64,000 nucleotides of DNA from Pedobacter sp. SYSU D00535 (GTDB taxonomy: Bacteria; Bacteroidota; Bacteroidia; Sphingobacteriales; Sphingobacteriaceae): assembly GCF_017355855.1 (NCBI RefSeq), contig NZ_JAFEWD010000003.1, positions 1 through 64,000 on the forward strand, in the 5' to 3' direction. Positions 1-64,000 of this stretch are shown here, piece by piece. How positions within the stretch are numbered: position 1 is the stretch's first letter; each line of letters starts with the position of its first letter. Position numbers and translations under genes: made by a program. Below the pieces are notes generated by a model. That model was not told the origin of the DNA. It saw only the letters and a program-made list of their open reading frames with translations, and searched no databases.

Positions 1-96
1 GTGACATCTGAGCCGGATCGTAAGGCTTAAAAACTACCGCTGTTGAGCGCTTTGTTCCCATGCCTCAATTTACCGAAATCTACTCCTTTATACAAG

Positions 97-131
97 AAAA
101 GAGGCTGCCCTTTTGAGACAGCCTCTTTTTT
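97..131. terminator. Intrinsic terminator, probably bidirectional
   Basis: An 11-bp perfect stem (97-107 with 119-129) closes an 11-base loop. It is flanked by an A-run on the left and a T-run on the right, so it can end transcripts from either side. On the minus strand it would stop the flippase gene that begins at 1626. On the plus strand it would end a gene that lies mostly before the window, of which bases 1-30 may be the last nine codons. Confidence 0.8.
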
Positions 132-141
132 TATGCCTGCT

Positions 142-1626
142 TTAACTGGTTTTCCTCCAAAGCTTATTTAAATAACCCATCAAAATCCCGTTGATGTCCT
201 CCGAAAGCTTAAATCCAATAATGCACAACAGGTAGATCGCACTTAAGATTCCTGAACGGACTAAGACATCTATATATAGATTATCAATCCGCGGAAGCAG
301 GTAGACAGCACCATAGGCTATCCCTCCAATGATTAAGACATAAAGGTTCTTCATCGAAAAAGGTTGCATCTGAAAAGCTTTCAGGATAAAGAGATATCTA
401 AAGCTGTTGAATACAAGATAGGAGGCAGCTGCAGCAATAGCAGCCCCAGTTATTCCAAACATGGGAATAAATAGTAGGTTGAACAAGATAGTTATCCCGA
501 TCATTCCCAGATAAAAAAGAGAGTCATATTTAAAATATTTGGATGTACTCAAAATTACACCGTTCGTTCCTGTAGCTGAATCAATGAGATTTGCTAAGCC
601 AATAAAAAAGATAACATATTTTCCTGCAGCGTACTCAGGGGGGATAAGCAAAAAAATGGAGTCTACGTTTACCCAAACCACTTCAAAGATAAAAAGGGCT
701 GCTATCAATTGGTTGAGGCAGCTTTTACGATAGATCGTGTAGATATTGGCTAAATCGTTCCTTTTCCAGGAGTCGGCGATGATGGTATAGGAGATGCTGT
801 ATAGCGATCTGGCAGGCAGGGTGATAATGGTGCCAAACTGAAAGGCTATACTATAGATGGCAACCTCATTAAGTCCGAATGCCCGGTTTACCATCAAAAC
901 ATCAATGCTTTGCACTAAAATAGGGGCAGAGCCGGTAAGTATAGCAAACAGACTCATCCCCACCAGTTTTTTCCTGATTTCACCCGTTACAAAGCTGAGT
1001 TGAGGATTTAAGTTTAACTGCTGTCGCCCATAGAGAACAGAGGCTAAAAGGATGGTAGGGATCATATTCGCGACCAGCCACAGCGGCATGAATTTTTGAA
1101 ACGTCAGGATTTTTGAGGTTACGAGCAGGATTGGCACCAAAATGAGCAACCTTTTTACAAATTCTCTTAATATTCTTCCCGTTATAGTATCGTAGAGACA
1201 CTGGTTATAGATTTCAAGAACATTAAAGTACAAGGTAAAAAAGGTCAGGGGGATCAGGTACCAATAATAGTCTTTGAATATGGAAGACTTCTGCGCCTCC
1301 TGATTAATAATTTCGTCTTTGAACGCAAAGCTTACAATTGAAAATAGAATAAAACCAATAAGCGCAACTGTGCAAAAAAGAAAAAGATAGCCGTTGTGGT
1401 TCTTTTTCGGGTCGCGGAAATATGGGAAGTATCTGGCCGTACCGTTGAAGCCCAGAATGGCAAATTGTGCAAAGAGCATCGATAGATAAGTCTGAATATT
1501 TATCAGGCCCAGCTGGTCAGGATTTAATGCATGGGGGAGTAAAAAAACCTGCGTTCCGAAACCAATTAGTATTCCCAGGTAGGAATAGAAAGATCCCTTA
1601 AGAGTTTGTTGCTGAATAATCCCCAT
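142..1626 (-). CDS. Polysaccharide flippase-like membrane protein (MATE/Wzx superfamily)
   Basis: A 494-residue, almost entirely hydrophobic protein with about 12-14 predicted membrane helices, the usual size for Wzx-type lipid-linked oligosaccharide flippases. It would move an undecaprenyl-linked glycan across the inner membrane. It starts MGIIQQQ and has a conserved central stretch, LPARSLYSISYTIIA followed by IYRKSCLN. The flippase at 55998-57500 has near-identical equivalents, so the two are clear paralogues. It is transcribed away from the glycosyltransferase at 1680, with a 53-base gap between the two starts, and ends at the hairpin at 97-131. Flippase function is inferred from family; the substrate is unknown. 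Confidence 0.8.
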   Translation of the reverse strand: MGIIQQQTLKGSFYSYLGILIGFGTQVFLLPHALNPDQLGLINIQTYLSMLFAQFAILGFNGTARYFPYFRDPKKNHNGYLFLFCTVALIGFILFSIVSFAFKDEIINQEAQKSSIFKDYYWYLIPLTFFTLYFNVLEIYNQCLYDTITGRILREFVKRLLILVPILLVTSKILTFQKFMPLWLVANMIPTILLASVLYGRQQLNLNPQLSFVTGEIRKKLVGMSLFAILTGSAPILVQSIDVLMVNRAFGLNEVAIYSIAFQFGTIITLPARSLYSISYTIIADSWKRNDLANIYTIYRKSCLNQLIAALFIFEVVWVNVDSIFLLIPPEYAAGKYVIFFIGLANLIDSATGTNGVILSTSKYFKYDSLFYLGMIGITILFNLLFIPMFGITGAAIAAAASYLVFNSFRYLFILKAFQMQPFSMKNLYVLIIGGIAYGAVYLLPRIDNLYIDVLVRSGILSAIYLLCIIGFKLSEDINGILMGYLNKLWRKTS

Positions 1627-1679
1627 TCTTTTATTTATACCCTTCCCTTTACGTATTAAAGTATATTTTTGAAAACCGC

Positions 1680-2678
1680 ATGGTAAAGATAGAATATAAA
1701 ATTTGCGTGGTGACTGTAACCTACGGCGATCGCTGGGAATTTCTCCGCCAAGTGCTGAAAAGGGTGCTAGGTTGGGAGCAGGTGAGTCAGGTTATCGTCG
1801 TGGATAACGCTTCTGTGTACTCTGTCACTTCGGCTGTTAGCGATTTGGAGGACGAGCGTGTGCTGGTGAGCCGACAGGAGGAGAACCTGGGCTCTGCCGG
1901 AGGGTACAAAAAAGGACTGGAGCTGGCATCTCAGTTACATTGCGATTTTGTTTTTTTACTAGATGATGATAACCTTCCCGATGAAGATGCTGCTGCTAAA
2001 TTAGTTTCTTTGTGGGCCGAGCTTCCGGGCAAGGAGGAACTAAGAGCTCTATATTGCCTGAGGGAAGATAGAGTGGCTCATATCAAAATAGCCAGCGGCC
2101 AACCACCTTCCCGATTTTACCTGACTCCAAACAATTTCCTTGGATTTGATCTGTTTAGGATCCCGGTCAATCAGTTCTATAAGTTGAGAGATAAACTGGT
2201 AAAGAAGACACCATTCAAACGCCTCGCCGAAATTCCCTACGCCCCCTATGGGGGACTGTTTTTTAAAAAATCTCTTCTTAAATCCATTGGCTATCCTGAT
2301 GAACGGTTTTACCTATATGTAGACGATTCGGAGTACACTTATCGAATTACAAAACAGGGGGGGACAATTTGGCTTGTCACTGACGTAAAAGTCAACGATA
2401 TAGACAAATCGCAGGGTATCGGCTACAAAGGTGGGCCTTTCCGCTCAATTTTGTTAGACTGCTGGAGCTTTAGAACGTATTACCACGTGCGCAACATGAT
2501 CTATTTCAATAGGCGCGAGGCAGTCCAAAATAAATTGGTGTTCAAACTAAATAAGCATTTATATTTGACATGGTTGAAAGTGCTCAGCCGAGCAAACTCT
2601 AAGGATAAGGAATACCAAAGCCTAAAGAAAGCTGTTGACGATGGGCTACAGGGTAGTTTAGGACGCAGATACTTTTAA
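1680..2678 (+). CDS. Glycosyltransferase family 2 (GlfT2/rhamnosyltransferase-like)
   Basis: A 332-residue cytoplasmic GT-A enzyme. The N-terminus has the GT2 signature CVVTVTYGDRWEFL, then VVDNAS, and an acidic metal-binding motif FLLDDDNLPDE near residues 95-105. The GSAGGYKKGLELA segment and the later YVDDSEYTYRI resemble galactofuranosyl- and rhamnosyltransferases. The ATG at 1680 lies nine bases after a TATTTTTG box (1664-1671) that could act as a -7 promoter element, giving a very short leader. Six bases separate its stop from the methyltransferase at 2685, so the two are probably co-transcribed. Donor and acceptor sugars cannot be read from the sequence. Confidence 0.8.
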   Translation: MVKIEYKICVVTVTYGDRWEFLRQVLKRVLGWEQVSQVIVVDNASVYSVTSAVSDLEDERVLVSRQEENLGSAGGYKKGLELASQLHCDFVFLLDDDNLPDEDAAAKLVSLWAELPGKEELRALYCLREDRVAHIKIASGQPPSRFYLTPNNFLGFDLFRIPVNQFYKLRDKLVKKTPFKRLAEIPYAPYGGLFFKKSLLKSIGYPDERFYLYVDDSEYTYRITKQGGTIWLVTDVKVNDIDKSQGIGYKGGPFRSILLDCWSFRTYYHVRNMIYFNRREAVQNKLVFKLNKHLYLTWLKVLSRANSKDKEYQSLKKAVDDGLQGSLGRRYF

Positions 2679-2684
2679 ATAAAA

Positions 2685-3407
2685 ATGAGTGAAATAAAGA
2701 GATATCATATAATTCAGGCTTTTATAGATAAAATTAAAGAAAGAAAGCCCGCTGTGAATTATGTAGAGATTGGGGTGCAGACCGGTTTCTGCTTCTTTAA
2801 AATTAAAGCAGATCGAAAAGTTGCTGTTGATCCCAACTTTATCATAAAACCCACAAAAAAGCTGAAAGCTTATCTCAGAAATTTTTCCAATTTCCGAAAC
2901 GTGTTTTTTGAGATCACAAGCGACGAGTTCTTCGAAAAGAAAGCACAGTATCTTGCGGAAATCGGAGGCATCGATGTTATTTTTATCGACGGGTTGCACA
3001 TGCATGAACAGGTAGTTGTCGACGTGGAAAATGCACTACGTTTTTTAAATACCGGAGGCGTTGTACTAATGCACGACTGCAATCCAATCTCCGCAGCCGC
3101 GGCAGCAAGAGCTTATTCTCCAAAAGAACTCTGGGCCAATCCTCCTGAAGGCTGGACGGGAGAATGGAATGGAGATACCTGGAAGGCTTTGGTAGAACTT
3201 AGATCCCGACGAAAGGATTTGCAAATTGCAGTTTTTGACTGCGACTATGGGATAGGATATGTTACCCCCGGAAGTCCTGAAAACACGCTCGCCTATAGCT
3301 CAGAGGAAGTTAAAGCTTTATCGTATGATGATTTGGCAACTGAGCGCACCAGACTGCTGAATCTGAAACCTGCAGACGCATATAAAACATATCTAGAAGC
3401 TATTTAG
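2685..3407 (+). CDS. Class I SAM-dependent methyltransferase (Methyltransf_24-like)
   Basis: A 240-residue protein with a Rossmann-type methyltransferase core. The SAM-binding glycine motif is VEIGVQTG near residue 26, an acidic second motif is AVDPNF, and IDVIFIDGLHMHEQV followed by GGVVLMHDCNP are characteristic of Methyltransf_24 proteins. These are common in bacterial glycan clusters, where they are thought to methylate sugars or sugar carboxylates. It sits six bases after one glycosyltransferase and 25 bases before another, which supports a role in decorating the same glycan. The target is unknown. Confidence 0.75.
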   Translation: MSEIKRYHIIQAFIDKIKERKPAVNYVEIGVQTGFCFFKIKADRKVAVDPNFIIKPTKKLKAYLRNFSNFRNVFFEITSDEFFEKKAQYLAEIGGIDVIFIDGLHMHEQVVVDVENALRFLNTGGVVLMHDCNPISAAAAARAYSPKELWANPPEGWTGEWNGDTWKALVELRSRRKDLQIAVFDCDYGIGYVTPGSPENTLAYSSEEVKALSYDDLATERTRLLNLKPADAYKTYLEAI

Positions 3408-3432
3408 TTGTTTCAAGTAAAATGTATTCCGG

Positions 3433-4347
3433 ATGCAAAACTTAGCCCCCATCGCTTTATTTGTTTACAATCGGCCAGAGCATACGCGTCGCACCTTAAA
3501 GTTTTTGCAGCAAAATCTGCTCGCGGATGAGTCGCGGCTGCATATTTTTTCTGATGCGGCGAAGCGGGCGGAAGATGAGGCGAAGGTGGCAGAGGTAAGA
3601 ACTTTGATCAGGAATATAGAGGGCTTTAAATCGGTAGAAGTAATCGAGCGGGATATCAATTTAGGACTTGCTAATTCGATTATCGATGGAGTGTCAAAGC
3701 TAGTGGATGAGTATGGGAAAGTCATCGTATTTGAGGACGATTTAATCTCTTCTTCAGCTACCCTTCAGTATTTCAATGATGCCCTCAACAGGTATGAGCA
3801 GGAGGAGAAAGTGATGCACATTGGGGCCTATATGTATCCTATAGATGCTGCTGTGCTTCCCGAAACTTTTTTTGCCCGAATCGCTACCAGCTGGGGCTGG
3901 GCAACCTGGAAAAGGGCCTGGACTCATTTTGAGCCCAATATCGACACGCTTATCACCCAATTTGATAGCCAGAAAATCAATGACTTTTCCATCGATGGGA
4001 CAATGAACTTCTGGAAGCAAATCCAGGAGTTTAAATCGGGGAAGAACAACTCCTGGGCGATTAGGTGGTACGCTTCGATCTTTCTGAAAGAAGGCCTTTC
4101 GTTAAACCCGGCTTCCTCTTTAATCAATAACATTGGGCACGACGGAACCGGCGTTCATTCTGGAGTAAACAGCATCTATAGCGTGACAGTCGACAGTAAA
4201 ACAATAACCGAATTCCCGGACGAGCTGAAGGAACATCCCGAAGCTTACCTGGCTATCAAGTCGTTTCTCCAAAAGAGGAAAGGTAATTTGTGGCAACGGG
4301 CGATGCGCTTTATGCAAGAAAGGATGACAATGGCAAAACTTCGGTAG
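3433..4347 (+). CDS. Glycosyltransferase-like protein with GT-A fold
   Basis: A 304-residue protein beginning with a GT-A type motif, PIALFVYNRPEHTRRTL. An acidic metal-binding motif, VIVFEDDLI, lies near residue 100 and an aromatic stretch, TSWGWATWKRAW, near residue 155. This combination is typical of a group of sugar transferases found in Bacteroidota polysaccharide loci. Its stop codon directly abuts the stop of the convergent methyltransferase gene at 4348. There is no room for a hairpin between them, so the two transcripts probably overlap. Specificity is unknown. Confidence 0.7.
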   Translation: MQNLAPIALFVYNRPEHTRRTLKFLQQNLLADESRLHIFSDAAKRAEDEAKVAEVRTLIRNIEGFKSVEVIERDINLGLANSIIDGVSKLVDEYGKVIVFEDDLISSSATLQYFNDALNRYEQEEKVMHIGAYMYPIDAAVLPETFFARIATSWGWATWKRAWTHFEPNIDTLITQFDSQKINDFSIDGTMNFWKQIQEFKSGKNNSWAIRWYASIFLKEGLSLNPASSLINNIGHDGTGVHSGVNSIYSVTVDSKTITEFPDELKEHPEAYLAIKSFLQKRKGNLWQRAMRFMQERMTMAKLR

Positions 4348-5094
4348 CTATTTTTTCGCCTGAAGAACGATATAAGGAGAAAGTAGTTTCGATTCGAACC
4401 CTAAAATTTTCGTAGGGATCTTACCCGCATACCAAAGGGTTTTAATAAATGCCTTTGTCAGTGCTGATTTTTGGTCTTTGTTCTCCAGCCAAACACTAAA
4501 GCCGCCGAAGTAATCTACCGAGATATCTTTAAGCCCCAACTCCTCAGACACCCGACCCAACATAGCCACGTCCATCGATTTCATGTTATGCTTCAAATAG
4601 TTCTCCTGGTCGAAGTTTTTCTGCACCCACCCATTAACGCCTGTGAAATTAGGAAGTGTAATAAACAGGGTACCCCCAGGCTTTAAAAAGCTTAGATGCC
4701 GTTGAATGATGTCTTTGGTGTCTTCAAAATGTTCAATCAAGCCACAGGATAGAACCAAATCGAAGCTCGCTTCAGGCTGATAGTTGAAAACATCTGCTTC
4801 AATGACTTTAATTTCGTTTGCTGCAAGATCATTCGCCTCTGCCACTTCCCGGAGTATTCCCGCGTGCACAAAATAGTCGAACAATGTGCTTTCGAGGTTG
4901 AAGTATTTCTTGAGGAAGATGGTATAATAGCCGGGGAAACCTCCCAGTTCAATAGCTGTTTTCACTCCTTCTTTTTCAATTATTCCCGTTAGCTGCTGGT
5001 GAAACAAATAGTTGCGGGGAATAGGCACCGCGAGGTTTTTCTTAGATTCCCAATAACTTTTCCAGAATTCGCGATCTGTTAGTTGATTTTCCAT
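4348..5094 (-). CDS. Class I SAM-dependent methyltransferase
   Basis: A cytoplasmic methyltransferase of about 248 residues. It shows AIELGGFPGYYTIF (SAM motif I, degenerate), VIEADVFNYQ, FDLVLSCGLIEHFED and LKPGGTLFITLPNFTG, the pattern of Methyltransf_11/23 enzymes. I chose the internal ATG at 5094 (MENQLTDREFW). The longer frame from 5160 adds a phenylalanine-rich segment and would run across the start region of the divergent gene at 5146. It lies among glycosyltransferase genes on the other strand, so a sugar substrate is likely, but this is inference. Confidence 0.75.
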   Translation of the reverse strand: MENQLTDREFWKSYWESKKNLAVPIPRNYLFHQQLTGIIEKEGVKTAIELGGFPGYYTIFLKKYFNLESTLFDYFVHAGILREVAEANDLAANEIKVIEADVFNYQPEASFDLVLSCGLIEHFEDTKDIIQRHLSFLKPGGTLFITLPNFTGVNGWVQKNFDQENYLKHNMKSMDVAMLGRVSEELGLKDISVDYFGGFSVWLENKDQKSALTKAFIKTLWYAGKIPTKILGFESKLLSPYIVLQAKK

Positions 5095-5145
5095 CCTGAA
5101 GCAAAGAAAGAAAAAAGAAAGCAAATGAATTGTATTTTTGAGGGA

Positions 5146-6429
5146 GTGAAAGTTGTACAAATCAACACGTATGATGGCAATGGCGGCGCAGGTCGGGCCT
5201 GCCTTCGGTTAAATAAGGCATTAAGATCGGCGGGGGTGGAGTCGGAGGTTTGGGCCTATTACAAGTTTGGTACGAATCCCGACATAAATAGCTTTTCTCC
5301 AGGTTTTCTCCGCCGCGGGGTCGCTGCTTTCGGAATCTTACTGGAGCGCTTCATTTCTTCTTTTGTCGCTAAAAAGCTTAAAATTCCATTTTCTGTTCCC
5401 GTTTGGGGAAGAAATATTGCCGGCCATCCAGCAGTAAAATCGGCTGACATCATTCACATCCACTGGATCAATCACGCCTTTCTTCGGCCCAGGGAGCTGG
5501 CTAAGTTGGCGGCACTGAATAAGCCTATTGTATGGACGTTTCACGATAGCAATGCCTTCACGGGCGGCTGTCATGTCCGATATGGCTGTGACCATTTCGA
5601 AAATGAGTGTGGCAACTGCCCGCTTCTAAAGCAAAGTAATCCGGACGATATCTCCCACAAAATTTGGGTGGCGAAGGAGAAGGCTTATAGAAAGCTTCCG
5701 TTTTCCATTGTGGCACCTAGCAACTGGATGAGGAGTTCGGTGGGAAGAAGTAAGCTTGCCGCTACTAAGCCTACCCTGGTGATTCCTAATACCCTGGATA
5801 CTGCTGTTTTCCAAGCTACTGATAAGCTGCAGGCAAGAAAGCTGCTGGGACTACCCTCAGACAAATTTATCATGCTGAGCGGTTTTATGCCTTCCCGGAA
5901 GGATTTGCACAAGGGGACACCCTACCTGCTGGAGGCGCTCGAAATTCTGATTACTAAAAATTTTGCGGACAAGGACGCGGTAGAACTGCTCGTGTTTGGA
6001 AACCGCGACGAAAAGAACGTTCCTGACTTTCCGGTAAAGGCCACCTTTCTTGGGACTATCTCAGACGATGTGCGACTGGCGCTCTGCTACAGCGCCGCCG
6101 ATGTTTTTTTGGCTCCCTCGTTGGAGGATAACCTTCCCAATACGGTAATGGAAAGTCTTTCTTGCGGCACACCTGTGGTTGCTTTCACTACCGGGGGAAT
6201 TCCCGACATGGTGCAGCACCAGGAGAATGGATACCTGGTGACTTATAAATCATCTGAAAATCTGGCGGAAGGTATCCGCTGGGTTTACAACCATCCCAAC
6301 AAGGAAAAAATTAACAATGCAGCAAGGACGGGGGTGCTGGAGCGCTTTTCGGAACACGTCATCGCTCAGCAGCATCTTTCCTTATACCAGCAACTTTTAA
6401 ACAACTATGGAAAGCAGCTGGAATCCTAG
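5146..6429 (+). CDS. Glycosyltransferase family 4 (WcaC-like)
   Basis: A GT-B enzyme of about 427 residues. The N-terminal domain starts KVVQINTYDGNGGAGRA, typical of WcaC-type colanic-acid transferases. The C-terminal Glycos_transf_1 domain has FMPSRKDLHKGTPYLLEA and the E-x7-E type nucleotide-sugar site PSLEDNLPNTVMESLSCGTP. I chose the GTG at 5146 because homologues start at that point; an in-frame ATG at 5125 and another at 5083 are possible. A TATTTTTG box (5133-5140) ends five bases before the GTG. The gene overlaps the next glycosyltransferase by 23 bases, indicating translational coupling. Confidence 0.8.
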   Translation: MKVVQINTYDGNGGAGRACLRLNKALRSAGVESEVWAYYKFGTNPDINSFSPGFLRRGVAAFGILLERFISSFVAKKLKIPFSVPVWGRNIAGHPAVKSADIIHIHWINHAFLRPRELAKLAALNKPIVWTFHDSNAFTGGCHVRYGCDHFENECGNCPLLKQSNPDDISHKIWVAKEKAYRKLPFSIVAPSNWMRSSVGRSKLAATKPTLVIPNTLDTAVFQATDKLQARKLLGLPSDKFIMLSGFMPSRKDLHKGTPYLLEALEILITKNFADKDAVELLVFGNRDEKNVPDFPVKATFLGTISDDVRLALCYSAADVFLAPSLEDNLPNTVMESLSCGTPVVAFTTGGIPDMVQHQENGYLVTYKSSENLAEGIRWVYNHPNKEKINNAARTGVLERFSEHVIAQQHLSLYQQLLNNYGKQLES

Positions 6430-7168
6430 GCTATCTGTCATCACTATCGTTTACAACAACGTGAGGGACATTGAACGAACCGTGCTTTCTGTGCTTAATC
6501 AAACCTACGAGAATATAGAATACGTTGTGGTGGATGGTGGATCAACAGACGGAACGCTCGAAATATTGCGAAAGTATTCTTCAAGGATAACCCGCCTGGT
6601 TTCTGAACCGGACAGGGGGATTTATGACGCCATGAATAAGGGCCTTTCACTGGCTACCGGCGACTATGTGTTGTTCATGAATTCGGGCGATGAGATCTAT
6701 GCGGAGGATACAGTGCAAAAAGTGTTTGCTACTGAACCTGGAGCCGACATTTATTATGGTGAAACGGAGATGTTTGACGAGCGCTGGCAGAGCCTGGGGC
6801 AGCGAAGACATAAGGCACCCGAGAACTTAAGTTTCGCTAGTTTTAAGTACGGGATGAGTGTAAGTCACCAGGCTGTTTATGTTCGTCGTGCCATCGCTGT
6901 TCCCTACGATCTCCACTATAAACTAAGCTCGGACATCGACTGGGTATTGAAGGCCATAAAGCGTGCAAAAAAGATAGTGAATACGCGTATGTATGTAGCT
7001 AAGTATCTGGTGGGGGGGATGTCAAAGAAGAAACACCGCCAAAGCCTTGAAGAGCGATTTCACATCTTTAGCCGGCACTACGGCGTTTTACCAAATGTTG
7101 TGAATCACGTGGTCATTGCCTTTAAGCTTTTTTTCTACTACGTAAAGCATAGAAGGACGAATGATTGA
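6407..7168 (+). CDS. Glycosyltransferase family 2 (WcaE-like)
   Basis: A 253-residue GT-A transferase. It shows LSVITIVYNN, VVDGGSTDGTLEIL, EPDRGIYDAMNKGL and LFMNSGDEI, the usual order of GT2 motifs for nucleotide binding, donor binding and metal binding. The form NSGDE replaces the more common DSDD. It overlaps the GT4 gene upstream by 23 bases and the membrane protein downstream by eight. The three genes therefore form one operon and probably act on one glycan. Donor and acceptor are unknown. Confidence 0.8.
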   Translation: MESSWNPRLSVITIVYNNVRDIERTVLSVLNQTYENIEYVVVDGGSTDGTLEILRKYSSRITRLVSEPDRGIYDAMNKGLSLATGDYVLFMNSGDEIYAEDTVQKVFATEPGADIYYGETEMFDERWQSLGQRRHKAPENLSFASFKYGMSVSHQAVYVRRAIAVPYDLHYKLSSDIDWVLKAIKRAKKIVNTRMYVAKYLVGGMSKKKHRQSLEERFHIFSRHYGVLPNVVNHVVIAFKLFFYYVKHRRTND

Positions 7169-7766
7169 CAGCCTGGGCGGCTCCGGCTTCCTGTACTTTG
7201 CTCTGCTGGTGGCAATCGGGCCGCTCATCCTAATGGGGGTAATTCTTCCTTTTTTGAGAAGTAAAAGTACGGATTCTGGGATAGAGCCACCCCGGACGCT
7301 TAAGTTTCAATTGAACAAAACCGAGAGGTTACGAGCAAAAGCTCTGCTCGTTTACGGCATCCTTTTCACCACCATCCTCCTTTTGCTGATGCTTTACCGG
7401 CAGGAGCTTCGTTATCTTCATGTATTCCTGGCCGCTTACTTCCTGATGAACGCCATTACCCACTGGAAGCTTGTGGCATTTGAGGAAGGCAAAAAACTAA
7501 TTTTTGACGTCGACTACTCGGTGTATGAATACCAGGATGGGAGCCGCAGATTTGTTTTCAATCATGCGGATATTCGAAAGATAGTAATTCATCAATATCT
7601 CTTCCGCCTCCGGCACGCGAAAGTAGCGGATATTTTTCTTGAAGATAGAGTGATTAGGATTTCTACTGCCCTCGTAAATTTTGAACGGTTGCCTCTTTTC
7701 TCATCGGTTCCTGTCGACTATAAGAATTACCTGATCCGGGTAACATTGCCGGCGACTGCAAAGTAA
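7161..7766 (+). CDS. Membrane protein of unknown function
   Basis: A 201-residue protein I do not recognise. It has one hydrophobic helix near residues 10-30, two more near residues 62-98, then a soluble C-terminal half rich in beta-type segments (FDVDYSVYEYQDGSRRFVF, DIRKIVIHQYLF). Two or three helices followed by such a domain recall small membrane proteins with a PH-like domain, but I cannot prove this. It overlaps the glycosyltransferase upstream by eight bases, so it is the last gene of that operon. The base composition is like its neighbours. Confidence 0.6.
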   Translation: MIDSLGGSGFLYFALLVAIGPLILMGVILPFLRSKSTDSGIEPPRTLKFQLNKTERLRAKALLVYGILFTTILLLLMLYRQELRYLHVFLAAYFLMNAITHWKLVAFEEGKKLIFDVDYSVYEYQDGSRRFVFNHADIRKIVIHQYLFRLRHAKVADIFLEDRVIRISTALVNFERLPLFSSVPVDYKNYLIRVTLPATAK

Positions 7767-7770
7767 GTGC

Positions 7771-7800
7771 ATAAAAAAAGCAGAACCACTGGCTCTGCTT
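7771..7800 (-). terminator. Intrinsic terminator of the YfhO-like gene
   Basis: A seven-base perfect stem (7778-7784 with 7794-7800) is preceded on the plus strand by seven A residues. On the minus strand this is a hairpin followed by a T-run, placed 23 bases past the stop codon at 7823. It may also slow plus-strand transcripts ending at 7766, but that side lacks a T-run directly after the stem. Confidence 0.75.
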
Positions 7801-7822
7801 CCCTTAATTCCTTTTTTAAGGC

Positions 7823-10288
7823 TTATGCTTTTTCCTCTTCTTCTTTTCTCCTTCTGAAGGAGCTGAAGCCAGCAAATCCTAAACCTCCAACGAGCAATAT
7901 GGAAGATATCAGAGAGACTGTTTCTCCGCTATAATAGGAGGCAGGCTCAAACTTGAATTCCACTTTGTGATTCCCGCCTGGTAGCTGAGCTGCTCTTAGC
8001 AGGTAGTTCGCCCTGAAGTAAGGGATCTTGTTGCCATCCACATAGGCATTCCAGCCCTTATCATACCAAATTTCCGAGAATACGGCAATGAGGTCGTTAG
8101 GCGCAGTATATTCGTAAACCAAGTGGTCGGGTTTATAGCTGACAAGCTCAATAGAGGAATTCGTAATAGTACCCAGCTTTTTCTCGTCAATTAGCGACTT
8201 GAAGCTCTCGTGCACAATCGCTTCCTTCTTAGGATCGAAGCTGCTGATTGCCTCCATCTCCTGCTCATTACTTTTTACGTAGAGAACGTCCGTTACAAAC
8301 CAGGCATTACCCGCAGCCGTCTCGCGGTTCTGGATACGTTGCGACTGCCCGTCCTGCGACATGGTAATAGCATATTTGGTGTTCAGCATATCCAGCACAT
8401 CTTCGTTGATGGAGTTGTTGAACTGCTTGTCGATTACTTCCTGGAAGCGCTTTAGTTTAGCGGCATGGTATCCTCCTATAGATTTATGGAAGTAGGAAGC
8501 TCTGGCGCTTTGGAAGGTGCTTTCTGTTAAATCGATTACCCGGTAGTGTCCCTGATCTCTTAAAATAAGCTCGTCTACCTGCCTTGGTTCAAAAACCATG
8601 TTAGTAGGTTCAACAAAGTTTTCATTGTTGAGGTAGCGCTTGTCTACCGACCACATGTCTACCAATATCGCCACAGTTAGTATGATGAAGGCCACTTGTG
8701 GCTGTAGCTTCTTTTGAATAAGGGCCCAGGTTAGCGCCGCTCCAATCAGCACAAAAATAAGCGAGCGTAAGGCGTCCATTCTTGCCAGGCTTTCCCGGTC
8801 CTCGATCAGGGCATTAGCAATTGAAGTAGCGAAGCTGGCATCTCCACCTGTAATTTGGGTTAACTGCTGAATCAGATCCTCGTGCCCCGAGTTTCTGAAA
8901 GCAAGCAACAAGGAAGGGAAAATGATCAGAATAAGTAGTAGTCCGCCGACAATGTAAATGGAATACTGAAGTTTTTTAATCAGGTCCTTTTTGTCCAAGC
9001 CTTCTGTTGTAATCTCTTTTACTGCTAGAATGGCCAGGATCGGGAATAAAAATCCGGTAACCGCCAGAATAGATTCTACCGCTCTGAACTTATTGTAAAG
9101 CGGGAAGTAGTTAAAGAACAAGTCAGAAACAAGCGGGAAATGTTTACCGAATGAGAGCAGGATCGTCAGTATCGTGGCTCCGACAATCCACCATTTTAAT
9201 GGCCCCCTGACAATAAACAATCCTAAGACAAATAAAAGGCAGACGATAGCTCCGAAATAGTAAGGCCCCGCTGTGAATTGTTTCTCGCCCCAATAGGTGG
9301 GAAGTTGTTTCGCAAAGCCAGTGGCTTGCTCGGCAGGTACTCCACGTTCAATGAGTGTCTTAGCAACTTTTGAATCCTCGTCTAGTCCGCCCGCTGAAGC
9401 ACCACCGTAAGCATTGGGAACGAGGAAAGTAACGATTTCTCCTACTCCCTGACTCCATCCGTAAGCATATTCTCTGTCAAGGCCGTTGGAAGGCGCATTC
9501 CCTTCTGTTTTTAAATTTGATTTACCGCGAGTACTCTCCTGGCCGTACTCATACGTTGTCCAAAGCATGCTTGCATTCACCCCGACAGAGATCATAGCTG
9601 CTACAGCCAAATAAGCTATTGATTTGAAGAATGCTTTCGTTTCTTTCTTTTTGATGGCATTATACAGTTCCACACCAACTAGAATCAAAATGGCCAGGAA
9701 AAGATAATAGGTCATCTGGATGTGGTTCGCTCGGATTTCAATCGCCAGAAACAAGGCGGTAAGAGATGCCCCCAGTAGATATTTTCCTCTTAATGTAAGG
9801 ATAATGCCTGCAAGAATAGGAGCGAAAAAAGCAATCGCAAAGGCTTTGTTACTGTGTCCCGCCTCGATGATCTGAAAGTTGTAGGAGGTAAAGGCGAAAG
9901 CAATTGCCCCGGCGGCCGCAAGCCATGGACGCACTTTCAAGACGCAGAATAACAAGTAGGCCCCTAAAAGATATAAAAGAACAGTATCGATCGGGTTTGG
10001 AAATACAATTTTGAAGAAGGAAACGATATGGGTCGCGATGTTATTAGGGTATTGAGCCCAGATCTGGAAGGCTGGCATCCCACCAAACATGGAGTTAGTC
10101 CATAGCGGTGCTTTCCCCTCACTCGCTTTATAGTCCATGATTTCTTTCTGCATGCCTTTTGCCTGCAACACATCGTGCTGGCTTAAGGCTTTTCCTTGCA
10201 GGGCTGGACTGAAATAAATGAAACACAAAACGATAAAAAGGCCAATAATGGCCAAATGGGTTCCATTTCGTTTAAACCAATTAGTCAT
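7823..10288 (-). CDS. YfhO-like polytopic membrane protein
   Basis: An 821-residue integral membrane protein with about a dozen helices in the first 550 residues, a soluble region near residues 570-770, and a last helix just before a charged C-terminus (SSFRRRKEEEEKA). The early stretch WTNSMFGGMPAFQI and the late GWNAYVDGNKIPYFRANYLLRA are signatures of the YfhO family. Members in Gram-positive bacteria are linked to glycosylation of lipoteichoic acid, so a GT-C-type lipid-sugar role is plausible here, but the substrate is unknown. It has its own promoter (10310-10338) and terminator (7771-7800), so it is probably monocistronic. Confidence 0.8.
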   Translation of the reverse strand: MTNWFKRNGTHLAIIGLFIVLCFIYFSPALQGKALSQHDVLQAKGMQKEIMDYKASEGKAPLWTNSMFGGMPAFQIWAQYPNNIATHIVSFFKIVFPNPIDTVLLYLLGAYLLFCVLKVRPWLAAAGAIAFAFTSYNFQIIEAGHSNKAFAIAFFAPILAGIILTLRGKYLLGASLTALFLAIEIRANHIQMTYYLFLAILILVGVELYNAIKKKETKAFFKSIAYLAVAAMISVGVNASMLWTTYEYGQESTRGKSNLKTEGNAPSNGLDREYAYGWSQGVGEIVTFLVPNAYGGASAGGLDEDSKVAKTLIERGVPAEQATGFAKQLPTYWGEKQFTAGPYYFGAIVCLLFVLGLFIVRGPLKWWIVGATILTILLSFGKHFPLVSDLFFNYFPLYNKFRAVESILAVTGFLFPILAILAVKEITTEGLDKKDLIKKLQYSIYIVGGLLLILIIFPSLLLAFRNSGHEDLIQQLTQITGGDASFATSIANALIEDRESLARMDALRSLIFVLIGAALTWALIQKKLQPQVAFIILTVAILVDMWSVDKRYLNNENFVEPTNMVFEPRQVDELILRDQGHYRVIDLTESTFQSARASYFHKSIGGYHAAKLKRFQEVIDKQFNNSINEDVLDMLNTKYAITMSQDGQSQRIQNRETAAGNAWFVTDVLYVKSNEQEMEAISSFDPKKEAIVHESFKSLIDEKKLGTITNSSIELVSYKPDHLVYEYTAPNDLIAVFSEIWYDKGWNAYVDGNKIPYFRANYLLRAAQLPGGNHKVEFKFEPASYYSGETVSLISSILLVGGLGFAGFSSFRRRKEEEEKA

Positions 10289-10309
10289 TTCTTAATTATT
10301 TGTGGAAAT

Positions 10310-10338
10310 CAAAAATAGAAAAAAGGATAGATGTGCAA
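10310..10338 (-). promoter_or_regulatory. Bacteroidota-type promoter for the YfhO-like gene
   Basis: Read on the minus strand, a TTG (10338-10336) is followed after 18 bases by TATTTTTG (10317-10310), which fits the TAnnTTTG -7 consensus with normal spacing. The ATG at 10288 follows 21 bases after the box, leaving a short leader. This is a sequence match only. Confidence 0.55.
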
Positions 10339-10365
10339 TGGGAAATGTTGAGATGGGAGCACGAG

Positions 10366-10406
10366 CTACTGGTAGTCCCCGAAAAAATACCCGGAACTAC
10401 CAGTAG
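10366..10406. repeat. Perfect 11-bp inverted repeat between two minus-strand genes
   Basis: CTACTGGTAGT at 10366-10376 is perfectly complementary to ACTACCAGTAG at 10396-10406, with a 19-base loop holding a six-A run. There is no T-run after the stem on either strand, so it is not a standard intrinsic terminator. It lies between the stop of the DUF4834 gene (10426) and the promoter of the YfhO-like gene. It could be a 3'-end stabilising hairpin or a protein-binding site. Confidence 0.6.
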
Positions 10407-10425
10407 AATATCAAGTAGCAGGACG

Positions 10426-10704
10426 CTATTTAATTTCTTCAAAGTCGATAAAGTCGCCGGCTTTGTCAGCGGCACGTGCTTCTTTATCTTTTGGCGGAAC
10501 GTAGTCTACATGCAACTGGCCCGTCGGCTTTTGCTGTCTGTACTGTTGTTGATTATATGGCGCTCCCTGTTGGCGGAATTGCTGATTTACCTGTTGTTGC
10601 GCCTTGTTCACCATCTTTTGGAATAGCATGGGGAGTACAATGCGAGCAATGAGTTTCAACAGATACAGAACAAGGATAGTTATAAAAAGAATTTTAAGTA
10701 TCAT
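10426..10704 (-). CDS. DUF4834 family small membrane protein
   Basis: A 92-residue protein with one N-terminal membrane helix (about residues 3-27), a glutamine-rich middle (about residues 36-60) and a charged end with the conserved tail AGDFIDFEEIK. This layout and tail are what I recall for the DUF4834 family of Bacteroidota, whose function is unknown. It would sit in the inner membrane with a cytoplasmic tail. An 81-base gap separates it from the YwbE-like gene upstream, and an inverted repeat lies just past its stop. Confidence 0.7.
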   Translation of the reverse strand: MILKILFITILVLYLLKLIARIVLPMLFQKMVNKAQQQVNQQFRQQGAPYNQQQYRQQKPTGQLHVDYVPPKDKEARAADKAGDFIDFEEIK

Positions 10705-10785
10705 AATTATTAGAATGCAAATATGACTACAATAACGTTGAAAAGTTTCAAAACTAATTTGAAGCTTACAAATGTATGATGATTT

Positions 10786-10983
10786 TTACTCTTCAACTAT
10801 TTCAATAACCCTACCAATTTGTCCGTCTTCCAGTCTTACTTTAATTCCTCGTGAGTGAAAACTCGAGCTCGTTAACAAGTCTTTTACTATTCCCCTGGTG
10901 CGTTTTCCGCTGCGCTGGTCTTTTTTAAGGATAATCTCTACCTCTAATCCGGGATATATGTCTTTTCTATTTTGTCCGTTCAT
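10786..10983 (-). CDS. YwbE family protein (DUF2196)
   Basis: A complete 65-residue protein. It matches the small YwbE/DUF2196 family in length and in its features: RKDIYPGLEVEIILKKDQ, then SGKRTRGIVKDLLT, then HSRGIKVRLEDGQIGRV. Members are predicted all-beta cytoplasmic proteins of unknown role. The start ATG is followed by a short polar lead. Neighbours on the same strand are a toxin-antitoxin pair upstream and DUF4834 downstream, which give no clue to function. Confidence 0.75.
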   Translation of the reverse strand: MNGQNRKDIYPGLEVEIILKKDQRSGKRTRGIVKDLLTSSSFHSRGIKVRLEDGQIGRVIEIVEE

Positions 10984-11052
10984 GTTTATTAATAACTCTT
11001 GATGGGAATTGAATTGTATTTATTGAAGGAGTACAACGGAAGCCACTTGCGT

Positions 11053-11448
11053 TCAGCTAACTATTTTTCTCGGGTTGACATAATTGAGAGCTTCGACTCT
11101 CTTGAAATCATTGTCGTTGTCAGCGATTAAAGTAAGGTCATTGACGAGAGCAGTAGCAGCAATAATTGCGTCGGGTAGTTTTAAACGAAAATCTTTCCGT
11201 ACGCGAATCGTTTCGCTGGTTACCGTTGCGGACATCCCAATAATATTGGATGCTGAAACAAATGATGAATAGATAACTAAGTCGGCGTCACTGGGAGGAC
11301 TCCAGGCTAATAACTTTATCTCTGATATGAATGAGATATTACACTCTTCATCAATAATTGCATCAATAAAGCGAAGCCCCGCAAAGGGTAGAGTATTATT
11401 GATATACTTGATAACCGCGCTCGTGTCTATTAAATATCTCGTTGCCAT
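11053..11448 (-). CDS. PIN-domain ribonuclease toxin (VapC type)
   Basis: A 131-residue PIN-domain protein. The acidic metal-binding residues expected of VapC nucleases are present: D8 in YLIDTSAVI, E43 in ISEIKLLAW, D93 in LKLPDAIIAATA, and the acidic cluster IADNDND near 108-114. Active toxins of this family cleave RNA, often initiator tRNA or rRNA. Its start overlaps the end of the small gene at 11430-11630 by 19 bases, the usual antitoxin-toxin coupling. All catalytic positions are intact, so the toxin is probably functional. The target RNA is unknown. Confidence 0.8.
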   Translation of the reverse strand: MATRYLIDTSAVIKYINNTLPFAGLRFIDAIIDEECNISFISEIKLLAWSPPSDADLVIYSSFVSASNIIGMSATVTSETIRVRKDFRLKLPDAIIAATALVNDLTLIADNDNDFKRVEALNYVNPRKIVS

Positions 11449-11630
11449 TCATTCCTCAATGAAGTGAGCTGTCGATTTATATCCTCCTCACTCATTGGGC
11501 TCTGTACCTGTTTTCTCAGGCCGGACAGCGAAACTTTTTTCTTTATCACTTTAATCAGGTTTAACTCCTCCATATCCAACAGGAGTTTCATTGCTTTTGG
11601 GTTGTTGATTTCTATTTCTATTGTATCCAT
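11430..11630 (-). CDS. Antitoxin partner of the PIN-domain toxin (VapB-like)
   Basis: A 66-residue protein starting MDTIEIEINNPKAM, with a short beta-strand, a helix LLLDMEELNLIKVI and a charged C-terminal tail that could wrap the toxin. I chose the ATG at 11630 rather than the frame's first start at 11672. An AGGAGGG ribosome-binding sequence lies four bases before it on the minus strand, which is rare in this window, and the extra N-terminal residues look non-coding. It overlaps the toxin by 19 bases. No DNA-binding fold can be assigned with certainty; the role is inferred from position and size. Confidence 0.7.
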   Translation of the reverse strand: MDTIEIEINNPKAMKLLLDMEELNLIKVIKKKVSLSGLRKQVQSPMSEEDINRQLTSLRNEWQRDI

Positions 11631-11676
11631 TAACCCTCCTTGATTTTCTACAAAATACAAAAATAAAGCCATTCCA

Positions 11677-13722
11677 CTAGCCTTTCATCTTTACGCCAAA
11701 TCGTTCCTCCATCATTTTTTCCAGAGCAAACATCTCGTCCCTTAACTTGGCCGCTAAAAGGAAGTCCATGTCTTTGGCTGCAGCCAGCATTTCCTTTTTA
11801 GTTTTGTCGATAGACTTTTGAAGCTCCGGCTTACTCATGTACTGCACAATTGGGTCTGCAGCGATACTGTTTGCTGTTTCGGCCTCTATGTAAGCTTTTT
11901 GGACGCCACCCTTGAAATCGACAACCGAAGTCTGTTCGATAATGGCCTCTTTAGATTTTCCAACGGTTCTAGGGGTAATTCCGTGTTCCTCGTTGTATCG
12001 TATCTGTTTCTCCCGGCGCCGGGTCGTTTCTTCGATCGTCACCCGCATACTTTCGGTGATATTATCCGCATACATAATCACGCGGCCACGATCATTACGG
12101 GCTGCTCTGCCTATCGTCTGGATCAAAGACCTTTCTGAACGCAAGAAGCCTTCCTTGTCGGCGTCGAGGATGGCAACCAGCGAAACTTCCGGTAAATCCA
12201 ATCCCTCGCGCAATAAGTTGATCCCCACTAAAACATCAAACTCTCCAAGTCGTAACCCACGCAAAATCTCTACCCGTTCCAGTGTTTTAATTTCCGAGTG
12301 AATGTATCTTACCTTAATCCCCAGGCGGTCCATGTATTTGGTCAGCTCTTCCGCCATGCGCTTGGTCAAGGTGGTTACCAGTACGCGGTCTCCCTGTTTT
12401 ACGGTCTTGTCCACCTCGTCCAGCAAGTCGTCGACCTGATTAATGGCGGGGCGGATATCGATAGGCGGATCCAAAAGTCCCGTCGGCCGGATTACCTGTT
12501 CCACTACCACACCGCCAGTTTTCTCCAGCTCATAATCGCCCGGAGTAGCACTTACGTAAATGGTCTGCGGAGCGAGTCGCTCAAATTCCTCGAAGTTGAG
12601 CGGACGGTTGTCCAGAGCTGCGGGTAGGCGGAACCCATAGTCTACCAGCGACATCTTTCTTGACCGGTCACCTCCATACATCGCCCTGATCTGGGGCACT
12701 GTTACGTGACTTTCGTCGATCACCATTAGGTAATCATCCGGGAAGTAATCCAGCAAGCAGAAGGGACGCATTCCAGGCGTTCTGCCATCGAAAAACCTTG
12801 AATAGTTCTCGATACCACTGCAATAGCCTAACTCCCTGATCATCTCCAGATCATAGTTAACCCTTTCTTCCAGCCTTTTAGCCTCCAAAAATCGCTGTTC
12901 GGTAACAAATTGCTGCTTTCTTACCTCAAGCTCTTCCTGAATAGCCCAAACCGACTGGTTGAAGCGATCCTTTGGTGTAATAAAAAGGTTGGCGGGGTAA
13001 ACCACCATATGGGTCATCTTTTCAATTGTTTTTCCCGTTGCCGGATCTATAGCGCTGAGCTCTTCGATATCATCCCCAAAGAAACAAACACGATAGGCAT
13101 AGTCCATATAGGCCGGGTAGATGTCCACAGTATCTCCCTTTACCCGAAAAGTACCCCGTCGAAAATCAGCCGTGGTTCTGGAATATAAGATCTCTACCAG
13201 GCGGTGAAGAAAAGCATTCCGGCTGATCCTGGTTCCCACGGCAAACTTGAACACGGAGTTGTAGAAGTCTTCGGGGTTACCCATACCGTAGATACAGGAG
13301 ATAGAAGAAACCACAATCACATCACGGCGTCCCGACATCAGTGCAGATGTTGTACGCAGTCTTAACTTTTCAATTTCATCATTGATCTGAAGATCCTTCT
13401 CAATGTATGTATTCGTTGTCGGCAGGTAAGCCTCCGGCTGATAGTAATCGTAGTAGGAAACAAAGTAGTTGACTGAGTTTTCAGGAAAGAACTGTTTGAA
13501 CTCTCCATAGAGCTGAGCCGCCAGGGTTTTATTATGACTTAAGATCAACGTCGGCTTCTGCGTCTGCTGAATAACGTTCGCTACCGTGAAGGTTTTCCCC
13601 GAGCCCGTCACCCCTAAAAGGGTTTGGTAATGCTCCTGAGCCTGAACTCCTTCTACTAGCTGACGTATCGCCTCCGGTTGGTCACCTGTGGGTTGATAGT
13701 CAGATGTTAATTTAAACTCCAT
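11677..13722 (-). CDS. uvrB: Excinuclease ABC subunit B
   Basis: A full-length 681-residue UvrB, the damage-verifying helicase-like subunit of nucleotide excision repair that is loaded by UvrA and recruits UvrC. Walker A (GVTGSGKT) is at residues 37-44. The DNA-binding beta-hairpin region (SYYDYYQPEAYLPTTNTYIE) follows near 90-110, then the DEXX motif in MVIDESHVTVPQI, helicase motif VI in QTIGRAARN, and a C-terminal UVR domain (KEMLAAAKDMDFLLAAKLRDE) that binds UvrC. Its stop is 46 bases before the antitoxin start, and it is divergent from upp across a 201-base gap. No inactivating change was seen. Confidence 0.97.
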   Translation of the reverse strand: MEFKLTSDYQPTGDQPEAIRQLVEGVQAQEHYQTLLGVTGSGKTFTVANVIQQTQKPTLILSHNKTLAAQLYGEFKQFFPENSVNYFVSYYDYYQPEAYLPTTNTYIEKDLQINDEIEKLRLRTTSALMSGRRDVIVVSSISCIYGMGNPEDFYNSVFKFAVGTRISRNAFLHRLVEILYSRTTADFRRGTFRVKGDTVDIYPAYMDYAYRVCFFGDDIEELSAIDPATGKTIEKMTHMVVYPANLFITPKDRFNQSVWAIQEELEVRKQQFVTEQRFLEAKRLEERVNYDLEMIRELGYCSGIENYSRFFDGRTPGMRPFCLLDYFPDDYLMVIDESHVTVPQIRAMYGGDRSRKMSLVDYGFRLPAALDNRPLNFEEFERLAPQTIYVSATPGDYELEKTGGVVVEQVIRPTGLLDPPIDIRPAINQVDDLLDEVDKTVKQGDRVLVTTLTKRMAEELTKYMDRLGIKVRYIHSEIKTLERVEILRGLRLGEFDVLVGINLLREGLDLPEVSLVAILDADKEGFLRSERSLIQTIGRAARNDRGRVIMYADNITESMRVTIEETTRRREKQIRYNEEHGITPRTVGKSKEAIIEQTSVVDFKGGVQKAYIEAETANSIAADPIVQYMSKPELQKSIDKTKKEMLAAAKDMDFLLAAKLRDEMFALEKMMEERFGVKMKG

Positions 13723-13923
13723 TATTTCAAAGATAGTGATAACAAAAATTATCGCAGGTTATTAACGAACATAGTGCGTTTAAGTGTGTCATAAGGTTTT
13801 AAAATTCGACCCGAAATTTTTACAATACGGGAAACTAAAGGGTGCAGCAATAGTTATTAATAGGTGGATGAGCAAAAAGCATAGGCAGCAGTTTTTCTTT
13901 TGAAAATAATTTAACTTTAGCTT

Positions 13924-14568
13924 GTGATATTTCTATTAAGCGATACCCCTTCTGTCGGTAATAATTTTATCGCCGAACTACGTGATGCGCAGATTCAACT
14001 GGACAGCATGCGTTTCCGAAAAAACCTGGAAAGATTAGGAGAGCTATTCGCCTATGAGATAAGTAAAAAGCTTAGCTACGTTGAAACTGAGTTCGAGACG
14101 CCGCTGGGAACGGCTCTTGTGCCGATCATCCAGGAACATCCGGTTTTAGCTACGATACTCAGGGCTGGCTTGCCACTCCATCAGGGTTTGCTTAACTTTT
14201 TCGATAAAGCAGATTCTGCTTTCATTGCGGCGTATCGTCAAACAACCAAGGGAGGCGGTTTTGTAGTTCAGAAAGAATATGTAACCACCCCAGACCTCAA
14301 CGGGAAAATTGTCGTCGTGTCTGATCCTATGCTGGCAACGGGGCAGAGTATGGTGCTAAGTTGCAAGGAGCTGCTGGATCAATACCAAATCAAACAACTG
14401 CACATAGTCTCTGTGATTGCAAGTTCTGAAGGTGTGGCTCATGTAAGAGCGAATCTTCCCAAAGCACATTTGTGGCTGGGAGCTATTGATGAAGAAATGA
14501 CCACTAAAGCTTACATCGTTCCTGGTTTGGGAGATGCAGGCGACCTGGCTTTCGGGGAGCGGGACTAA
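13924..14568 (+). CDS. upp: Uracil phosphoribosyltransferase
   Basis: A 214-residue enzyme of pyrimidine salvage that converts uracil and PRPP to UMP. The PRPP-binding motif VVVSDPMLATGQSM is near residues 136-149, the catalytic-loop segment ILRAGLPLHQG near 79-89, and the uracil-binding C-terminal segment YIVPGLGDAGDLAFG closes the protein. The start is a GTG at 13924. A near-consensus -7 box (TAACTTTA, 13912-13919) lies only four bases before it, suggesting a very short leader. It is divergently placed from uvrB. Confidence 0.95.
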   Translation: MIFLLSDTPSVGNNFIAELRDAQIQLDSMRFRKNLERLGELFAYEISKKLSYVETEFETPLGTALVPIIQEHPVLATILRAGLPLHQGLLNFFDKADSAFIAAYRQTTKGGGFVVQKEYVTTPDLNGKIVVVSDPMLATGQSMVLSCKELLDQYQIKQLHIVSVIASSEGVAHVRANLPKAHLWLGAIDEEMTTKAYIVPGLGDAGDLAFGERD

Positions 14569-14649
14569 TTCAGTACAGCGAATTAGCAGAGAGCAATCTC
14601 TTTGACCTCAATTATTTGCATATTTGTATGTCTATCAAATAGCATAATA

Positions 14650-15342
14650 ATGACTTACCGCCATATATTCTTCGATCTTGATCATACCATTTGGGACTTT
14701 GATAAGAATGCCGAAGAGACCCTCCGGGAACTTTACCTGACCCATAGTTTGGAAGAGCTCGGACTGACTTGCCCGACTACTTTTATTGAAACATATACCC
14801 GAAATAATCACGAACTCTGGGCCTCCTACCACCTGGGGAAAATTACCAAAGACCATCTTCGGGAAACCAGGTTCAGGAAAACGTTTATCGACCTCGGTCT
14901 TACTCCTGAGCTGATTCCACTGGCTTTTGAGGAAGACTACGTTCGTATCTGTCCAACAAAAACAAATCTTTTCCCAAAAGCTCACGAGGTGCTGTCTTAC
15001 CTTCAAAATAAATATTCCCTGCATCTGATTTCGAACGGCTTCAAAGAATCCACGGAGCTAAAAATTGAAGTAACCGGACTTGGAAAGTATTTCGACAACA
15101 TCGTGATATCAGAAGTTATCGGGGTTAATAAGCCAAACCCTGCTATTTTCGAGTTTGCGCTTGATGCAGCAGGGGCTAGAAAGGAAGAAAGCATCATGAT
15201 CGGGGATAGTATTGAAGCGGACATTCGTGGCGCCATGGCTTTCGGAATGGATGCCATTTTTTTTAATCCTTTCGGGAAAGAGAAGCCGGATGATATCAAA
15301 CATCAGATAGTTTGCCTTGAGGATCTAATGAAATTTCTATGA
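14650..15342 (+). CDS. HAD-superfamily phosphatase (YjjG-like nucleotidase)
   Basis: A 230-residue haloacid dehalogenase-type hydrolase. Motif I FFDLDHTIWDFDKN holds the nucleophile and acid aspartates; motif II is LISNGF near residue 118, and the motif IV region is MIGDSIEADIRGA near residues 180-192. The long alpha-helical cap and the WDFDKN sequence match YjjG, which dephosphorylates non-canonical pyrimidine nucleotides. The neighbouring upp supports a pyrimidine role. I chose the ATG at 14650, because the frame's first start at 14602 adds an unrelated hydrophobic lead. It overlaps the next gene by four bases (ATGA). Confidence 0.85.
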   Translation: MTYRHIFFDLDHTIWDFDKNAEETLRELYLTHSLEELGLTCPTTFIETYTRNNHELWASYHLGKITKDHLRETRFRKTFIDLGLTPELIPLAFEEDYVRICPTKTNLFPKAHEVLSYLQNKYSLHLISNGFKESTELKIEVTGLGKYFDNIVISEVIGVNKPNPAIFEFALDAAGARKEESIMIGDSIEADIRGAMAFGMDAIFFNPFGKEKPDDIKHQIVCLEDLMKFL

Positions 15343-15869
15343 GTGTAAATGATACGGCCAAAGCCATTTTGAAAGCATTGCAGGAATACCACGAGCTTTT
15401 GAATTCGATTTCTGACGAGGAATTTCTGCAGCAACCTGCAAGGGGCGGCTGGTCCTGTTCTGAGGTGTTCTGCCATATCGCCCAGGCTAATCTTGGCTCC
15501 ATTTTGGCTATTGAGAAATGTATTCATGGGAGGGCGAGCGCCGGCAAATATTCTGTGCCGTTTATTACCCGGATAATACTTTTTCTTGGACGACTTCCCG
15601 GAGGAAAATACAAAGCACCCGATACTATAGCATCCATGGTGAAAAAGATAAGCAGGGAAGAGGCAAGGAATCAGCTGATCAAATTCACCGGGCGCTTGAA
15701 GGATGTAACACCCAAGATAGCTAAAGCGTCTCCTTACTGCCGCGTAAAACATCCCCGGCTGGGAATGTTGAACTCTGAAGAGTGGCTTCGGTTTATTGAG
15801 ATCCATACTAAACACCACCTGAAACAAGTCTATCGTGTTCGAAAGAGCCTTGCATTCGCTGTAGCTTAA
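15339..15869 (+). CDS. DinB-like (YfiT/DUF664) four-helix protein
   Basis: A 176-residue mostly helical protein of the DinB/YfiT superfamily. Conserved features are GGWSCSEVFCHIAQAN, with a metal-ligand histidine near residue 47, and the C-terminal EWLRFIEIHTKHHLKQV with the other two histidines. Members are metal-dependent enzymes, often thiol (bacillithiol-type) transferases, but many are uncharacterised. The ATG overlaps the stop of the HAD phosphatase (ATGA), so the two genes are translationally coupled. The exact substrate cannot be deduced. Confidence 0.8.
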   Translation: MSVNDTAKAILKALQEYHELLNSISDEEFLQQPARGGWSCSEVFCHIAQANLGSILAIEKCIHGRASAGKYSVPFITRIILFLGRLPGGKYKAPDTIASMVKKISREEARNQLIKFTGRLKDVTPKIAKASPYCRVKHPRLGMLNSEEWLRFIEIHTKHHLKQVYRVRKSLAFAVA

Positions 15870-15946
15870 ACGAGTACTAACCAATTACTTAATCACTTCT
15901 TAATACTCTCCTAATTTCTGATTTGCATTTTCGTTAAAAAAATGGA

Positions 15947-16054
15947 ATGGAATCGGAAGTAGTTGTCGCACTTATGTTGGTCTGCCTGCTGGTGCTGGGC
16001 CTGGTGTTCCTCTTCGGCCCGTATGAGTTCTATTTTGAGGAGGAAGATGACTAG
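15947..16054 (+). CDS. Small single-pass membrane protein, 35 residues
   Basis: An open frame of 35 codons: a short acidic N-terminus (MESE), one strongly hydrophobic helix (about residues 5-24), then GPYEFYF and an acidic tail EEEDD. The composition is that of a real small membrane protein rather than chance. It lies on the coding strand, 29 bases before the LpxH-like gene, in a gap that otherwise has no gene. Another ATG at 15942 is out of frame and closes after five codons. I know no family for it; expression is untested. Confidence 0.5.
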   Translation: MESEVVVALMLVCLLVLGLVFLFGPYEFYFEEEDD

Positions 16055-16083
16055 AGCAAAAGCTATCCTTTCAAATAAACCGA

Positions 16084-16935
16084 ATGAATAAACGAGAAGT
16101 AGAACTGGTCGTGATTTCGGATGTGCATCTGGGAACTTACGGCTGTCATGCCAAAGAACTTTTGAGATATCTGAAAAGCATCAAGCCCAAAGCTTTAATC
16201 CTTAACGGCGATATTATTGACATCTGGCAATTCAGCAAGTCTTATTGGCCAGAGTCGCATATGAAAGTCGTTCGAAAGATTATGAAATTTATTTCTGAGG
16301 GCACGTCCGTTTACTATCTTACCGGCAATCACGATGAGATGCTTCGGAAGTTTGCCGAGATGAACATAGGCTGCTTTCATTTGGTAAATAAACTGGTACT
16401 AAACTTAGATGGTAGAAAAGCCTGGTTTTTTCACGGCGATGTTTTTGATGTTACCATGCAGCACAGTAAATGGCTGGCCAGGTTGGGTGCAGTAGGATAT
16501 GATACATTGATTTTGTTAAACCGTTTTGTAAACTGGTGTCTAACGCTTGCAGGACAAGGGAAAATGAGTTTCTCAAAACGGATTAAGGCGAAGTTTAAAG
16601 ATGCAGTGAAGTTTATCAACGATTTTGAAAACACAGCTGCTGATTTGGCTATTGATAAGGGATATGATTTTGTGGTGTGCGGACACATACATCAGCCTGA
16701 AGTACGGGAAATTGTGACTCCTGCCGGAAAGGCTGTTTATTTAAACTCGGGCGACTGGGTGGAAAATCTAACCAGTTTGGAATATAATGAGGGAAAGTGG
16801 GAGATCTTCAGGTACGCTGCGGACTATTTCGCAGAGGAAAAGTTTGTGGATACCGAGCCAGCCGACCTGGAGAACCTGGCAGATTTGCTTAATGTGAAAA
16901 TGTTGCTGGAACAATTTAAGGCGGAAAGTATATAA
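16084..16935 (+). CDS. LpxH-like metallophosphoesterase
   Basis: A 283-residue calcineurin-type phosphoesterase with all the metal-binding motifs: SDVHLG (D13, H15), NGDIIDIW (D43), GNHDE (N82, H83), FHGDVFD and CGHIHQPEV. This arrangement matches UDP-2,3-diacylglucosamine hydrolases of lipid A synthesis and related enzymes of Bacteroidota. It is a little longer than the usual LpxH (about 240 residues). The extra part lies after the HGDVFD motif and includes a hydrophobic patch. Lipid A precursor cleavage is likely but not proven. The next gene encodes a glycosyltransferase. Confidence 0.8.
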   Translation: MNKREVELVVISDVHLGTYGCHAKELLRYLKSIKPKALILNGDIIDIWQFSKSYWPESHMKVVRKIMKFISEGTSVYYLTGNHDEMLRKFAEMNIGCFHLVNKLVLNLDGRKAWFFHGDVFDVTMQHSKWLARLGAVGYDTLILLNRFVNWCLTLAGQGKMSFSKRIKAKFKDAVKFINDFENTAADLAIDKGYDFVVCGHIHQPEVREIVTPAGKAVYLNSGDWVENLTSLEYNEGKWEIFRYAADYFAEEKFVDTEPADLENLADLLNVKMLLEQFKAESI

Positions 16936-16954
16936 GATTCTGATAATTTTGGGG

Positions 16955-17950
16955 ATGCGAATATTATTTGCAGTACAGGGAACAGGGAACGGACACATAA
17001 GTCGTGCCCGCGAAATTGTTCCCTTGCTAAAGCAGTACGGAACCGTGGATATGCTGATTAGCGGAACGCAGGCAGATGTTTTGCCTGAAGAGCCGCTGCA
17101 ATATCGCTTTCATGGCTTTAGTTTTGTGTTTGGCAAGAAGGGCGGGGTAGATCACTGGAAGACATATAAGTGCATGAACCTTCCACGTTTATGGAGGGAT
17201 ATCAAATCCTTGCCCTTGAAAAACTACGACCTCATTATTAATGATTTTGAACCGGTGACTGCCTGGGCTTGCCGTTTTCAGGGCAGGCCAAGCGTTGCCC
17301 TAAGTCATCAGGCTGCTTTTCTTTCTAAAAAAACGCCTCGTCCGATTGGTACCTATCACTGGCAGGAGTGCCTCTTTTCGCATTATGCGCCTGCGACACA
17401 CAAGGTTGGTTTTCATTTTGATAAGTACGATAACTTTATTCATACTCCGGTAATCAGAAGTGAGATTAGAAATCAGGATGTTAAGAACTTCGGACATATC
17501 ACTGTCTATCTTCCCGCTTACCACGATAAGTATTTGGTGAATCTGTTGAAGCGTATCCCCGAGTATCGCTGGGAGATTTTCTCAAAGCATGCTAAATCCT
17601 GTTATACGGATAAGAATATTTCGGTCAGACCCATCAATAATGAGCTTTATAACAAGAGTGTAGCAAGCTCAGCCGGTCTGCTTACAGGTGGGGGCTTTGA
17701 GAGCCCTGCAGAAGCTCTGTTTCTGGGTAAAAAAGTAATGGTGGTCCCTATGAGGAACCAGTACGAGCAATTGTGCAATGCTGAGGCTGCGCGACATCTG
17801 GGAATTCCTGTGCTTAACTGCTTCAATGATAGTGCGATCCCAAAATTGAAGGAATGGTTGTCTGTTAGCTCTGGGCCGCAGGTTCACTACCCCGACGAGA
17901 CTGCTTCTATCGTTGATAGTCTTGTAAAAAAATACTCTTCCAAGTCCTGA
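16955..17950 (+). CDS. Glycosyltransferase of GT28/MurG-like fold
   Basis: A GT-B protein of about 331 residues. The N-terminus MRILFAVQGTGNGHISRA carries the glycine-rich GTGNGH loop of GT1/GT28 enzymes. The C-terminal part has AGLLTGGGFESPAEALFLGKKV, the nucleotide-sugar pocket, and PMRNQYEQLCNA. Bacteroidota genomes often carry this protein next to an LpxH-like enzyme, as here. A perfect TAATTTTG box (16944-16951) ends three bases before the ATG at 16955. If it is a promoter, the transcript is leaderless. A TTG at 16949 is an alternative start two codons upstream. The acceptor is unknown, perhaps a glycolipid. Confidence 0.75.
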   Translation: MRILFAVQGTGNGHISRAREIVPLLKQYGTVDMLISGTQADVLPEEPLQYRFHGFSFVFGKKGGVDHWKTYKCMNLPRLWRDIKSLPLKNYDLIINDFEPVTAWACRFQGRPSVALSHQAAFLSKKTPRPIGTYHWQECLFSHYAPATHKVGFHFDKYDNFIHTPVIRSEIRNQDVKNFGHITVYLPAYHDKYLVNLLKRIPEYRWEIFSKHAKSCYTDKNISVRPINNELYNKSVASSAGLLTGGGFESPAEALFLGKKVMVVPMRNQYEQLCNAEAARHLGIPVLNCFNDSAIPKLKEWLSVSSGPQVHYPDETASIVDSLVKKYSSKS

Positions 17951-18003
17951 TTTCCATTCTGCCAGCTTTTAGTTAATATTGTCCTGTAAAGACGATTTCA
18001 GGG

Positions 18004-18984
18004 ATGATTGAACAATTTAAAAGATTAAACCCGGTAAACCTGCTGTTTTTAATTGCGATTGCGGTGTTTATCAGGATCGGGATATTTCTGCAAACACCTG
18101 AAATCTCCAGTTTCGATATCCTCGAACCCTATGCTAACTATGTAGTTAGTATCGACTCTCAAAATCTGTTCTCTCCGGCTGCCAACGCGTTCTTCGCTCT
18201 AGTGGTGACGCTGATTCAGGCAATTATTTTCAGTCGGGTGGTGAATAACTACAATCTGTTAGGTAAGCCTTCGTTTCTGCCTGGCTTGATGTACATTACC
18301 GCTTCCAGCTTGTTGACGCCCTTTTTGGTGTTAAGTCCTGCATTGCTCTGTAATTTTCTGATGATCTGGCTCATTCACCGATTTCTGAGCGTTTATCGGA
18401 AAAATGAGGCCCGATCGGTAATGTTTGACTGCGGGATGATCATTGGGGTGGGTTCCCTTATTTATTTTCCTTTCGCTACCATGCTGGTAGTGCTTTGGAT
18501 AGCCCTTGCTATCTTTAGGCCCTTCAACTGGCGGGAATGGGTGGCGGGAATAGTGGGATTTATGACCATTTTCTTTTTTCTTGGCGTATTCTATTATTTG
18601 AACGACTCCTTTCAGGAACTAAATACTTCTAAAATGCCCCTGGCCCACGCATTTCCTAAAAATTTGAACATCAATCTGTACGATTACATAGTTGTGGCGC
18701 CCTTGCTATTGATTATGGTGCTTTCCGTCGTCTCTCTTCAGCAAAAGCTATACAGGAGCAATATGCACATCCGTAAATCTTACCTGTTGCTCTTCTTCCT
18801 GCTTGTTTTTGCCTTCCTGTCGTTTTATCTTAAGCCTGATTATCACCTCTATCACTTCTTGTTGGCGGTTCCGCCGGTAGCCGTCTTCATGTCGCATTAT
18901 TTCATGAATGCCAGCAAAAAGTGGTTTTACGAAAGTCTCTACCTACTACTAATAAGCTTTATTATTTATTTTCAATTCCACTAG
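18004..18984 (+). CDS. DUF6427 family polytopic membrane protein
   Basis: A 326-residue inner-membrane protein with about 9-10 helices. The N-terminus FKRLNPVNLLFLIAIAVFIR and the helices near residues 60-80 and 95-125 match the DUF6427 family of Bacteroidota, whose function is unknown. The family tends to sit near upp and glycosyltransferase genes, which is the case here. The gap to the gene before is 53 bases. No catalytic motif was seen. Confidence 0.7.
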   Translation: MIEQFKRLNPVNLLFLIAIAVFIRIGIFLQTPEISSFDILEPYANYVVSIDSQNLFSPAANAFFALVVTLIQAIIFSRVVNNYNLLGKPSFLPGLMYITASSLLTPFLVLSPALLCNFLMIWLIHRFLSVYRKNEARSVMFDCGMIIGVGSLIYFPFATMLVVLWIALAIFRPFNWREWVAGIVGFMTIFFFLGVFYYLNDSFQELNTSKMPLAHAFPKNLNINLYDYIVVAPLLLIMVLSVVSLQQKLYRSNMHIRKSYLLLFFLLVFAFLSFYLKPDYHLYHFLLAVPPVAVFMSHYFMNASKKWFYESLYLLLISFIIYFQFH

Positions 18985-19143
18985 GCAGATTGCTTCGGAA
19001 GGCAGCGGCTGCGCGTTCGCTACCCGCCACATTAACCTTTTTTAACAAAATAAAAAGTCATAACATCCAAATTTTGAATAGTTTTGCCCCTGTGAAATTC
19101 GGAGTAACAGTGTTTCTCTACATAAAAATCTGTCCCGGTCTAA

Positions 19144-19887
19144 ATGCTTAATCTGGTTATTGATATTGGGAATACTTTGTCAAAAGTAGCGTTATTCAAT
19201 GGTCGGAGTATAGTTGAACAATACGTTCTAGATCGGGTAGATGAAGAAGCAATAGCAGGAATTATAGAGGGGAAACGCTTAGATCATGCCATTATTTCTT
19301 CTGTCAGCTATGATATCACTGCGGTAGAGAATTATCTGCGCTCCGTTGCGTCTTATATTCGGTTTAGTGCTTTTGCTGCTAAAAAGCTGAACAATCAGTA
19401 TAAAACTCCCGAAACACTAGGCCTTGATCGATACGCCGCTGTAATCGGCGCTACTTATCTTTTTAATGCCCAGGATGTTTTGGTAGTTGATGCGGGAACC
19501 TGTATTACCTACGATTTCGTAGATAAAGACAGGAACTATTTTGGCGGAAGTATATCACCCGGCATCGCCATGCGTTATAAAGCTATGAACGCGTTTACGG
19601 GAAAGCTGCCTTTATTGAACATGAAGGAGGATTTTAATGCGTCTAACGGCGTCGATACTGCCACGTCTATTCTCTCCGGAGTCCAAAACGGGGTGGTGTA
19701 TGAGCTAAAAGGCTTTATCGCATCTTATCTTAATAAATATCCCGAGTTAGTGGTTGCACTATGCGGAGGCAACGTTAAATTTTTTGAGACCCAGTTGAAA
19801 AATAGCATCTTTGCCCCCATTGTTCGAGCCGTACCTGATTTGGTGTTAATTGGTTTAAACGAAGTTATCTATCAAAATAATGAATAG
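19144..19887 (+). CDS. coaX: Type III pantothenate kinase
   Basis: A 247-residue ASKHA-fold kinase that catalyses the first step of coenzyme A synthesis. Phosphate motif DIGNT is at residues 7-11, the pantothenate-binding GLDRYAAVIGA at 93-103, and DAGTCITYD at 116-124, with GGSISPGIAMRYKAM after it. All key aspartates are present. A TAGTTTTG sequence (19079-19086) upstream fits a -7 promoter box but has no clear -33 partner. The stop overlaps the start of the outer-membrane protein gene by eight bases, so the genes are co-transcribed. Confidence 0.93.
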   Translation: MLNLVIDIGNTLSKVALFNGRSIVEQYVLDRVDEEAIAGIIEGKRLDHAIISSVSYDITAVENYLRSVASYIRFSAFAAKKLNNQYKTPETLGLDRYAAVIGATYLFNAQDVLVVDAGTCITYDFVDKDRNYFGGSISPGIAMRYKAMNAFTGKLPLLNMKEDFNASNGVDTATSILSGVQNGVVYELKGFIASYLNKYPELVVALCGGNVKFFETQLKNSIFAPIVRAVPDLVLIGLNEVIYQNNE

Positions 19888-21169
19888 GTTTAAGAAGAAT
19901 ATACTTTTATTTTGCTGTCTGGTAGCAAGTACGGCTACTTTCGCCCAGTCTACAACCAGCTCTCCTTATTCCCAGTTTGGCCTGGGAATTCTCAACGGTC
20001 CGAGCCTTCCTCAGAACCGCGCTTTAGGTGGCGTTAGTGCTGGCTTGCGCAGACCGGGTACGTATAGCAATATCAATCTTGGTAATCCGGCTTCCTATTC
20101 AGCTATAGAACTTACCACTTTTGACATCGGCCTTTACTCAGGTCTGGCGAACCTTTCAAAGGGAAACGTATCAGAGAATAACTTCAATGCCTCATTGAGC
20201 CATGTGGTGTTCGCGGTTCCCATTAGCAGACAGTCAGCTCTTAGCTTCGGATTAGTGCCTTACAGCAGCCTTGGTTATCGCTCCCGCGTGAGAACGGAAT
20301 TAGATACCAACACGGTGGACTATATCTACAGGGGTGAGGGTGGCTTGTCGAAGGCTTATCTGGGCTACGGAATTCAAATAGGCAAACACCTAAGTATCGG
20401 AGCCAACGCTTCCTATATTTTCGGAAAGCTGGAAAATGACCAGGATACAGAGTTTCCGGAGGATTTTTCTTTTGTTAACTCCAGAACGCAGCGGAGCAAC
20501 AGCATCGGCGGCTTAAACTCTGATCTTGGCGTGCAGTATTTTACAAATATCTCTAAAAATGTAAAACTGACGCTGGGTTATACAACTACGCTGAGCACGA
20601 ATCTGAAGTCTACTGAAAGGACGGTTTCTACCCGCTATACAACCGATGCGCAGGGTAATGAGAGCGTGGCGCTTGATACCTCCTTTTTCGATGAACGTGC
20701 AACGATGAAGCTGCGTTTGCCGTCCATGCACACCGTTGGCTTTGCATTGGAGCGTTCCAACAAATGGTTCTTTGGTGTAGATGCGTACATGGGTAACTGG
20801 AAGGATTACGCGATTGGCGGTGTAAACCAGGGGCTGCAGAACTCTTCCGGAATTGCTGTAGGCTGGCAGATCACACCTGATGTAAATTCTGTATCCAATT
20901 ACTTTGCTCTGGTTGATTATCGTCTGGGTTTCAGGTACGATAAAACGTATATCAATATCGCAAATCAGGACATAAATCAGGCCGCCCTGACCCTTGGCTT
21001 CGGGTTTCCTCTTCCTTCTAATAGGACCACCTTTTATAAGATCAATTTCGCGGCCGAACTCGGTAACCGTGGCACTCTGGAACAAAACCTTGTGAGGGAA
21101 CGCTTTGTGAATTTTCATTTAGGCTTTACGATAAACGACCGCTGGTTCCAGCGTTATAAATTCGATTAG
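19880..21169 (+). CDS. Outer-membrane beta-barrel protein of unknown role
   Basis: A 429-residue protein with an N-terminal signal peptide (charged start, hydrophobic core, cleavage after TATFA near residue 22). Many short amphipathic strands and a C-terminal aromatic end (WFQRYKFD) suggest a beta-barrel. The mature start SPYSQFGLGILNGPSLPQNRALGG is a conserved Bacteroidota type, with a FadL-like look. It overlaps coaX by eight bases and is followed after ten bases by LptC, so it may be linked to envelope or LPS assembly. Function is not known. Confidence 0.65.
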   Translation: MNRFKKNILLFCCLVASTATFAQSTTSSPYSQFGLGILNGPSLPQNRALGGVSAGLRRPGTYSNINLGNPASYSAIELTTFDIGLYSGLANLSKGNVSENNFNASLSHVVFAVPISRQSALSFGLVPYSSLGYRSRVRTELDTNTVDYIYRGEGGLSKAYLGYGIQIGKHLSIGANASYIFGKLENDQDTEFPEDFSFVNSRTQRSNSIGGLNSDLGVQYFTNISKNVKLTLGYTTTLSTNLKSTERTVSTRYTTDAQGNESVALDTSFFDERATMKLRLPSMHTVGFALERSNKWFFGVDAYMGNWKDYAIGGVNQGLQNSSGIAVGWQITPDVNSVSNYFALVDYRLGFRYDKTYINIANQDINQAALTLGFGFPLPSNRTTFYKINFAAELGNRGTLEQNLVRERFVNFHLGFTINDRWFQRYKFD

Positions 21170-21179
21170 TCAAAGAACC

Positions 21180-21752
21180 GTGAGCTGGGCAGGCAGAATA
21201 GTAGTGGTTTTGGGATTGTTTTTTGCAGCTTGCGAGAACGATTTGCGGGATGTGGAGAAGATCTCTGCCCGGAATACGGCCGTTCCGATAGATAAATCGT
21301 ACGGTGTAACCATCATTTACAGTGATTCCGCTGTTGTAAAGGCTAAAATGATGACTCCCGAACTTCATCACGTTAAAACCGCGAGTCCCTATTATGAGAT
21401 GCCGAAAGGCGTTACCATTATTTTTCTTGATCCTCAAACCAAGGAGGAGAGCAGTCGCGTAGTTTCAGATTATGCGATAAGGAGAGATAGTGAGAAAGTA
21501 GTTGAATTGCGAAAGAATGTGGTGGTGACAAACAAAAAGGGCGACACTTTTAAATCAGAGGAGTTGATCTGGGACGAGAACAGGAAGATCTTTTATTCAA
21601 ATCAGTTAGTAAATATCACGAAGCCGGATGGCACCAGCATCTTCGGAACGCAGTTTGAGAGTGACGAGAGTTTTGCGAATCCGGTAATCACCAATGCTTC
21701 GGGTAATCTGGCCACAGGCGATAAACTTAATTTTAATAGTTCAACGCCTTAA
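21180..21752 (+). CDS. lptC: LptC-like LPS export lipoprotein
   Basis: A 190-residue periplasmic protein. A short signal with the lipobox-like LFFAAC suggests lipid attachment at a cysteine near residue 18. The rest is the beta-jellyroll of the OstA/LptC type: SDSAVVKAKMMTPELHH, IIFLDPQTKEESSRVVSDYA, VVELRKNVVVTNKKGDTFKSEELIWD. LptC links the LptBFG transporter to LptA in LPS export. The start is a GTG at 21180, ten bases after the barrel gene. The gene symbol is used by family; other Lpt genes are not in the window. Confidence 0.8.
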   Translation: MSWAGRIVVVLGLFFAACENDLRDVEKISARNTAVPIDKSYGVTIIYSDSAVVKAKMMTPELHHVKTASPYYEMPKGVTIIFLDPQTKEESSRVVSDYAIRRDSEKVVELRKNVVVTNKKGDTFKSEELIWDENRKIFYSNQLVNITKPDGTSIFGTQFESDESFANPVITNASGNLATGDKLNFNSSTP

Positions 21753-21919
21753 AATAAGAGAGTTGCCCCGTCAGACCCACCAAATTTTTTCACTAGGATT
21801 TTTTCGTAAAAATTGTATCTTGCGCGCTCTTTTGGGGGAGCCAGATGCAATAGACCTAAATAATCTGGTAGGATTTCCTTAGAGCGTAAAGTTGAATTTT
21901 ATACAAGTTTAGAATACAT

Positions 21920-24028
21920 ATGGGAATAATGAGTTTTTTGCGGAACCGGGCAGGAGCCATCTTGATAGGCGCAATCGGTTTGGCAATTTTTGCCTTTTTA
22001 CTCAATGATGCGATCAGTTTTGGTACGCCGTTTTGGGCCGAAAGCCAGACAGAAGTAGGGGAGGTTGCCGGCGAGACAATTGGGATCGAGGAGTTCAGAG
22101 CGAAAGTTGAACAGAACGAAGCGAATTTCAGGCAGCAGATGGGTGGAAACCTGAATCCTCAGATGAGTTCTTACATTGTAGAAAATACCTGGAATCAAAC
22201 GATATCTGAAATCCTGTTAGGGAAAGAAGTGAAGCGCTTAGGACTTGAGGTAGGAAGAACAGAGCTGAACGACATGGTGAGCGGTAAGAATCCGCATCCG
22301 CAGGTTGTCCAAACATTTGGTAATCCGCAGACAGGTCAGATCGACAGGTCGCAGCTGAATTCGTTTTTGTCGAATTTATCTACGCAACCTGCAAACAGTC
22401 CGATAAGAAGTCAGTGGGAGCAGTTCCTTGTGTCTATCAAGCAGGATCGCTTGTTCCAAAAATATACGAACCTGGTAAAGAACAGCATTTATGTGACTTC
22501 GCTTGAGGCGAGGGAAGAACACCAGAACCGTAACAAGTTGGCTGATTTTAGCTACGTAAACTTAGAATACGCTTCGATTCCGGATAACCAGGTGAAACTG
22601 GAAGATAAGGACTATCAAGAGTATTACGATGAGCACAAGAACTTGTTCAAGAACCGTGAAGAAACACGTACTTTTGAATACGTGGTATTTGACGCGAGTC
22701 CAACCAAGGCAGACTCTGCCGCCATCAGAACAAACATCGGCAGAATAGCTGCTGAGTTTAGAAATACGACCAACGACTCACTTTTTGTAAGTGTGAATGC
22801 GGACACAAAGGCACCGATTTCCTACATGAAAAAAGGACAGCTTGATCCTGCCCTGGATTCGCTGGTGTTCAGCGCTCCGGTAGGTTCGGTAGTTGGCCCG
22901 GTTTATAGTAACAATGCTTTCCGGGTAGCAAAGGTCCTTGACGTGAGAATGTCTCCTGACTCAGTTCAAGCCAGCCATATTTTGATTAACCCAGCTACAG
23001 AGGGCGGTTTGCCGAAGGCGAAGGCCAAGGCCGACTCTATCGCAAACTTGATCAGAAACGGAGCAAGCTTTGCAGAACTGGCTACCAAGTTTGGTACAGA
23101 CGCTTCCAAAGACAAGGGCGGTGACCTGGGAACCTTTGGTCGCGGAGCGATGATTCCAGCTTTTGAGGAAGCGGTTTTCAACGGCAAACCAGGTGATTTG
23201 AAAGTAGTGACTTCTCAATTTGGTGTTCACGTGGTTCGCGTTGTGAGACAAGTAGGATCTTCAAGAGTTGCAAGAGTAGCGGTAGTAGACAAAGCGGTTG
23301 CCAGCAGCAACGAAACACAGCAGGCTGCTTATTCAAAAGCTTCATCTTTTCTAAGTACTGCTGATGACGACAAGGCCTTCGACGAGCAGGTGAAAAAACA
23401 GAAATTGAACAAGCTGGTGGCAGAGAATGTAACGGCATCTCAATCGATGGTAGCAGGACTGGATAATCCGAGAGAATTGATTCGCTGGGCTTTCCAGGCA
23501 GACCAGGGTGATGTATCCGACCGAGTATTTGAGCTCGAAAACAGATACGTAGTTGCCAAGCTTACCGATGTTAGAGAAAAAGGAATACTGCCTTTGGCAA
23601 AAGTGAAAAAGGATATTGAGCCGATGGTTCGTAACCTGGTGAAAGGCCGTATGCTAAGTGAGAGACTTTCTAAAGCAGCTTCTGGCGCTTCCAACATTCA
23701 GCAGGTAGCACAGAAAGTAGGTAAGCAAGCGCAGCCAGCTCAAAATATTGTATTTGCCAATCCAATCATCCCAGGTTTAGGTCAGGAAAATAAAGTGGTA
23801 GGAACTGTTTTTGGTTTGCAACCACGCAAACTGTCTAATCCAATTGAAGGCGAAAGCGGTGTGTTTGTGGTAGCTGTCAACAGCTTCTCTAACCCTGCTC
23901 CGTTAACCAACACCATCACTTTAAAAGAACAGATAGCAGAGTCGCTACGTCAACGTGCTCAGGGATCAGTGTTCGAGGTGTTGAAGGAAAAAGCAGAAAT
24001 AACAGACAATCGTTTCAGGTTCTTCTAA
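21920..24028 (+). CDS. ppiD: PpiD-like periplasmic chaperone/peptidyl-prolyl isomerase
   Basis: A 702-residue protein anchored by one N-terminal helix (about residues 10-30, FLRNRAGAILIGAIGLAIFAF). A SurA-N-like helical domain (about 40-220) follows, then a central parvulin domain with SHILINP and GGDLGTFGRGAMIPAFEEA (about 350-450). A C-terminal helical domain completes the chaperone layout. PpiD proteins help outer-membrane and periplasmic proteins leave the SecYEG translocon. The frame opens MGIMSF, and an ATG at 21929 is also possible. A strong terminator follows at 24052. Confidence 0.85.
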   Translation: MGIMSFLRNRAGAILIGAIGLAIFAFLLNDAISFGTPFWAESQTEVGEVAGETIGIEEFRAKVEQNEANFRQQMGGNLNPQMSSYIVENTWNQTISEILLGKEVKRLGLEVGRTELNDMVSGKNPHPQVVQTFGNPQTGQIDRSQLNSFLSNLSTQPANSPIRSQWEQFLVSIKQDRLFQKYTNLVKNSIYVTSLEAREEHQNRNKLADFSYVNLEYASIPDNQVKLEDKDYQEYYDEHKNLFKNREETRTFEYVVFDASPTKADSAAIRTNIGRIAAEFRNTTNDSLFVSVNADTKAPISYMKKGQLDPALDSLVFSAPVGSVVGPVYSNNAFRVAKVLDVRMSPDSVQASHILINPATEGGLPKAKAKADSIANLIRNGASFAELATKFGTDASKDKGGDLGTFGRGAMIPAFEEAVFNGKPGDLKVVTSQFGVHVVRVVRQVGSSRVARVAVVDKAVASSNETQQAAYSKASSFLSTADDDKAFDEQVKKQKLNKLVAENVTASQSMVAGLDNPRELIRWAFQADQGDVSDRVFELENRYVVAKLTDVREKGILPLAKVKKDIEPMVRNLVKGRMLSERLSKAASGASNIQQVAQKVGKQAQPAQNIVFANPIIPGLGQENKVVGTVFGLQPRKLSNPIEGESGVFVVAVNSFSNPAPLTNTITLKEQIAESLRQRAQGSVFEVLKEKAEITDNRFRFF

Positions 24029-24051
24029 GCCCTCGAATTTAATAACTTTGC

Positions 24052-24082
24052 ATCCGGAAGAAAATATTCTTCCGGATTTTTT
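24052..24082 (+). terminator. Intrinsic terminator after the PpiD-like gene
   Basis: An 11-bp perfect stem (ATCCGGAAGAA 24052-24062 with 24067-24077), a four-base loop and a T-run. It lies 24 bases past the ppiD stop codon and is the clearest terminator in the window. A perfect TAACTTTG promoter-like box (24043-24050) directly precedes it. Confidence 0.9.
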
Positions 24083-24145
24083 GTTTTTATACTAAGGCTG
24101 GCGATTACAGTCCCAGCTGCTTTCTGTCTTTTTTGATTTTACAAC

Positions 24146-24661
24146 ATGGATATTCAGGAAAATATAGTAAATAAAGTAGCCCAGAGCGGGCTTATTAGTT
24201 TTGACCTGGCAGATTTTTATCCGGCAGGAGAACGAATTGTATACGATATTAAAGATAACCTCTTCCACGGTCTGATTCTGAAGGAAAAGGACTTTAGGGA
24301 GTTCATCAAAGAACATGACTGGTCTCAGTACCAGGGAAAGCACGTGGCCATCACCTGTTCAACAGATGCCATTGTTCCCACCTGGGCCTATATGCTCTTA
24401 GCCAATCGAATGTCTCCTTTTGCAGCTACGGTAGTTTTTGGCGATCTTACCGCCCTGGAGACAGTTCTCTTTGACCGGGTTCTTACTAGTTTGGATGTAG
24501 AGAAATACCGGGATGAGCGGATTGTGGTGAAAGGCTGCGGGGAGATTGATATTCCCGTGTCTGCTTATGTTGAGCTAACGGCACGGCTGACAAAAGTGGC
24601 GAAGAGCATCATGTTTGGTGAGCCCTGTTCAACGGTTCCCATCTTTAAGAGGAAAGATTAG
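24146..24661 (+). CDS. DUF2480 family protein
   Basis: A 171-residue soluble protein that matches the DUF2480 family of Bacteroidota in length and in blocks such as FDLADFYPAGERIVYDIKDNLF, split here over residues 19-40, then HVAITCSTDAIVPTWAYML and VVKGCGEIDIPVSAYVELT. The family has no assigned function. Three cysteines (in ITCSTD, KGCGE and EPCST) are conserved-looking. It stands alone between a terminator and the DUF3108 gene, with an 88-base gap on the right. A promoter-like TAACTTTG lies at 24043-24050. Confidence 0.75.
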   Translation: MDIQENIVNKVAQSGLISFDLADFYPAGERIVYDIKDNLFHGLILKEKDFREFIKEHDWSQYQGKHVAITCSTDAIVPTWAYMLLANRMSPFAATVVFGDLTALETVLFDRVLTSLDVEKYRDERIVVKGCGEIDIPVSAYVELTARLTKVAKSIMFGEPCSTVPIFKRKD

Positions 24662-24749
24662 ATTTTGTGTGGTTGGATTGCAGCGATTTGCTGGGAAAAT
24701 ACGTCTAACAAGTAATTGGAATTGACGTATAAGAGTTGAATTTTAAATT

Positions 24750-25526
24750 ATGGCTAGATTTTTTGTACTGATTTTTCTTGTATTCGCTGCAAATATAGTT
24801 TCCGGGCAAAATCTCGAAAGCCGTGATGCAATGGTTTTCGGACCAGGAGAAGTGCTGAAATATAAGATCCGTTACGGCATCGTCACAGCTGCAGAGGCTA
24901 CTTTGCAGGTATTAGACTCCGATATTAAGTTGAACAATCGGCCGGTGTACCATTTACTTGCAAATGGGAAAACTTCGGGCTCCTTCGACGTCTTTTATAA
25001 GGTAAGGAACAGGTATGATTCCTATATTGATAAAGAGACCTTGCTTCCGCATCTTTATACGGAAAGTATCCGGGAGTCGAACTACCGGAGAGCCGATAAG
25101 GCCAGATTTTACCAGGATCAAAACAAGGTAGTTTCGAACAAAGGTACCTTCAAAACCGGCGATCAGACTTTTGATATCGTTTCGGCTTATTATTTTGCCC
25201 GCAGTTTGGACCTGGCGAATGTCAGAACAGGCACAAAGTTTAAAATGCCGTACTTCCTCGATGACGGAGTGTCTTCCTTAGAAGTGACCTATGTCGGAAA
25301 AGAACGAGTAAAGACATCGTTAGGATATTTCAATTGTCTGAAATTTAGTCCCTCCATTCAGCCTGGCAGAATTTTCCGCAAAGATAGTAAGCTTTATCTC
25401 TGGATCACCGACGATGGAAACCGTATTCCCGTAAAGGCGCAAGTAGAAATTTTGGTGGGAACGGTAACGATGGAACTTACGTCGTACAAGGGATTAAAGG
25501 CACCATTGGCAGTTTCAAAAAAATAA
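24750..25526 (+). CDS. DUF3108 family exported protein
   Basis: A 258-residue protein with a cleavable signal peptide (cleavage likely after IVSG near residue 19), so it should be periplasmic. The mature part starts with the DUF3108 signature [14 protein letters not shown] and continues with repeated beta-strands, including [20 protein letters not shown] and [16 protein letters not shown]. The family may bind lipids or sugars, but no function is established. Eleven bases separate it from the DUF3109 gene, so they likely share a transcript. Confidence 0.75.
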
Positions 25527-25537
25527 GAAAAAGATAT

Positions 25538-26101
25538 ATGATCGAGATACAGCACACACTAGTGCATGAGGATGTGTTCGAGGAGAACTTTGTGTGCAAC
25601 CTGGAGCGGTGTAAAGGGGCTTGCTGCGTCGAGGGAGATGCTGGTGCTCCCCTGGAAAAAGCTGAGCTGAAGATTCTGGAAGAAATCTACCCGGAAGTAA
25701 AGCCCTACATGACGGAAGAAGGAATAAAAGCAGTAGAGGAGCAGGGTACCTGGGTGAAGGACTTTGAAGGCGATTTTACGACCCCTTGCGTAGGTGGGAA
25801 TAAAGAGTGTGCTTATGTGATGTGGGAGAATGGTATCAGCAAATGCGCGATCGAAAAAGCTTACCTGGAAGGGAAGATCAACTGGAAGAAACCGATCTCC
25901 TGTCACCTCTATCCCATAAGGATCACCGCTTATCCTGATTTTGATGTGTTGAACTATGATCGCTGGCATATTTGTTCTCCTGCCTGTTCCTTCGGAAAGG
26001 AGTTGAAGGTTCCGGTTTATAAATTCCTGAAAGACCCTTTGATCCGTAAATACGGGGAAGAATGGTACAAAGAAGTAGAAGAAGCGGCAACGCTGATCTA
26101 A
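25538..26101 (+). CDS. DUF3109 family cysteine-rich protein
   Basis: A 187-residue cytoplasmic protein with a cysteine pattern typical of DUF3109: [11 protein letters not shown] near residues 21-31, [13 protein letters not shown] near 85-97, [17 protein letters not shown] and [13 protein letters not shown]. Such spacing suggests binding of a metal or iron-sulfur cluster, as in the YkgJ zinc/iron-binding group. The function is not known. It follows the DUF3108 gene by 11 bases and is the last gene before the repeat region at 26137. Confidence 0.8.
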
Positions 26102-26136
26102 TGCTTAACACGGCTCTTGTACTCATTTCATTGCTA

Positions 26137-26203
26137 GTGAGTGCAGGGTGAGTGCACGTTGAATGCACCTTAAGTGCAGGTTTCCCTTGAAAAACCTGCA
26201 CTT
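26137..26203. repeat. Four tandem 11-bp repeats plus an inverted copy
   Basis: Units GTGAGTGCAGG (26137), GTGAGTGCACG (26148), TTGAATGCACC (26159) and TTAAGTGCAGG (26170) follow head to tail. The last unit, extended to AAGTGCAGGTTT (26172-26183), is matched by a perfect 12-bp inverted copy at 26192-26203 across an eight-base loop. The 11-bp period is close to one helical turn, as in iterated protein-binding sites. The hairpin has no T-run. It lies between the DUF3109 stop (26101) and the next start (26324). Confidence 0.7.
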
Positions 26204-26323
26204 CTCATTTAATCACTACCTTATTACTATTCCTGCATTCAGGATCAATACAGATGGTGGGAGCATCCTTGCTATTATCTAATCTTGTTTTTAACTTAAG
26301 CTTCTAAATCAAACCTTCGTCAC

Positions 26324-27202
26324 ATGGCTGTTTATAACGGTAAATCCCTCTCCGGGCTGATCGGCAATATAGTGCTTCGGCAAATGCGTGATAAAAACGT
26401 CGCCCAAAGTCGCCCATCCAGTTTTGAACAAAGTGAAAGTACTCGGGATAACGGTACCGAGCTTAGTAGAGCAAGTGCTTTCGGAAAATTAGTTCGCATC
26501 ATCTTTCAACCTCTTCTGATGGGTAATTACGATGGAGGCATGGTCAATCGCCTTAGTGTAGCCATCAGAATGGCCATCAGGGAGAACCAGGCACAGCAAG
26601 TATGGGCGAGGGGCGTGGAAGGGGCAAAGATGGAAAAGCTGGAGGGCTTTGAGTTTAATCTGAACTCGCCTTTGGAAAATGTCTTTAATGTTTTTCCGGT
26701 TGCCAGTATATCCGGGCAGGATGAGTTGATCATAGAAGTGCCGTCTTTCAAACCGGAACATGACATCCGTACGAAGCTCGACTGGACCTGCGGAAGCCTT
26801 CGTATCCTTACCGCAGTCCTTGATCTTGAAAATTATGCCTTTTGCTACTTGCCCGAACAGGAGCTGAGCTTTCGCAGAACAGAAGAGGAGAACGCGGCTT
26901 TCCAAAGTCTTGTTCCGCTTGCCGGATTAAAGGAGCACATCGTAATTACCTGTTTGGCGGTGGAGTTGATTAAAGAGACCCGGCGAGGCCAATCCATCTT
27001 AAATAACAAGCAGTTTAACCCGGTATCGATTATTGGCGCTTCAAGGTTAAGTGGAGTGGCCCTGACAGATGGAGAAACACCTCCGGAGCTGGAATGGGAA
27101 CCCGCTACTGCCTATCAGCATTCGGTAAGCAAGATCACCGGAAAGCTGATGGCACGGAAGATGGAGGAAAAGAAGAAGGCATCCCGTAAGAAGCGATCGT
27201 AG
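26324..27202 (+). CDS. Uncharacterised protein
   Basis: A 292-residue soluble protein without a signal peptide or membrane helix; I do not recognise its family with certainty. The N-terminus (MAVYNGKSLSGLIGNIVLRQ) and the very basic lysine-arginine tail are notable; the tail could contact nucleic acid. The middle part shows alternating beta-type segments (GFEFNLNSPLENVF, NVFPVASISGQDELIIEVP). It looks like the group of hypothetical proteins that Sphingobacteriaceae carry in several copies; this is memory, not a search. It is preceded by tandem repeats and followed by a likely terminator, so it may be a separate unit. Confidence 0.6.
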   Translation: MAVYNGKSLSGLIGNIVLRQMRDKNVAQSRPSSFEQSESTRDNGTELSRASAFGKLVRIIFQPLLMGNYDGGMVNRLSVAIRMAIRENQAQQVWARGVEGAKMEKLEGFEFNLNSPLENVFNVFPVASISGQDELIIEVPSFKPEHDIRTKLDWTCGSLRILTAVLDLENYAFCYLPEQELSFRRTEEENAAFQSLVPLAGLKEHIVITCLAVELIKETRRGQSILNNKQFNPVSIIGASRLSGVALTDGETPPELEWEPATAYQHSVSKITGKLMARKMEEKKKASRKKRS

Positions 27203-27224
27203 CGAAGAGTCATTCACGAGCCGC

Positions 27225-27253
27225 CTCGACGCTAAATGTGTTGAGCGATTTTT
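27225..27253 (+). terminator. Possible intrinsic terminator
   Basis: CTCGACGC (27225-27232) pairs with GTGTTGAG (27238-27245), using two G-T pairs, around a five-base loop. Five T residues follow at 27249-27253. It lies 22 bases past the stop at 27202 and would separate the unknown gene from the nucleotide-sugar genes. Confidence 0.45.
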
Positions 27254-27352
27254 CATTTGATCTTCCGGAGTTCCGGCTTTAAGAAAAAATACCCTATTTT
27301 AGCCCTGATTTTAAGGTCCTAAGCCGTATTAACATCAATCACGAGTTTGAAA

Positions 27353-28204
27353 ATGGGTAAAACCGTCGTATTTGGGGCTGCCGGTCAACTGGGACAATGT
27401 CTTCAGGCCGTAGCTAAAGAATTAAAATTGGAGGACATTGTTTTTCTACCGGAAGAAGAAGCAGATATCCTTGATACCGCTACCTTGCAAAAGGTATTTC
27501 AGCAATACACTCCCTCCTTCTGTATCAACTGCGCTGCTTACACCGCAGTAGACAAAGCAGAAGACGAGGTGGATCTGGCAAGAAAGATCAATAAGACCGG
27601 GGCCGAGAATCTTGCCCGGGAATGTGCAGGTTTCTCCACCACTCTGATCCATATCTCCACCGACTTCGTTTTTGAAGGGAATGTAGCAGCACCGCTGGTG
27701 GAAACAGATCCGGCAAATCCGATCAACGTGTACGGATTGACGAAATTAGAAGGAGAGCAGGCGATCGCCGAACAAACCAACAAGTACTATATCCTCCGAA
27801 CCAGCTGGCTGTATTCAGAATATGGAAATAACTTTGTGAAGACTATGCTTCGTTTAGGGACCGAAAGAGAGGAACTGAAGATCATCGCCGATCAGATAGG
27901 AACTCCTACCTACGCCATGGACCTGGCTAAATGTATCTTCCACCTGATACAGAACGGCAAGGAGAACTACGGGCTCTACCATTACAGCAACGAAGGCGTT
28001 ACTTCCTGGTATGACTTCGCGAAAGCGATTTTTGATATCGCAAATGTACAGGTGAAGGCTTTGCCCGTTCGCACTTCCGAGTATGTGACTAAAGCGGTTC
28101 GTCCTGCTTTTTCCGTAATGGACAAGGCTAAGATAAAAAGCACATTTAATCTGGAGGTCCCCTATTGGAGGGAAAGCCTGGTGGAGTGTATGTCCAAACT
28201 GTAA
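27353..28204 (+). CDS. rmlD: dTDP-4-dehydrorhamnose reductase
   Basis: A 283-residue short-chain dehydrogenase that makes dTDP-L-rhamnose by reducing the 4-keto group. It has the NAD(P) motif FGAAGQLGQCL at the N-terminus, CINCAAYTAVDKAE, STDFVFEG and the catalytic tyrosine-lysine pair in NVYGLTKLEGEQA. The ATG at 27353 (MGKTVVF) is preferred over the TTG two codons upstream. rmlA follows after 41 bases, but rmlB and rmlC, needed for the full pathway, are not in the window. Confidence 0.93.
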   Translation: MGKTVVFGAAGQLGQCLQAVAKELKLEDIVFLPEEEADILDTATLQKVFQQYTPSFCINCAAYTAVDKAEDEVDLARKINKTGAENLARECAGFSTTLIHISTDFVFEGNVAAPLVETDPANPINVYGLTKLEGEQAIAEQTNKYYILRTSWLYSEYGNNFVKTMLRLGTEREELKIIADQIGTPTYAMDLAKCIFHLIQNGKENYGLYHYSNEGVTSWYDFAKAIFDIANVQVKALPVRTSEYVTKAVRPAFSVMDKAKIKSTFNLEVPYWRESLVECMSKL

Positions 28205-28245
28205 TCTTTATAATTTAATCGCTACTAAAAATTTGATGATATAGT

Positions 28246-29112
28246 ATGAAAGGTATAATCCTTGCCGGCGGTTCCGGCACCCGACTGCATCCCCTGACCC
28301 TGGCTACCAGTAAACAAATGATGCCGGTGTACGATAAACCGATGATCTATTATCCGCTGTCTATTTTAATGCTGGCAGGGATTAAAGAAATCCTGATCAT
28401 CTCTACACCCCATGATCTTCCCAATTTTGAGAAGTTACTGGGCGACGGTTCGCGCATTGGCTGTAAGTTTTCTTACAAGGTGCAGGAAGAGCCTAATGGT
28501 TTGGCGCAGGCCTTCGTTATCGGAGAAGAGTTTGTAGGAGATGACAGTGTGGCGCTGATCCTGGGAGATAATATCTTTTACGGAGATGGCTTATCGCATT
28601 TACTACAAGAATTAAAGGAACCGCAGGGAGGAGTGGTTTTCGCGTATCCAGTGTCTGACCCCGAACGATATGGCGTGGTGGAGTTTGACGAAAACAACCA
28701 GGTAATTTCCATTGAGGAGAAACCTGCAGAGCCCAAGTCGAACTACGCAGTACCTGGTTTGTACTTCTATGATAATTCGGTCATTGAAATTGCAAAAAAT
28801 ATCAAGCCTTCTCCAAGGGGAGAATATGAGATCACCGATGTCAACAAGGAATACCTGCGTCAGGGGAAACTGAAGGTGGGCGTGTTGAGCCGGGGAACCG
28901 CCTGGTTAGATACCGGGACCTTCAATTCGTTGATGCAGGCCGGGCAGTTCGTGCAAGTCATCGAAGAACGTCAGGGGTTGAAGATCGGATGTATTGAAGA
29001 GGTTGCCTTCCGGATGGGCTTCATTACAGCGGATGAACTAAGAGCCATCGCAGCACCTCTGGTGAAGAGTGGATATGGACAGTATTTGCTGCGGATGATT
29101 GATTTCAAGTAG
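28246..29112 (+). CDS. rmlA: Glucose-1-phosphate thymidylyltransferase
   Basis: A 288-residue enzyme that makes dTDP-glucose from dTTP and glucose 1-phosphate, the first step to dTDP-linked deoxysugars. The signature loop [13 protein letters not shown] is at residues 6-18, followed by [16 protein letters not shown] and the metal-binding [27 protein letters not shown] and [13 protein letters not shown] complete the active site. The product could feed both rmlD and the 3-amino-sugar genes at 35680-39410, if a 4,6-dehydratase exists elsewhere. Full length. Confidence 0.96.
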
Positions 29113-29148
29113 CAGGACTAAAAGCAGAGCTTGTTGTTAGATTCCCTG

Positions 29149-30417
29149 ATGATCCCAGATACAAAATCACCCAAAATAGCGGTCGTGGGCCTTGGCTACG
29201 TCGGCTTGCCTCTGGCTTTAGCTTTCGCGAAGAAGTTTGAGGTGATCGGGTTTGATATCAAGGCTTCCCGGATAGACGAGCTAAGGACCGGAAATGATGT
29301 AACGCTTCAAATAACAAGCGAAGAGCTGACTTCCAGTAGCCTTCGGTACAGCTCCCGGATTGAAGATCTCGCTGATTGTATCGTCTATATTGTAACCGTT
29401 CCGACTCCCGTCGACGAATATAAAAAACCAGACTTAAGGCCGCTTTTAAGTGCTTCCGAGGCGATCGGGGGGCTTTTGAAGAAGGGCAATGTCGTGGTCT
29501 ACGAATCTACTGTCTATCCGGGTTGTACGGAGGAAGACTGTGTCCCGGTACTGGAGGCGGCAAGTGGACTGAAATTCAACGAGGACTTTTATTGCGGCTA
29601 TTCGCCAGAGCGGATCAGTCCCGGTGATTCCGCACGTACCCTCACCAAAATTGTGAAAGTGACATCCGGCTCTACTCCCGAGATTGCTGAATATATTGAT
29701 CAATTGTACGCCTCTATCATCGAAGCAGGCACTTTCAAAGCAGCGTCTATCAAGGTTGCTGAAGCGTCCAAAGCAATTGAGAATGCGCAGCGCGATGTCA
29801 ATATTTCCTTTGTCAATGAACTTGCCCTGATTTTTGACCGGATCGAGATTGACACTAATGATGTGATCGAAGCTGCCTCCACCAAATGGAACTTCCTCAA
29901 ATTTAAACCTGGACTTGTTGGGGGGCACTGTATCGGCGTGGACCCCTACTACCTGGCCCATAAAGCCGAGCGCCTGGGTTACCACCCTCAGGTGATCCTG
30001 TCGGGCAGAAGGGTGAATGACTTCATTGCGGAGTTCATTGCCAGCAAGGTGGTGAAACTGATGCTGGCTAAAGAAATAGCAGTAAAAAATTCGAAAGCCC
30101 TTATCCTCGGATTAACCTTTAAAGAAAACTGTCCCGATGTCCGCAACACCAAGGTGGTAGACATCTTTCAGGAACTGCAGCAATACGGGATGGAAGTTGA
30201 CATCTACGACCCCTGGGCAGATCCATCCGAAGTAAAAGAAATTTTTAATATCGACCTGATCCAGGACCCTTACCGACAGAAATACCAGGCCATTATCCTC
30301 AGCGTCGCCCACACCGAATTTTTATCGCTCGACTATTGTCGCATTAAGAACGGAACCTCCGTATTGTTCGATACAAAAGCAGTCATCCCAAGGGAGCTGG
30401 TAGACGGACGGTTGTAG
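29149..30417 (+). CDS. UDP-N-acetylhexosamine 6-dehydrogenase (TviB/WbpO type)
   Basis: A 422-residue nucleotide-sugar dehydrogenase. The NAD-binding GLGYVGLPLALAFA begins at residue 14. The middle domain has STVYPGCTEEDCVPVLE and YSPERISPGD. The catalytic cysteine is in GGHCIGVDPYYLA, and the C-terminal UDP-binding domain has LGLTFKENCPDVRNTK. This set is typical of TviB/WbpO, which oxidise UDP-GlcNAc or UDP-GalNAc to the uronic acid, rather than UDP-glucose dehydrogenase. I chose the ATG at 29149; an upstream TTG at 29131 is possible. The usual TviC-type epimerase partner is absent. Confidence 0.88.
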   Translation: MIPDTKSPKIAVVGLGYVGLPLALAFAKKFEVIGFDIKASRIDELRTGNDVTLQITSEELTSSSLRYSSRIEDLADCIVYIVTVPTPVDEYKKPDLRPLLSASEAIGGLLKKGNVVVYESTVYPGCTEEDCVPVLEAASGLKFNEDFYCGYSPERISPGDSARTLTKIVKVTSGSTPEIAEYIDQLYASIIEAGTFKAASIKVAEASKAIENAQRDVNISFVNELALIFDRIEIDTNDVIEAASTKWNFLKFKPGLVGGHCIGVDPYYLAHKAERLGYHPQVILSGRRVNDFIAEFIASKVVKLMLAKEIAVKNSKALILGLTFKENCPDVRNTKVVDIFQELQQYGMEVDIYDPWADPSEVKEIFNIDLIQDPYRQKYQAIILSVAHTEFLSLDYCRIKNGTSVLFDTKAVIPRELVDGRL

Positions 30418-30838
30418 TAGTTGTTAATACTTGTGTCGTATCTGAAACTGTGCGGGTAATTCAAGCAGAGAAACTAGGCGGTTAAAAGCAAGGGTTTCGC
30501 ATGTGGTTGATTAGAGTGCTGCGCGTAGGGCTGAAAAGAACGGCGGGCCCGAGTGAGCCTGCGGGCTGAAGCTTCGTTCTTTTCTTGACTTTTGCCCAAC
30601 TTTTTGTCAAGAAAAAGTTGGAGGAAAATTACAAGATGAAATATCGAGTTCGGACTTTTAGCATTTATTACTAGATATCGAAGGCTAGCATTGTGTTTTA
30701 GCAGTAGTAAATGCACATGCGAACAAGCATTAAACAATCACAATATTATCATTTTTGTTTTAATTATTTTGTTATTTTTGCCTCCGCATTTACTCGAACT
30801 GTTCACTAAATGCCTCGGCCTTATTACGGAAATATCAG
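30418..30838. other. 421-base gene-free region with nested inverted repeats
   Basis: No convincing gene lies here; a minus-strand open frame at 30474-30737 is low in coding character. Four paired segments are visible: AAAAGAACG (30534-30542) with CGTTCTTTT (30575-30583); GCCCG (30547-30551) with CGGGC (30562-30566); TTTTCTTGAC (30580-30589) with GTCAAGAAAA (30606-30615); and CCAACTTTTT (30596-30605) with AAAAAGTTGG (30612-30621). The last two are mutually exclusive. The block looks like a dispersed intergenic repeat or a structured RNA. The right end holds the likely promoter of gmd. Confidence 0.6.
30773..30780 (+). promoter_or_regulatory. Candidate -7 promoter box of the main polysaccharide operon
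   Basis: TATTTTTG fits TAnnTTTG exactly, 58 bases before the gmd start. A TTTG at 30754-30757 could serve as the -33 element, though the 15-base spacer is short. No other good promoter was seen between here and 50108. Confidence 0.4.
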
Positions 30839-31975
30839 ATGAAAGTAGCTTTAATAACAGGAATAACCGGACAAGACGGCGCTTACCTAGCCGAGTTTTT
30901 ATTGAAAAAGGGCTATGAAGTGCATGGACTGAAGAGAAGAGCTTCTTTATTCAATACCGATCGTATCGATCACCTATACCAGGATCCCCATGAAACGGAC
31001 GTAAGATTGAAATTGCATTACGGGGACCTTACCGACTCAACTAATCTTATTCGTATCATACAGGAGATCCAACCTGACGAAATCTTCAACCTGGCCGCAA
31101 TGAGCCATGTGAAGGTGAGTTTTGATACACCAGAATATACAGCCAATGCAGATGGCATTGGAACGCTACGCATTTTAGAAGCGGTTCGTCTGCTGGGGCT
31201 TACCCAAAAAACAAGAGTTTACCAGGCCTCTACCTCTGAATTATATGGTTTGGTTCAGGCTGTTCCTCAGTCAGAGACCACTCCATTCTATCCTCGCTCC
31301 CCTTATGCAGTAGCTAAAATGTATGCTTACTGGATTACGGTAAACTATAGAGAAGCTTACGGGATGTATGCTTGCAATGGTATTTTATTTAACCACGAGA
31401 GCCCGATCAGGGGGGAAACATTCGTAACCCGTAAAATTACCAGAGCAGCTGCAAAAATTGCCTTGGGCCTGCAGGGGTGCTTATACCTGGGAAATCTTTC
31501 TGCGCAGCGCGACTGGGGACATGCAAAAGATTATATCGAGGCGATGTGGCTAATCCTTCAGCAAGAAAAGCCGGAAGATTACGTTATAGCCACTGGAATA
31601 ACCACTACTGTAAGAGATTTTGTTCGGATGAGCTTTGCCGAACTGGGAATAGAAGTAGAGTTCAGCGGAAAAGAGGAGCATGAGAAAGGAGTGATCATCA
31701 ACGTGGACGAAGCCAAAGCCGCTGAGTTGGGAATTAATATAGAAGCCCTGAAGCCGGGACAAACCGTAGTAAAAGTTGATCCGCGCTATTTTCGTCCTAC
31801 CGAGGTAGATTTGCTTCTGGGCGACCCCACTAAAGCAAAACAAAAGCTGGGCTGGACGCCGAAATACGATCTTCCGGCCTTGGTAAAAGATATGATTCAG
31901 TCGGATTTACATTTGATGAAGAGAGATGAGTACCTAAAAAAAGGTGGGTTTAAGGTGTTGAATTATTTCGAGTAA
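30839..31975 (+). CDS. gmd: GDP-mannose 4,6-dehydratase
   Basis: A 378-residue extended short-chain dehydrogenase that makes GDP-4-keto-6-deoxymannose, the precursor of GDP-fucose, GDP-rhamnose and GDP-perosamine. It has the NADP motif [36 protein letters not shown] and the catalytic YAVAK in [12 protein letters not shown]. Full length and well conserved, with the usual [16 protein letters not shown]. The next enzyme, such as Fcl or an Rmd reductase, is not in the window. It is the first gene of the long plus-strand run to 50055. Confidence 0.95.
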
Positions 31976-32042
31976 GAAGATAGAACTTCCTTCTTGTTAT
32001 CCAGACGAAGGAGGGATCTTAAAATAGTTTAGAGAAAGAAGA

Positions 32043-34583
32043 GTGCAGTATAGCAGATTTTTTAAGGTGAGTCAGAGGGTCAAACAAGTTTTTAGAATCG
32101 CATTAGTACTTCTTGCAGTATTTTCTGTGAGTTTTTCTGTTTCTGCGCAAAGTGGTCAGAACTTGAGCAACATACGCGTGGATGAGTTGTCTGATGCGCA
32201 GATCCGACAGTTTATTCAGCAGGTAGAAGCGCAGGGCTTAACGGAAGCTCAGTTGGAGCAGGTCGCAATGGCCCGTGGAATGAGTGCGAGCGAAGTAGCC
32301 AAGCTACGGGAGCGCGTTAACCGGATCCGACAACAGGGTACTGCCAATTCAGGACAATCCACGCAGAAAAACAATGGAAGCCAGACTCAGACAGAGGGAA
32401 GAGGATCACGTGAGTTAAATTTCGAACCAGATACCATGCAAAACCGGCCGGAAGAAGCAGAGTCGGCCCTGCAGTCCCTAAAACCAAAGATCTTCGGTTC
32501 TGATCTTTTTAGAAATTCACAAATTACCTTCGAACCTAATTTACGTCTGGCAACACCAGCCAACTATCAGTTAGGTCCCGATGACGAAGTCCTCATAGAC
32601 ATTTACGGCTATTCAGAAGCCAATTACCGCTTACGCATCTCTCCCGAAGGGACGATTAACATTCCTTATGTAGGTGTGGTGTCTCTCGGCGGCCTAACGA
32701 TGGAGCAGGCCACTGCCCGTATCCGTTCCCGGCTTTCCACTATTTATTCAAATATTCGTACAGGCAATACTAAAGTTGCGGTGTCACTGGGAAATATCCG
32801 CAGTATTAAGGTAACCCTTTTAGGGGAGGTTACGAGACCAGGTACCTACACCCTGCCTTCTCTGGCGACAGCGTTCAACGCCTTGTATTCTTCTGGCGGC
32901 CCTACAGAGAACGGTTCCTTCCGAGCGATCGAAGTAATTCGTTCGGGGAGAGTCGTTGCAACGATAGATGTGTATGACTTCCTCTTAAGAGGATACCAGC
33001 GTACCAATATCCGTTTACAGGATCAGGACGTAATTCGGATCCCCACCTACAAAAAACGCGTACAATTTACAGGAGAAGTAAAACGGCCGGCTATTTACGA
33101 GGCAGTTAATAATGAGACCCTGCAAGATGTGATTGATTTCGCAGGCGGTTTCACCAGTGAAGCCTATACCGCCCGGATAAAAGTCATTCAGAACACTCCA
33201 ACCGAGCGTCGTATTACCGACGTGTTCGACGAGGCCTTCGCGAGCTACAGTCCGAAGAATGGAGACCGCTATTTTGCGGAGCCTATTCTGGAGCGTTTCG
33301 AGAATCGCGTTACCATTGGGGGCGCGGTGTTCCGGCCGGGTCAGTACCAATTGGAGCCGGGCTTGACCTTGGGCCAGTTGATCAAAAAAGCAGAAGGAGT
33401 ACGGGAAGACGCTTTTCTTTCCCGCGGTTATATCAATCGTCTACGCCCCGATAATACAGCGGAACTACTATCTTTTGATTTAGGAGCCATATTGAAAGGA
33501 ACGGCAACAGATATTCCGCTTCTTCGCGAAGACTCGGTGATGATCGCTTCCATCTTTGATCTGAGAGATGAATACAAGGTCACCATCGAAGGAGAGGTTC
33601 GCGAGGCGGGTACCTATAATTATGGTGAGAACATGGCCCTGGAAGACCTGGTACTTCTTGCCGGTGGATTCAAGGAGGGAGCCACGCCTCGCCGGATCGA
33701 AATCGCCAGAAGAGTAAAAGACAGCGAAGCAGGTGCTGCAAACTCCCGAACAGCGCAGGTGTTCCAGGTCGATGTGGACCAAAATCTGAAGATCCAGGGG
33801 CCACGGTTCGAATTGCAACCATTTGATATAGTAGTAGTAAGAAGCGCAACGGGCTATGAAACGCAAAGACAAGTCCGTGTAGAAGGTGAAGTGCTCTATC
33901 CAGGCACCTACACAATTACCCGCAAAGACGAGCGCATCTCTGACCTGGTGAAAAGGGCCGGAGGCTTTACTGATCTGGCTTACCTGGAAGGAGCATCACT
34001 AAAAAGAAGCGAAGTAGCGGAACGCGGTTCCGGGAAAAATACCATTAACACTGCAGAGGAAAATGCACAAAAATTAGTGAAACTTCAGCGTCTGCAGGAA
34101 ACAACCAAGGATTCGCTTGATATCACCAAACAGCAGACCCTATTAAAAAATGATAATGTGGGTATCAATCTCGAACGCATTATGGACAAGAGCGGGTCGA
34201 AACATGATTTGATCTTGGAGGAAGGAGATGTGCTGAGGGTACCGAAGCAGTTGCAGACAGTGAAAGTAACAGGAGAAGTGCTGTATCCGGCGACAGCTGT
34301 TTATAACGGAAATAAGACATTTAAGAACTATATTTCGGATGCAGGAGGTTTCTCTGACCGCTCTTTGAAAAAGCGGGCATATATTATTTATGCGAATGGA
34401 TCGGTAAAGAGTACGAAGAAGTTTTTGTTTTTTAACAATTATCCGATGGTGAAGCCGGGGGCGGAGATATTTGTACCGAAGAAGGCGGAAGGAAGAAAGT
34501 TGACGGCGGGGGAGATTGTGGGATTAACTTCTGGGGTGGCTTCGTTAGGTGCTATTATACTGGGTATACTTAACTTACGCTAG
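32043..34583 (+). CDS. Polysaccharide export protein with six SLBB domains (Wza family)
   Basis: An 846-residue exported protein. A signal peptide ends near residue 35 (SVSAQ), followed by a helical region (about 45-100) and a low-complexity linker. A Poly_export domain comes next (about 172-250, YQLGPDDEVLIDIYGYSE), then six SLBB-type repeats with a GEV-xx-PGTY pattern (the first at 255-305, the last near 760-800). A C-terminal hydrophobic helix ends the protein. Classical Wza is a roughly 380-residue lipoprotein with two SLBB domains. This is the long Bacteroidota form with no lipobox. It probably forms the outer-membrane export channel together with the Wzz-like protein downstream. The start is a GTG. 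Confidence 0.88.
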   Translation: MQYSRFFKVSQRVKQVFRIALVLLAVFSVSFSVSAQSGQNLSNIRVDELSDAQIRQFIQQVEAQGLTEAQLEQVAMARGMSASEVAKLRERVNRIRQQGTANSGQSTQKNNGSQTQTEGRGSRELNFEPDTMQNRPEEAESALQSLKPKIFGSDLFRNSQITFEPNLRLATPANYQLGPDDEVLIDIYGYSEANYRLRISPEGTINIPYVGVVSLGGLTMEQATARIRSRLSTIYSNIRTGNTKVAVSLGNIRSIKVTLLGEVTRPGTYTLPSLATAFNALYSSGGPTENGSFRAIEVIRSGRVVATIDVYDFLLRGYQRTNIRLQDQDVIRIPTYKKRVQFTGEVKRPAIYEAVNNETLQDVIDFAGGFTSEAYTARIKVIQNTPTERRITDVFDEAFASYSPKNGDRYFAEPILERFENRVTIGGAVFRPGQYQLEPGLTLGQLIKKAEGVREDAFLSRGYINRLRPDNTAELLSFDLGAILKGTATDIPLLREDSVMIASIFDLRDEYKVTIEGEVREAGTYNYGENMALEDLVLLAGGFKEGATPRRIEIARRVKDSEAGAANSRTAQVFQVDVDQNLKIQGPRFELQPFDIVVVRSATGYETQRQVRVEGEVLYPGTYTITRKDERISDLVKRAGGFTDLAYLEGASLKRSEVAERGSGKNTINTAEENAQKLVKLQRLQETTKDSLDITKQQTLLKNDNVGINLERIMDKSGSKHDLILEEGDVLRVPKQLQTVKVTGEVLYPATAVYNGNKTFKNYISDAGGFSDRSLKKRAYIIYANGSVKSTKKFLFFNNYPMVKPGAEIFVPKKAEGRKLTAGEIVGLTSGVASLGAIILGILNLR

Positions 34584-34607
34584 TTCACAGAAGATAGAAA
34601 AAATTGA

Positions 34608-35669
34608 ATGAAGAACCCGTTAGAAGCAGATGATGAAATTTCTGTAAAAGAGCTAGGTCAAAAGGTAAAAAAAGGCTTACGGTTTTTATCTACTAAATGG
34701 CCAATATTGCTCCTTGCTGCTATAGTTGGATCGATCTCAGGACTTATTTATTCTAGTTACGTAAATCCGATTTACTCTGCTCAGTGCACTTTCGTCTTAG
34801 AAGAGGAAGGAAAGGGTGGGCTAGGGCAATATTCAGGCTTAGCATCGATGGTGGGAATTGATCTAGGAGGAGGAAGGAGCGGGATATTTGCCGGGGAAAA
34901 TATAATTGAATTGTATAAGTCAAGGAGAATGATTGAAAAAACTCTCCTCGCTATTGATAGCAGTCGAGGGGAGCGATTTCAATTAATAGAAAGATTTATT
35001 TCGACGGAGATGGGGGGGAAAGTAGGGTCAACCGTTTTAAAAGAGCACAATCTTAGATTCGATATTGCTCCAGAAGCTTTCACGGATAAGCACAATAGCA
35101 TCGTCAGTGAAGTAGTTAACGAAATAAGAAGGAATCATTTGATTGTAGAAAAGCCTGATAGGAAGTTGAGTATTATCAGTGTTGTAACAAAGTCACGCGA
35201 TGAACTCCTCGCCAAGTCTTTCACGGAAAATATCGTTCGTAATGTCAATAACTTCTACATAGAAACAAAAACGAAGAAGTCTTTGAATAACCTAACTTTG
35301 TTACGGAGGCAAGCAGACAGCATACGACGAGTATTAAATATGTCTATAACTGGCATTGCTGAGGCTGCTGACGTTAATCCGAACGCTAATCCTGCCTTAC
35401 GAATATTGAACGTGCCTTCGCAAAGACGGCAGATCGATGTTCAGGCTAATTCAGCTATGTATTCGGAAATTGTAAAAAACCTGGAAATAGCCAGTATGTC
35501 TTTGCGGAGAGAAACGCCCTTGATTCAGGTTATTGATGAGCCAGTTTTACCCCTGCCGTATGTCGTTTTTACGAAGCTAAAAGGAATAATAATCGGTACA
35601 GTTCTATCTTTAATCCTAACGATAGGAGTGCTGGTTTTTAGGGAAGCTTTTAATATGTTTTTTTCGTGA
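34608..35669 (+). CDS. Wzz-type polysaccharide chain-length protein
   Basis: A 353-residue inner-membrane protein with one helix near residues 31-49 (WPILLLAAIVGSISGLIYSS), a large periplasmic part with coiled-coil tendency, and a second helix near 323-345. That is the Wzz/PCP layout. The motif YVNPIYSAQCTFVLEEE after the first helix is usual for the family. There is no kinase domain, so it is not a Wzc-type protein. It lies 24 bases after the exporter gene. From here on the DNA reads more A+T-rich than upstream. Confidence 0.8.
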   Translation: MKNPLEADDEISVKELGQKVKKGLRFLSTKWPILLLAAIVGSISGLIYSSYVNPIYSAQCTFVLEEEGKGGLGQYSGLASMVGIDLGGGRSGIFAGENIIELYKSRRMIEKTLLAIDSSRGERFQLIERFISTEMGGKVGSTVLKEHNLRFDIAPEAFTDKHNSIVSEVVNEIRRNHLIVEKPDRKLSIISVVTKSRDELLAKSFTENIVRNVNNFYIETKTKKSLNNLTLLRRQADSIRRVLNMSITGIAEAADVNPNANPALRILNVPSQRRQIDVQANSAMYSEIVKNLEIASMSLRRETPLIQVIDEPVLPLPYVVFTKLKGIIIGTVLSLILTIGVLVFREAFNMFFS

Positions 35670-35679
35670 AAGTTTAGCT

Positions 35680-36099
35680 ATGACTACTAATGAACCTCGA
35701 ATTTTAGACCTTCCGAAGATTTTAGATGATAGAGGAAATTTAACATTTTTAGAGGAAGGTGTTCACATTCCCTTTAAGGTTGCAAGGACTTACTGGATCT
35801 ATGATGTGCCGGGCGGCGCGGTTAGAGGTGGTCATGCTTATCTTGAGAATCAGGAATTAATTATTGCCTTAGCGGGGAGCTTTGATGTTGTACTGGACGA
35901 TGGGACGAACAGAAAAGTGTTCTCCCTAAATAGGTCCTACTATGCACTGTATATTCCAGGAAAGATATGGAGACATATGGAAAACTTCTCCACTAACTCA
36001 CTCGCCTTTATAGCAGCGTCCACGTCGTACAACGAGGGGGATTACATACGAGATCACCAATACTTTCAAAAGGTTAAAAGTGAAGGCTTCAATTTATAA
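35680..36099 (+). CDS. FdtA/QdtA-like dTDP-sugar 3,4-ketoisomerase, first copy
   Basis: A 139-residue single-domain cupin. Enzymes of this family convert dTDP-4-keto-6-deoxyglucose to the 3-keto sugar before amination. Conserved features are DDRGNLTFLE, the YDVPGGAVRGGHAYLENQE core and GSFDVVLDDG. The core histidine pair of the family is HxH, but here the second position is tyrosine (H52, Y54). The protein is adjacent to a second copy at 36080 in which both histidines are present. Activity of this copy is therefore uncertain; it may act on another sugar or as a partner. Confidence 0.8.
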   Translation: MTTNEPRILDLPKILDDRGNLTFLEEGVHIPFKVARTYWIYDVPGGAVRGGHAYLENQELIIALAGSFDVVLDDGTNRKVFSLNRSYYALYIPGKIWRHMENFSTNSLAFIAASTSYNEGDYIRDHQYFQKVKSEGFNL

Positions 36100-36499
36100 C
36101 TGTAATGTTATCGAGCTCCCTAAAATTCATAATAGGGCGGGAAATATTACTCCGATTGCAAGTAATAAAGATATTCCATTTTCAATTCGACGAATATATT
36201 ATCTATACGACGTGCCGGGGGGAGAGACAAGGGGTGGCCACGCGCATTATGAGTTGCATCAATTGATAATAGCTGCTAGTGGAAGCTTTGATGTAGTGCT
36301 GGATGATGGCAATAATAAGAAGACTGTGACTCTCAACCGGCCTAACTACGGACTCTACGTCACCCCCGGTATTTGGCGGGACTTGATTAATTTTTCTTCT
36401 GGGGCTGTCCTGTTAGTTCTCGCATCCAATAAATATTCGGAGCAAGATTACATCCGGGATTATGCCGAATTTTTAAATTGGAGGCGAAATGCAGGCTAA
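36080..36499 (+). CDS. FdtA/QdtA-like dTDP-sugar 3,4-ketoisomerase, second copy
   Basis: A 139-residue cupin paralogous to the gene before it, with YDVPGGETRGGHAHYELHQ carrying the full histidine pair (H54, H56) and GSFDVVLDDG. It is the better candidate for an active 3,4-ketoisomerase supplying the FdtB-like aminotransferase at 38310. The start is a GTG that overlaps the end of the first copy by 20 bases. The formyltransferase gene begins 11 bases before its stop. Whether the product has galacto or gluco configuration cannot be read from the sequence. Confidence 0.85.
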   Translation: MKASIYNCNVIELPKIHNRAGNITPIASNKDIPFSIRRIYYLYDVPGGETRGGHAHYELHQLIIAASGSFDVVLDDGNNKKTVTLNRPNYGLYVTPGIWRDLINFSSGAVLLVLASNKYSEQDYIRDYAEFLNWRRNAG

Positions 36500-37337
36500 G
36501 GCAGAAAAGGTTTGTTTTGCAGGCGAAGGATGGGGAGCAAAAGCAGCACTTAAAAGTTTAACGCATTGTAATTTCAGTATCGATCTGATGTCAAATGACG
36601 ATTCCTTGAAAGAAATGGTGTCTGGGGCGCGTCACATCAGTCGTTTTGAAGACTCAGAAGCTAGGCTGGTTGTATGTGCCGGCTATAAGCCTTTGATCCC
36701 TAAAACCCTTTTATCAGCCAAGACATTTGTGAACGTGCATTATTCGTTGCTCCCTAGGTATAGAGGACTTCATTCTACTGTCTGGGCGATCCTAAACGAC
36801 GAGGACTGGTTAGGTGTGACTATTCATGAAATGAATGAAAATATGGATGACGGTCCAATCATCTATCAACATGCTGTTCAAAACAATAGAATAAGTACTG
36901 CCACGGATTTTATACAGATGTTTAATGAATGGGTGGGAGAAAATCTCGGGCTCATTCTTCAACAGTACTTGGGGCAGGAGATACTTCCTACTCCGCAAGA
37001 TAAAAAACAAGCTACCTGGGTCGGAAAACGTAGTATCGATGACTGTAAGATTGATTTTCAAAGGACAAACTATTATTTAAGGAGTTTTTTTAGAGCCTTA
37101 TCTAGTCCATATCCCGCACCATTTTTTACAACTAGGAGTAGGGAAAGGTATTCAGTGCTGAAAGTAGCCTTTCACGACCAGACTTGTGACACTCACGTCG
37201 GACGGATTTTAAATATAGACAATGATGGGGTATGGGTAAAGACTGGTGATGGATATATGATACTTAAAGAGATAGTGGACAATAATTTTCAAAGAGTTAG
37301 CTTCGATCGGTTTAAGATAGGAATGTACTTGACTTAA
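36489..37337 (+). CDS. Sugar N-formyltransferase (FdtF/QdtF-like)
   Basis: A 282-residue protein with the N10-formyl-tetrahydrofolate-dependent formyltransferase core. The triad is readable as N82 and H84 in NVHYSLLPRYRG and D120 in NENMDDGPIIYQ. The C-terminal half is similar in length to sugar formyltransferases that formylate dTDP-3-amino-3,6-dideoxyhexoses. Its place between the isomerase pair and the aminotransferase supports that role over tRNA formylation. It overlaps the second isomerase by 11 bases. The N-terminal Rossmann part (CFAGEGWGAKAAL) is shorter than in Fmt. Confidence 0.83.
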   Translation: MQAKAEKVCFAGEGWGAKAALKSLTHCNFSIDLMSNDDSLKEMVSGARHISRFEDSEARLVVCAGYKPLIPKTLLSAKTFVNVHYSLLPRYRGLHSTVWAILNDEDWLGVTIHEMNENMDDGPIIYQHAVQNNRISTATDFIQMFNEWVGENLGLILQQYLGQEILPTPQDKKQATWVGKRSIDDCKIDFQRTNYYLRSFFRALSSPYPAPFFTTRSRERYSVLKVAFHDQTCDTHVGRILNIDNDGVWVKTGDGYMILKEIVDNNFQRVSFDRFKIGMYLT

Positions 37338-37339
37338 AT

Positions 37340-38320
37340 ATGTTAGTTAAAAAATACGAAAAAGAAGATGCTATTAGCTGGAATGAGTTTGTAAAAAAGG
37401 CCAGAAATAGCACTTTTATGCTTCATAGAGACTATATTGAGTATCATTCGAATCGATTTGAAGATTACTCACTAATGATTTTCGACGACAAAGATAACCT
37501 AGTTGGATTGTTACCCGCTAATAGGTCAGTAGATAACCTCGTAATTAGTCATCAAGGTTTAACATATGGGGGACTAGTACTCAATGTAGGGACGACTCTT
37601 AAACAAGCAGCAAAAATTCTGTGCGAATTGCTAAGATTCTTACACATAAATGAAATAGAATTGCTGACCCTGAAGGTTTTACCATCCTTTTATTCAGCGT
37701 ATTCCAACGACGATCTTCTATATCTGATATTTCTTCTTCAAGGAATGAGGTATAGATTAGACACAGCGATTGCTGTGGATACGAGTTTGGAGCTCCCTTG
37801 TCAGGAAAGAAGAATTAGGGCGATTAAAAAGGCAAGAAAGCTGGGTGTAGAGATAGTCGAGGAGGAATCGTTTGCAGGCTTTTGGAATGACATTCTGATA
37901 CCTAACCTGAGAAGCCGTTTTGGAGTGACACCTGTTCACTCTCTACGAGAAATTGAGTATTTAGCGAGCCGATTCCCAGCGAATATAAGGCAGTTTAGTG
38001 CCTATTTAGATGGAAGGATTTGTGCGGGTACAACAATTTATGATACTGGAAGGGTTGCACATGCCCAGTACATCTCGGCTGATAGTAGAGGTAAAGATTC
38101 AGGAGCCATTGATTTACTATTTCAGTCATTAATATTTGACAAATTCTCGTCTCATACAGTATTTGATTTTGGAATTTGTAACGAGGAGGAGGGTAAAAAG
38201 ATTAATACAGGCTTGTTAGAATGGAAGGAAGGCTTTGGAGGAAGAACGTACTTACATGAGTTTTATAAAATCGAAACAAAGAGTTACTCAGTTTTAGAGG
38301 AGAAATTCAATGGAAATTAA
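37340..38320 (+). CDS. FemAB-like/GNAT acyltransferase
   Basis: A 326-residue protein with the double-GNAT (FemAB-type) layout. The second half has [19 protein letters not shown] and [29 protein letters not shown], a typical acyl-CoA or aminoacyl binding segment. Proteins of this type often sit in Bacteroidota surface-glycan loci beside FdtA and FdtB homologues and are thought to acylate an amino sugar. It lies between the formyltransferase (two-base gap) and the aminotransferase (11-base overlap). The donor is unknown. Confidence 0.7.
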
Positions 38321-39410
38321 GTTTTTGGATTTATTGCAAATAAATCACCAGTACCGGAAAGAACTAAAGGAAGCGTTTGAGCGCGTTTTAGATTCAGGTT
38401 GGTTTATTTTAGGAAAAGAGGTTAGAGAGTTTGAGAAACAATTTGCGAGATATTGTGGAAGCCGACATTGCGTTGGTGTTGCTAATGGATTAGACGCGCT
38501 CATCTTAATTATTAGGGCATATAAAGAATTAGGTGTGTTTAAAGACGGGGATGAAATAATCGTGCCTTCCAATACATTCATCGCAACTATTTTAGCAATT
38601 TCAGCCAACAATCTCCAACCTGTCTTCGTTGAACCTGAAATCAATTCGTTCAACATCGATCCCAGCAAGATTGAACAAAAGATTTCTAGGAAAACCAAAG
38701 CAATCTTAGCCGTGCATTTATACGGTCAACTCGCCCCAATGCCCGAGCTGGTAGCAATTGGACGAAAATATAATCTTAAAGTGATTGAAGACGCAGCCCA
38801 GGCTCATGGGGCGGAGTTGAATGGTAGGAAGGCGGGAAATTGGGGTGATGCAGCCGGCTTCAGTTTTTATCCAGGAAAAAACCTTGGCGCGTTAGGTGAT
38901 GCAGGAGGAGTTACAACGAGCTCAGAGGAGCTTGCAGAAATTATTAGGAGCCTAGGAAACTATGGATCATTTCATAAGTACGAGAATTTGTACAAGGGCG
39001 TTAATAGCAGACTGGATGAGGTGCAGGCTGCTATATTAAACGTAAAACTAGCGTATTTAGATCGGGAAATTGAGGCACGAAGAGCTATTGCTAGTAGGTA
39101 TCTCACTGAAATTAGGAATAAAAATATTGCATTGCCCGAGGTGAAGGTTCGTGAAGCACATGTCTGGCACCTTTTCGTAGTGCGCGTTAAGAATAGAGGC
39201 TCTTTTCAAGCCTATCTGGAGAACAAGGGAATTCAAACGGTAAACCACTACCCTATCCCCCCCCATCATCAACAAGCATATAAGGAGTTGAGCAATCAAA
39301 GCTTCCCTATTTCAGAGTTGTTGCATAAGGAGGTGGTCAGTTTACCGATATATCCTACGCTAAAAGAGACAGAGATTGACTACTTACTAGAGGTGATCAA
39401 TGCCTTTTGA
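38310..39410 (+). CDS. DegT/DnrJ/EryC1 sugar aminotransferase (FdtB/QdtB-like)
   Basis: A 366-residue PLP-dependent aminotransferase. It starts [15 protein letters not shown], and the PLP-binding parts are [21 protein letters not shown] (D161) and the Schiff-base lysine K190 in [15 protein letters not shown]. This matches enzymes that aminate C-3 of dTDP-3-keto-6-deoxyhexoses. The two FdtA-like isomerases upstream would provide the substrate. It overlaps the acyltransferase upstream by 11 bases and the flippase downstream by 11, so it is tightly coupled in the operon. Confidence 0.9.
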
Positions 39411-40701
39411 AATGGTTTCATTTTCAAGGCTCAGAAGATTTGGGAAGAGTGCTTTTTTGAAGACCTCCTTTTATTCAGGGTTAGTCACATTAATAAAAGT
39501 TTTAACAGCTCTCGTAACGAGCAAGGTGATAGCCGTCCATCTTGGGCCCAGTGGACTCGGAATGCTTGGGCAACTAAGCAATTTTATCGCGGTTATTCTT
39601 CCCGTCTGTTGTCTAGGCTTTAACAGTGGCATAGTCAAATTTGTCGCGGAACTGCGTTATGAGAATAATTACGCGCTGCAAAACTTGTTATCAAATGCTT
39701 TTAAGTTGACCGTTCTTGCCAGCGTATTAATTGGAATTCTGGTAGTTTTTTTTTCAACTAGACTAAGTAGACTGCTTCTTGGTAATAGTAATTATTTCTA
39801 TATTTTCGTGGTTGGAGGAACGACATTCCTACTCTACGCGGTCAATAACTTCTACCTCTCAGTTTTAAACGGATTAAAAGAGTTTAAAACTTATAATGCT
39901 ATCAGTATGGCCGCAACTATGATAGGATTTGTACTTACTGTCGTCTTGTCTCTGATTTATTCTGTAGAAGGTGCATTGTGTGCTTTGCTACTGGCCCCTT
40001 CACTTACATTCTTTTTAACTCATTATCAGGTTAACCGTTTGCCACTATTGAAAAGTACTTCTATCCGAAAAATATTTAAGGTTGACTGGGCAAGTATTAA
40101 GCCGCTTTACAATTTCACGTTCATGGCCTTAGTATCGGCAGGGTGCCTTCCTGTAGCTCAAATTTTCATCAGATATTTGTTAAGCCAAGAGGTTTCTTTT
40201 GCCGCCGCCGGTATTTGGGAGGGGATAAACAGAATTTCTAATAATTATCTATTAGTGGTTACCACGGCCCTGAGCACGTATTACTTACCCAGACTGTCAG
40301 AACTAAGCAGCGAAAGTGAGCTGAAATCTGAAATACGCATGGTCTATAAAATTACAATTCCGGTTTTATTTTTGATTTCGGGCATTATCTACCTAGCGAG
40401 AGATCTCATTGTTAATCTGCTGTTTTCTACGGACTTTATGCCAATGACCGACCTCTTTTTCTTTCAGTTACTTGGAGATTTACTCAAAGTAGCCTCCTGG
40501 ATTTTAGCATTTCAAATGGTCGCCCGTGTGCAGACGAGGCTATATGTCGTTAGCGAATTAATCTTTTCATTAAGTCTAGTAGGCTTAAGCGCCATCTTTA
40601 TTAATTGGTACGGTTTGAACGGCGCCGTCATTGCTTTCTGTGCTAATTATTTCCTTTATTTTCTGTTGATGGTATATGTTTTTCGGAGGAGCTTATTTTG
40701 A
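39400..40701 (+). CDS. O-antigen flippase (WzxE-like)
   Basis: A 433-residue protein with about 12 membrane helices and the Wzx-type N-terminus ([20 protein letters not shown], then [15 protein letters not shown]). Enzymes of this group flip undecaprenyl-linked repeat units outward across the inner membrane. It differs clearly from the two MGII-type flippases at 142 and 55998, so three flippases lie in the window. It overlaps the aminotransferase by 11 bases and the next gene by four. Confidence 0.85.
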
Positions 40702-42215
40702 AGATAACCAGCGCTTTTTTAACACGAGAATATAATAGCTTTAAGGAAAGAGCTCTTACGCTAGCAGAAAAGTCAGATTTTGATAAGTCTTTCAAGCTTT
40801 TGAGATATTGCTTAACGATCGCATATGAATATCCTTTCCTTCCTAAGTTCTATGATGAGGAGATTGAAGCCGCTTTAACGAAAGTAGCTATGCAAATCGA
40901 CAAGGGTAGTACGGCTACTAATCCTCCACGTTCCAATCGGGTTGTCTTTTGGGATTCGCATTTTCTAGACAATAGTGGTTTAACTTTGCAGTATGTGAGG
41001 GCTTTGTTGAAAAACGGCTTTGAAGTTTTATTCATTATAACAAGTGAAAAAATGATAATGAGAGGACTGAATCTGTACGAGGAGTTAAGCAGCAACAGTA
41101 ATGTGACCATTTGTGTTTTGCCCGACTCTATTGACTCAACAGAGAGAATCAGGTTTGCGCTTTATAAGATACGCGAATTCGGTCCTTCAAAAGGATTTTT
41201 ACATTTTACTCCTTGGGAGATTGAAGGGTTTTGTGTGTTTTCTACCCTGGATGAAGTAACGCGCTACTTCATTAATCTTACGGATCATGCTTTTTGGCTG
41301 GGCAGGAAGTGTTCGGATTATTTTTTTGAGTTCCGGAACTATGGTTTTTATATTTCGAAAGTTCTCCGGGATATACCCGAGGAGAAATTAATACTTCTGC
41401 CTTTCTATCCAGTTTTCACAAAGTCAAACTCAAGCTTTCAAGGTTTTCCTTTTGAGACTGCCGATAAAATTATCGGGTTTGGAGGAGGATCATTGTACAA
41501 AATTTATGGAGACCCAGATAATACTTATCTGAACGCAATTAAGCATGTTTTGGAAAGAAATAAAGATTTCGTTTTCCTATTTGTAGCCGGCGGTGATGAG
41601 CGTTATTTGTTGAAATTTATTAAGGAGAATGGTCTGCAGAAACAATTTTTTTATTTGCGGAGACGAAAAGATATATCCGCTATTTTTGATAACGTTCATT
41701 TTTACGTAGACACGTATCCGATGTTAGGAGGACTGATGGTTCATTATGCAGTGTCGAAAGGGGTCCCGTTAGTAGGTCTGATGAAGCCGACACTTACCTG
41801 GAACTCGCTAAGTAGCTTTTTGAATACAAACATAGTTCAATCAAAGGCCTCTTCACAGGAATTCGAAGCTGGCATTGAAGAACTGGTCCACCTTTCAAGG
41901 CAGAAGGGGATGAACAATAGGATTGAGGCGTATAAAAATTTGATCGATACGGAGCAAAGTTTTAATCTAAGATTTCAGTTGATACTGAACGAAGATATGA
42001 AAAACAACCATCACGAAATAATGGGTGAATTTATGGATAAAGACGAGTTTTTATCTTACTATCTTACCCTAGAGAATGACTACATGAAAAAGTTTTACTC
42101 TTCAAAGCTATCGTTGCTGGGCCAGGATGCTTTGTTGGGATCCTTGGAAGATGGCTTACGTACGGTTGCTGGCGTGGTTGTAAACTATTTATATAAAAAA
42201 GCGCAATTCCTATGA
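40698..42215 (+). CDS. Glycosyltransferase-like protein (GT-B fold)
   Basis: A 505-residue cytoplasmic protein without membrane helices. The N-terminal 80 residues are helical, and the rest resembles a GT-B fold: RVVFWDSHFLDNSGLTLQYVRALL near residues 80-105, KIIGFGGGSLYKIYGDPDNTYL near 255-276, and YVDTYPMLGGLMVHYAVSKGVP near 337-358. The last is like the donor-binding part of GT4/GT41 proteins. The start is a TTG overlapping the flippase stop by four bases. I do not know its donor or acceptor. Confidence 0.6.
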   Translation: MKITSAFLTREYNSFKERALTLAEKSDFDKSFKLLRYCLTIAYEYPFLPKFYDEEIEAALTKVAMQIDKGSTATNPPRSNRVVFWDSHFLDNSGLTLQYVRALLKNGFEVLFIITSEKMIMRGLNLYEELSSNSNVTICVLPDSIDSTERIRFALYKIREFGPSKGFLHFTPWEIEGFCVFSTLDEVTRYFINLTDHAFWLGRKCSDYFFEFRNYGFYISKVLRDIPEEKLILLPFYPVFTKSNSSFQGFPFETADKIIGFGGGSLYKIYGDPDNTYLNAIKHVLERNKDFVFLFVAGGDERYLLKFIKENGLQKQFFYLRRRKDISAIFDNVHFYVDTYPMLGGLMVHYAVSKGVPLVGLMKPTLTWNSLSSFLNTNIVQSKASSQEFEAGIEELVHLSRQKGMNNRIEAYKNLIDTEQSFNLRFQLILNEDMKNNHHEIMGEFMDKDEFLSYYLTLENDYMKKFYSSKLSLLGQDALLGSLEDGLRTVAGVVVNYLYKKAQFL

Positions 42216-42838
42216 AAAGGTCGCTAATGAGGCTACTAACTAGCCTCGTATCCCGAGTAGTTGGAGTTAGAGCCTTTCATGCCTGGTCCTTTTTACTCAG
42301 TGAAATCTATACTCAGGCAGTTATCGGTAAGATAGCACGAGCTGGAGATAATATAAAGTTTAAATATCCTTCGCAAGTTAAAGGTTTAGGATTTATTGAA
42401 ATAGGCGATAATTTCTCGGCATTAGAACGCCTGCGGTTAGATGCCGTAAGTAGCTACAATGAGAGTTCGTATTACCCTCGTATTATCATAGGTAACAATG
42501 TTTCTTTCAATCAAGATTGTCATGTCGCCTGCATCAGTCGAATCGTCATTGGTGACAATGTTCTCGTAGGCAGCAAAGTCTTCATCTCTGATCATTACCA
42601 TGGAGACCCCAAAGAGTTTAGTTTAGTGCCTCCTGCGCTGAGAAAGCTGTATTCAAAAGGTGACATTGAGATAGGATGTAATGTATGGATAGGTGAGGGA
42701 GTAGCTATTTTATCAGGAGTTAAGATCGGCGAAAACGTAATAATTGGGGCTAATTCAGTTGTAACAAGAGATCTTCCTTCCAATTGTGTAGTGGCCGGGG
42801 CTCCAGCGAAGATTTTATATACCTTAGCAGAAGAATGA
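42212..42838 (+). CDS. Hexapeptide-repeat sugar O-acyltransferase
   Basis: A 208-residue protein with left-handed beta-helix repeats: IIIGNNVSFNQDCHVACI, IVIGDNVLVGSKVFI, IEIGCNVWIGEGVAIL, VKIGENVIIGANSVV. SDHYHGD near residue 127 provides the usual active-site histidine. It resembles WbbJ/LacA acetyltransferases, which transfer acetyl from acetyl-CoA to a sugar hydroxyl. It starts with an ATGA overlap with the gene before and ends with an ATGA overlap with the gene after. The acetylated sugar is not known. Confidence 0.85.
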   Translation: MKRSLMRLLTSLVSRVVGVRAFHAWSFLLSEIYTQAVIGKIARAGDNIKFKYPSQVKGLGFIEIGDNFSALERLRLDAVSSYNESSYYPRIIIGNNVSFNQDCHVACISRIVIGDNVLVGSKVFISDHYHGDPKEFSLVPPALRKLYSKGDIEIGCNVWIGEGVAILSGVKIGENVIIGANSVVTRDLPSNCVVAGAPAKILYTLAEE

Positions 42839-44085
42839 AAAAGGTTATTTTTACAATAGTAGCGAAGAACTATTTGGGACTAGCCAAGGTTCTTGCTGAC
42901 TCGGTTCGTGCTCATAATGAAAAGGTAGCCTTTTATGCATTTGTCGTGGACGGAATTGGGAACATAAATGAAGACGAGCTTAGCTTCCCTATTATTCAAG
43001 TAAAAGGCAATTTGATTAAGGAGGAGTCTTCCTTTTTGGAAATGGCATTCAAATATAACGTTACCGAATTTTGTACGTCTGTAAAGTCTTTCGCGTTTAC
43101 TTATTTATTTGAATCTGGTTTTACTCATGCAATTTACTTCGACCCCGACGTCCTTGTCACCCATAGTCTAGATACAGTTTGGGATAGATTAGAGTCAGAA
43201 TTTATAGTACTTACCCCGCATGTTTGCACTATCCAAGAAAATTTTACGGGCATCATCCCGGATACTGCGTTTTTAAACTTCGGCGTCTATAACCTCGGGT
43301 TTATTGCTCTAAAGAAAACTTCTGAATCTATCACCTTTCTGGCTTGGTGGGGGACTAGATTAAAAACGTACGCCTTTAACCAGACAGCTGCAGGCCTCTT
43401 TACAGACCAAATATGGTTAAACTTTATCCACTGCTTTTTCAAAGAAGGGATAGGCGTCTCTCATGATCTAGGATTAAATTTAGGTCCTTGGAACCTACAC
43501 GAGCGAAAGGTAGTTTTTCGTGATAGCAAATTTTTTGTCAATAATCGTATTACCGATGGCGACGAGTATCCTTTAGTTTTTACCCACTTTTCTGGTTTTG
43601 ACTATCTTAATCTCGGCCTAGCTAAAAATTCTTTTAAAGGAATTGAAATCGATGGTTACCCTGATATCGAACCTTTAGTGAATTTATACGCTGAGCGACT
43701 GCAAGCCAATCATTTTTCTGATTTTTTCAAATTGGGCTACCAGTATTCCTGTTTCGATAACGGTATCCCTATTAATGCACTGTACCGACGCCTTTATAAA
43801 GAAGCTCTCGCTACCCCACACTTAACGCTGCACGAATCTCCTTTTGCCTGCGGGAAGAGGTCCTTCTACGCTCTTTTATGCAAAAGCGGGCTTATAGTAA
43901 GGAATCGGGCTTTAGATGCTATCAATAGGGGCAACGAGAAAAGAATAGGGTCTAAGATAGTATTAATAGAAAAAGTTCTTGTCGTCCTAAAAGCTTTGCT
44001 AGGTGCCCAACGTTTTATACTATTATTCAGATATTTGGTAAATAATCTAAAATATGAAACTTTGATTTTCATGCTTAAGAAATGA
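42835..44085 (+). CDS. Glycosyltransferase-like protein (GT8-like GT-A)
   Basis: A protein of about 416 residues starting MKKVIFTIVAKNYLGLAKVLADSV, with a metal-binding DxD in AIYFDPDVLVTHSLD and FLNFGVYNLGFIAL, FTDQIWLN and HDLGLNLGPWNLHER further on. These are GT8-like features, typical of transferases seen in surface-glycan clusters. I chose the ATG at 42835 (ATGA overlap with the acyltransferase stop) instead of the frame's opening at 42784, which would overlap the neighbour by 55 bases. The specificity is not known. Confidence 0.72.
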   Translation: MKKVIFTIVAKNYLGLAKVLADSVRAHNEKVAFYAFVVDGIGNINEDELSFPIIQVKGNLIKEESSFLEMAFKYNVTEFCTSVKSFAFTYLFESGFTHAIYFDPDVLVTHSLDTVWDRLESEFIVLTPHVCTIQENFTGIIPDTAFLNFGVYNLGFIALKKTSESITFLAWWGTRLKTYAFNQTAAGLFTDQIWLNFIHCFFKEGIGVSHDLGLNLGPWNLHERKVVFRDSKFFVNNRITDGDEYPLVFTHFSGFDYLNLGLAKNSFKGIEIDGYPDIEPLVNLYAERLQANHFSDFFKLGYQYSCFDNGIPINALYRRLYKEALATPHLTLHESPFACGKRSFYALLCKSGLIVRNRALDAINRGNEKRIGSKIVLIEKVLVVLKALLGAQRFILLFRYLVNNLKYETLIFMLKK

Positions 44086-44888
44086 TTGAGAAAGTAAAAA
44101 TATCTGTTGTAACTATCTCTTTCAATCAGTCATCTTTTTTGGAAGAAACGATTTTGTCGGTGATTAATCAGGATTACGAAAATTTCGAGTACATCATTAT
44201 TGATGGAGCTTCAAAAGACGGTTCGGTAGATATTATAAAGAAGTATAGCTCTAAGTTGAAATTTTGGACATCAGAACCAGACGATGGAGCGGCACATGCG
44301 TTGAATAAAGGATTTAAACACGCGAGCGGCGACTTTTTAGTTTATATTAATTCTGATGATATTCTTCTTCCCGAGGCATTTAGCAAATTTGTTAATTTCT
44401 ATAATGCAAATTCCAACTATGATGTCTATTACGGAAACGCAGTGATTATCAATGAAGGCACTAAGCTTATAGGAAAGATTTTCAGTGATAAATGGAATAC
44501 AGAATTATATGCCTTAAATGGAATAAGTATCGTCCAGCCTTCTACTTTTATCCGGAAATCTCTTTTTGACTTGGTGGGGGGCTTTAACACTCGTAATAGA
44601 TCCTGCTGGGATGGAGAATTATTGGTGGATATTGCGCTCGCAGGTGGAAGAATGACGAGAATGCCATCGACTCTTTCAGGTTTCCGCATCCATTCCAACT
44701 CTATTACAGGTTCAGGACGATTAAGTGCATTATTTTTGCAAGATTGTGACCGAATTAATGAAAAAATCAAGTTAAAGATTAAAGTCCGACCCTTCACGGT
44801 CCTCGAAATTAGGTGTAGGAAAGTTTTTAGGGACCCTTATGTTGTCGTCAGTAGAGCACTAGCAAAGATTATATATGCAGGTAGATAA
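44082..44888 (+). CDS. Glycosyltransferase family 2 (WcaE-like)
   Basis: A 268-residue GT-A enzyme with ISVVTISFNQSSFLEETIL, IIDGASKDGSVDIIKKY, SEPDDGAAHALNKGF and the metal motif YINSDDILLP. Similar in form to the transferases at 6407 and 49300 but not a close copy. Its ATG overlaps the previous stop (ATGA), and its last 14 bases overlap the polymerase gene. It probably adds one sugar of the repeat unit; which one is unknown. Confidence 0.83.
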   Translation: MIEKVKISVVTISFNQSSFLEETILSVINQDYENFEYIIIDGASKDGSVDIIKKYSSKLKFWTSEPDDGAAHALNKGFKHASGDFLVYINSDDILLPEAFSKFVNFYNANSNYDVYYGNAVIINEGTKLIGKIFSDKWNTELYALNGISIVQPSTFIRKSLFDLVGGFNTRNRSCWDGELLVDIALAGGRMTRMPSTLSGFRIHSNSITGSGRLSALFLQDCDRINEKIKLKIKVRPFTVLEIRCRKVFRDPYVVVSRALAKIIYAGR

Positions 44889-46158
44889 AGTGCAGCCTAC
44901 AAAAAGGCTAAACTTCTGGCTTACGAGTGTCATAATTGTTACGTGCGTTTTTTTTACGCTAGCGAGTCTCCCTTTAGGTGTCATAGACTTTTATTATTAT
45001 TATCTAATTATTTTAGTTTTTTTGCCTTTTTTTACTTTCTACCGCCCCTCTGTCAACAAGCGCTTTTTAATAGTCGTCACCTTGTTAATTTTACACGGGA
45101 TTCTACACGTTTTTTTAAAAAATAATACTTTGGGCGGATTCCTGAAAAACTTTCTAGGTGTAACTGTTGCATATTTTTTTTACTATCAGTTCTTGGGATT
45201 GATTAACTTCAATTATCGAAAGTTTTTTAAAATCTACACACAATTCTGCTTTTGGGTCGCCCTACTAGGTTTGATTCAATATATTTCCTTTAAAATAGGT
45301 TTTCGTTACGGATACGATTACTCTTGGATGGGGTTGCGTGTTATTTCTGATGCAGATAACGGCTATTTGATACATTCTATCTTTTCAGAGCCTGCTCATT
45401 TCGGCATAGTATTAAGTCCTGCCCTTTTTATTTCTATTTATAATATTTTTGAATCGAAGGATCTTTTTATAACCCGACTAAAAAGTCTTGCTATTATTCT
45501 GGCTATTATATTAACCTCTTCTTCCACTGCCTACGCCGCAATTCTTTTCTCTTTAATCTTTTATCTCGTTAATAATTACAAGAAGAAGAAGAGTTTTTTG
45601 CTAATCTTGGTGGCTATTCCCCTCTTTTTGGTACTATACTTTACGATACACAAGTTCCAAACCCGGGTTAATTCCCTTATTACGTTCAACACAGAGGGGC
45701 AAAATGTATTTGAAAACACAACATCGGGAGAGGTAGATGGTTCCACGTTAATATTATTAAATGGCTTTTATGTTGCATCACAAAACACTCGGGCACACCC
45801 CCTGTTCGGTACAGGCATAGGATCTTATTCTACTGCATTTGAAAAGTTTTCCCTGTTGAAAGGAACTTGGATGGAAAACCTCAACAAGGAAGATGGTAAC
45901 TCCTTGTTCAACCGGCTACTTACCGAATTTGGGATAGTAGGCTTGCTTTTACTGGTATATTTCCTTAAATCCCATTATGTTAGTAAAAAGTTTGATAAAA
46001 GCCCTGACGAAGATGACTGGGTATTGAGCAGTGCAGTCTTGGTTTTAGTGTTAAGCTTCTTGCTAAGACAGGGCCATTATTTCATCAACGGATTCCCATT
46101 GTTTATATGGTCGTTTTATTTCATAAAAAAAATCAATTCGAATGAAAGAAACCGTTAA
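44875..46158 (+). CDS. Wzy-type O-antigen/capsule polymerase
   Basis: A 427-residue membrane protein with about 10-12 helices and a large periplasmic loop near residues 265-330. The loop contains FGTGIGSYSTAFE, a motif type seen in Wzy and O-antigen ligase proteins. It would join repeat units on the periplasmic face. It is the only polymerase candidate in the window, which is consistent with one Wzx/Wzy-dependent system. It overlaps the glycosyltransferase before it by 14 bases and the one after by 17. Confidence 0.78.
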   Translation: MQVDKVQPTKRLNFWLTSVIIVTCVFFTLASLPLGVIDFYYYYLIILVFLPFFTFYRPSVNKRFLIVVTLLILHGILHVFLKNNTLGGFLKNFLGVTVAYFFYYQFLGLINFNYRKFFKIYTQFCFWVALLGLIQYISFKIGFRYGYDYSWMGLRVISDADNGYLIHSIFSEPAHFGIVLSPALFISIYNIFESKDLFITRLKSLAIILAIILTSSSTAYAAILFSLIFYLVNNYKKKKSFLLILVAIPLFLVLYFTIHKFQTRVNSLITFNTEGQNVFENTTSGEVDGSTLILLNGFYVASQNTRAHPLFGTGIGSYSTAFEKFSLLKGTWMENLNKEDGNSLFNRLLTEFGIVGLLLLVYFLKSHYVSKKFDKSPDEDDWVLSSAVLVLVLSFLLRQGHYFINGFPLFIWSFYFIKKINSNERNR

Positions 46159-47212
46159 AATACTCTATCTATATTCGGAACTGGGACATTATCAAATACC
46201 CATATTCCAGACTCTAGTTAAAGAGTATTCAGCCCAAATTTCTGTCGTCCACTGGGATAGCGAACTTATAAGATATAGTCCGGCCGCGGTAGAGGGAGTG
46301 AAATATTACAAACGAAGCGCTTTTAATAGAAGCGACCTCTTTTCCTTTGTAGCAGATTTCCAGCCGAGCCTTGTTTACACTTCCGGCTGGATGGACAGGG
46401 ATTATCTTGCCGTGTGTAGGTGGTTAAAAAAAAACAATACCAATTGTAAAATAGTCGCAGGATGTGACACCCCGTGGCGGGGAAGTTTCAGACAGAATAT
46501 TGCCAGGCTTATCTCCCGGTTTTACCTCCGTCGCTGTTTTACTCATATATGGGTGGCGGGGCCATTGCAGTTTGAATATGCTAAACGACTAGGTTTTGGA
46601 AATAGCCAAATTATTTTTGATTGTTTAACCGCAAATACAAATTTATTTTTGAACGAGCACCGAAAAAAAAACGGATTATTGAATTTGGACGGTAAAAAGT
46701 TTCTGTACGTCGGAAGATTTTCTGAAGAAAAAGGCGTTCAGATTTTGCTCGAGGCGTTCTCTAAATTAGAGAGAGAACTAAAGCATGATTGGAAACTGGT
46801 GTTAGTTGGGCAGCAAGAACATGATAAAATTAAGGTAGTTGCAAGTGAAAAAATAATTGTTAAACCCTTCCTTCCCGCTGAGCAAATTATAGAAATAGCT
46901 AACGGTTGCTCGGTATTTATACTGCCTAGTATATCAGAATCTTGGGGGCTTGTTTTACATGAGTTTGCAGCCCTAGGGCTTCCGCTATTGACGTCTGATA
47001 TTTGTGGGGCGAACTTTACTTTTTTAATACCGGGATATAATGGGTTAAAATTCAAAAATGGCGATATGGAGGACCTTGCAGATAAGCTAAAAAAATTTGT
47101 TGAGTTAAGCGACTTAGAACTGAATAGGATGGGTCAAAATAGTGAAAAAATTAGCAGACGTATTAGTGTTGATACTACGGTTGGAAACCTAGTATCCGTG
47201 TTGGTTAACTAG
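46142..47212 (+). CDS. Glycosyltransferase family 4
   Basis: A 356-residue GT-B protein. The C-terminal Glycos_transf_1 domain has FLYVGRFSEEKGVQILLEAF near residues 182-201, and the E-x7-E type site ILPSISESWGLVLHEFAALGLP near 260-282. The N-terminal domain has YLYSELGHYQIPIFQTL. It overlaps the polymerase gene by 17 bases. It retains the catalytic features of the family. Donor sugar unknown. Confidence 0.82.
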   Translation: MKETVKILYLYSELGHYQIPIFQTLVKEYSAQISVVHWDSELIRYSPAAVEGVKYYKRSAFNRSDLFSFVADFQPSLVYTSGWMDRDYLAVCRWLKKNNTNCKIVAGCDTPWRGSFRQNIARLISRFYLRRCFTHIWVAGPLQFEYAKRLGFGNSQIIFDCLTANTNLFLNEHRKKNGLLNLDGKKFLYVGRFSEEKGVQILLEAFSKLERELKHDWKLVLVGQQEHDKIKVVASEKIIVKPFLPAEQIIEIANGCSVFILPSISESWGLVLHEFAALGLPLLTSDICGANFTFLIPGYNGLKFKNGDMEDLADKLKKFVELSDLELNRMGQNSEKISRRISVDTTVGNLVSVLVN

Positions 47213-47245
47213 CGTGGCACGAATCCTTTTTTAAAAATTTTGTTA

Positions 47246-48130
47246 ATGAGAATATTAGATTTGATTAAAGTTTTGCGGACTATCAATTCACATCCAATGA
47301 ATAGAAAAGCGCCCGCAGTTGCAACTTTTCGTTTTCTTAAATGGCAGCTTAGCTGTATGCTCAATCCTTACCCAGTAATTTATCCTTTTACGGATAAGGC
47401 CAAGTTAGTGTTAAAAAAGGGGATGGCTGGAGCAACGGGAAATCTGTACTGCGGGTTAGATGAGTATCATGACATGGCCTTTCTATTACATTTTCTCAGA
47501 CAGGGAGATCTATTTGTTGACGTTGGAGCGAATATTGGAAGCTATACGGTTCTGGCAGGGGCTCATGTGGGGGCAAGAGTTGTCGCAATTGAGCCGATTT
47601 CGGCAACCTTTGAGCAGTTGATGCAAAATATTAGATTAAATAATGTTCAGGATTCAACCACTGCCTTAAATATTGGAATAGGGGGAGAGCCGGGTACTTT
47701 GACATTTACCAATAATATGGATACCGTAAACCATGTTACAGTTGATGAGGGGGAAGGTACAATATCTATACCGGTGGACAAGTTGGATAACGTACTTGCC
47801 GAGCTCGACCCTTCATTATTGAAAATCGACGTCGAAGGATTTGAAAACGAAGTGATTCGAGGCGGGGGGGGGATCTTATCGAAGGATTCTTTGAAAGCAA
47901 TTATAATCGAACTAAACGGTCTTTCTAATCGATATGGGCACAACCAATTTGAGGTACATAAGGAACTAGTGGAAAAAGGATACGAGCCGTTTAGTTACGA
48001 TCCTATCACCCGACTCCTTCGCCCGACCAAGGAAGGTAGACAAAATACACTCTATGTCAAGGACCTCAATTATGTTCAACAAAGGCTTATTACGGCAGAA
48101 AAAGTAAAGGTTTTCAATCAGTTAATCTGA
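47246..48130 (+). CDS. FkbM-family methyltransferase
   Basis: A protein of about 294 residues with the FkbM layout: DLFVDVGANIGSYTVLAG (SAM motif I), RVVAIEPISATFEQL, and LLKIDVEGFENEVIRGG, the FkbM signature. FkbM enzymes methylate oxygen atoms on sugars or other small groups. I chose the ATG at 47246 (MRILDL) over a TTG two codons upstream. A poly-G run encodes RGGGGIL near residue 210. It follows the GT4 gene by 33 bases and precedes another by 16. Confidence 0.83.
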   Translation: MRILDLIKVLRTINSHPMNRKAPAVATFRFLKWQLSCMLNPYPVIYPFTDKAKLVLKKGMAGATGNLYCGLDEYHDMAFLLHFLRQGDLFVDVGANIGSYTVLAGAHVGARVVAIEPISATFEQLMQNIRLNNVQDSTTALNIGIGGEPGTLTFTNNMDTVNHVTVDEGEGTISIPVDKLDNVLAELDPSLLKIDVEGFENEVIRGGGGILSKDSLKAIIIELNGLSNRYGHNQFEVHKELVEKGYEPFSYDPITRLLRPTKEGRQNTLYVKDLNYVQQRLITAEKVKVFNQLI

Positions 48131-48146
48131 TTTAATTGTCATTAAT

Positions 48147-49292
48147 TTGCAGCAACTAAAATTGAAAAAATACCTTATTATTAATCCTTGGACGGGTAAA
48201 ATTGGCCCTAATACGTTTTTAAATGGGCTAGTAATGGAATTAATGGAGTCTGGAAGGAAGATAACTTTGATATATCCGTTTAGAGACTCCCTTTCGAAGA
48301 AATTCGAGGACCTTGGATGCGAAGTTTGGTACTTTAAACATATTGAGTTAAAGCACATCAATAACCTTGCTAAAAAAATTTCCACCCGTGTTTCAAATGA
48401 GCTTTTGCTCCTGTTTTTTTTGCTTCGAAAAAGAATTAATAGCGAAAAAGTAGATTATGCGATAATCAATTCCGAACTATTATCGTTTGCAACTCAGGCA
48501 ATACCTTCAGATATTCCGGTGTATACAATGGTCCATTCCCTATCATTCAAGGGAACCGCAATTAGTACCAGAATAACTTTTTTTCTTCAGGAGCTGCGAA
48601 AACATAAGTATATCGCGGTGTCGGACGCCGTAAGAGAAAGCTTGCGAGATGCTGGAGTAAGAGGGGAAGTTATCATGAACTATAATGGGGTAGATACAAA
48701 CGAGTTTATTTCTGGCTATGATGTAAGCGTGCCTAACAAAACTTCAAGGCGGATTTTAAGCGTTCTGCATCCCGTGCCACATAAAGGCGCACACTATCTA
48801 ATACAAGCTCTTCATCATTTACTAGAGCATAAAGTAAAATTTTTTTGTACAGTAGCAGGTTGGAATAATAAATCTGCAGATTTTAGCTATAAAAAGCAAA
48901 TTGAAAATAAAATAAAGTCTTTTGGCCTTCAAGAATATATTTTTTTTGCTGACAGCCAAACAGATATTAGAACTCTCTATCAGGAGGCGGACGTCTTATT
49001 GCACCCTTCCGAAAGCGAATCATTTGGCTATGCCTTAGCAGAGGCAATGTGCTACAGCTTGCCAGTGGTGGCATTTAAAGCCGGGGGAATAAGCGAAGTT
49101 GTTGAGGACGGTGTCACAGGGTTGCTCGTTGATCCCTATGACAGTGTGGCAATGGCGGCGAGCGTACGGCGGTTATTGGAGTTTCCTGAATTACGGGTAT
49201 CCTTGGGTAAAAAGGGCAGGGAAGTAGCTTGCAAGAAGTTTGATCAAAAGACGAACGTTGCCGCTCTTCTAAGGAAAATTGAAAAGGACTAA
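48147..49292 (+). CDS. Glycosyltransferase family 4
   Basis: A 381-residue GT-B enzyme. The second domain has ILSVLHPVPHKGAHYLIQALH and the E-x7-E type motif LHPSESESFGYALAEAMCYSLP, followed by GGISEVVEDGVTGLLVDPYD. The start is a TTG at 48147; the TTG at 48162, giving MKKYLIINPWTG, is also credible. It lies 16 bases after FkbM and seven bases before the next GT2, so it is in the same operon. It lacks membrane helices and should act at the cytoplasmic face of the inner membrane. Confidence 0.83.
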   Translation: MQQLKLKKYLIINPWTGKIGPNTFLNGLVMELMESGRKITLIYPFRDSLSKKFEDLGCEVWYFKHIELKHINNLAKKISTRVSNELLLLFFLLRKRINSEKVDYAIINSELLSFATQAIPSDIPVYTMVHSLSFKGTAISTRITFFLQELRKHKYIAVSDAVRESLRDAGVRGEVIMNYNGVDTNEFISGYDVSVPNKTSRRILSVLHPVPHKGAHYLIQALHHLLEHKVKFFCTVAGWNNKSADFSYKKQIENKIKSFGLQEYIFFADSQTDIRTLYQEADVLLHPSESESFGYALAEAMCYSLPVVAFKAGGISEVVEDGVTGLLVDPYDSVAMAASVRRLLEFPELRVSLGKKGREVACKKFDQKTNVAALLRKIEKD

Positions 49293-49299
49293 GGGTATT

Positions 49300-50055
49300 A
49301 TGCGCGTCTCTTTAATAACATGTACCTACAATTCGGAAGCCAACCTGGAGCATTGTATCACCTCAGTGGTAGGTCAGGATTATCCTGATATCGAATATAT
49401 AGTAATTGATGGCGGATCGAGGGATTCGACGAACAATATCATTGAGCGCTATAAGGGATTTATTAACACCTATATATCTGAAGAAGATCGGGGTATCTAT
49501 GATGCGTTGAACAAGGGAATTGAGATAGCAACCGGGGAGATCGTCGGTCTGCTTCATTCGGATGACTTTTTCGCTGATCCCCAGGTTGTTACCAGGGTTG
49601 TGCAGGCACTTACGGAATCGGGGACTGAAGCAGTTATATCGAATATTGACTTCATAAGCTCCACAAATATTAATAAAGTAGTCAGGTTTTACTCATCCCG
49701 GTTCTTCAGGCCTTTTTTGTTTCGTTTCGGATTTCAGCCTGCACACCCCACCTTTTATACCTACAGGCGGAATTATTTAAAATTCGGCTTATACAATTCG
49801 ACGATGAAGATTGCGGGAGATTTCGATTTGCTACTCCGGTTCCTATATATCCACAGCTTGCCATTTAAATACATTCCCGATGTCTGGGTAAAGATGAGGT
49901 TGGGAGGCAAGAGTACTAAGAGTTTAAAAAATAAGCTTGTTATGAATAGGGAAATTCTATCGTCCCTACGCAGCAATGGAATTTACTCAAATTCATTATT
50001 GATAAGCTTAAGATATCTGTTCAAAGTATTCAGCCTTTTTTTTCGATTTAGGTGA
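49300..50055 (+). CDS. Glycosyltransferase family 2 (WcaE-like)
   Basis: A GT-A enzyme of about 251 residues: MRVSLITCTYNSEANLEHCI, VIDGGSRDSTNNIIERY, EEDRGIYDALNKGIEIATGE and LLHSDDFFADP. It belongs to the same group as the proteins at 6407 and 44082. I chose the ATG at 49300, seven bases after the previous stop, over the TTG at 49279. It is the last gene of the long run from gmd; no T-rich hairpin follows. A promoter for the next gene lies at 50108. Confidence 0.83.
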   Translation: MRVSLITCTYNSEANLEHCITSVVGQDYPDIEYIVIDGGSRDSTNNIIERYKGFINTYISEEDRGIYDALNKGIEIATGEIVGLLHSDDFFADPQVVTRVVQALTESGTEAVISNIDFISSTNINKVVRFYSSRFFRPFLFRFGFQPAHPTFYTYRRNYLKFGLYNSTMKIAGDFDLLLRFLYIHSLPFKYIPDVWVKMRLGGKSTKSLKNKLVMNREILSSLRSNGIYSNSLLISLRYLFKVFSLFFRFR

Positions 50056-50107
50056 AAATAGGGCAGATGTAGCGAATGCACTTTCCGGTGCGTATTGACT
50101 TTAGAAA

Positions 50108-50136
50108 TTGTTTTCACTTAAATATTTATACCTTTG
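50108..50136 (+). promoter_or_regulatory. Bacteroidota-type promoter for the initiating transferase gene
   Basis: TTG (50108-50110), an 18-base spacer and TACCTTTG (50129-50136) match the -33/-7 consensus of the phylum exactly. The start codon is 26 bases after the box. It is the best promoter match in the window and suggests that 50163 is transcribed independently of the gmd operon. Confidence 0.7.
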
Positions 50137-50162
50137 TTCCAATTTCACCTAGCTGAGAGAAT

Positions 50163-51317
50163 ATGGTAGCCTATATCTTAACTTTTTGTGTAAGTTTAGT
50201 GGTTGTTGCTTTTAGCATCCCCACTATCATAACGATCTCCCTCCGTAAAAGATTATTCGATGCCCCTAATGAAACCAGAAAAATTCATAAGAAGATTATT
50301 CCGAACCTTGGCGGCCTAGCAATCTTCTCGGGGTTTTTATTCTCTTTGGCTCTCTGCTGCAAAACATCAGATTTTCCTATTGGTAACCAACTTCTTGCGA
50401 GTGGAGTCATTCTCTTTATCATAGGTCTTAAAGATGATATCATTGGAGTTGATCCTTTGAAAAAATTCGTTGCTCAATTTGCAGCGGCCTTTATCATAAC
50501 TATCCTTGGCGATATAAGGATAATGGACCTCCAGGGTATACTGGGAGTGCATACGTTAGCCTACCCTTTTAGTATTGGCCTTTCGGTTTTTACTATCGTT
50601 GGTATCGTCAATGCATTTAATCTTATCGACGGAATAGACGGTTTGGCGGGATCTCTAGGGCTCATCATGTCTATCGCGTTTTTTTGGCTGTTTTATTCGG
50701 CAGGCGAAACTGGCTGGGCCTTGCTATCCTTGTCCCTTGCGGGCGCGCTGATCGGCTTCTTAATTCATAATGTATCACCTGCGCGGATTTTCATGGGCGA
50801 CTCTGGTTCTCTGATGATCGGCTTTATTTCGGCTGTTTGCGGAATTCATCTGATCAATATTAGCACTGACCGTTTAATCGACGCGGGGGTTATCATCAGC
50901 TCTGCTCCTGCATTGGTTGTTGCTATCCTGATCATTCCCATGTTTGATACGCTGCGGGTCTTTACTATCCGGATTGTAAGTAATGAATCGCCGTTTAAAG
51001 CAGATAGCAATCATCTCCACCATCGTTTGCTTTCTGTTGGCCTAAACCATACGAAAGCTTCTGCAGTACTCGCCGGAATAACGCTGGCATGTATTGCGCT
51101 AACCCTGTATTTTCAAGACATTGGTAATAACCAACTTATTGGAACGATCGCCTTACTGATCATCCTGCTTAACATTGGTTTTACCTTTTATATCTATAGC
51201 AGAAAGATCAGATTAGCTTCAAAGACGGAAACCTTTGGACAAGATGCCAACCCTGAACAACCTATTACGGATAAGAGCTTTGTTCAATCGGTGCTGGAGA
51301 AAATCAGTGAAAACTAG
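50163..51317 (+). CDS. Undecaprenyl-phosphate sugar-1-phosphate transferase (WecA/TagO type)
   Basis: A 384-residue polytopic enzyme of the MraY/WecA family that would load GlcNAc-1-phosphate, or a related sugar, on undecaprenyl phosphate to begin glycan synthesis. It has the acidic motif GLKDDIIG, NAFNLIDGIDGLAG, the catalytic ARIFMGDSGSLMIGF and the histidine motif SNHLHHRLLSVGL. About 10-11 membrane helices are present. The C-terminal 40 residues are hydrophilic. It has its own promoter, and the next gene starts 89 bases downstream. Confidence 0.9.
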   Translation: MVAYILTFCVSLVVVAFSIPTIITISLRKRLFDAPNETRKIHKKIIPNLGGLAIFSGFLFSLALCCKTSDFPIGNQLLASGVILFIIGLKDDIIGVDPLKKFVAQFAAAFIITILGDIRIMDLQGILGVHTLAYPFSIGLSVFTIVGIVNAFNLIDGIDGLAGSLGLIMSIAFFWLFYSAGETGWALLSLSLAGALIGFLIHNVSPARIFMGDSGSLMIGFISAVCGIHLINISTDRLIDAGVIISSAPALVVAILIIPMFDTLRVFTIRIVSNESPFKADSNHLHHRLLSVGLNHTKASAVLAGITLACIALTLYFQDIGNNQLIGTIALLIILLNIGFTFYIYSRKIRLASKTETFGQDANPEQPITDKSFVQSVLEKISEN

Positions 51318-51405
51318 AGGCTCTACAAAGGAATACTTCTTTCCTCTTGATTTTTCCTTCTACTTTCTAAGTCGAATCCCTTATGTTTGCGGGAAAATTA
51401 GGCAA

Positions 51406-53037
51406 ATGAGGTTTTTTCTAATTGTTTCTTTTTTTGTTCTGACCCAAGTTCAAAATCTGGTAGCCCAGTCCCATCCCCAACCTTACTCCTTTCATTTCTA
51501 TCAAAAGTTGAGCAGGGATGTCTACAATAAGAATACTCGCTTTCATAGCTCCTTAAAGCCCTTTATTGCAAATGATTCGCTGCTCGTTCACAGTGTGGAT
51601 TCCTTATTATCTGTTGGCGTGGATTCGAGTCGTTCAGACTGGATCAAAAGAAAGCTTTTTAATGAGCATTTGATCGATGTAAGACGGGGGGACTACATGG
51701 CCTACGTTGATTTTCTTCCCGACTTCTTGGTTGGAAATGCAGATGGAAGTGGAACCTGGCTCAACACCCGCGGTTTTCAGATAGGGGGGACAATTGGCAA
51801 GAACTTCTACTTCTACACCAGCGGTTTTGAGAACCAGGGTCGTTTTGCCGATTATTATACCAACTACATCAATACTACACGTGTCGTTCCCGGGCAGTTC
51901 TACGACAGAAACGCCCATATCCCGGGTCCTACCAAAGATTGGTCCTATGTTACAGCACTTATTTCGTACACACCATCCAAATACATTAATATTACGCTAG
52001 GCCAGGATAAGAACTTCATTGGCGATGGCTATCGCTCGATGCTGCTGTCTGATTATTCTTCCAATTATCCATTCCTGAAACTAACAGGGAATTTAGGGAG
52101 TGTGCAGTATATGGCTATGTGGGCAGCACTGCAGGAGCCCAATGGAACAAAGTTTTCCTACGATTCGGGAAACCGAAGAAAGGGAGGGGTATTTCACTAC
52201 CTGGATTGGAATGTAAACAACCGGCTATCGCTGGGCTTCTTCGACGCGGTGATCTGGAGTCAATATGATGATGAAGGGAACAAAAGAGGTTTTGACTGGG
52301 GCTACGCCAGCCCTATCATCTTTTTGCGTCCCAATGAGGCTACCAGTGGATCTCCCGATAATGCGGCAATGGGATTAACAGGGAAATATGAGATATTTAA
52401 TAAGATGGCAGTATACGGGCAGTTCTTCCTGGATGAGTTTCAGGCGAAGGAGTTTTTTAGTAAGGCGGGGAGCAACCGCAACAAGTACGGGATACAGTTG
52501 GGACTAAGGGGGGCGGACCTGTTGAAGGTAAACAGCCTGAATTATCTCCTCGAGTTTAACACGGCTAAACCCTATACCTACTCTTCCAGAAAATCCGACT
52601 TAAACGACCGGGATTTCTCCATGCTCACCTACGGCCACTATAGCGAGCCGCTCGCTCACCCTTATGGTGCCAACTTCCGGGAACTCGTAGGTATTTTATC
52701 CTGGTCGAAGCATCAATTGGATCTGCAGGGACAGTTTAATCTCGCTAAGTATGGCCTAGATAGGCTGAATGAAGCAACCAACTACGGAAAGAACATTTAT
52801 CGCCCTTACAATACGCAATTCTCAAGATCTAATGGAAACTTTCTGGGTCAGGGGAATACTACTGCTTTGGCTTATTTAGAGGGAACTGCTTCCTATCTCC
52901 TCAATCCTAAGTACAACCTGCGACTTGAGTTGAAAGGAATTCTTCGGAACGAAAAGCAATCGATAACGAGCAATAGTACTGCTTGGGTAATGTTTGGCTT
53001 AAGAAGCTCGTTTAGGAATTTGTATCAGGATTTTTAA
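51406..53037 (+). CDS. Outer-membrane beta-barrel protein (capsule assembly Wzi/RemB-like)
   Basis: A protein of about 543 residues with a signal peptide (MRFFLIVSFFVLTQVQ, cleavage near VAQ). The mature part is rich in amphipathic strands and ends in an aromatic residue (LYQDF), as outer-membrane barrels do. LGQDKNFIGDGYRSMLLSDY and FYTSGFENQGRFADYY resemble the RemB/Wzi-like proteins of Bacteroidota, which help anchor or organise surface polysaccharide. I chose the ATG at 51406. The longer frame from 51235 would start inside the previous gene and bury the signal peptide. The neighbouring WecA-like gene supports a capsule role. Confidence 0.7.
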   Translation: MRFFLIVSFFVLTQVQNLVAQSHPQPYSFHFYQKLSRDVYNKNTRFHSSLKPFIANDSLLVHSVDSLLSVGVDSSRSDWIKRKLFNEHLIDVRRGDYMAYVDFLPDFLVGNADGSGTWLNTRGFQIGGTIGKNFYFYTSGFENQGRFADYYTNYINTTRVVPGQFYDRNAHIPGPTKDWSYVTALISYTPSKYINITLGQDKNFIGDGYRSMLLSDYSSNYPFLKLTGNLGSVQYMAMWAALQEPNGTKFSYDSGNRRKGGVFHYLDWNVNNRLSLGFFDAVIWSQYDDEGNKRGFDWGYASPIIFLRPNEATSGSPDNAAMGLTGKYEIFNKMAVYGQFFLDEFQAKEFFSKAGSNRNKYGIQLGLRGADLLKVNSLNYLLEFNTAKPYTYSSRKSDLNDRDFSMLTYGHYSEPLAHPYGANFRELVGILSWSKHQLDLQGQFNLAKYGLDRLNEATNYGKNIYRPYNTQFSRSNGNFLGQGNTTALAYLEGTASYLLNPKYNLRLELKGILRNEKQSITSNSTAWVMFGLRSSFRNLYQDF

Positions 53038-53066
53038 CGGTCATTACATAGGGTTGAATTCTTAAC

Positions 53067-53118
53067 ACGTTAATACTAATTAAACGTATTACTTATTCAG
53101 CTACTACCCGGGTAATAC
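53067..53118. promoter_or_regulatory. Palindrome cluster upstream of the sulfation-rich region
   Basis: In a 183-base gap, TAATAC (53071-53076) is mirrored by GTATTA (53086-53091), and a near-palindrome ACGTTAAT (53067-53074) faces ATTAAACGT (53079-53087). A perfect 10-bp palindrome TACCCGGGTA lies at 53105-53114, directly followed by TAATAC again. They may be operator sites for the run that begins at 53221. Sequence pattern only. Confidence 0.35.
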
Positions 53119-53220
53119 ATGTTATATTTCTATTTTCTTTGTAATTATCGCCCTATTCGCGACCACGACGCTAAAAGTTGCTTTAACTAAAGCGATGAGC
53201 GTGTCATATAAATGTGTTAA

Positions 53221-54405
53221 ATGTCAAAAGCAAAGGGATTAAAGTATTACGCTTTTTTTCTTCCTCAATTTCATAGTTGTCCTTATAACAACAGATGGTG
53301 GGGTGAAGGCTTTACCGAATGGAATTTAGTAAAGGAATCAAGACCTCAGTTTGACGGGCATAATCAACCTAGTGTACCTCTTGACGGCTATTACGATCTA
53401 AACAATAATGAGGCCCTTGAATCCCAGTTTAAGGAGGCGAAGGAACATGGTATTGACGGTTTTGTACTTTATCATTATTGGTTTGAGGGCAAAAGGCCAC
53501 TAGGAGCTATACTCGACAGATTGCTTGATAATCCCCAAATCGAATTTAGATTTTCGTTATGTTGGGCTAATCAAACCTGGAGCAGAACCTGGAACTATAA
53601 AAAGGATAGGAATAAAGTGCTGTTACATCAAGGATACGAAAGGAGTAAGAGCGAGCAACTTAAACACTTCCGATTGCTCCTTAAGGCGTTTCTGGACCCC
53701 AGGTATATTAAAATTGGAGATAGCCCTATGTTCCAGATATATAAACCCGAAGAAATTCCCGATATTGCTGGCTTTATTAAGGATCTAAGAGAGTTTGTTT
53801 TGGCGGAAGCAGGCTTGAAAATTCATATCATCGGGGTAATTACCCTTTATCGATTTGATTTTAGTTATTTAAAACTACTAGATGGTGTTATGTTATGGCA
53901 ACCTGGTTTAGCTATGTCAGCTCCGGATGTCATTTTAGGGCCTTCTAAGCCCACCTTTAATCAGCTATTTTCTGCTATCGGAAGGATTTCTCCTCGTTGG
54001 GTTCAGCGCTTATTACTTCAAGTAAAGAGTAAGCTAGTCAGGGGGGTAAAGCATTATGATTATGATAAGCTATGGCAGACCTTGCTAGATCAATATAAGT
54101 TCGCCCTTAAATCAAAAAACAAGGTTTATACTGCAGCCTTTGTCAATTTCGATAACAGCCCAAGGTACAGGGATAAGGCAATTGTAGTAAATGGTTTTGC
54201 TCCAGGCAAGTTTGGATCTTATTTAAAAAAGTTGGCTCGCGAAATAGCCATATCAGAAGAAATCGAACACGTGGTGTTTCTCTTTGCCTGGAATGAATGG
54301 GGCGAGGGGGCTTATCTCCAAAAAGATGAGCGGTGGCAGAACCAAAGGCTGGAGGTCGTAAAAGAAAGCAAAGAGTATTATAATCAACTTTTGGATGTTA
54401 AGTAG
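53221..54405 (+). CDS. WbsX-like protein (GH99-related glycan enzyme)
   Basis: A 394-residue soluble protein of the WbsX/GH99-like family, with KYYAFFLPQFHSCPYNNRWW, GEGFTEWNLVKESRPQ, FSLCWANQTWSRTWN and the late FAWNEWGEGAYLQ. The TIM-barrel fold and aromatic-acidic pattern match GH99-type endo-enzymes. WbsX proteins in O-antigen loci are often listed as glycosyltransferases, but activity is not well known. No signal peptide was seen, so it acts in the cytoplasm. Its stop overlaps the sulfotransferase gene by 11 bases. Confidence 0.8.
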   Translation: MSKAKGLKYYAFFLPQFHSCPYNNRWWGEGFTEWNLVKESRPQFDGHNQPSVPLDGYYDLNNNEALESQFKEAKEHGIDGFVLYHYWFEGKRPLGAILDRLLDNPQIEFRFSLCWANQTWSRTWNYKKDRNKVLLHQGYERSKSEQLKHFRLLLKAFLDPRYIKIGDSPMFQIYKPEEIPDIAGFIKDLREFVLAEAGLKIHIIGVITLYRFDFSYLKLLDGVMLWQPGLAMSAPDVILGPSKPTFNQLFSAIGRISPRWVQRLLLQVKSKLVRGVKHYDYDKLWQTLLDQYKFALKSKNKVYTAAFVNFDNSPRYRDKAIVVNGFAPGKFGSYLKKLAREIAISEEIEHVVFLFAWNEWGEGAYLQKDERWQNQRLEVVKESKEYYNQLLDVK

Positions 54406-55192
54406 AGTAATTAGTAAGTTTCTCCCTAAGCAGATTGAGCGTACATTCCCCTCTTTTATCATCGTAGGAGCGCAAAAAGGCGGGACAAGCTCACTATATT
54501 ATTACTTGTCACAGCACCCCGAACTTTCTATGTCAACAGTAAAGGAAGTGCATTATTTTGACATTAATTATTTAAAAGGTCCTAACTGGTATAAAAAACA
54601 CTTCATTAGAAAAGACGGATGTTTAGCAGGAGAAGCGAGTCCGTATTATCTTTTTCACCCATATGTGCCCGGGCGGATTTCCAGAGACTTGCCCACCGTA
54701 AAAATAATCGCCCTTTTGAGAAATCCGGTGGATAGAGCGTTTTCACACTACCGCCATTGCGTGAAGCAAGGAATCGAAAAGTTGACTTTCGAAGAAGCAA
54801 TAACGCTTGAGTCTGAAAGAATGAAGCATGGAAAAAAGGCACTGCAGCTAAATCCCTTTTCATACAGTCTGGAGCATCAGCATTATTCCTATCTAGAGAG
54901 GGGTAAATACGCTCTTCAGCTCCAACGGTGGTATAAAGTTCTTCCAAAGGAGCAACTTCTTGTTCTCAGAAGTGAAGATTTTTTTATAAACCCTCAGAAT
55001 ACGTTAAAAATCGTTTACGAATTTCTAGCAGTAAAACAGGTCTACCCAACCGATCTCAGTCCTCAAAATCCTGGAACGGCGGGCGAAATTCCGCAGGAGC
55101 TGCTTGATTTTTTGAGGCAGTATTTCAAAAGTTACAATGAAGACCTGGCACAGTTACTGAATCAAGAGCTAAATTGGGATGTCGACAGTTAA
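54395..55192 (+). CDS. Sulfotransferase (heparan-sulfate type, Sulfotransfer_1)
   Basis: A 265-residue cytoplasmic protein with the two PAPS-binding signatures of sulfotransferases. The 5'-phosphosulfate loop is VGAQKGGTSSLYYYL (G25-S33 region), and the 3'-phosphate part is IALLRNPVDRAFSHYRH (R109, S117). EVHYFD near residue 51 is also typical. The match is to heparan-type enzymes, which transfer sulfate from PAPS to sugar hydroxyl or amino groups. It overlaps both neighbours (11 and 14 bases). The PAPS would come from CysC at 58516. Confidence 0.88.
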   Translation: MLSRVISKFLPKQIERTFPSFIIVGAQKGGTSSLYYYLSQHPELSMSTVKEVHYFDINYLKGPNWYKKHFIRKDGCLAGEASPYYLFHPYVPGRISRDLPTVKIIALLRNPVDRAFSHYRHCVKQGIEKLTFEEAITLESERMKHGKKALQLNPFSYSLEHQHYSYLERGKYALQLQRWYKVLPKEQLLVLRSEDFFINPQNTLKIVYEFLAVKQVYPTDLSPQNPGTAGEIPQELLDFLRQYFKSYNEDLAQLLNQELNWDVDS

Positions 55193-55967
55193 GGTACTTA
55201 TGATTTTGGGGATGCACCGCTCAGGAACCTCTTTATTGGCTAATTGGTTAATGCACCTTGGCCTGCCCTTAGGCGAGGAATTTAATCCAGGCGGTATAGG
55301 GAACGTTAAAGGTCATTTCGAAGATTTGAAATTCCTGAAGCTACACATGCGGGCGCTGAACGAAAGATTGTGGTACCAACGAAACCGTATCAAACCTGAT
55401 TTTCAGATTGAGGGTGCGGCTTTGATAAGAGAATACAATTTGAAATATGAGCAATGGGGATGGAAGGATCCCAGGACCTGCTTGTTTCTTCCTGAATGGC
55501 ATACTCTTTTACCCGACGCAAAAGCAATAGTAATATTCAGAGACTTTCGTCAGGTAGTTCACTCTCTTCGTCGTAGAGGCCAGAAGGAAAAACTGCACAG
55601 AAGAAGAAACCTTTCGGCGTTCATTAGGAAGCCTTTGATGGCACTGGGAACAGAGGAACTGTCGGAACAGATAGCATTGCAAGAATGGCTGCGATACAAC
55701 AAGGCCATACTTTCGTACTTAGAAAAGAGGACAGGAGAAGAGTTCCTTGTGCTTGAAGTAGGAGACATGTTAAAATTCAGCGAGCAGATTTTTTGCCACC
55801 TTACTCAGGAAATGGGCTTCTGTTTAAGGTACGAAAATCCGGAAAATTTGTATGATGCGGAGTTACTTAGTAACCGGGAGGAGGTTTTAGAGGTGGGGGA
55901 AGAGATTTTGGAAGACGCAGAAGAAACATTGAGATTACTTCGCAGTAAAAGGATCTTTAGCCGTTGA
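55179..55967 (+). CDS. Sulfotransferase-like protein (GMHRSGTS type)
   Basis: A 262-residue protein with a P-loop-like PAPS site, MILGMHRSGTSLLANWL (residues 8-24), GHFEDLKFLKLH, WGWKDPRTCLFLPEW and a 3'-phosphate part VIFRDFRQVVHSLRRR. This layout is common in bacterial sulfotransferase-like proteins of glycan loci. It is a clear paralogue of the protein at 60974 (same GMHRSGTS, GHFED and WKDPRTCL blocks). It overlaps the previous sulfotransferase by 14 bases. The target sugar is not known. Confidence 0.78.
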   Translation: MSTVKVLMILGMHRSGTSLLANWLMHLGLPLGEEFNPGGIGNVKGHFEDLKFLKLHMRALNERLWYQRNRIKPDFQIEGAALIREYNLKYEQWGWKDPRTCLFLPEWHTLLPDAKAIVIFRDFRQVVHSLRRRGQKEKLHRRRNLSAFIRKPLMALGTEELSEQIALQEWLRYNKAILSYLEKRTGEEFLVLEVGDMLKFSEQIFCHLTQEMGFCLRYENPENLYDAELLSNREEVLEVGEEILEDAEETLRLLRSKRIFSR

Positions 55968-55997
55968 CAGATTGTCGTTTGAACAAATAAGTGATAG

Positions 55998-57500
55998 ATG
56001 GGGATAATCAGAGAACAAAGTACATCAGCTGTCATATTCACGGTTCTAGGGGTTGTTACAACATTCATCACGACGTTCTTTTTTCAGACAAGAGCTATGA
56101 CTGCAGACGAGGTGGGCTTCATATCCACCTTGCTGATCCTTTCTCAAATAATTGCCCATTTTAGCTTACTAGGCTTTGCTAATACTGGTAAGTTTTTTCC
56201 GAAGTTCAACGTGACCGAGGGGATGCAACATACATTTCTTTTCCTGTCGTCTTTCATTGCTCTTACTGGATATACTTGTATTGGAACGGCTGTATTTTTA
56301 TTTAGGGATGTAATACTAACTGGGCAAGGCGAGGATTCTAATCTACTTTCCGACTATTTTAACTTTCTTTTTCCACTTTCATTCGTTTTCCTATTGTATA
56401 ACATAATTGAGCTGTATGGGCAAATGGTTCAGGACATTGTAACGGGGAGATTATTCAGAGAGTTTTTAAGGCGTATTCTGATATTATTTTCGATACTTTT
56501 ATTGTTTTTTAAAGTTATCCCTTTTGAAGGGTTTATGCTTGTATGGCTGGTTGGGAACGCTATACCTGCAGTAATAGTATTATATAAGATAAATATTAAT
56601 TGGTCGCATTTCTGGAAGCCCGACTTTAAATCTCTCGGGAGGGCAGTAAAAAGAGAGCTGTGGTTAGTAAGTTTGTTAGGATTGTTAACTGGTGCAATCC
56701 CCCTTTTTATTCAAACGGCCTCAGTGTTCCTTGTTAAGCAATATTTTGGGTTGGCTGATGTAGGGGTACTAACTGTAGCGCTGAACTTTGCTGCTATCAT
56801 CGCACTACCGGGCAGATCTCTCTATTCCATTGCATATTCAGTTGTAGCAAGCAAATGGGCTGAAAACAATTTAGATGCGATAGAAAGTATCTATAGGAAA
56901 AGTTCTCTAAACCTCTTCTTAATTACCCTATTGCTGTTTGTGATCACTTATGCCAATATTGATAACATCTTGGCATTGATAGGGAAGGAGTTTTCGAATG
57001 GGGAAGAAGTTATATTAATCGCAGCATTTGGTAACTTAATCAATGCAGTGTGCGGAATAAATGGGACAATATTAAATACATCCAAATATGTGAAGCTTGA
57101 CTCTTATTTTCAGCTGTTCATTGCGGGCTTCTGCGTCTTGTTGAGTTTTGTGCTAATTCCTCTCTATCAGCTTCATGGAGCTGCTGTTTCTATTTGCTGC
57201 ATGTTTATCTTATTGAACATATACCGTTTGAGTTTTATCTACATAAAGTTGAATATGCATCCTTTTTCGAATTCGACGCTCGTAACTCTCGCCATAGGTT
57301 TGACGGGTCTTTTCTTTTGCCATCTTATTCCGGAAAGGATGAACCCTACGGTAGACTTTTTACTTCGCACAACGTTTATCTGCTGTTATTACGTTTTTTT
57401 CTGTTACTGTTTTAAAGTTTCGGAGGATATCAATCTGTATTTAAAAAAGGTGGTTGATTTTGTTAAAAAGACTTCGAAAGTTTGCTCAGCTTCAGAGTAG
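55998..57500 (+). CDS. Polysaccharide flippase-like membrane protein, paralogue of the one at 142
   Basis: A 500-residue protein with about 12-14 membrane helices. It starts MGIIREQS and shares LPGRSLYSIAYSVVASKW and IYRKSSLNLFL with the protein at 142-1626. It would flip a second lipid-linked glycan, perhaps the sulfated one made by its neighbours. It lies 30 bases after a sulfotransferase and nine bases before another. With the Wzx at 39400 it brings the number of flippases to three. Substrate unknown. Confidence 0.8.
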   Translation: MGIIREQSTSAVIFTVLGVVTTFITTFFFQTRAMTADEVGFISTLLILSQIIAHFSLLGFANTGKFFPKFNVTEGMQHTFLFLSSFIALTGYTCIGTAVFLFRDVILTGQGEDSNLLSDYFNFLFPLSFVFLLYNIIELYGQMVQDIVTGRLFREFLRRILILFSILLLFFKVIPFEGFMLVWLVGNAIPAVIVLYKININWSHFWKPDFKSLGRAVKRELWLVSLLGLLTGAIPLFIQTASVFLVKQYFGLADVGVLTVALNFAAIIALPGRSLYSIAYSVVASKWAENNLDAIESIYRKSSLNLFLITLLLFVITYANIDNILALIGKEFSNGEEVILIAAFGNLINAVCGINGTILNTSKYVKLDSYFQLFIAGFCVLLSFVLIPLYQLHGAAVSICCMFILLNIYRLSFIYIKLNMHPFSNSTLVTLAIGLTGLFFCHLIPERMNPTVDFLLRTTFICCYYVFFCYCFKVSEDINLYLKKVVDFVKKTSKVCSASE

Positions 57501-57509
57501 TTGTTGTTT

Positions 57510-58322
57510 ATGTTAATCTGTGATCATTTTGTTTTTCTTAACAACCCAAAAACCGGAAGCACTTTTGTAAGAAGTGTCATCAAAGGAATTTATCTTAAAA
57601 GAGCGTTTTCGAGTCCTCTATATAAATGTGCTTGCCAATTCGGTTTGCTTTCTCCTCCTTACCTTGAGTTAATTCATCCCAATATAAAGCTGCCAGGAAA
57701 TCCTCCTGATCAACATGGTACCTACTGCCAAATTCCTTCAAAATACTCAGCTCGAAAAGTAATTTCAGTAGTAAGAAATCCATATGACAAGTTTCTCTCT
57801 ATCTATGAATATAGAAGGTGGTACGATCATCCTCCTATTAATAGAGAAGTCCTACGTAGGCACTTCCCCAGCTTCCCTAAGATCAGCCTCGACGAGTTTG
57901 TAGAAATGAATAAGTTGATTGCAAAGGCAAGGGTAGGATCAGATAACATGTATAATATTGGAAACCAAACTGCTCAATTTATCCAAATGTTTTTTAGAAG
58001 ACCAAAAGAAATTTTTGGCAAATTGGATGAAAGATATTTAAGTTCTCAAGACTACGTGAATGACCTCGGGGAAATCCACTTCTTAAGACAAGAAAGCTTG
58101 GCTGAAGATTTAGTTGCACTATTAGCAACGGAAGGGTTTACAAGTGATGAGTTTAATTTTATAAAGAATCATAGGAAGGTTAATAAAACCCGTCAAAGGT
58201 ATGTTGACAGAACCAGCCTTTGGACTGAAAAGGCTTTGGAATATGTAGAAGAAAATGAATCATTCCTTTTTAGGATATTAAAGAATAAGGGGATAGACTA
58301 TCAAAGACCGACCTTTTTGTAG
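57510..58322 (+). CDS. Sulfotransferase family 2-like protein
   Basis: A protein of about 270 residues with the 5'-phosphosulfate loop FLNNPKTGSTFVRSVI (residues 9-24) and the 3'-phosphate part ISVVRNPYDKFLSIYEYR. That is the Sulfotransfer_2 (carbohydrate sulfotransferase) pattern. I chose the ATG at 57510; the frame opens nine bases earlier at a TTG. It follows the flippase gene by nine bases. It is a third, distinct sulfotransferase type next to the other two kinds. The target is unknown. Confidence 0.75.
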   Translation: MLICDHFVFLNNPKTGSTFVRSVIKGIYLKRAFSSPLYKCACQFGLLSPPYLELIHPNIKLPGNPPDQHGTYCQIPSKYSARKVISVVRNPYDKFLSIYEYRRWYDHPPINREVLRRHFPSFPKISLDEFVEMNKLIAKARVGSDNMYNIGNQTAQFIQMFFRRPKEIFGKLDERYLSSQDYVNDLGEIHFLRQESLAEDLVALLATEGFTSDEFNFIKNHRKVNKTRQRYVDRTSLWTEKALEYVEENESFLFRILKNKGIDYQRPTFL

Positions 58323-58414
58323 GCCCGCAGTTGTTTGAAAAATGAGGTATTTAATAATTTTTGGTGATAAAACGGCTTTTTGCATGTTCGATGAAGTACC
58401 TCGTTCAAGTTGGA

Positions 58415-58454
58415 GTACAATTGTACAGTTAGTTTAATTGATGTATAATTGTAA
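58415..58454. promoter_or_regulatory. Palindrome pair upstream of cysC
   Basis: A perfect 12-bp palindrome GTACAATTGTAC (58415-58426) is followed by a degenerate copy GTATAATTGTAA (58443-58454), centres 28 bases apart. They lie about 60-100 bases before the cysC start and could bind a dimeric regulator. The rest of the 193-base gap shows no gene. Confidence 0.4.
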
Positions 58455-58515
58455 GCACCACCACTTTTGAAGTAGGCTGCCTTCTTAGAGTATCACGATA
58501 GAAATATGTTTTGGG

Positions 58516-59103
58516 ATGTTGCCGGATTATACAATTAATGTAAAGCTTAGAGAAGAAATGAACCAGCAAAAGGCCTTTGTAGTTTGGCTTACAGGCTTGT
58601 CAGGGGCTGGAAAGAGTACGTTAGCAAATTTGTTGGAACACAAATTATATAGGGCTGGTAAAAGGACCTATGTACTGGACGGAGACTTGATCAGGAAAGG
58701 GCTAAACCGTGATCTAAGCTTTTCACCATCTGACCGGTCTGAGAATTTGCGAAGAGTGGCAGAAGTTGCCGCTCTAATGGTTGATGCCGGAATTATTGTT
58801 ATTGCTGCTTTCATTACTCCTTTGGAGGCAGATCGCTCGATGATAAAACAAATTCTGAAAAATTGTGGTATGATCGAGGTGTATCTCGATTGCCCTTTAA
58901 GTATTTGTGAAGGTAGGGATACAAAAGGACTGTATGCGAAGGCAAGGAAGGGTCTTATTAATGACTTTACGGGCATAGGCTCTTTGTACGAGCCTCCCGG
59001 TACGCCAGATTTAAAAATAAGCACAGGACTTAAGAGCGTAGAAGAATCGGTGAAGGAGATCTATGACTTCATTGTAACGCTAGATCCCGCACTACCTCGG
59101 TAA
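58516..59103 (+). CDS. cysC: Adenylylsulfate (APS) kinase
   Basis: A 195-residue P-loop kinase that phosphorylates APS to PAPS, the sulfate donor of sulfotransferases. Walker A is WLTGLSGAGKSTLAN (residues 24-38). DGDLIRKGLNRDLSFS, then RSENLRRVAEVA, FITPLEADR and YLDCPLSICEGRDTKGLYAKAR are family hallmarks. The fused sulfurylase seen in some organisms is absent, and no cysD, cysN or sat gene lies nearby. APS must come from elsewhere. Its place among sulfotransferase genes suggests it feeds glycan sulfation rather than cysteine synthesis. Confidence 0.93.
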   Translation: MLPDYTINVKLREEMNQQKAFVVWLTGLSGAGKSTLANLLEHKLYRAGKRTYVLDGDLIRKGLNRDLSFSPSDRSENLRRVAEVAALMVDAGIIVIAAFITPLEADRSMIKQILKNCGMIEVYLDCPLSICEGRDTKGLYAKARKGLINDFTGIGSLYEPPGTPDLKISTGLKSVEESVKEIYDFIVTLDPALPR

Positions 59104-59261
59104 ATGGAGCTTTGTTCAATGTCGAGGTTGGGAATGTTATCTTTTTTATTAATAAACAATGCTATCGGGGGTGACATTTAAAGCTGCGAAGTCGCTATGT
59201 ATATCCATGCATTTCCGACAACAGTAACGTTAGTTTTCCTTCCTCAATCTAAGATATATTT

Positions 59262-59972
59262 TTGAAACGATTATCTGTTTGCATCGCCACCTACAATGGC
59301 GAAAGCTACCTCCAGGAACAACTAAAGTCGATTCTCGACCAATTGAGGTATGACGACGAAGTAATTGTCTCTGACGACGGTTCAACAGACCATACTCTGA
59401 CTATTATTGAATCGTTTCACGATTCACGAATAAGGGTGTTGCACAGTGCAAGGCCCAAGTCCCCTGTTTCAAACTTTGAACATGCACTCTCTCACGCAAA
59501 AGGTGAGTATATCTTTCTATCGGATCAGGACGACATTTGGTTTCCCAATAAGGTAAATCTGGTGCTTGGATATCTTAAGAAATATGACCTCGTTGTCCAT
59601 GATTGTAAAATTCAAAAGGACGGTAGGGTAGTTGGTAGCTATTTTAGTGATAGCAATTCTGGAAGCGGGTTAATTAAAAACCTATTAAAGAATACTTTTC
59701 TTGGCAACTGTATGGCTTTCCGTCGCAATGTTTTGTTGCATGCTTTGCCGTTTCCAGAAGACATCCCCATGCATGATATGTGGATAGGCTTAGTAGCGAC
59801 ATTATACGGGAAAGTCTATTTCATCCGAAACAAATTATCCATCTGGAGGAGGCATGACCATAGTTTTTTAAATAAATATCGGTTAAAAACTTCGGTGGTA
59901 ACTAAACTAAAATTTAGAATCATATTAATAAAAAGTATTATTCGTCTCCTCTTCCGAAAGGCTAGAGGATAA
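59262..59972 (+). CDS. Glycosyltransferase family 2 (rhamnosyltransferase-like)
   Basis: A 236-residue GT-A enzyme: MKRLSVCIATYNGESYLQEQ, VIVSDDGSTDHTLTIIESF, and the metal motif FLSDQDDIWFPNK near residues 90-102. FLGNCMAFRRNVL and MHDMWIG follow, as in rhamnosyltransferase-type proteins. The start is a TTG at 59262, which lies at the end of a TATTTTTG sequence (59257-59264). No ATG alternative exists in a plausible place. It stands apart, with gaps of 158 bases before and 188 after. Confidence 0.8.
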   Translation: MKRLSVCIATYNGESYLQEQLKSILDQLRYDDEVIVSDDGSTDHTLTIIESFHDSRIRVLHSARPKSPVSNFEHALSHAKGEYIFLSDQDDIWFPNKVNLVLGYLKKYDLVVHDCKIQKDGRVVGSYFSDSNSGSGLIKNLLKNTFLGNCMAFRRNVLLHALPFPEDIPMHDMWIGLVATLYGKVYFIRNKLSIWRRHDHSFLNKYRLKTSVVTKLKFRIILIKSIIRLLFRKARG

Positions 59973-59990
59973 GGGAAGCGCATAGTTGAC

Positions 59991-60026
59991 TCTATCGTCA
60001 AAAGCTTTTTTTTGGCGATTTTAGAG
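59991..60026 (+). terminator. Possible terminator hairpin
   Basis: TCGTCAAAA (59995-60003) pairs with TTTTGGCGA (60010-60018) with one G-T pair across a six-base loop. CTCTA before and TAGAG after can extend the stem across a short bulge. It lies just past the stop of the GT2 gene at 59972. The T-rich part is in the loop and stem, so efficiency is doubtful. Confidence 0.4.
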
Positions 60027-60160
60027 TAACGGTCTATTAGGATGTTATTATATTGTATTGTTGGTTGGTTAATACCTTGTCTTTGCCATGTAGAGCGTTC
60101 AACTAATCTTTCGCTACGCGTTACAGGGCTTTTGTTTTTTTCCTTTTAGTTGGTGAACCT

Positions 60161-60943
60161 GTGAGAATTTTCTACAGTTACTCTTTTTTTTATTTCCAAG
60201 CAAGGTCACGCTTGATGTTTATATGGAAAAGGAAGAAATGCAAAAAGCGCCTTTCGTCATTACGTTCAGTATTCGACCAGAAAAAGGGATTCGAAATCGG
60301 AGGGCCGAGTAAACTCTTTCTATCAGATGTGTTTCCCGTTTATGACTGGGTACATAGTGTAGATAATTGTAATTTTCGCGACACAACTCTCTGGGAAAAG
60401 GACTTTAAAGGAGCGGAGTATCGCCATTCAGCAAGAAAGTATGGTGTTCGATATATTGCTGAGGGAACGGCCTTGCCTGTTGAGGATGAGAAATACGATT
60501 TCGTCTTGTCGTCTCATTGTATTGAACATATTGCTAACCCCTTAAATGCTCTCGAAGAATGGAAGAGGATTTTGAAGCCGGGAGGATTTGTTGTGCTCGT
60601 ATTTCCTGATAAAAATTTCACTTTCGATCATAGAAGAGCCTATACTTCCTTTGAACATCTTCTGACAGATTATAATTTGGGCACTTCGGAACACGACTTA
60701 AGTCACCTATCAGAAATTTTAAAGTTACATGATTTGAGACTTGATCCAGACGCAGGTCTGGATTTTAATTCTTTTAAAGAAAGAAGTGAAAAGAATACTG
60801 TCAACAGAGCGCTCCACCACCATGTTTTTTCGCAAGAGGTTATGCGGCAGTGTTTTAGTTGTTTTGATTTAGATGTTGTTTGTCAAGAGTTTGTACCACC
60901 TTTTCATCAGATAATAATAGGAAAAAAAAGAGACCCAAGTTAA
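60161..60943 (+). CDS. SAM-dependent methyltransferase (Methyltransf_11-like)
   Basis: A 260-residue protein with a degenerate motif I (FEIGGPSKLFLSD), then YRHSARKYGVRYIAEGTALP, DFVLSSHCIEHIANP and LKPGGFVVLVFPDKN, the usual run of class I methyltransferase motifs. The start is a GTG at 60161; an ATG at 60215 (MFIWKRKK) is an alternative. The first 18 residues are aromatic-rich and may not belong. The gene lies 30 bases before a sulfotransferase-like gene. A sugar is the likely target, by context only. Confidence 0.7.
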   Translation: MRIFYSYSFFYFQARSRLMFIWKRKKCKKRLSSLRSVFDQKKGFEIGGPSKLFLSDVFPVYDWVHSVDNCNFRDTTLWEKDFKGAEYRHSARKYGVRYIAEGTALPVEDEKYDFVLSSHCIEHIANPLNALEEWKRILKPGGFVVLVFPDKNFTFDHRRAYTSFEHLLTDYNLGTSEHDLSHLSEILKLHDLRLDPDAGLDFNSFKERSEKNTVNRALHHHVFSQEVMRQCFSCFDLDVVCQEFVPPFHQIIIGKKRDPS

Positions 60944-60973
60944 AGGCCGTAGCAAAACCAACTGAAATATTTG

Positions 60974-61753
60974 ATGAATAGAATAGTTATGATTTTAGGG
61001 ATGCACCGCTCCGGTACATCATTTCTAACGAATTGGTTGCAACGGTGCGGGTTGTATGTAGGAGCCGAATTATACGGGGAAGATATAGGAAATAGGGATG
61101 GCCATTTCGAAGACTGGAATTTCATAGACCTACATCGGAGGGCCCTAAAGGAAAAGCCGTTTGAGGTACAGCGCGAGGATTTTGACTTTGAAAAGCATGC
61201 TCGTTACCTTGTAGAAGTGAATAATTCCAGCCATAAACAATGGGCGTGGAAAGATCCCAGAACCTGTTTGTTATTGGATAAGTGGCATATGATTATCCCG
61301 GATACCTCTGCCATTGTCATCTTCAGACACTACTCCTTTGTCGTCGATTCTATTATGAGGAGATACAAATCACAGACAGAGAAGAAGCATTTTTTAGTAA
61401 AGGCATACCGCTTGATTTTTTTGTATTGGCGAAAAAAAAGAATATATAATTTTTATTTATCAGAATGGATAAAGTATAATCAGCAAATTCTGATGTATTT
61501 GAAAAAGAAAGACAGGAAGGATTATTTGGTTGTCAGCCTGGACATATTGCTTCAATCAAGTGAAGCGATCATCGCCTATTTTAATAATCTTGGTTTTGAG
61601 CTTAGCTATACAGATCCGCTCACGATATTTAAGCCAAATCTTTTTGCCGAAAGCATATCAGAAAAATTCGATTTTAGGACGGATCTAGAGGAGAAAGCAA
61701 AGGCAATTTATTCAGAACTAGTAGTGTTGAGCAGAACGAACCAATTTCTATGA
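60974..61753 (+). CDS. Sulfotransferase-like protein (GMHRSGTS type), paralogue of 55179
   Basis: A protein of about 259 residues with MILGMHRSGTSFLTNWLQ at residues 6-23, GHFEDWNFIDLHRRAL, WAWKDPRTCLLLDKW and VIFRHYSFVVDSIMRR. Block by block it parallels the gene at 55179-55967, with strong identity in these motifs, so the two arose by duplication. It starts at the ATG at 60974, one codon after a TTG, and overlaps the next glycosyltransferase by four bases. It should use PAPS; the target is unknown. Confidence 0.78.
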   Translation: MNRIVMILGMHRSGTSFLTNWLQRCGLYVGAELYGEDIGNRDGHFEDWNFIDLHRRALKEKPFEVQREDFDFEKHARYLVEVNNSSHKQWAWKDPRTCLLLDKWHMIIPDTSAIVIFRHYSFVVDSIMRRYKSQTEKKHFLVKAYRLIFLYWRKKRIYNFYLSEWIKYNQQILMYLKKKDRKDYLVVSLDILLQSSEAIIAYFNNLGFELSYTDPLTIFKPNLFAESISEKFDFRTDLEEKAKAIYSELVVLSRTNQFL

Positions 61754-62541
61754 GTATTTTTCCTCTGGTCTCCATAATAATGCCTACGTATAATAGTGAA
61801 GCGACTATTGAATCAGCAATTAACTCTATATTACTTCAAACCTATGAAACATGGGAACTTTTGATTTGTGACGACGGGTCCACAGATGATACCTTGAAAA
61901 AAGTAGAGCGGTTTTCCGATAACAGAATTAGGTTTTATGCCGGTAGAGGCCGAAAAGGCATTGCGAATAGGCTAAATCAAGGTATTTCATTGGCTCATGG
62001 AAAATATATTGCCCGAATGGATGCTGATGACTTATCTTTTCCAACAAGAATCCAAAAGCAAGTAAATTTTATGGAGGCTCACCCGGAGATAGATTTACTC
62101 GGCTCATCTATTATTGCATTCGGTGAATCCGGAAATTTTCTTTATCGGTATATTGCTCCTCAGAGTCATTACGAGCTTGTTAAAAATATAAGTAATGGTA
62201 TTCCCCTGTATCACCCGACCTGGTTCGGAAAGAAAGAGTGGTTTTTTAGATGGCGATACCGGAATTTTTTTTTAAAATACGGGGGAGAAGATTTTGACTT
62301 ATTGTTAAGATCATTCAGCAGTAGCCATTTCGCCTCCTTGCAAGAGCCTTTATTAGCCTACCGCCATGTGTTTTCTATTAGAAGAATTTCCTATAATACG
62401 ATCCGAATGGTCACGTCGCTTTTCAAGAGCAATTATCGGAAAGAAGCAGCTTTGGTGCTTCTCAAATTTACTCCGAAGTTGTTTATTAGTTTTACGCTTG
62501 TCACCTTCCGTAACCTTAAATACAGGAATTTGAAAAGATAA
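61750..62541 (+). CDS. Glycosyltransferase family 2
   Basis: A 263-residue GT-A enzyme with LVSIIMPTYNSEATIESAI, ICDDGSTDDTLKKVERF, NRLNQGISLAHGKYIARMDADDLSFP (metal motif DADD) and YGGEDFDLLLR. The ATG overlaps the sulfotransferase stop (ATGA). It is the last plus-strand gene of the region; 32 bases separate it from the convergent FkbM gene. Donor and acceptor unknown. Confidence 0.82.
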   Translation: MSIFPLVSIIMPTYNSEATIESAINSILLQTYETWELLICDDGSTDDTLKKVERFSDNRIRFYAGRGRKGIANRLNQGISLAHGKYIARMDADDLSFPTRIQKQVNFMEAHPEIDLLGSSIIAFGESGNFLYRYIAPQSHYELVKNISNGIPLYHPTWFGKKEWFFRWRYRNFFLKYGGEDFDLLLRSFSSSHFASLQEPLLAYRHVFSIRRISYNTIRMVTSLFKSNYRKEAALVLLKFTPKLFISFTLVTFRNLKYRNLKR

Positions 62542-62573
62542 TTTCACTCTTGTATGTTAATCCACTATGTGCT

Positions 62574-63410
62574 TTAGCTCCACTTTGCATGCCAATCGCA
62601 CCAGAACCCGTAATTTAAAGCATTTTTTTTGCTGTAATAAGCTTCTCTATGATAGAGTAGAGTAGCCCTGGCAGTATTAAAATCGAGCCATGGGCCGGAA
62701 ATATCGTCACCGAAAGGCCCTGAACAGCCTGGTAAAAAGTGGTGGCCAAATATCTTGCTCAGTTTATGACGGTAGCTTCTCAAAAAAATATAGTTATACC
62801 TAGCCCTCATCCTTATTCGGCCTAGAAAATCAAGGGTATAAAACTGTTCATCTGGCAACAATGGAAGGAGAGTTGTCTGGTCAACAAGTTTGAATTTTGT
62901 ATAGCCTAACTTACGTAGAAGTAGAAGCGTCTCTAGTGCTTCGCCATTTCCTAGCTGTTTCTCTTGTCCGATGCATTCTGTTTCAACTGAAATAAGTTCA
63001 GGCCTTTCTGCAATGCTGAACAAGGATTGAAGCGCATGTTTATCAGAGCCTTCTATATCGATCTTGCAGTAAGAAGGCATCCCAAATTCCTCGATCAACG
63101 AAAGTAAAGTTCTAGCTTTAACAGTAACGGTGTCCTTTAGGGCTTCCTGTCTGTTAGCTATATCAAAATTTAATGAGGACCATACACTTTCCTGGCTAAT
63201 GTTGAAGTTGGCGTATCCTTCGAAATTAGAAATAGCACAATTAATGAGAGTGAGCTGGCCAGAATTAATATAGGGTCCAAATTTTGTCCCAACTGCAGCA
63301 ACACACTGAGGGTTAGCGTCTATTGCGACTACCTTAAAACCTTTTTTTAAAAAATAATCTGAATCTTCTCCTAAATGGAAACCGATATCAAAAATTAACT
63401 CTTCACTCAC
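62574..63410 (-). CDS. FkbM-family methyltransferase
   Basis: A 278-residue protein with LIFDIGFHLGEDSDYFLKKG (SAM motif I), VVAIDANPQC and the FkbM-type YCKIDIEGSDKHALQSL. The C-terminal 80 residues contain a basic, aromatic stretch of unknown use. It is transcribed toward the plus-strand glycosyltransferase and overlaps the gene upstream of it on the same strand by eight bases. It probably methylates a sugar of the same glycan family. Confidence 0.8.
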   Translation of the reverse strand: MSEELIFDIGFHLGEDSDYFLKKGFKVVAIDANPQCVAAVGTKFGPYINSGQLTLINCAISNFEGYANFNISQESVWSSLNFDIANRQEALKDTVTVKARTLLSLIEEFGMPSYCKIDIEGSDKHALQSLFSIAERPELISVETECIGQEKQLGNGEALETLLLLRKLGYTKFKLVDQTTLLPLLPDEQFYTLDFLGRIRMRARYNYIFLRSYRHKLSKIFGHHFLPGCSGPFGDDISGPWLDFNTARATLLYHREAYYSKKNALNYGFWCDWHAKWS

Positions 63411-64000
63411 TATTTCTTCTATTTCGGCAATAGTAAATAAAAAACGTCTTAAAAAATATGGTTTTTTTAGTTCGTCTGGCTAAACTAATGCCCCTCTTAA
63501 ATGCAAGTAGGAAGTATATTAAGCTGTCAAGGGGGCTATTTCTCTCAATGTTTCGTGCTCCCTGGCAAAAAAAACTATATCTCAAATTCAATTTCAAAAC
63601 ATCGGTTTCATTGTTAGAAAAATTTTGGTGGCCAATTGCCCCTGTAAGGCAAAAGGAAGGGTGTATTTTTTTAAGTCGTTCAATAAACTGAAGGTCGCTA
63701 AAATCAAGTTTGACTTTCTCATTGTATTTTCCCGCTTCAAAGAAAGCGGTTTTTGAGATAAGTAGGCCGCTATTTACCGGCACGATTTTTTTTAAATGAT
63801 AAATTCCAGGAGCTACATCACTGAGACGATGGCCACTCTTGTATTTGTACTTAGCAGGGGAAAATATCCCTATCTCGTCAAAAAGCTTCGGTGCAAATAA
63901 TGTTACGCAGGGATAAGTTTCTACTGCGATCTGCGTTTTGTGAAAAAAGTCGGTTGAAAAAGTAGTGTCTTGATCTAATAATAATAGCCACTTTTTATCG
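63403..64000 (-). CDS. Glycosyltransferase family 2, N-terminus outside the window
   Basis: The frame is open to the right edge of the window, so this gene is 5'-truncated by the window, not broken. About 198 codons are present. The visible part begins with the GT2 metal motif KKWLLLLDQDTTFS, then VNSGLLISKTAFFEAGKYNE and FSDLQFIERLKK, as in rhamnosyltransferase-like enzymes. A GTG at 63783 is not the true start. It overlaps the FkbM gene by eight bases. Its first 60-90 residues lie beyond base 64000. Confidence 0.78.
   Translation of the reverse strand, partial: DKKWLLLLDQDTTFSTDFFHKTQIAVETYPCVTLFAPKLFDEIGIFSPAKYKYKSGHRLSDVAPGIYHLKKIVPVNSGLLISKTAFFEAGKYNEKVKLDFSDLQFIERLKKIHPSFCLTGAIGHQNFSNNETDVLKLNLRYSFFCQGARNIERNSPLDSLIYFLLAFKRGISLARRTKKTIFFKTFFIYYCRNRRNSE

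Follow-up and report, generated by a model that had tools for sequence, protein, structure and literature searches.

FdtA from Aneurinibacillus thermoaerophilus (PDB 2PA7) is a homodimer with R15, H49, H51, and His95 in one chain, and its residue numbering is followed throughout. As described in PMC2943079, FdtA dimerizes by swapping strands 2 and 3, and H49, H51, and H95 line the active site; H49 is put forward as the base, and H51, strictly conserved in the family, as a residue that may shuttle protons. The same paper associates Arg at position 95 with enzymes that retain the configuration at C4 and His with those that invert it, FdtA being an inverting enzyme. QdtA from Thermoanaerobacterium thermosaccharolyticum (PDB 4O9E, 4ZU5, and 4ZU7) shares the fold and is encoded by one gene. 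The title of 4ZU7 names a Y17R/R97H variant, and structural alignment, with an offset of two, puts these residues at FdtA places 15 and 95. WlaRB from C. jejuni (5TPU) and HCAN_0198 from H. canadensis (7N67) each carry a DxRG motif, HAH, and Arg95 in one chain. A second C. jejuni relative, WlaRA (5TPV), lacks H51 (HAN) and the DxRG motif (NSKN), yet its PDB title still names it a TDP-fucose ketoisomerase. The RmlC 3,5-epimerases StrM and CBU1838 are described in PMC9095892 as one-protein dimers with swapped strands, in which TDP is held by R25, F28, E30, and other residues of both protomers, some of them on the swapped strands. No report of a heteromeric FdtA-type enzyme was found in the open literature searched, a body of work that some key papers on the family lie outside.

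Two overlapping FdtA-family genes and their surroundings

The window (the whole stretch of 64,000 nucleotides from Pedobacter sp. SYSU D00535 that was analyzed) carries two FdtA-family cupin genes on the + strand: A at 35680..36099 (139 residues, RGGHAY, with H52 and Y54) and B at 36080..36499 (139 residues, GTG start, RGGHAH, with H54 and H56). The reading frames overlap by 20 bases, with the start of B inside A. The earlier note had described this arrangement of adjacent 139-residue cupins, HAY followed by HAH, and every detail checked was correct. Both proteins belong to Pfam family FdtA (PF05523; 156.2 bits for A and 184.9 bits for B, against a curated cut-off of 23), and together they are the sole matches to it in the whole genome assembly (E ≤ 0.001). 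In FdtA numbering, D16-x-R18-G of A provides D13 and R15, H52 is H49, and Y54 takes the place of H51; E59 replaces Q56 and R98 replaces H95. In B, H54 is H49 and H56 is H51, Q61 and R100 occupy the two remaining places, and the position of R15 is taken by A20 (NRAGNIT). The H51 histidine of 3,4-ketoisomerases is thus present in B and replaced in A, and because it is missing, A was not classed as a stand-alone ketoisomerase.

Comparison with the described proteins gives partial matches only. FdtA resembles the window pair in fold and Pfam family, and its H49 is found in A and B, its H51 in B, and its R15 in A; unlike FdtA, the window pair has these residues split over two chains and Arg in place of His95. 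QdtA, like B, is without R15, although it comes from one gene and B varies freely at this position. WlaRB and HCAN_0198 have the look that a site composed from A and B would have, but they are single complete chains. WlaRA resembles A in lacking H51, but it is not A-type, since its DxRG motif is lost too. WlaRA and WlaRB were considered as an A/B pair and rejected: both motifs are present in WlaRB, and both are absent from WlaRA.

A and B head a tight gene run that continues with a formyltransferase, a FemAB/GNAT-like acyltransferase, a DegT aminotransferase, and a Wzx-like flippase. The formyltransferase (36489..37337, + strand; PF00551/PF02911) overlaps B by 11 bases and probably N-formylates a 3-amino sugar. 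The acyltransferase (37340..38320, + strand) matched Acetyltransf_6 at 21.3 bits, slightly below the cut-off of 22. The DegT/DnrJ/EryC1 aminotransferase (38310..39410, + strand; 367 bits) is the contig's single PF01041 match and probably performs an FdtB/QdtB-like step; additional strong DegT genes are found on contigs 6 and 12 of the genome. The run also contains a 505-residue open reading frame (40698-42215) that matched neither Pfam nor NCBIfam (E ≤ 0.001). Further upstream lies a glucose-1-phosphate thymidylyltransferase gene (28246..29112, + strand; Pfam NTP_transferase, 254 bits), named RmlA-like from its sequence.

A and B of the window both carry Arg at position 95, as in QdtA-type (retaining) enzymes and not as in FdtA proper (inverting). 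Retention at C4 is therefore predicted, with dTDP-3-keto-6-deoxy-D-glucose (the gluco form) as the product. This compound would be aminated by the neighboring DegT enzyme and formylated by the formyltransferase, which suggests a Qui3NFo-like end sugar for the locus. The earlier note had raised the possibility that A yields a different product stereochemistry. A change of stereochemistry arising from Tyr54 is not favored: Arg95 is common to both copies, the only DegT gene of the contig lies in this run, and Tyr and Phe alternate at position 51 among A orthologues, so a catalytic role for the Tyr hydroxyl is unlikely. The strong DegT genes on contigs 6 and 12 leave such a change some probability.

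Pairing of A and B across genomes

Related loci were collected from 201 genomes of the window's taxonomic family, in which 28 tandem-pair loci were read besides the window, and from named genomes by a scan with an A profile, from which the best 80 of at least 582 relatives were used. Each of the 28 family loci contained one H[ASG]H copy and one H[SA][YF] copy (16 HSY, 7 HAY, and 5 HAF). A B gene lay directly downstream on the same strand for 28/28 A copies in the family and for 79/80 in the named genomes (best 80 of at least 582). In the one exception, L053, an acetyltransferase gene adjoins A, and the only other FdtA gene of that genome, on another contig, is B-type. A third source, the viral contig L112, supplied an unpaired HAN protein. 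Overall, among the matches listed, B was found downstream of 107 of 109 A-classified copies, corresponding to 103 different pairs. In the 103 unfused pairs listed, the domain matches lie between -5 and 63 nt apart (median 4). Four natural A+B fusions (L054, L081, L085, and L102), each with two FdtA domains in an open frame of 294-315 residues, were present among the best 80 of at least 582. The hosts of the pairs include, by record title, Bacteroidota, Ignavibacteriota, Thermodesulfobacteriota, Spirochaetota, Verrucomicrobiota, and a riflebacterium; many of the genomes are metagenome-assembled.

In a tree of 103 rows, built by a quick method from few columns, A formed one clade (SH-aLRT 98) and B another (95). 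The pair is not peculiar to this genome: A and B represent sister subfamilies of long standing whose genes are neighbors, with A first. Their trees correlate with each other (mirror-tree r = 0.39; the maximum of 500 shuffles was 0.09), a result that speaks for co-inheritance of A and B and not for contact. Genes that are inherited together in a fixed order, or fused, are what a heteromeric enzyme would be expected to have. Some loci depart from the simple pair. Two carry triplets, A-B-B, with two different B copies behind one A (L042, 6001-7467; L087, 5944-7385), and in L098 a 110-residue remnant of a second A (9313-9642), of which the arm part is recognizable, follows an intact pair of A and B at a distance of a few kb.

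The surrounding genes were compared in the same 80 named-genome loci (best 80 of at least 582 relatives). One strong match to the window DegT (≥200 bits) was found downstream in 64 of these loci, and never two; it was absent there from the other 16, five of which have less than 3.5 kb on that side. Strong DegT matches were found upstream in 5/80. A hexapeptide acyltransferase gene lay downstream in 46/80, FemAB-like matches occurred in 7/80 and formyltransferase matches in 2/80, and RmlA-like genes (≥200 bits) were located within 6 kb of the pair in 19/80.

Distribution of site residues between A and B

Residues were counted in different sequences only, 130 of A and 131 of B among the matches listed, with L112, L113, and L114 excluded. 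H49 is present in 130/130 A and 131/131 B, both window copies included. H51 is present in 131/131 B and in 0/130 A, where the position is occupied by Tyr (91), Phe (37), Lys (1), or Leu (1). With no His at this place in any of 130 different A-type copies, that of the window among them, Tyr54 is a real feature of A and not a chance or sequencing error. The arginine of the DxRG motif, R15, a putative contact of the sugar nucleotide, shows the opposite distribution (128/130 A and 7/131 B, among the matches listed), and ten residue types occupy this relaxed position in the 131 B sequences. The clean division, in which A has R15 without H51 and B has H51 without R15, was found in 95 of the 103 different pairs listed; six pairs have R15 in both chains and two (L056 and L074) in neither. 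Given that B forms one clade, the loss of R15 may reflect few events.

Unpaired relatives provided a control. A phylum-wide search of 395 Bacteroidota genomes with the A protein gave matches in 89; the reading covered the 61 genomes with a best E < 1e-21 (the other 28 matched less well), apart from a handful of poorer second copies in them, and identical rows were removed. Adjacent pairs in this set comprised 28 A rows with R15 and without H51, 27 B rows with the reverse, and one B row with both residues. R15 and H51 occurred in one chain in 34 of the 38 unpaired rows; of the others, three have H51 only (L223, L227, and L237) and one has R15 only (L182). At the L182 locus (genome G743), A and B lie on the same strand about 800 bases apart, and this B-type neighbor retains R15 and is itself counted among the 34 complete unpaired rows. 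A further unpaired set of 20 regions, one of which (L143) had no usable match, was made up chiefly of shorter proteins that carry HRH and RG. Loss of complementary site residues in the pairs (95/103), beside complete unpaired chains (34/38), is the pattern expected of a heteromeric enzyme with a shared site. The association of unpaired genes with a complete set of residues is strong, but not absolute. R15 is missing from the unpaired gene L227 and from unpaired genes that were read as QdtA-like (L031, L128, L131, L141, L223, and L237; the second, third, and fourth of these come from the further set), so B could in principle work alone. H51 is absent from three among all the unpaired loci examined, L144 (HAL), L141 (HAN), and L112 (HAN, the viral contig), with no partner seen nearby.

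The pocket of A is not decaying. Among the matches listed, H49 and E56 are each conserved in 130/130 A and R95 in 129/130, and Y/F51, E56, W36, S83, and N103 are near-invariant and specific to A. The A barrel therefore probably still does something and may bind a ligand; "dead site" is too simple a description, and this conservation counts against a divided site as it stands. In B, H49, H51, and Q56 are kept in 131/131 of the matches listed. Position 95 of B is Ala in 44/131 different sequences (among the matches listed), which was also counted against a divided site. This B subtype has WAS or WAA instead of WRD/WRE, and many of its members have the Cys of HAHKECHQ; most of the other B sequences have Arg at position 95. 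The exchange of Q56 for Glu was considered as further evidence that the A site is dead, and this was dropped, because Glu also occurs in 15 of 36 complete single chains.

Tests reaching beyond positions 15 and 51 gave no significant support for the division, either column-wide or by covariation. Column-wide conservation differed in the right direction but not significantly (entropy difference, p = 0.18); arm sites made up 3/4 of the columns lost only in B and 2/8 of those lost only in A. In 129 A-B pairs, the mean inter-protein covariation signal was not above that of shuffled pairs. One outlier, A54-B20 (z 7.8), was higher than any of 60 partner shuffles and any of 40 shuffles confined to 8 broad A clusters. 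It did not stand out from shuffles confined to 27 fine clusters, and for this last reason it was not counted as support. An alignment that mixed fused with single proteins, in which A rows fell on the B half, was set aside.

A proposed two-part ketoisomerase and its alternatives

We propose, with a probability of roughly 0.6, that a single dTDP-4-keto-6-deoxyglucose 3,4-ketoisomerase is built from A and B as its two subunits; the heterodimer, the use of R15 across subunits, and the product are what we infer from the comparisons above. The ancestor would have been a domain-swapped homodimer, each site of which combined the barrel of one subunit (H49, H51, and residue 95) with the swapped arm of the other, the arm consisting of the DxRG motif plus strands 2 and 3. 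After duplication, A would have retained the arm motif but not H51, and B the HxH barrel but not the arm arginine. The barrel of B and the arm of A would then form one complete site of an A:B dimer, and the barrel of A with the arm of B would not form a ketoisomerase site. An invariant arm beside a barrel without H51 in A, with the reverse in B, where the arm is loose and the barrel perfect, is hard to explain if each arm serves its own chain, and this argues for crossed sites. The RmlC residues F21, R25, F28, and E30 have a spacing that fits a DxRGxFxE motif; that residues of this set lie on the swapped strands is our reading. Weighed against the proposal were the 16 loci with no strong DegT downstream and the five with one upstream, the two pairs without R15 in either chain, and the unpaired genes that lack H51 or R15.

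Predicted structures are consistent with the heterodimer but are not decisive. The natural fusion L102 was predicted with a pLDDT of 88.1 and a pTM of 0.86, its two halves joined by a disordered linker (residues 137-154); one half could be superposed on an entire FdtA chain (133 residues at 1.6 Å) and the other on an entire WlaRB chain (131 residues at 1.3 Å). Strands 2 and 3 of the predicted A half span residues 17-23 and 33-38, which would put R15 at the root of the swapped arm. The pair of L106 (Pedobacter puniceum, Sphingobacteriaceae), read through its stop and almost free of a linker, gave a predicted pTM of only 0.52, a result weighed against the proposal. The earlier note had also suggested that A might act as a heteromeric partner. 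Near-constant adjacency, fusions, and complementary motif loss support that suggestion well on comparative grounds, and it is favored over a change in stereochemistry. The note had regarded Tyr as common at this place in active enzymes as evidence against its proposals; Tyr or Phe is indeed the rule in the A subfamily, but we know of no member of it that is active alone.

The names of the C. jejuni proteins would suggest another arrangement, in which A and B are independent homodimeric ketoisomerases whose products differ, galacto for one and gluco for the other, since that organism has two relatives whose PDB entries refer to TDP-fucose (5TPV) and TDP-quinovose (5TPU). The unpaired R15-less genes of QdtA-like appearance fit such an arrangement, as do the strong DegT genes on other contigs of the window's genome, which slightly lower our confidence in a two-part enzyme. 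We nevertheless consider it unlikely, given Arg95 in both window copies, the single strong downstream DegT in the named-genome loci (best 80 of at least 582), the natural fusions, and the retention of both motifs in most unpaired rows; moreover, WlaRB has both motifs and WlaRA neither, so they do not form an A/B pair, although the title given to WlaRA, solved with HAN and without DxRG, was itself counted against a divided site. In a further arrangement, B would be the enzyme by itself, as a QdtA-like protein, and A would be attached to it in a regulatory or scaffolding role, or would offer a pocket in which the dTDP-sugar is held without turnover. The complete retention of H49, H51, and Q56 by B among the matches listed, together with a pocket conserved in A despite the loss of H51, would suit this arrangement, which is quite unlikely in our estimation because it leaves unexplained why residue 15 is loose in B and the DxRG motif near-invariant in A and in most unpaired enzymes.

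The near-invariant residues specific to A would also be expected if A catalyzed a different reaction in series with B, such as an epimerization or a later tautomer step. We regard this as improbable, since Tyr and Phe interchange at position 51 and A keeps its arm motif while its own barrel is without H51. That A is a decaying duplicate without function is hardly credible: the lost histidine is, according to PMC2943079, strictly conserved in this family, but the tight conservation of positions in 130 different copies of A, almost all of them next to a B gene, already contradicts decay.

Extended from the window to many Bacteroidota and scattered members of other phyla, the two-part enzyme would be an obligate A:B heterodimer derived from a divided domain-swapped homodimer. 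Alongside its single composite catalytic site, it would have a conserved pocket that is non-catalytic and may take up a dTDP-sugar to tune or channel the reaction. We advance this wider claim tentatively, at a little short of even odds. Family models alone would assign two ketoisomerases to each such genome, whereas the two genes probably encode one enzyme in two parts; in that case, expression of a single gene would yield little or no activity. For the annotation of surface-sugar clusters in Bacteroidota, the rule would be to ask whether DxRG and HxH occur in one chain or are split over two. Complete enzymes without a partner occur along with split pairs and fused ones, offering a natural system for the passage from a symmetric to an asymmetric enzyme. 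If the proposal is true, the pair would represent a natural partition of an active site, with single-gene and fused A+B enzymes alive beside it.
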